From Kiloniellaceae bacterium (GTDB taxonomy: Bacteria; Pseudomonadota; Alphaproteobacteria; Kiloniellales; Kiloniellaceae), in the NCBI GenBank assembly GCA_021776195.1, contig JAJFGK010000039.1, positions 1 through 20,651 on the forward strand: DNA of 20,651 nt. The letters are read 5' to 3'. Position 1 is the stretch's first letter. Every line of letters starts with the position of its first letter. Shown here one piece after another: positions 1-20,651 of this stretch. The position numbers were made by a program, and so were the translations under genes. A model generated the notes under the pieces. It searched no databases, was not told the origin of the DNA, and worked only from the letters and a program-made list of their open reading frames with translations.

Positions 1-141
1 GACCACTGCCCGGTGGCCGAGTTCGGCCTCCTGAACGGCTACGCCCACAAGGTCGACGAGCAGGTCCCGCTCGCCCACCTGGAGGCGCTGAGCGGCATCT
101 ACGAAAAGATCCTGGAGAGCTATTTCTTCCCGGCGGGGTGA
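1..141 (+). CDS. dapE: Succinyl-diaminopimelate desuccinylase, C-terminal end (partial)
   Basis: Only the last 46 codons are in the window, read in frame 1 and ending at TGA 139-141. DapE is a dinuclear zinc hydrolase that removes succinate from N-succinyl-LL-diaminopimelate in the lysine and peptidoglycan precursor pathway of the cytoplasm. The visible tail has the EFGLLNGYAHKVDEQV block typical of the M20 peptidase end, where the His of AHKVDE is the expected last metal ligand, followed by a closing helix (LEALSGIYEKILESYF). It converges on the NHL-repeat gene with only 14 bp between the two stop codons. dapE often lies near truA/fmt/def in alphaproteobacteria, which supports the call; here it is on the opposite strand. 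Other M20 family members such as ArgE are possible but fit the tail less well. Confidence 0.82.
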   Translation, partial: DHCPVAEFGLLNGYAHKVDEQVPLAHLEALSGIYEKILESYFFPAG

Positions 142-155
142 GGCGGCAAAGAACC

Positions 156-1019
156 CTAGTCGACGATCCGGTATCGCACGATGCGGTCGTTGTAGGTGTC
201 GGAGAACCAGACCCGGTCGCCCAGGATGGCAATTCCCTCGGGCCGATTGAACAGCCCGGGGCCCTTGCCGGCTGCGCTTTGGCCGAGAACCAGCAACAGG
301 CCGCCATCGGGATCCAGCACCTTGATTTGGTTGGCATACTTGTCGGCCACGTAGAGCCGTCCCGCGGCGTCGAAATCGAGATAGCGCGGACCGTCGAAAT
401 CGTAGGGCGCGCCTTCGACGACGCGCAGCATCGCCAGGTCCGGTCCCATCTGCACCAGGCGGTCGTTGTTGGCATCGGCGACCCAAAGAGTGCCGTCCCC
501 TGCCACCGCCACGTCATGGGGCGCCGCCAGGCCATCCTGTTCGGCCACCGTCGCGGCCTTCTCGAAGGCTACGATGTTGCCCGAGGCCGCGCCGGTCGCA
601 TAGACCCAGCCGTTCGGATGCAGGGCGACGCCCTCGGGCCGGCGAATCGAGCCGCGCAGTTCGCCGACCAGCGTGCCGCTGGTCCCGGCCACCCGGTAGA
701 TGGCGATCCGGCTGTTGTCCGTGTCGGCCACCAGCAGGCGGCCGGCGCCGTCGAAAACCACATCGTGCGGTGAGCCGACCTCGTTCTCGCCGAAGGTCCC
801 CAGCAAAGCGAGCGTCGCCGGGTCGAGCACGGCGATGCGGTCGTTTTCGTTGTCGGCGACATAGAGCTGGCGCCCGTCCGGCGACAGGACCAGGTCGTGC
901 GGCTTGCCGTAGAGCGACGGCGAAGCCGCTTCGTAGACCAGCTCGAAGGCGGCAAGCGGCCCCGCCGCAAGCACCAACAGCAGGCCTGCAAGAAAGCAGC
1001 GGGAGAGTCGGAACAACAT
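156..1019 (-). CDS. Secreted NHL-repeat beta-propeller protein, function unknown
   Basis: This is a 287-residue protein starting at the ATG at 1019-1017. Residues 1-24 form a signal peptide (two Arg, a Leu-rich core, then an Ala-x-Ala end), so it is probably periplasmic or anchored outside the inner membrane. The rest is a series of blades of about 40-45 residues, each with a pattern like PHDLVLSPDGRQLYVADNENDRI, PHDVVFDGAGRLLVADTDNSRI and PEGVALHPNGWVYATG. This is the NHL/SMP-30-like propeller signature, about six blades. Such folds bind proteins, RNA or small ligands, or are lyases; no catalytic site can be assigned here. The start lies 27 bp after the truA stop on the same strand, so it is probably the last gene of the def-fmt-truA unit, though no functional link is evident. 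The ribosome binding site is weak. Confidence 0.8.
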   Translation of the reverse strand: MLFRLSRCFLAGLLLVLAAGPLAAFELVYEAASPSLYGKPHDLVLSPDGRQLYVADNENDRIAVLDPATLALLGTFGENEVGSPHDVVFDGAGRLLVADTDNSRIAIYRVAGTSGTLVGELRGSIRRPEGVALHPNGWVYATGAASGNIVAFEKAATVAEQDGLAAPHDVAVAGDGTLWVADANNDRLVQMGPDLAMLRVVEGAPYDFDGPRYLDFDAAGRLYVADKYANQIKVLDPDGGLLLVLGQSAAGKGPGLFNRPEGIAILGDRVWFSDTYNDRIVRYRIVD

Positions 1020-1046
1020 GGCAGCGACACTAGCACAAATCGCCGC

Positions 1047-1787
1047 TCATTCGTAGTCCACCGCCACCAGGTAGAGGCCGCAGGCCGGCGCGGAGGGGCC
1101 GGCCTGGCGGCGGTCCCGCGCGGCCAGGACCTCGGCGATCCAGTCCGGCGGCCGGCGGCCGCGGCCGACTTCGGCCAGGGACCCCACTATGTTGCGCACC
1201 TGGTGATGCAGGAAGGAGCGCGAGTCGGTCTCGACCGTGACCGTCTCGCCGCGCCGCTCGACCGCCAGCCGGTCCAGGGTCTTGAGCGGGCTCTTGGCCT
1301 GACAGCCGGCGGCGCGAAAGGCGCTGAAGTCATGGTGCCCCAGAAGATGACCGGCGGCCTCGGCCATGCGGTCTTCGTCGAGCGGCTGGGGCACGAACCA
1401 GGCCCGTTCGCGCTCCAGGGCCAGCGGCGCGCGGCGATTGACGATGCGGTAGCGGTAGTGGCGCCGGGTGGCGGAGAAACGGGCATGAAAGTCGTCCGAC
1501 ACATCCTGGGCCGCCAGCACCGCGACCGGCAGCGGCTTCAGGTGAAAGTTCAGGGCGTCGCGCAGGGTGTCCGTGGCGGTCGCACGGGCCAGATCCAGGT
1601 GGGCGACCTGGCCCAGGGCATGGACCCCGGCGTCGGTCCGCCCGGCGACCTGCAGGGTTGCGGTCTCGCCGCAGAAGGCGGCCACGGCGGCCTCCAGGGC
1701 GGCCTGGACCGAGGGTCCGTTGTCCTGGCGCTGCCAGCCGACGAAGGGCGTGCCGTCGTACTCCAGGGTCAGCTTGTAGCGGGTCAT
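1047..1787 (-). CDS. truA: tRNA pseudouridine(38-40) synthase TruA
   Basis: A 246-residue protein of full family length. TruA converts uridines 38-40 of the anticodon stem of many tRNAs to pseudouridine in the cytoplasm. The N-terminal strand [18 protein letters not shown] is characteristic, and the catalytic motif GRTDAGVHA lies at residues 49-57 with the nucleophile Asp52. The C-terminal half contains [13 protein letters not shown], the conserved second-domain motif. Its ATG overlaps the fmt stop by four bases (ATGA, 1784-1787), so it is translationally coupled to fmt. Confidence 0.97.
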
Positions 1788-2722
1788 GCCAGACGCCGGC
1801 CCGGGGCGAGCGGAAAGCCGCGCAGGAAGTCCTCGGCCGACAGGGCGCCCTTGCCGGCGCGCTGTAGCCGGGTCAGGCGGACCGCGCCGCTGCCGCAGGC
1901 GACCGTCAGCCGATCGTCGAGGATCAGGCCCGGCGTCCCGGGTCCCCCTCGATCCAGGGCGACCTCCTGGGCCATCAGCGTCTTGATCCGCTCGCCCTCG
2001 AGGTCGAACCAGGCCCCGGGCCAGGGCGCGAAGGCGCGGATCTGGCGCGAGACCGCCGCCGCCTCGGCGCCCCAGTCGATGCGCGCCTCGGCCTTGTCCA
2101 GCTTGGCGGCGTAGGTTACCAGGCTCTCGTCTTGCGGGCGGGCGGCAGGCGGGTGGCCCCCAGCCAGCGCGGCCAGGCTTTGGACGATCATCCGCGCGCC
2201 CATGGCGGCCAGGGCGTCGTGCAGGCTGCCGGCGGTGTCATCGGCGGCGATGGGGATGGCGTCCTGAGCCAGCAGGGGACCGCTGTCGAGCCCCGCGGCC
2301 ATCTGCATGATCGTGATGCCGGTACGATCGTCCCCCGACAGGAGCGCGCGTTGAATCGGCGCCGCGCCGCGCCAGCGCGGCAACAGAGAGGCGTGGATAT
2401 TGAGACAGCCGTGGTGCGGCGCGCTCAACACCCTGGCTGGCAGGATCAGGCCATAGGCCGCGACCACGGCAACATCGGCGTCGAAGGCGGCGAAGGCGGC
2501 CTGGACCGCCGGATCTTTAAAGTTGCCCGGCGTCGCCACCGGCCAGCCGCGCGCCACCGCCACCTCCTGCACCGGACAGTTTCGCGCTTTCTGGCCCCGT
2601 CCCGCCGGCCGCGGCGGCTGGCAATAGACCGCGGCTATGACGTGCCCCGCCCCGGCGATGGCGACCAGGGCCGGAACCGCGAAGTCCGGCGTTCCCATGA
2701 AGATGACGCGGAGCGGCCGCAT
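1784..2722 (-). CDS. fmt: Methionyl-tRNA formyltransferase
   Basis: With the ATG at 2722-2720 the protein is 312 residues. It transfers formyl from 10-formyl-tetrahydrofolate to Met-tRNAfMet for translation initiation. The start [19 protein letters not shown] matches the family. The catalytic triad sits at exactly the positions known from E. coli: Asn108 and His110 in NIHASLLP, and Asp146 in GLDSG. The C-terminal OB-like domain (about residues 200-312) is present. An in-frame ATG at 2746 would add eight residues (MRSKKALA), but that stretch is encoded by the end of the inserted repeat and is not family-like, so the inner start is preferred. The Shine-Dalgarno AAGAAGG also lies inside the repeat. 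The 3' end overlaps truA by four bases. Confidence 0.96.
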
Positions 2723-2724
2723 TG

Positions 2725-3019
2725 CTAGAGCCTTCTTTGATCTCATGGAAGCATTTGACCGGGACTAATTTGTCTTCTGGCAAGGCGCGCTTCGACGAGC
2801 GATGCCTTGCATCGGTCGAGAGGCGGAACGCAGCCAGAAGGCAAAAGAACCCGGCCTTCGGTGAGCCATAGACGATCCCCCTCTCCCACTGGGGGTGCGT
2901 TCCGCTGCTTGCCCGATGCCCAATCTCCAAGACCGGGGGCATCGATCAGCCCAGCGCGCCTTCCCGAATGATCGTCTATGACCCATCAAATGATCCCATA
3001 AGATCAAAGAAGGCTCTAG
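2725..3019 (+). repeat. Dispersed structured element, copy A (MITE-like, terminal inverted repeats)
   Basis: This 295-bp element fills most of the 328-bp gap between def and fmt. Its ends are inverted repeats, 19 of 19 bases identical (2725-2743 against 3001-3019), extending to 31 of 34 when continued inward to 2758/2986. Inside are nested pairs: 9 bp (2782-2790 with 2954-2962), 10 bp GCGGAACGCA/TGCGTTCCGC (2823-2832 with 2896-2905), and two local hairpins (2792-2819, and arms 2914-2921 with 2937-2944). A second, inverted copy begins at 20383. Blocks 2893-2919 and 2953-2992 match copy B at 27/27 and 39/40 bases. No convincing gene lies inside. The terminal repeats suggest a non-autonomous mobile element; no transposase is present. 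I do not recognise a named family. Confidence 0.85.
2731..2737 (-). promoter_or_regulatory. fmt ribosome binding site inside the repeat terminus
   Basis: On the minus strand AAGAAGG ends eight bases before the fmt ATG (2722-2720). The motif is part of the 19-bp terminal inverted repeat of element copy A, so the element end provides translation initiation for fmt. The same terminus also carries an in-frame upstream ATG at 2746-2744. Confidence 0.6.
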
Positions 3020-3050
3020 GCTCTTGTCCTGCTGTCGGGTCGCGACAAGC

Positions 3051-3587
3051 TCAGGCCGTCGCGTACTTGGCGATGGGACGGTCGGCGCGCTTGGCCTTCA
3101 AGAGGCGGCGCAGGATCATGTTGCGTTTCAGGGCCGAGATGTGGTCGACGAAGAGAATGCCGTCGAGATGGTCCATCTCATGCTGAATGCAGGTCGCCGA
3201 CAGGCCGTCCGCCTCCAGTTCCCGCCGCTTGCCCTCGTAGTCGAGGTAGCGCAGGCGGATCTCCGCCGGACGCACCACCTCGGCATATTCCTCCGGCAGG
3301 GACAGGCACCCCTCCTCGTGGGTCCCGTCGTGATCGGAGACCCAGACCAGTTCCGGATCGGCGATTTTCAGCGGGTTGGGCGCCTCGCCCTCGCGCGCCA
3401 CGTCGACCACGATGACCCGTGTCAGGACGCCGACCTGGGGCGCCGCCAGGCCGATACCGGGCGCGGCATACATGGTCTCCAACATGTCGTCCATCAGGCG
3501 TCGCACGGCGTCGTCCACCGTCCCGACAGGCTTGCAGTGTTTCTTGAGCCGGGGGTCCGGCGCGGTGATAATCGGCAAGAGGGCCAT
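3051..3587 (-). CDS. def: Peptide deformylase
   Basis: A 178-residue cytoplasmic metalloenzyme that removes the formyl group from the N-terminal methionine of new proteins. All three defining motifs are present: GIGLAAPQVG at 44-53, EEGCLSLP at 91-98 with metal ligand Cys94, and HEMDHLDG at 136-143 with ligands His136 and His140 and catalytic Glu137. The ATG is at 3587-3585. It is the first gene of the minus-strand def-fmt-truA cluster, but a 328-bp gap containing the structured repeat separates it from fmt, which is normally adjacent in alphaproteobacteria. It diverges from rmuC. Confidence 0.97.
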   Translation of the reverse strand: MALLPIITAPDPRLKKHCKPVGTVDDAVRRLMDDMLETMYAAPGIGLAAPQVGVLTRVIVVDVAREGEAPNPLKIADPELVWVSDHDGTHEEGCLSLPEEYAEVVRPAEIRLRYLDYEGKRRELEADGLSATCIQHEMDHLDGILFVDHISALKRNMILRRLLKAKRADRPIAKYATA

Positions 3588-3620
3588 GGGCTCGCCTTGA
3601 TCGCAATTAACTCAGGCCCT

Positions 3621-3649
3621 TAGGTATGGTGACGGATCAGGGCCGTCAA
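3621..3649 (-). promoter_or_regulatory. Candidate sigma-70 promoter for def
   Basis: On the minus strand TTGACG (plus positions 3649-3644) is followed after 17 bases by TACCTA (3626-3621), 33 bases before the def ATG. The -35 box is good (5/6) but the -10 box is weak, so this is tentative. Confidence 0.35.
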
Positions 3650-3791
3650 GTGTCCCGCGCCGATTCCAGGGATCCGCGCGGCCCGTCGGCGACTCGGCAG
3701 GCTGTGCTATCGCTGGACCCCGGTCGCGGCCTCGCGGCGGCTGACGAAGTGACGGTTGACGAAGCGACAGCGGAAGGATCGATCCGAGGTT

Positions 3792-4922
3792 ATGGAGTTA
3801 TCGGTAATATTCGCCCTGGCGGCGGGTCTCGCTCTCGGGGGCGGGCTGATTTTCCTGCTGGTCCGGCAGCGGGTCGAGCCTACGGCCGGGTCCGACCCTG
3901 GGATCGACGAACTGCGCGGGCGCCTGGCGCAGATGGCCGAGAGCCAGGCCGCCCAACAGTCCCGCCTGCACGACCAGCTTCAGGCCCAGGAACGCTCCCT
4001 GGCCAAGGCGCTGGAAGAGCGCTTCGGCGCCATGACCAAGTCCGTCGGCGACCGCCTCCAGCAGTCCAGCCAGCAGAGCACCACCACCCTGACCGACCTG
4101 CGCGAACGCCTGGCGGTGATCGACAAGGCGCAGCAGAACCTGAACGCGCTCTCCGTCGAGATGGTCGGTCTGCGCGAGATCCTGTCCAACAAGCAGGCCC
4201 GCGGCGCATTCGGCGAAGTCCAGCTGCGCGATATCGTGGAGGCCGTCCTGCCGCCCTCCGCCTATGAGTTCCAGGTCACCCTGAGCAACGGTAAGCGCGC
4301 CGACTGTCTGCTGCGTCTGCCCAACCCGCCGGGGCCGATCGCGGTCGATTCAAAGTTTCCCCTGGAGAGCTATCAGACCCTGCGCGACGCCGAAGAGGTC
4401 CTCGCCCAGACCCAGGCCAAGCGCGCCTTCGCCGCCGATGTCCGCAAGCATATCGAGGATATCGCCGCGCGTTACATCGTAACCGGCGAGACCGCCGAAT
4501 CGGCGCTGCTGTTTCTGCCCTCCGAGGCAGTCTACGCCGAACTGCACGCCAACTTCCGCGAGGTGGTCGAGCTGTCCTACAAGGCGCGGGTCTTCATCGT
4601 CTCGCCGACCACCATGATGGCCACCCTGAACACCGTGCGGGCGGTCCTGAAGGACGTGCGAATGCGCGAACAGGCCAGCCTGATCCAGACCGAGGTGGGG
4701 CGCATGCTGGAAGACGTGGAGCGCCTCGACAAGCGGGTCGGCAGTCTGGAGACCCACTTCGATCAGGCGCAAAGGGATGTCGCGAACATCCGCATCTCGA
4801 CCGCCAAGATCACCAGCAAGGGCGAGAAGATCGTCGAACATGAACTGGGCGAGGAGGTCGCCGCCGAGGACGCCCTACCGCCGCCGGTCACCAACATCGC
4901 GCCGAAACGCGAGGCGGGCTAG
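3792..4922 (+). CDS. rmuC: DNA recombination protein RmuC
   Basis: With the ATG at 3792 the protein is 376 residues, usual for the family. Residues 3-22 form one membrane-spanning segment, followed by a long Gln/Glu-rich coiled coil (about 35-130). The conserved RmuC core then begins with LREILSNKQARGAFGEVQL and continues through the IAVDSKFPLESY region to SPTTMMATLNTVRAVLKD, motifs characteristic of the family and its predicted PD-(D/E)XK nuclease-like core. RmuC limits recombination at inverted repeats in E. coli; its exact activity is not settled. A TTG at 3756 would extend the frame by 12 residues but has no better support. A GAGG lies just before the chosen ATG with unusually short spacing, and AAGGA lies 13 bases upstream. 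It diverges from def. Confidence 0.93.
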   Translation: MELSVIFALAAGLALGGGLIFLLVRQRVEPTAGSDPGIDELRGRLAQMAESQAAQQSRLHDQLQAQERSLAKALEERFGAMTKSVGDRLQQSSQQSTTTLTDLRERLAVIDKAQQNLNALSVEMVGLREILSNKQARGAFGEVQLRDIVEAVLPPSAYEFQVTLSNGKRADCLLRLPNPPGPIAVDSKFPLESYQTLRDAEEVLAQTQAKRAFAADVRKHIEDIAARYIVTGETAESALLFLPSEAVYAELHANFREVVELSYKARVFIVSPTTMMATLNTVRAVLKDVRMREQASLIQTEVGRMLEDVERLDKRVGSLETHFDQAQRDVANIRISTAKITSKGEKIVEHELGEEVAAEDALPPPVTNIAPKREAG

Positions 4923-4984
4923 CGCGTTACAACAGACAGCTCTGTCCCTTTCGGACGTTCACGGTCGGGGCGGCCGAGCGCGGC

Positions 4985-5064
4985 CGTCGCCCCGGACCTG
5001 ATCCGGGGCCCATTGCCCCGTGCTTGAGGTGAAGTGGATTCCGGCTCAAGGCCGGGATGACGAC
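4985..5064. repeat. Short palindromic intergenic repeat, alphaproteobacterial type
   Basis: About 80 bp downstream of rmuC. It contains a perfect 7-bp hairpin (CCCCGGA 4990-4996, TCCGGGG 5002-5008), a second hairpin (CCGGC 5041-5045, GCCGG 5051-5055), and outer CGTC/GACG arms (4985-4988, 5059-5062). Elements with this look (CCCCGGA..TCCGGGG..CCGGG.TGACG) are very common between genes in alphaproteobacteria and probably act as transcript-end or REP-like structures. Only one copy is in this window. Confidence 0.6.
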
Positions 5065-5090
5065 ACAAGACACACAGCGTAACTATCTGG

Positions 5091-5134
5091 TAAACAATTA
5101 TAATATTATTATTAATACGTTTTCGATTAATTTA
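5091..5134. other. AT-rich island beside the recR stop codon
   Basis: Only five of 44 bases are G or C, in a region otherwise well above 60 percent GC. It contains the palindrome ATAATATTAT (5100-5109), and its right edge holds the recR stop codon (TAA, 5134-5132 on the minus strand). No ORF, clear promoter or hairpin terminator was found in it. Confidence 0.6.
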
Positions 5135-5728
5135 CTCCATCGGGCGTCGCGCCTTGAGCGCGGCGGTCAGGGTTCCATCGTCCAGATAGTCCAGTTCGCC
5201 GCCCACGGGAACGCCGTGGGCAAGACGAGAAATGGCGGCGCCGCTGCCGGCCAGCCGTTCGCTCAGATAGTGAGCCGTGGTCTGACCGTCGACCGTGGCG
5301 GAGAGCGCCAGGATGACTTCGGCGACGTCCCCCTCGCGCACCCGCTGCACCAGGGCCTCGACGCGCAGTTGATCGGGGCCCCGGCCATCGATGGCCGAAA
5401 GCGTGCCGCCGAGCACATGATAGAGGCCGCGAAAGGCGCCCGAGCGCTCCAGAGCCCAAAGATCGCCGACCTCCTCCACGACGCAGATCGCACCGGCCTC
5501 GCGTTCGGGATCCCGACACAGGCCGCAAGGATCGGCGCTGTCGAAATTGCCGCAGGTGGAACAGGGCGTCACGCTTTCCGCGGCGCGGCGCAGCGCCTCG
5601 GCCAGGGGCAGCATGAAGCCCTCGCGCTTGTTCAACAGATGCAGCGCGGCGCGGCGCGCCGAGCGCGGCCCCAGGCCCGGCAGGCGGGCCAGCATCTGGA
5701 CCAGGCGGTCGATCTCGGTCAGGGCCAC
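5132..5728 (-). CDS. recR: Recombination mediator protein RecR
   Basis: A 198-residue DNA-binding protein of the RecFOR gap-repair pathway that helps load RecA on single-stranded gaps. In order: a helix-hairpin-helix region with [15 protein letters not shown] (16-30), a four-Cys zinc site CSTC...CGLC (Cys56, 59, 68, 71), and a Toprim domain (about 80-175) containing VVEEVGDL and the [12 protein letters not shown] region. The start is GTG at 5728. It follows ybaB by 21 bp, the standard dnaX-ybaB-recR order. The gene ends in the AT-rich patch. Confidence 0.97.
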
Positions 5729-5749
5729 GGAACCTGGGTCGTCCGCAAG

Positions 5750-6073
5750 TTAGAAGGGCAACTGCATGCCGGGCGGCAGCTGCAGTCCGCCGGTCAGCTT
5801 TTGCATTTCTTCGGCCATGAGCACGTCGCCCTTGGCCTTGGCGTCGTTGACGGCGGCCACGATCAGGTCCTCCAAAACCTCGACATCGCCGGGATCGACC
5901 AGGGCGGGATCGAGCTTGACCGTCTTCATCTGTCCCTTGGCGGTCATGGTCACGCGTACCATGCCGCCGCCGGACTGGCCTTCGACCTCCAGCGCCGCCA
6001 GACGTTCCTGCATCTCGGCCATCTTGGACTGCATTTCCTGGGCCTGCTTGAGCATTTGGCCGAGGTTCTTCAT
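5750..6073 (-). CDS. ybaB: YbaB/EbfC family nucleoid-associated protein
   Basis: A 107-residue DNA-binding protein of the YbaB/EbfC family, which forms dimers with tweezer-like helices and coats DNA. The N-terminal helix NLGQMLKQAQEMQSKMAEMQ, the Gly-rich GQSGGGMVRVTM turn, and the DLIVAAVNDAKAK helix are diagnostic. The ATG overlaps the dnaX stop by four bases (6070-6073), so translation is coupled to dnaX; recR follows after 21 bp. Confidence 0.96.
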   Translation of the reverse strand: MKNLGQMLKQAQEMQSKMAEMQERLAALEVEGQSGGGMVRVTMTAKGQMKTVKLDPALVDPGDVEVLEDLIVAAVNDAKAKGDVLMAEEMQKLTGGLQLPPGMQLPF

Positions 6074-8088
6074 AGCGGATCTTCCTCTTGGTTCGGGGCC
6101 TCTAGATTCGGGTCCTGATCAGGATCCGGCGGTAAAACAACGGCCTGTTTGTCCCGGCGGGCCACGAAACGGGCCTCGGGAAAGGTCTCGATGGTGGCCA
6201 GCACCAGGGGATGTTGCAGCACGGCCTCGCGCTTGGCCTCTTCGACCGCGAGCCCCTGCTCATGCAGCGAGGCCGCGCCCGGGTCGGAGGAAACGCTGAC
6301 CATCCAGCGCCGGCCGGTCATATCCTCCAGCAAGCGGGCGATCTGGCCGGCGAGCTGGGCCGGTGCGTCGGGACCCGGGCGGAACTCGAGGCGTCCGGGT
6401 TCGAAGCGAACCAAATGCAAATCGCGGCGGATGTGGTTGGCCAGACGCATCGCCCCGGCGTCCCGGGCCAGCGCCTCGACCGCCGTCAGGTCAAGGGGCG
6501 ATGCCGCCCCGGCTGGAGAGGGCTGGGCTGGAGTCGTTTCCGGTTCTGTAGGCTGCGCCTCGGGGTCGAGCGCGGGATCGGATTGATCTTCCGGCTGCGG
6601 ACCAACGGTCTTTACCGAAACGGCCTGGTCCGGCGGCGATTCGGGCATCCGTATTTCGGGCATCCGTGTTTCGGGCATCCGTGTTTCGGGCGCCTGCATA
6701 TCGGGTGCTGCCGCCAGGGCCAGGGCGCCCACGCCGCTCGTTGGACTGTTTCGCGACGGCGCGGCGGGGCCCGGCTCCTGGTGCGCGGCGGGCCCGGCCG
6801 GCGGCGCCCGATCCGTCGGACCCGGCCCACTGGCCGTGCCGGCGGGTTCGGCTTTAGCGCCGAGTTCGGATTTGGCGCCGAGTTCGGCTTTGGCGACGGG
6901 TTCGGCTTTGCCGGCGGCCCCCTCCAGACGGCGCACCAGATCGCCGGGGGTCGGCAGGCGGCTGGCATAGCCCAGGCGGATCAGGGTCATCTCTGCGGCT
7001 TCCCGGGCACGCGGCGCGCGCTGGGTTTCACCGTAGCCCTTCAGCAAGATCTGCCAGCAGCGCGTGAGGTCGGCGACGGAAAGCTTCTCCGCCATGCCGG
7101 CAAGGCGTTGGCGCCAGCCGATCGGCAGGCTCTCCAGGTTGGCCGGCTCCACCTTCACGCGGCTCGTCTCGTGGGTCAGTTCCAAGAGGTCCTGCAGCAC
7201 CACCGCGGGATCGGCACCGGCGGCGTAGAGCGTGTCGAGTAGCGCCAGGGCCTCGGGCAGACGCCCGGCCAGCAGGTGATCCAACAGGTCGAGCACGCGG
7301 CCGCGGTCGGCCAGGCCCAGCATGGCCTGGACCTGATCGGCCTGGACCTTCCCGTTGCCCAGCGCGACCGCCTGGTCGAGCAGCGACAGGCCATCGCGCA
7401 CCGAGCCATCGGCGGCCCGCGCGATCAGGACCAAACCCTCGGTCTCGGCCTCCACGCCCTCCTTCTCGCAGACCCGGGTGAAGTGGCCTTCCAGTTCGTC
7501 CTGGGCGACCCGGCGCAGGTCGAAGCGCTGACAGCGCGACAGGACCGTGACCGGAACCTTGCGAATCTCCGTGGTGGCGAAGATGAAGACGACGTGCTCG
7601 GGCGGCTCTTCCAGGGTCTTCAAGAGCCCGTTGAAGGCCTGCCGGGAGAGCATATGGACTTCGTCGATGATGTAGACCTTGCGCCGCGCCTGGACCGGGC
7701 GGTAGCGCACGGATTCGATGATTTCGCGGACATCGTCGATACCGGTGCGGCTGGCCGCGTCCATCTCGATGACATCGACATGTCGGTCCTCGGCAATCGC
7801 CAAGCAATGCTCGCAAAGGCCGCAGGGCTCTTCGGCGGGCTGCTCCAGATCGCCCTCGGGGCCGATACAGTTGAGCGCCCGGGCAATGATCCGCGCGGTG
7901 GTGGTCTTGCCGACCCCGCGCACGCCGGTGAAGATGAAAGCCTGGGCGACCCGACCGGTGCGGATCGCATTGCCCAGGGTGCGAACCAGCGCCTCCTGGC
8001 CGATCAGGTCGGCGAAGCGCTCCGGGCGATACTTGCGCGCGAGAACCCGGTATGGCGCGCTACCGGTCCCGTCTTGTGGCACCGTCAT
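6070..8088 (-). CDS. dnaX: DNA polymerase III subunit gamma/tau
   Basis: With the ATG at 8088-8086 the protein is 672 residues; a GTG at 8145 would add 19 residues that look like leader, not protein. DnaX is the clamp-loader ATPase that organises the replicative polymerase. The AAA+ module has Walker A GVRGVGKT (55-62), a zinc site (Cys74, 89, 92, 95), Walker B with DEVH (142-145), and the SRC arginine finger (184-186). A long Pro/Ala/Glu-rich linker (about 385-515) carries two sets of in-frame repeats, and a conserved tau-like C-terminal domain follows. No A-rich slippery heptamer for a programmed frameshift was seen, so a short gamma form by the E. coli mechanism is not supported. It lies downstream of ffs and overlaps ybaB. 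Confidence 0.97.
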   Translation of the reverse strand: MTVPQDGTGSAPYRVLARKYRPERFADLIGQEALVRTLGNAIRTGRVAQAFIFTGVRGVGKTTTARIIARALNCIGPEGDLEQPAEEPCGLCEHCLAIAEDRHVDVIEMDAASRTGIDDVREIIESVRYRPVQARRKVYIIDEVHMLSRQAFNGLLKTLEEPPEHVVFIFATTEIRKVPVTVLSRCQRFDLRRVAQDELEGHFTRVCEKEGVEAETEGLVLIARAADGSVRDGLSLLDQAVALGNGKVQADQVQAMLGLADRGRVLDLLDHLLAGRLPEALALLDTLYAAGADPAVVLQDLLELTHETSRVKVEPANLESLPIGWRQRLAGMAEKLSVADLTRCWQILLKGYGETQRAPRAREAAEMTLIRLGYASRLPTPGDLVRRLEGAAGKAEPVAKAELGAKSELGAKAEPAGTASGPGPTDRAPPAGPAAHQEPGPAAPSRNSPTSGVGALALAAAPDMQAPETRMPETRMPEIRMPESPPDQAVSVKTVGPQPEDQSDPALDPEAQPTEPETTPAQPSPAGAASPLDLTAVEALARDAGAMRLANHIRRDLHLVRFEPGRLEFRPGPDAPAQLAGQIARLLEDMTGRRWMVSVSSDPGAASLHEQGLAVEEAKREAVLQHPLVLATIETFPEARFVARRDKQAVVLPPDPDQDPNLEAPNQEEDPL
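6641..6700 (-). repeat. 15-bp tandem repeat in the dnaX linker
   Basis: Four consecutive 15-base units (6641-6655, 6656-6670, 6671-6685 and a degenerate 6686-6700). The second and third are identical and the first differs by one base. In frame they encode repeats of Met-Pro-Glu-(Thr/Ile)-Arg near residues 463-483 of DnaX. The length suggests recent slippage-driven expansion. Confidence 0.85.
6846..6917 (-). repeat. 18-bp tandem repeat in the dnaX linker
   Basis: Four consecutive 18-base units (6846, 6864, 6882 and 6900 starts), each beginning GTTCGG on the plus strand. In frame they encode a six-residue Lys-Ala-Glu-(Leu/Pro)-x-Ala type repeat at about residues 391-414 of DnaX. The encoded stretch alternates charged and Ala residues, as in flexible linkers. 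Confidence 0.8.
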
Positions 8089-8202
8089 CGCCCCGCTCGT
8101 TTCTGTGATGCCACCTTCGCCACGTTGTCTCCGCCGCGACCCCACCGATCTGTTGGTGCCTGCCCCGGCCTAGGCCCGGTCTGTCTGCCTGTTGGGAGCG
8201 GT

Positions 8203-8299
8203 GGAAGGCTGGACCGGCGACCCGAACCGAATCTCGTTACGGCTGCTTCCTTCCGGACCTGACCGGGTTGGCGAGGAGCTCGTCCGCAGCCAACCTTCC
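8203..8299 (-). ncRNA. ffs: Signal recognition particle RNA (4.5S, small bacterial type)
   Basis: The minus strand carries the SRP domain IV signature: GGTCAGGTCCGGAAGGAAGC followed by AGCC (within plus 8240-8264). The 5' end GGAAGG (8299-8294) pairs with the 3' end CCTTCC (8208-8203), closing a hairpin of about 97 nt, the expected size. The RNA binds Ffh and directs membrane proteins to FtsY/SecYEG. It lies just upstream of dnaX, a common arrangement. The exact ends are inferred from pairing. Confidence 0.93.
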
Positions 8300-8306
8300 G
8301 AGATCT

Positions 8307-8335
8307 GTTATCGGCCAAGAGGGCGCCCGGAGCAA
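8307..8335 (-). promoter_or_regulatory. Sigma-70-type promoter of ffs
   Basis: On the minus strand TTGCTC (plus 8335-8330), a 17-base spacer, then GATAAC (8312-8307). The predicted start, seven to eight bases on, coincides with the 5' end of the SRP RNA at 8299. It probably also feeds dnaX-ybaB-recR. Confidence 0.6.
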
Positions 8336-8397
8336 GACCCTTGCCGCCTCTCGGGATGCGATCCCGGCGGATTCATCTGGGCACCGCCAACCGGTCG

Positions 8398-9099
8398 TCA
8401 GGGCGCCTCCAGGATCACGTCGCTCCCATCGAAGACCGGGATCGCGGCGCGCACCAGACGGCAGTGCGAATCGTACCAGACATCGGCGCGAAGCTGGCCT
8501 CCGATGCGAAACCCCTGGGCCGACAGGGTCGCCCCGGCAAAGGGCACCACCCGCGAGCCCAGGGCGCGGCGGGTAATCAGCTTGGGAAAACCGTCGACGA
8601 CGCTGAACAGGACATCGCTGGCTGGCGTGTCGTGGTGCCACAAGCTGGTCGGCACGAGATAGCCGGCCACGGTCATGTCCCGGCCGTTTACCTGGCCGCT
8701 CATGGCGCCGCCCAGCGCCGGCGCCAGACGCTCCATTCGCAGCCGCCAGCGCGCGCCGTCGCGGTCGGTGTCGGAGACCACGGCCTGCAGCCAGCCGTCG
8801 CGCCAGATCTCCTCGCTGTGGTGTTCGTAGCGATAGAGCGGCGCCGCCGCCGGCCCGAGGGCAAAGGCCGCATCGACCCGGACCACAAAGGCATTGTCCC
8901 GGTGGGAAAAAACGAAACGATGTTCGCCCACCACCTGATCCCGGGCCAGCACCTGAAAGCGGCGCTCGCCGGCGCGTGGAAAAATCTCGCAGAAGGCCGA
9001 GGCGGGCTCCACCGCGGCCGCGGGTAGCGCGAACCCGGCCAGGAGGGAGAGGAATCCGCGCCGTCCCAGGCCGGGCATGAGTCCATGCGAGCCAGTCAT
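8398..9099 (-). CDS. DUF6134 family protein with twin-arginine signal
   Basis: With the ATG at 9099-9097 the protein is 233 residues. It begins with a Tat-type signal: GRRGFLSLLAGFALPAAA follows a short polar N-region, with cleavage probably after the Ala-rich stretch. The mature part is rich in beta strands, with conserved-looking segments such as FPRAGERRFQVLARDQVVGEHRF, YRYEHHSEEIWRDG and SLWHHDTPASDVLFSVVDG, which fit DUF6134, a family of unknown function common in alphaproteobacteria. Longer in-frame starts up to 9228 overlap the nudC start and add sequence without a signal-like character; an inner ATG at 9078 has no Shine-Dalgarno. A hairpin (9102-9150) lies directly before the chosen start. 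Substrate and role are unknown. Confidence 0.72.
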   Translation of the reverse strand: MTGSHGLMPGLGRRGFLSLLAGFALPAAAVEPASAFCEIFPRAGERRFQVLARDQVVGEHRFVFSHRDNAFVVRVDAAFALGPAAAPLYRYEHHSEEIWRDGWLQAVVSDTDRDGARWRLRMERLAPALGGAMSGQVNGRDMTVAGYLVPTSLWHHDTPASDVLFSVVDGFPKLITRRALGSRVVPFAGATLSAQGFRIGGQLRADVWYDSHCRLVRAAIPVFDGSDVILEAP

Positions 9100-9101
9100 C
9101 G

Positions 9102-9150
9102 AGCCAGCCTGACAAAAGGCCTTGGCCGAGGCAAGGCGGCCAGGCTGGCT
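9102..9150. repeat. Nested inverted repeat between divergent DUF6134 and nudC genes
   Basis: A perfect 10-bp outer stem (9102-9111 with 9141-9150) encloses a 6-bp inner stem GCCTTG/CAAGGC (9119-9124 with 9132-9137). It ends two bases before the DUF6134 ATG and would fold in that gene's 5' leader; it could instead be an operator. Confidence 0.6.
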
Positions 9151-9199
9151 TGCGCCGAGCCGATTGCCCTGAGAGGGCCGCTGTGCGAGCCTTCCCGCC

Positions 9200-10135
9200 A
9201 TGACAATTCGGGTGAAATCCAAGGTCAACTTCTATAGCGGCGCCGGGCTCGACCGGGCCGAACACCTGCGCCGCGATACCGACTGGCACCGGGCCCAGTG
9301 GGACAGCGGGCTGGTGCGCTGTATCACCCTCTGGCGCTCGCGGCATCTGGTGGTCGGCGAGGACGAACCGCTGTGGCTCGAGGCCCACGAGGCGCAGAGT
9401 TGGGTCGAGGCAGGGCACCAGAGCGTCTTTCTCGGATTGCAGGCCGAGGTGCCCCTGGTGGCGCTGGACCTGAGCGCCCTGGAAGCGCCGGAAGACCATC
9501 CGGCCATCGCCGGGCGGGGGCAATTCCGCGACCTACGCGAGTTCGGCCCCCTGCTGGCCCGCGACGTCGGCGCGGTGCTGGCCTATGCCCGCGGCCTGCT
9601 CTACTGGCACCAACGCCACCGTTTTTGCGGGGTCTGCGGCGGCCCGACCGAATCGATCGACCATGGCCATGTGCGGCGCTGCCGCAACGCCGACTGCGCG
9701 GCGATGCATTTTCCGCGCACCGATCCAGCGGTCATCATGCTGCTCCACGATGGCGAGGGGAGCTGTATCCTGGGGCGCCAGAAAAACTGGCCGGGCGGCA
9801 TGCACTCGGTCCTCGCGGGCTTCCTCGAGCCTGGCGAAAGCCTGGAGGAAACCGTCGCCCGCGAGCTCTATGAGGAGGTCGGCATCGTCGTCGATCCGAC
9901 CGACGTGCACTATCACTCCTCGCAGCCCTGGCCCTTCCCCGGCTCCCTGATGGTGGGCTTCCAGGCCTACTGCCCGCACCAGCCCTTGATTATCAACAAG
10001 ACGGAACTGGCCGACGCCGCCTGGTACAGCCGCGCCCAGCTGCGCGCCTCGCCCGAGGACGAGACCTTCCGCCTGCCCCGGCGCGATTCCATCGCCCGCC
10101 ATCTGGTCAACGACTGGCTGGCGAGCGGCGACTAG
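9200..10135 (+). CDS. nudC: NAD(+) diphosphatase / NAD-capped RNA hydrolase NudC
   Basis: A 311-residue Nudix hydrolase that cleaves NAD(H) and removes NAD caps from RNA. It has the NudC architecture: an N-terminal domain, a four-Cys zinc ribbon (Cys143, 146, 161, 166), the Nudix box GFLEPGESLEETVARELYEEVG (207-228) with the metal-binding REL.EE, and the NudC-specific SQPWPFP motif (241-247). The ATG at 9200 is used. It converges on pheA, with a terminator hairpin between the stops. Confidence 0.96.
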   Translation: MTIRVKSKVNFYSGAGLDRAEHLRRDTDWHRAQWDSGLVRCITLWRSRHLVVGEDEPLWLEAHEAQSWVEAGHQSVFLGLQAEVPLVALDLSALEAPEDHPAIAGRGQFRDLREFGPLLARDVGAVLAYARGLLYWHQRHRFCGVCGGPTESIDHGHVRRCRNADCAAMHFPRTDPAVIMLLHDGEGSCILGRQKNWPGGMHSVLAGFLEPGESLEETVARELYEEVGIVVDPTDVHYHSSQPWPFPGSLMVGFQAYCPHQPLIINKTELADAAWYSRAQLRASPEDETFRLPRRDSIARHLVNDWLASGD

Positions 10136-10152
10136 GTCGCGGGCAGCGCAAT

Positions 10153-10172
10153 AAAGGGGACTGTCCCCTTTT
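10153..10172. terminator. Bidirectional terminator between nudC and pheA
   Basis: AAAGGGGA (10153-10160), loop CTG, then TCCCCTTTT (10164-10172): an 8-bp stem with a T run on the plus side and an A/T flank on the other. It sits in the 77-bp gap between convergent stop codons, so it can serve both genes. A small TTTCC-TTC-GGAAA hairpin follows. Confidence 0.7.
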
Positions 10173-10212
10173 CCTTCGGAAAGTGAGCCGGTCCCGAACT
10201 GCCGCCAGTACG

Positions 10213-11073
10213 CTAACGATCCGTCAGGCGGAAGTCGCTGGCCGGGTAGACACCCAGGATCTTGACCTCACGGGAGAAGAAGCTGAGTTCCTCGAGGGCC
10301 ATCTGGACCGACTTGTTGTCGGTGTGGCCGTCGAGGTCGGCGTAGAACTGCGCCACGGTGAAGCGCTCGTCGAGGATATAGCTTTCCAGTTTGGTGATGT
10401 TCACGCCGTTGGTGGCGAAGCCGCCCAGCGCCTTGTAGAGCGCCGCCGGCACCGAGCGGACGCGAAAGACGAAGGAGGTGATGATCGGCCCGGCCGCGGG
10501 ATCGGGGTTGACCGGTTCCTCGGCCATGATCACGAAGCGCGTGGTGTTGTGGGCGGCGTCCTGCACGTCGTCGTCGAGCACCTCCAGGCGGTAGATCTCG
10601 GCCGCCAGGGCCGAGGCCAGGGCGCCCTGGGTGGGGTCCTTGCGGGCCGCGACCTCGGCCGCGGCGCCGGCGGTGTCGGCATGGACCACCGGCTCATAGC
10701 CCCGGTCGCGCAGATAGCGCCGACACTGCGGCAGAGCATGGACGTGGCTGTGGACCTGCTTGATGGTCTCCAGGGTCGCCCCGGCGGTGCCGAGCAGCAT
10801 GTGGTCGACGCGCTGGAAGTGCTCGCCCACGATATGCAGGCCCGAGCCGGGCAGCAGGTGATGGATGTCGGCGACCCGCCCGGCCACCGAATTGTCGATC
10901 GGGATCATGGCCAGCCGCGCCTGACCGTCGCGGACCGCGGCAAAGGTGTCGTCGAAGGACGCACAGGGCAGCGTCGCCATGGCCGGAAAGGCGGCGCGGC
11001 AGGCCATGTCGGAATAGGCCCCCTGCGCGCCTTGGAAAGCGATCGTGTGGTCCGTTGAAGACGGCGCGGCCAT
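10213..11073 (-). CDS. pheA: Prephenate dehydratase
   Basis: A 286-residue monofunctional enzyme that converts prephenate to phenylpyruvate in phenylalanine synthesis. The catalytic domain starts IAFQGAQGAYSDMA and contains IPIDNSVAGRV (57-67) and the catalytic TTRF motif (177-180). A C-terminal ACT domain (about 199-275) with the GGFATNGVNITKLESY element is the site of phenylalanine feedback inhibition in the family. There is no chorismate mutase domain. AAGGAG lies ten bases before the ATG. It follows kdsB by 53 bp on the same strand and is probably cotranscribed with it. Confidence 0.96.
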   Translation of the reverse strand: MAAPSSTDHTIAFQGAQGAYSDMACRAAFPAMATLPCASFDDTFAAVRDGQARLAMIPIDNSVAGRVADIHHLLPGSGLHIVGEHFQRVDHMLLGTAGATLETIKQVHSHVHALPQCRRYLRDRGYEPVVHADTAGAAAEVAARKDPTQGALASALAAEIYRLEVLDDDVQDAAHNTTRFVIMAEEPVNPDPAAGPIITSFVFRVRSVPAALYKALGGFATNGVNITKLESYILDERFTVAQFYADLDGHTDNKSVQMALEELSFFSREVKILGVYPASDFRLTDR

Positions 11074-11126
11074 GGCGCGGCAACTCCTTAAAGGCTGAGA
11101 ACGCTGGAGATTCCCAAAAAAGGGGG

Positions 11127-11885
11127 CTAACGGCTTGCCAGGATTGTCCGCGCCCGTTCCAGGTCGGCGGGAGTATCGACACCGAGGGGAAGGGTGTCAA
11201 CGCGCACCGCGTCGATCCGCATGCCGGCCTGCAGCGCCCGCAGCTGTTCCAGCTTCTCGCGCTGCTCGATGGCGGCCGGCGGCAGGGCAACGAAGCGGGC
11301 CAGCGCCGCCCGGCGGTAAGCGTAAATCCCGATGTGGTGGTAGAGCGGCAGGTTGCCGTCCGGTCCGGTCCAGGGGATCGGCATGCGGCTGAAGTAGAGC
11401 GCCCGGGCAATGTCCTGACCTGGCGGGAAGACCACCGCCACCTTGTTGACGTTGGAATTGGGACCCTCGGAGGGATCGGTGATCTGCACCACCAGGGTCG
11501 CGATGTCGACCGCCGGATCGGCCAGGGGCCGCAGCGTCTGTCGGATCAACTCCGGGTCGATGGTCGGCAGGTCGCCCTGCAGGTTGACCACGACGTCGTG
11601 CCGGCCGTCGGGGTCGAGACTTTCCAGCGCCTCGAAGATCCGATCGGAGCCCGAGGGGTGATCCGGCCGAGTCGGCACCGCGCGGCCGCCGGCCGTCTCG
11701 ACCGCGGCGACGATCTCGGTCTCGCCGGCGGCCACGACAACCGGACCGATGGCGGCTTCCTCGGCCCGCCTGAGACAGTGAACGATCATCGGCTGGCCGG
11801 CGATATCGGCGAGTGGCTTGCCGGGCAGCCTGGTCGAGGCCATACGGGCCGGGATCAGGACAATGGGTAAAAGATCGGCGGCCAT
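11127..11885 (-). CDS. kdsB: 3-deoxy-manno-octulosonate cytidylyltransferase (CMP-Kdo synthetase)
   Basis: A 252-residue nucleotidyltransferase that activates Kdo with CTP for lipopolysaccharide inner-core assembly. The CTP-binding loop [15 protein letters not shown] (11-25), HPSGSDRI (76-83), the metal-binding NLQGDLP (101-107) and HIGIYAYRR mark KdsB. The start ATG at 11885 has a strong Shine-Dalgarno (GAGGAGG, six bases away). It diverges from the cytochrome gene and precedes pheA. It implies a Kdo-containing outer membrane. Confidence 0.96.
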
Positions 11886-12017
11886 GCTTCCTCCTCGACG
11901 GTGCGGCTGATCGCCGGCGGCAATCCCCTGGACCGGGGCCTCGCGGGGGATTCACACTGCCGTTGAAAAGCCCACAAAAAAAGCCCCTTACGTCCGAAAT
12001 TCACACCTTTGTGGTAC

Positions 12018-12046
12018 TTGAAGTGGCCGCATCCCGGCGCTATGGT
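12018..12046 (+). promoter_or_regulatory. Candidate promoter of the cytochrome c gene
   Basis: TTGAAG (12018-12023), a 17-base spacer, then TATGGT (12041-12046), giving a leader of roughly 30 bases to the ATG at 12087. Each box matches the sigma-70 consensus at 4/6 with ideal spacing. Confidence 0.5.
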
Positions 12047-12086
12047 CCGCCACGATTCGCAACCGGCCAGCAGGCAAGGACTCCGC

Positions 12087-12632
12087 ATGTCATCATCCCT
12101 GGAAGGCAACAAGATCGCCGCCGCCGTTCTCACCGCCGGCGTCATCGCAATGACCAGCGGTTTTATCGCCGAGTTGGTTTACCATCCCAAGGATCTGGAG
12201 CAGAACGTCTACACCGTGGCCGCCGTGGTTCCCGAAGCCGGCGCCGCCACCGCCGCCGCGAGCGGGCCGGCCTATGAGCCGATCGATGCGCTGCTCGCCG
12301 CGGCCGACCCGGCGGCGGGCGAGAAACTGATCAAGAAGTGCACTGCCTGCCACACCCTGGGCGAGGGCGAGGCCAACAAGATCGGCCCGAACCTGTGGAA
12401 CATCGTGAACCGGCCGATCGGCGGTGGCGAGGGCTACTCCTACTCCGCCGCAATGTCCGGTATGTCCGACAAGACCTGGGACTATGCCATGCTGAATGGC
12501 TTCCTGTTCAAGCCCAAGGTCATGATCGAGGGCACCAAGATGTCCTTCGGCGGCCTGAAGAAGGTCGAAGACCGCGCCAACCTGGTGGCCTACCTGCGCA
12601 GCCTGAGCGGCAGCCCCGCACCCTTGCCCTGA
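12087..12632 (+). CDS. cycM: Membrane-anchored cytochrome c (CycM / c552-like)
   Basis: With the ATG at 12087 (AAGGA seven bases upstream) the protein is 181 residues. An uncleaved N-terminal membrane anchor (9-30) is followed by an Ala-rich linker (45-62) and a class I cytochrome c domain in the periplasm. The haem-binding CTACH is at 85-89 and the likely axial Met152 is in GTKMSF; IGPNLWNIVNRP and ANLVAYLRSLS are family motifs. Similar proteins carry electrons from the bc1 complex to aa3 oxidase in alphaproteobacteria, which is the probable role. The start at 12009 in the same frame would place the anchor far from the N-terminus and is rejected. It has its own promoter candidate and terminator. 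Confidence 0.9.
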   Translation: MSSSLEGNKIAAAVLTAGVIAMTSGFIAELVYHPKDLEQNVYTVAAVVPEAGAATAAASGPAYEPIDALLAAADPAAGEKLIKKCTACHTLGEGEANKIGPNLWNIVNRPIGGGEGYSYSAAMSGMSDKTWDYAMLNGFLFKPKVMIEGTKMSFGGLKKVEDRANLVAYLRSLSGSPAPLP

Positions 12633-12657
12633 ACACCGGCCAGGGGTGCCACTCGAG

Positions 12658-12685
12658 AAAACGGCGGGCCTGACCCGCCGTTTTT
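12658..12685 (+). terminator. Rho-independent terminator after the cytochrome c gene
   Basis: A perfect 11-bp stem (12658-12668 with 12674-12684), loop CCTGA, and a run of five T (12681-12685). It lies 26 bases after the cytochrome stop codon and before hisN. Confidence 0.92.
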
Positions 12686-12722
12686 GTGACATCCAGCAAG
12701 CAGCAAGAGGGCCAGCATCGCC

Positions 12723-13517
12723 ATGAGCCGCGCCTGCGAGGAAAGCTTCGTCGATCTGGCCAGTGCGCTGGCCGACGCGGCCCGGACCATCAGCCTGGCC
12801 CATTTCCGCCAGCCGCTCGCGGTCGAACGCAAGAGCGACACCACGCCGGTCACCGTCGCCGACCGCGGCATCGAAGCCATGATGCGCGAGGAGATTGCCA
12901 AGGCATTCCCCGAGCACGGCGTGATCGGCGAGGAGGAAGGTCCGCACCAGGCCGGGGCCAGCCACGTCTGGGTGATCGACCCGATCGACGGCACCAAGAA
13001 GTTCATCACCGGCAACCCGCTGTTCGGCACCCTGATCGCCCTGCTGCGCGACGGCCGGCCTATCCTCGGCGTGATCGACACCCCGGCCCTCGACGAGCGC
13101 TGGCTGGGCGCCAGGGGGCTGGGCACCCGCTTCATCAAGAACGGCGACAGCCGGCCGGCGCGCTGCCGGGCCTGCCCGGCGATCGGCGACGCGGCGCTCT
13201 ACACCACCGCGCCCGCGATGTTCGTCGGGCCAGACGCGGCGGCCTTCCAGCGCCTCGCCGACGCGGTCCACTTCCCGCTTTTTGGCGGCGAATGCTACGC
13301 CTACGGCCTGCTAGCCAGCGGCATGGCCGATATCGTCATCGAGGCCGACATGGGGGTCTACGACTACCTGTCCCACGTCGCCATCGTCGAAGAGGCCGGC
13401 GGCGCCATCAGCGATTGGCGCGGCCAGCCGCTCGGCCTCGAGTCGGACCACCGGGTGATCGCCGCCGGCGATCCGGCCTGCCACGCGCGCGCACTGGAAC
13501 TTTTGCAATCGGATTAA
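12723..13517 (+). CDS. hisN: Histidinol-phosphatase, inositol monophosphatase family (HisN)
   Basis: A 264-residue Mg-dependent phosphatase. Motifs in order: KSDTTPVTVADRGIE (37-51), the metal-binding GEEEG (69-73), DPIDGTKKF (86-94), GGECYAYGLLASG, and the late YDYLSHVAIVEEAGG in which Asp is the third metal ligand. The sequence TKKFITGNPLFGTLIAL and the GGECYAYG element resemble the HisN branch, which dephosphorylates histidinol phosphate in histidine synthesis, more than SuhB or CysQ. AGAGG lies 12 bases before the ATG. The cytochrome terminator lies upstream, so it starts a new unit. A different phosphomonoester substrate cannot be excluded from sequence alone. Confidence 0.87.
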   Translation: MSRACEESFVDLASALADAARTISLAHFRQPLAVERKSDTTPVTVADRGIEAMMREEIAKAFPEHGVIGEEEGPHQAGASHVWVIDPIDGTKKFITGNPLFGTLIALLRDGRPILGVIDTPALDERWLGARGLGTRFIKNGDSRPARCRACPAIGDAALYTTAPAMFVGPDAAAFQRLADAVHFPLFGGECYAYGLLASGMADIVIEADMGVYDYLSHVAIVEEAGGAISDWRGQPLGLESDHRVIAAGDPACHARALELLQSD

Positions 13518-13640
13518 CTTTTCGTCAGAATCCGGTGAAGTGGCTTGCGAAGGCCGGGCCGCGCCCCCAGACTCTCCCTTCAGGTGGCGCCCGGCCCGCA
13601 GGCGACGCCGTTGTTCTTTGATCGCTCAGGGAAGCCCAGC

Positions 13641-15515
13641 ATGGCAATGCTCCGTCTTCGTTTGCTATTCCTTCCATCGCGCGCCGCGCTCCTGCTCCTG
13701 ACCCTCCTGATACTCCCGGCCCTGTCCCAGGCCCCGGCCCAGGCCGCCGAGGACCAGAAAATCACCAAGACCTGGGCGATCTCCGAGTTCGGCGAACCGC
13801 TCTACAAGGACGGCATCGAACACTGGCCCTACGCCAACCCGGATGCGCCCAAGGGCGGCAGTATCGTGCTGGCCGAGTTCGGTACCTTCGATTCGCTGAA
13901 CCCTTTGATTTTGAAGGGAGAGTTTCCTTCCTCCATCGGCCTTACCTACGACGCGCTGATGGTATCCTCGGACGATGAACTCCTGTCCTACTATGGCTCG
14001 ATTGCAGAGACCGCCGAGTATCCCGAGGACAAGAGTTGGATCATCTTCAATATCAGGCCGGAAGCGCGTTTTCACGATGGGCACCCAATTCAGGCCGAAG
14101 ATTTCAAGTTCGCTTTCGACAATATGAAACAGAATGCCCGCCCCTTCCTTAAGTCCTTCATTGAGGACATCGAGGAAGCCGAAATCCTGTCGCCACTGCG
14201 CATCAAGTATAAAATGCGCACTCGCGGCTTGATGAAGCCGTTGGTCCAGGCTGCTGGATTCGGACCGCTGGCCAAACACTATTGGGAAGCCGAGGGCCGC
14301 GATCTAACCAAGACGACGCTGGAACCTCCCGTGCAAGCTGGCGCTTACCGGATCAAAGATCTGGAGCCTGGACGATGGATCGTCTACGAGCGGGTCAAAG
14401 ACCACTGGGCCGCCGATCTGCCGATTAACAAGGGCCTCAACAACTTTGACGAAATCAAGTACGATTTTTATCATGACCCAGAGGTCCAATTCGAAGCTTT
14501 CAAAGCCGGCAAGATCGATTTTCGCTCTGAATCTTCACCCAAACGCTGGTCCACCGGCTACGAAATCGACGCGGTCGAGAAAGGCCGGGTGGTCAAGCTC
14601 ATTCTCCCCAGTAATGCACCACAGGGCTTCGGCGGCTATTTCTTCAATCTAAGACGCGCGCAATTCGCCGATCGAAAGGTGCGCCAGGCGCTGATCGAGC
14701 TCTATGATTTCGAGAGCATTCAGAAGACCTTGCTCTATGGCTACTTTGAGCGAGTCAACAGCAACTTTCCCAATACGGACTATGGCGCTTCGGGTCTGCC
14801 GACGGCCGAAGAACTGGCAGTTTTGGAGCCCTTCAGAGACCAACTTCATCCCGAGGTGCTAACCAAGGCCTATGAGCCGCCAAAGACGGACGCCAGCGGC
14901 AACATTCGCGGTCATCTTCGCACCGCACTCAGGCTCTTCAAGGAGTCGGGCTGGCACCTCAAGGAAGGCAAGCTTCTGAATGTCGATACGGGCGAGCAGT
15001 TCAGCATTGAAATTCTGATCGCTTCACCGGAGAGCGAGCGGCTGGGGCTCCCTTACATCAACAATCTGCGGCGAGCGGGTATCGACGCGAATCTGCGCCT
15101 GGTCGACCCGGCGCAATGGCGGAATCGCATCGACAACCAAGACTATGACGCCTATGCGGCACGCAACACCTTCTTTCCCCCACCGGGTCGGGAACTCCGC
15201 ACCTGGTTTGGGTCGCCCGACCCCAACGTCCCCAAGTCCGGAAATCGTTCCGGCTATTCCGACCCTGTGGCCGACGCTCTCATAGCAAGGATCTCGGAGG
15301 CCGAAGATTTGGATGAGCTGAAGGCCATGACCCGGGCCCTCGACCGTGTCGTGATCTGGAATTACAACGCCGTCCCGATCTACTTCCGCAATGAACTGTG
15401 GTTGGCCTATTGGAACAAGTTCGTCTTCCCGGGGCGAAAGCCCAAGTACACCAGCGGCTTTCCTGAAACCTGGTGGATCGATGACGCCCTGGAGGCGTCG
15501 TTGAATGACAACTAG
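13641..15515 (+). CDS. yejA: Peptide/microcin C-type ABC transporter, periplasmic binding protein YejA
   Basis: A 624-residue family 5 extracellular solute-binding protein. The ATG at 13641 has GGGAAG upstream and opens a Sec signal (Arg-rich start, long Leu-rich core, APAQAAED cleavage region about residue 35). The mature start ISEFGEPLYKDGIEHWPYANPDAPKGG is typical of YejA, as are FNIRPEARFHDG and the late ETWWIDDALEA end. It captures oligopeptides for YejBEF; in enterobacteria the system also takes up microcin C. yejB starts 51 bp later. From about 13880 the coding sequence drops to about 53 percent GC, unlike its own first 80 codons and the neighbouring genes. Confidence 0.94.
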   Translation: MAMLRLRLLFLPSRAALLLLTLLILPALSQAPAQAAEDQKITKTWAISEFGEPLYKDGIEHWPYANPDAPKGGSIVLAEFGTFDSLNPLILKGEFPSSIGLTYDALMVSSDDELLSYYGSIAETAEYPEDKSWIIFNIRPEARFHDGHPIQAEDFKFAFDNMKQNARPFLKSFIEDIEEAEILSPLRIKYKMRTRGLMKPLVQAAGFGPLAKHYWEAEGRDLTKTTLEPPVQAGAYRIKDLEPGRWIVYERVKDHWAADLPINKGLNNFDEIKYDFYHDPEVQFEAFKAGKIDFRSESSPKRWSTGYEIDAVEKGRVVKLILPSNAPQGFGGYFFNLRRAQFADRKVRQALIELYDFESIQKTLLYGYFERVNSNFPNTDYGASGLPTAEELAVLEPFRDQLHPEVLTKAYEPPKTDASGNIRGHLRTALRLFKESGWHLKEGKLLNVDTGEQFSIEILIASPESERLGLPYINNLRRAGIDANLRLVDPAQWRNRIDNQDYDAYAARNTFFPPPGRELRTWFGSPDPNVPKSGNRSGYSDPVADALIARISEAEDLDELKAMTRALDRVVIWNYNAVPIYFRNELWLAYWNKFVFPGRKPKYTSGFPETWWIDDALEASLNDN

Positions 15516-17370
15516 CATCGTCGCGAAGCACCGCCGACGGGCAGCCCGGAGCCGATAGAGGGTCCCATGCTTGCCTACATCGTCCGCCGGCTGTTCTTGG
15601 TCATCCCGACACTCTTCGGGATCATGCTGCTCAACTTCGTGATCGTTCAATTCGCCCCCGGCGGTCCCGTCGAGCAGCTAATCGCCCAGATCCAGGGCGA
15701 GGGCGTCGAGGCGACCAGTCGCGTTTCGGGTGGTCAGGGAGAACCGCAAGGTGCCGGGACGGGGCAGCGTTCTCACAGCAGCACCAGCAAGTACCGTGGC
15801 GCCGAGGGTCTTGACCCCGAAATCGTCAAGGAAATCGAGCGAATGTTCGGTTTCGACAAGCCGGTTCATGAACGTTTCTTCACGATGATCTGGAACTATG
15901 CCCGGTTCGACTTTGGCGACAGCTATTTTAGAGACAGATCCGTTGTCGACATCGTGCTCGAGAAAATGCCGGTTTCGATCTCCTTGGGGATTTGGACCAC
16001 GCTCTTTGTCTACCTTGTCTCCATCCCCCTCGGGATTCGCAAAGCTGTTCGAGACGGATCGAACTTCGACGTTTGGACCAGTGGCGTCATCATCGCCGGA
16101 AACTCGATCCCTTCGTTCCTCTTCGCCATCTTGTTGATTGTGGTCTTTGCCGGTGGGCGCTATCTGGATTGGTTTCCACTCCGGGGCATGGTGTCGGACG
16201 GTTGGGACACACTTCCCTGGTGGCAGCAGATCCTCGATTACCTTTGGCACATGGCCATGCCGGTGTTCGCCATGGTCATCACCGGCTTCGCGGGCCTCAC
16301 CATGCTCACGAAAAACTCCTTCGTCGACCAGGTCAACATGCAGTATGTCCAGACCGCCAGAGCCAAGGGTCTTGGCGAAAAGCAGGTTCTCTATGGGCAC
16401 GTCTTCCGCAACGCCATGCTCATCGTCATCGCCGGGTTCCCAGGCGCCTTCATTGGCGTCCTTTTCACAGGCGCCCTCCTGATTGAAGTCATCTTCTCAT
16501 TGGATGGTCTGGGTCTCCTGGGCTTCGAGTCGATCATCAAGCGGGACTATCCTATCGTCTTCGGTACGCTCTATATATTTACACTGGTGGGGCTCCTGAT
16601 TCACCTTATCACCGACATCACCTACATGCTGGTCGACCCTCGAATCGACTTCGAGAAGCGGGAGGCCTGACCGGTGACGGCAGAAAACGCGAGGAGCGGA
16701 AAAGCGCCGACCACTCGACTCTTCGGCCTGTCGGTCTCACCAATCACCCAGCGTCGAATTGAGAACTTCAAGCGCAACAAACGTGGCTATTGGTCCTTCT
16801 GGATATTCCTCGCTATCTTCTCACTATCGCTTTTCTCCGAGCTGATCGCCAACGACAAGCCTCTGATCGTCTCCTACGATGGCGGGCTCTATTATCCCGT
16901 GCTTTTTCTCTACCAGGAAACGGTGTTCGGCGGGGAGTTCGAGCTAGAGGCTGACTACAAGGATCCATTCGTCCAAGAGCTGATCGAAGAAAAAGGTTGG
17001 GTCGTCTGGCCGCCAATCCCCTATGCCTATGACACGATCATTTTCGATCTGCCGTCGTCTCCTCCCACACGCCCAAGCACGGACAACTGGCTTGGGACCG
17101 ATGACCAGGGCCGCGACGTCGTGGCACGCTTGATCTATGGCTTTCGAGTCTCGGTGATCTTTGGTCTGCTTCTTACATTCTTCTCTTCGATCATCGGTGT
17201 TCTAGCTGGAGCGGTCCAAGGTTACTTTGGCGGTCTGATCGATCTCGTGTTCCAAAGATTCATCGAGGTATGGAATGGGATGCCGTTCCTCTATCTCCTC
17301 CTCATCATGTCTTCCATAATTGTGCCGGGCTTTTACACGCTCCTTTGCCTATTGCTGCTTTTCTCCTGGA
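13880..17370. other. Low-GC tract spanning yejA (most), yejB and yejE (first two thirds)
   Basis: Hand counts of 60-base rows give about 43-58 percent GC inside the tract. Rows just outside give 62-65 percent (13741-13860) and 58-70 percent (17401 onward), and one yejF row (18961-19020) reaches 78 percent. Third-position A/T is visibly frequent inside. Both edges fall inside genes with reading frames intact, as expected for replacement by homologous recombination from a lower-GC relative; gene-specific codon use is an alternative. Confidence 0.6.
15567..16670 (+). CDS. yejB: Peptide/microcin C-type ABC transporter permease YejB
   Basis: A 367-residue inner-membrane permease. The N-terminus [36 protein letters not shown] is the hallmark of family 5 (DppB-like) permeases. 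A periplasmic insert follows, with a Gly/Ser-rich part and the [24 protein letters not shown] motif specific to YejB. About five further membrane segments lie between residues 130 and 355. The coupling loop [21 protein letters not shown] (about 264-284) contacts the ATPase. It is followed by yejE after 3 bp. It lies wholly within the low-GC tract. Confidence 0.95.
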
Positions 17371-17815
17371 GCGCGCTCGTGGGTGTGGTGAGGGCCGAGT
17401 TTCTACGCGCGCGAAATTTCGACTATGTGCGCGCGGCCAGGGCCCTGGGGGTCAGCGATAGAATGATCATGGTCCGCCACGTCCTGCCCAATGCCATGGT
17501 CGCGACCTTGACCTTTCTCCCCTTCATTCTGACCGGGGCGGTCACCACCCTCACCAGCCTGGATTTCCTCGGTTTCGGCCTGCCGCCGGGCTCGGCTTCC
17601 CTGGGCGAGCTCCTGAAGCAGGGCAAGAGCAACCTGGAGGCCCCCTGGCTCGGGCTCACCGGGTTCTTCTCGCTCGCCATCATGTTGAGCCTGCTGGTCT
17701 TCATCGGCGAGGCGGTGCGCGACGCCTTCGACCCGCGAAAGCTCTTCGCCGGGTCGCCGCCGCCCGAGCCGACAGTGCCGGAACCCGCGACGGAGCAAGC
17801 CAAGGAGGACGCCGC

Positions 17816-17819
<4 letters not shown>
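16674..17819 (+). CDS. yejE: Peptide/microcin C-type ABC transporter permease YejE
   Basis: A 381-residue inner-membrane permease, partner of YejB. The start is GTG at 16674, with GGGAGG eight bases upstream at the end of yejB. SPITQRRIENFKRNKRGYWSFW leads into the first membrane segment; a YejE-type periplasmic loop with DNWLGTDDQGRDVVARLIYGFRVS and the permease core follow. The ATPase-coupling loop is VRAARALGVSDRMIMVRHVLPNA. The gene is a mosaic: up to about 17370 it has the lower GC of yejA/B, and after that it switches to the high-GC, C/G-ending codons of yejF, inside the permease core. The stop overlaps the yejF GTG by four bases. Confidence 0.95.
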
Positions 17820-19444
<1,625 letters not shown>

Positions 19445-19456
19445 CGAGTCCCAACC

Positions 19457-20386
19457 ATGCAACTGCTTCTCCGACCGATCTTCGACGGCGACCGGGAATG
19501 GCGCGATGTGCTGCAGGCGGCACTGCCGGACCTGGTCATTCACGACTGGCCCTACGACGGCGATCTGGCGGCCATCGACTACCTCCTGGTCTGGAAGCTG
19601 CCCACGGGGGTTTTTCCGCGCCTGACCGGTCTTAAGGCCATCTTTTCCATCGGCGCCGGGGTCGACGCGATCCTGGCCGATCCGGAAGTGCCCGCCGCTG
19701 TACCGCTGGTGCGCATGGTCGAGCCCGGCCTGACCAAGGACATGACGGCCTTCGTCGTGATGTCGGTGCTGTTCCACCATAAGGAGATGCTCGACTACCA
19801 GGCCCAGCAGCGCGCCAAGCGCTGGGAGGACCGCCCGCCGGTCGACCCGGCCGGCCGCCGCGTCGGCATCCTCGGTCTCGGCCATCTGGGCCAGGCGGCG
19901 GCGGAACGGCTGCGGCCCTTCGGTTTCGACCTGGCCGGCTGGTCGCGCGGCCCCAAGGCGGTCGAGGGACTTACCTGCTACCACGGCTGGGACCAACTGC
20001 CGGCCTTTCTCGCGCGCTCGGACATGCTGGTGACGATCCTGCCGCTGACCGACGAGACCCGCGGTATCCTGAACGGCAAGACCTTGTCTCAGCTGCCGCG
20101 AGGCGCGACCCTGATCACCGCCGGGCGCGGCGCCCAGCAGGTCGAGGCCGACATCCTGGCGGCCCTGGAGAGCGGCCAGCTTGGCGGTGCCAGCCTCGAT
20201 GTCTTCGAGGTCGAGCCCTTGCCGGCGGAAAGCCCGCTCTGGGCACATCCCCGGGTCGTCGTCACCCCCCATGTCGCCGCCAACCTGACCGTCGCCACGG
20301 CGGCCAAGGCGGTGGCCGACAACATCCGCCGCCACCAGCAGGGCGAAGCTTTAATCAACGTCGTCGATCGAAGACGGGGTTACTAG
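19457..20386 (+). CDS. ghrA: Glyoxylate/hydroxypyruvate reductase A-type 2-hydroxyacid dehydrogenase
   Basis: A 309-residue NAD(P)H-dependent dehydrogenase, full length. The dinucleotide-binding motif GILGLGHLGQAAAE is at 137-150, and the Arg/Glu/His catalytic residues fit Arg224 (TAGRG), Glu253 (DVFEVEPLP) and His272 (VTPHVAAN). The end VDRRRGY matches the usual GhrA ending, so the protein is not truncated. It reduces glyoxylate or hydroxypyruvate to glycolate or glycerate; the true substrate is not readable from sequence. It starts 12 bp after yejF and is probably cotranscribed with it. Its TAG stop lies within the terminal CTAG of element copy B. Confidence 0.88.
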   Translation: MQLLLRPIFDGDREWRDVLQAALPDLVIHDWPYDGDLAAIDYLLVWKLPTGVFPRLTGLKAIFSIGAGVDAILADPEVPAAVPLVRMVEPGLTKDMTAFVVMSVLFHHKEMLDYQAQQRAKRWEDRPPVDPAGRRVGILGLGHLGQAAAERLRPFGFDLAGWSRGPKAVEGLTCYHGWDQLPAFLARSDMLVTILPLTDETRGILNGKTLSQLPRGATLITAGRGAQQVEADILAALESGQLGGASLDVFEVEPLPAESPLWAHPRVVVTPHVAANLTVATAAKAVADNIRRHQQGEALINVVDRRRGY

Positions 20387-20651
20387 AGTACTTCTTTGTT
20401 ACATGGAAACATTTGATGGGTCATAGGCGATCATTCGGGAAGGCGCGCTGTGCGGCGCGATGCTAAAGCATCGGGCAAGCAGCGGAACGCACCCCTGGGA
20501 CTGATTTTCCCCACCGGAGGCCGCGATCTTTTACCCGCTGGCTGCGTTCCGCGCTGCTTGTGGTGCGCAAGCACCACGGCGCACCACGCGCCTTGCCAGC
20601 GGGTAAAATCTTCGCGGTCATATGGGTTCCTATTTACGCTCATTGGTATTA
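20383..20651 (-). repeat. Dispersed structured element, copy B (reaches the window end)
   Basis: Inverted relative to copy A. Block 20410-20449 matches copy A 2992-2953 at 39/40 bases and 20468-20494 matches 2919-2893 at 27/27. 20538-20552 and 20587-20599 match 2837-2823 and 2789-2777. The near terminus CTAGAG..CTTCTTTG resembles copy A's terminal repeat with small indels. Internal hairpins are 20458-20473 (CGATGC/GCATCG) and 20560-20577 (GTGGTGC/GCACCAC), and GCGGAACGCA (20482-20491) pairs with TGCGTTCCGC (20543-20552). The last 20 bases do not resemble the expected terminal repeat, so the far end is degenerate or extends past the window. No gene was seen in this 265-bp stretch. Confidence 0.8.

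Follow-up and report, generated by a model that had tools for sequence, protein, structure and literature searches.

The 20,651-bp stretch of Kiloniellaceae DNA analyzed here (the window) carries two related repeats, copy A and copy B, each shorter than 0.3 kb, and the question raised by this locus is what kind of element they represent and by what means it has spread. The original prediction described a structured, dispersed two-copy element with terminal inverted repeats (TIRs), of the architecture of a non-autonomous transposon (MITE) and of a family that was not recognized. We consider it probable (about 0.8) that the copies belong to a family of MITEs, noncoding and 263 to 289 bp long, which would be moved in trans via their TIRs and in which a conserved two-arm core has had its ends replaced repeatedly.

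Two types of ends recur throughout: class i, CTA/GAGC (the slash marks the element boundary) at the target YTAR, and class ii, TNA/TACC, with a 3-bp TNA duplication. With the flanking TA excluded and CTAG context on both sides, copy A runs from GAGC to GCTC (Table 1), beginning CTAGAGCC... and finishing ...GGCTCTAG. Its predicted 19-bp perfect TIRs are present (CTAGAGCCTTCTTTGATCT at 2725-2743, inverted at 3001-3019), and positions 2725-2806 pair with 2938-3019 as inverted arms. Copies A and B align with a score of 203 (200 shuffles: mean, 10.9; maximum, 31.4) and share blocks of 28/28 and of 61 bp at 89%, which, together with the folding described below, confirms the homologous two-copy element that had been predicted. 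For copy B, the homology stands and the extent is revised: it is a full-length element with the bounds given in Table 1, and its two ends are mutually unlike. The left end, CTAGAGTACTTCTTTG, is class i (CTAGAG-type), and the right end, ..CATTGGTA/TTA, is class ii in reverse complement (TAATACCAATGAGCG...); both were classed by reading the sequence, as copy B lies too close to the end of the window for automatic classing. Both copies lie below the roughly 600 bp that bounds a MITE, and neither contains a transposase gene; the open reading frames (ORFs) touching copy A are one of 80 aa, one of 141 aa, and the fmt frame.

Table 1. Coordinates of the two copies, their parts, and neighboring features in the window
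Feature	Positions	Strand	Remarks
Copy A	2728..3016	-	289 bp, complete class i (GAGC) element, between def and fmt
Copy A TIR on fmt side	2728..2752	.	Right end in core orientation
Copy A TIR on def side	2992..3016	.	Left end in core orientation
Copy A left arm with flanking CATTTGATGG and junction	2846..2995	-	Model R1, 86.9 bits
Copy A right arm	2749..2870	+	Inverted relative of left arm; R1, opposite strand, 70.7 bits
Putative TA target duplication, left	2726..2727	.	Inferred; CTAG context
Putative TA target duplication, right	3017..3018	.	Inferred; CTAG context
Copy B	20386..20648	+	263 bp, class i left end, class ii right end
Copy B left arm	20407..20529	+	R1, 86.8 bits
Copy B right arm	20505..20627	-	R1, 47.0 bits
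CTA flank of copy B	20383..20385	.	TA plus first G of element forms TAG stop of dehydrogenase gene
TTA flank at copy B right end	20649..20651	.	TNA type; final three bases of window
fmt start codon	2720..2722	-	Methionyl-tRNA formyltransferase
In-frame fmt ATG within copy A	2744..2746	-	
Possible ribosome-binding site region of fmt	2720..2746	-	AAGAAGG, from end of copy A, eight nt before fmt ATG
def	3051..3587	-	Peptide deformylase; adjoins copy A
dnaX	6070..8145	-	
Short repeats in dnaX	6640..6699 and 6832..6916		15- and 18-bp units; probably low-complexity linker
Bacterial small SRP RNA gene	8201..8298	-	RF00169, 60.3 bits; adjoins dnaX

The AAGAAGG that copy A places upstream of fmt may have softened the effect of the insertion. 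The gene whose stop codon marks the start of copy B encodes a 2-hydroxyacid dehydrogenase (PF02826).

The segment 2725-3019 folds with energies of -149.9 kcal/mol on the plus strand and -163.3 kcal/mol on the minus strand (z scores of -10.8 and -9.8), and none of 200 shuffles was as stable. The anatomy behind this folding was described with a covariance model of the left arm, R1, which comprises 122 positions and was built from 45 sequences that include copies A and B (the left half of copy A is thus one of its building sequences). Complete copies are mostly about 260 to 275 bp long, and their two-hairpin core of roughly 265 bp is conserved, unlike the ends. The two terminal repeats form an outer stem, which encloses a left and a right arm separated by a short junction (CACCGAAGGCCGG or similar). 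As R1 matches both arms of many copies on opposite strands, the right arm is related to the left one in inverted orientation. Two-sided changes occur in 75 of 91 consensus pairs (49 copies). Either selection for the palindrome or repair of one half with the other as template could give rise to such pairing. The two ends of a copy are more alike (identity of 0.89 in 52 copies) than the ends of different copies of the same genome and class (0.76), although in 3 of 13 genome groups this difference is absent. Copies with one arm measure about 160 to 180 bp. Other size variants were seen as well: L169 to L173 are minimal palindromes of about 60 bp with TACC ends and no arms, perhaps products of arm deletion, and L014, L039, L174, L175, and L178 are copies of about 365 bp with an additional insert of about 100 bp.

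The family extends well beyond this window. A 22-base search pattern with 18 fixed letters, chosen from copies A and B and a Thalassospira relative, gave at least 120 hits in a collection that covers 84,980 species; letters inside the pattern are conserved by construction. R1 was run on 98 of 120 of these loci, on the window, and on L001, and it matched 84 of the 98 loci at an E value of 0.001 or less, all of them in Pseudomonadota (71 labeled Alphaproteobacteria and 13 without a class label). All 30 genomes chosen via hit loci matched, with 1 to 103 copies each when up to 119 candidates were scored per genome. The original prediction of many genomic copies thus holds for relatives. In an even sample of the class, for which 12 candidates were scored per genome under stricter filters, 29 of 289 alphaproteobacterial genomes matched at an E value of 1e-6 or less, among them three already known as carriers (G015, G011, and G006). 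Plasmids and phages yielded little: one distant place in Thalassospira marina for copy A; a 47-bp core match for L033 on an Agrobacterium sp. MA01 plasmid (NZ_CP045856.1, 265284-265330); no plasmid or phage match for copy B or L012; and no phage match for L018. Searches of viral contigs with exact patterns gave 0 and 2 matches, and both of the latter lacked the element when read by eye.

The family is dispersed and has inserted into new sites, as is seen most directly in L167, where a TACC-ended copy is nested within an older copy whose siblings L174, L175, and L178 are uninterrupted at that position. The filled site reads GCATAA/TACC...GGTA/TAACGACG, and the empty site has a single TAA, which amounts to a 3-bp duplication. 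Among 41 class ii copies (from 112 after removal of duplicates), 24 had identical flanking 3-mers, 10 had inverted ones, and 7 had neither; over 2,000 shuffles, identical pairs averaged 11.1 and never exceeded 19. The inverted flanks (e.g., TAA...TTA in copies such as L104, L084, L068, L119, L011, and L191) have no explanation by simple insertion. Class i copies (39) lie mostly in YTA...TAR, with CTA (21) or TTA (9) on the left and TAG (21) or TAA (12) on the right; as the TA is nearly invariant, a TA duplication is inseparable from a fixed end, and no empty site of class i was found, so that the duplication marked in Table 1 is putative. A check of target duplications, which the original prediction had called for, has therefore succeeded for the TACC class (3-bp TNA) and has not yielded an empty site for the class to which copy A belongs. 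The gap between def and fmt, which copy A fills in the window, measures 326 bp there, and 23 of 30 relatives have a gap of -31 to 45 bp; for the remaining 7, the nearest def match lies 148 to 1,240 bp away. The closest FMT homologues are only 55 to 63% identical, so copy A itself has no comparable empty site. Taken together, the TIRs, the copies in multiple genomes, the nested 3-bp duplication, the class ii flanks, and the IS630 ends described below support the MITE architecture that had been proposed.

Most copies lie outside long ORFs, with 8 of the 70 tested copies inside an ORF according to a crude ORF caller that misjudged the window itself. Several further copies sit -1 or 0 nucleotides from a called ORF end, as does the CTAG of copy B (20383-20386), perhaps because the YTAR and TNA targets contain stop codons.

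Unexpectedly, one core carries several kinds of ends. On a tree of 73 cores from which the ends had been excluded, the class i and class ii labels change 7 times, at least 5 of these changes being forced by well-supported branches, compared with a mean of 24.6 for shuffled labels. L032 (class i) and L055 (class ii), for instance, are 86% identical over the aligned core and 36 to 41% identical at their ends. Overall, end identity is 0.37 between the classes and 0.57 to 0.65 within them, whereas identity of the aligned core reaches 0.86 to 0.89.

Further end types emerged when 40 additional regions from 21 genomes were located by the model. Thirty were clear full-length copies, classed by eye (the other 10 were cut, decayed, or shorter or were the same copy again), and these comprised 16 class i copies (including L340, which starts with GGCG), 1 class ii copy, 7 with TAGCCCG.ATTTCTCA, 2 with TAGGGTCCG, 2 with TAGyACCC, and 2 with (A)GTGGA; L001 (Thalassospira) and L098 end in AAAGCCCTTT. 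In 22 of 32 sources, including all 13 with IS1380, IS5-type, TAGyACCC, or GTGGA ends, R1 matched the two arms on opposite strands; in the other 10 (nine class i copies and L001), it found a single arm. A strict profile of the weaker arm in 31 distant copies gave mixed results, with low scores for many arms and with several copies (of class i, IS5-type, GTGGA, and other ends) scoring no better than shuffles; we rely on the covariance model for the two-arm structure. On a larger tree of 104 cores, in which bootstrap values are unsettled and long branches may have drawn the IS5-type and GTGGA copies together, seven end types account for 11 changes, and the class i and class ii labels again change at least 5 times. 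The IS1380, IS5-type, GTGGA, and TAGyACCC ends form one clade each on this tree, so repeated swapping is demonstrated solely between the two subgroups of IS630, and the evidence indicates that each end type outside IS630 was acquired once.

The window has no transposase nearby, as had been noted, and candidates exist in its relatives. DDE_3 (IS630) genes in 20 carrier genomes defined 27 loci, 8 of which have class i or class ii ends: six class i-ended IS630 elements of about 1,053 to 1,099 bp (L268, L270, L272, L274, L276, and L280) and two TACC-ended ones flanked by TNA (L277 and L290). The second ORFs of L270, L277, and L290 exceed the NCBIfam cut-off for IS630; for the first ORFs, Pfam assigns one N-terminal domain to L270 and another to L277. 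The class i insertion sequence (IS) ends agree with the best class i MITE end in 9 to 13 of the first 14 bases, and within single genomes, the agreement is likewise 9 to 13 of 14 in G013, G017, and G024 (13 in G024); for G022 and G003, where the comparison was with class ii copies alone, it is 5 to 8 of 14. The end pattern of copy A that would be expected on a matching IS630 element is GAGCCTTCTTTGAT. The suggested search for a transposase with matching ends was thus rewarded as far as the end type is concerned and less so for the copy itself, as the ends of copy A agree with the 12 ends of the six class i ISs in only 4 to 8 of 14 bases, with the first four bases (GAGC) and the target in agreement. 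Read from sequence, the link between copy A and IS630 is one of shared end type and target, and its exact partner was not found among the six ISs.

Partners of the IS5/IS4 type for classes i and ii were considered and rejected, as the 46 loci examined (L222 to L267, some genes occurring twice) had no such ends. Nor did we see, by eye, an autonomous IS of about 1 kb when starting from pairs of ends in G002/G003, G001/G004, and G022/G027/G028/G007 (for G001 and G007, among the end pairs listed): the pairs observed lie 34 to about 370 bp apart, with one further pair of 630 bp around a nested copy, and a 1,117-bp pair at L168 consists of a MITE and a partial end.

Two of the other end types also have matching ISs. 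L316 in G083 is an IS1380-family IS of 1,648 bp (NCBIfam IS1380, 405 bits versus a cut-off of 180) with CTAGCCCGGATTTCTCACACT at both ends, and 16 to 18 of its 20 end bases are as in the MITEs of the same genome. The ends of L313 in G307, TAGGGTCCGGAC, agree with both ends of an IS5-family element (by NCBIfam) of another genome, L228 in G003, with 17 of 17 bases identical at one end, including the base that distinguishes the two ends of L228 from each other. ISs of the L228 type presumably belong to the IS427 group. For the (A)GTGGA-ended cores L338 and L339 (G213) and the TAGyACCC-ended L295 and L296 (G031), a candidate transposase was not found.

IS630-ended MITEs as such are familiar, and an ordinary MITE that arose once from one IS630 by internal deletion, with the other ends having merely diverged, would be an alternative to repeated replacement of the ends. 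The GAGC and TACC ends occupy the same place, have the same length, and both have IS630 partners, and the other end types fall in a single clade each, all of which such a history would accommodate. It is nevertheless unlikely in our judgment, as the two classes differ far more at their ends than their cores would lead one to expect, have different target flanks, and alternate at least five times on the core tree, and as actual ISs of the IS1380 and IS5 families have ends in agreement with those on the corresponding two-arm cores. Copy B, with one end of each class, is either a recombinant, as would be expected halfway through an exchange of ends, or an artifact of assembly in which two different copies were joined at the end of the contig. 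We give the assembly join even odds. The window stops exactly on the TTA expected beside the class ii end of copy B, and the 79 anchor hits with both ends classified (not deduplicated) comprise 54 of i/i, 24 of ii/ii, and 1 of mixed type, the last (L056) being a short copy with class ii ends on closer classing, so that no other hybrid is seen among them; on the other hand, copy B has the usual length of 263 bp and both arms.

A different kind of alternative would place the function in a transcript or the mobility in another enzyme. The very strong folding of copy A on both strands, the two-sided changes in the consensus pairs, the position of copy A between def and fmt, and the like orientation of both window copies relative to the preceding gene could all fit a structured RNA (a regulatory leader, 3'-UTR element, or small RNA) preserved for the folding of its transcript, with mobility being secondary. 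We regard this as quite improbable, as neither strand is clearly preferred among 74 copies, either in mean energy (-167.2 versus -165.9 kcal/mol on the opposite strand, the first strand being more stable in 41 of 74) or in the number of G-U pairs in the arms (445 versus 429); the pairing thus seems to belong to the DNA and gives no indication of an RNA. An excess of G-U pairs over A-C mismatches in the arms, which had seemed to indicate selection at the RNA level, vanished when the 74 copies were folded on both strands, as the pairs had been chosen on one strand. An orientation bias was likewise rejected: among 25 co-directional cases there were 11 copies in sense and 14 in antisense, with the crude gene calls having allowed 40 of 70 copies to be classified (8 lay inside an ORF, and the remainder were too distant from a called ORF or had none on one side). 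Rfam has no family matching the element, with nothing above the gathering cut-off and purD (E value of 2.6) as the best sub-threshold hit. Less probable still are palindromes of the REP/BIME or RIME type, moved by a RAYT-like (Y1) transposase or by other means: the element is palindromic, mostly intergenic, alphaproteobacterial, and present in many copies, but it has TIRs and a target duplication, and its end types recur on ISs with a DDE transposase. To our knowledge, none of these is a REP feature. In addition, REP/REPIN elements are characterized (PMC3733652) by a short palindrome of 20 to 40 bp, compared with the 263 to 289 bp and TIRs found here.

The preferred reading, a MITE with a lasting core and exchangeable ends, can be set beside several known systems. 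IS630-derived MITEs resemble the element in being short, noncoding, and palindromic, and class i copies share CTA/GAGC ends at YTAR with the IS630 elements of their relatives; they differ in that, here, IS and MITE ends agree near the tips only and the core also carries the ends of other families. RIME of Rhizobium is a set of palindromic intergenic mosaic elements of Alphaproteobacteria, and our likening of it to the element, as palindromic, intergenic, and alphaproteobacterial, is by description and not by sequence. The following comparisons are likewise by description. MITEPye1 of Paracoccus yeei is an alphaproteobacterial MITE with TIRs like those of a resident IS and a long stem-loop; it is similar to the element in these general terms and dissimilar in its IS1182-type ends, and it occurs in 1 to 3 copies per chromosome (PMC11578231). 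Br-REP1 and Br-REP2 of Bradyrhizobium are palindromic intergenic repeats, the former among three palindromes, with consensus sequences of about 20 to 40 bp and other letters, and the parts consulted describe no TIRs or transposase ends (PMC5082802). TIMEs are Tn3-derived non-autonomous inverted-repeat elements that are said to generate mosaics (PMC4133298) and are named after a single transposase family, unlike the element with its several end families. The terms searched for do not occur in PMC10969869, and we found no description of this core, or of an exchange of ends across IS families, in the open-access literature searched. Together with the Rfam result, this agrees with the original prediction, in which the family was not recognized; as ISfinder and closed-access papers lie outside the search, its novelty is provisional.

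As for mechanism, we propose that a transposase acting in trans would read only the terminal inverted repeats of the element. One end could then be replaced by recombination with another element, a state that copy B resembles, and palindrome-templated repair might copy the new end onto the opposite side. Since the end sequences of several transposases occur on one core, the element seems able to change its moving enzyme. We tentatively entertain, with less than even confidence, a stronger version in which the element is a two-hairpin cassette independent of any particular transposase, which persists in Alphaproteobacteria by repeatedly changing its TIRs through palindrome-templated copying of one end onto the other, has arms that are conserved under selection, and has been caught in an intermediate state in copy B; IS630 elements of two kinds, IS1380, the IS5 group, and others would all move the same core. 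For the arms, candidate roles are structural support of transposition, protection of the element, and host tolerance.

The repeat family occurs at the contig ends of many draft genomes and within operons, as between def and fmt here, and is absent from the libraries searched. The usual view of MITEs is of deletion derivatives at a dead end, each bound to a single parent transposon. If the proposed explanation is true, a core that outlives its ends across transposase families would represent a different route of persistence for parasitic DNA, and it would become testable why some genomes hold about 100 copies of a noncoding palindrome and what its arms do.
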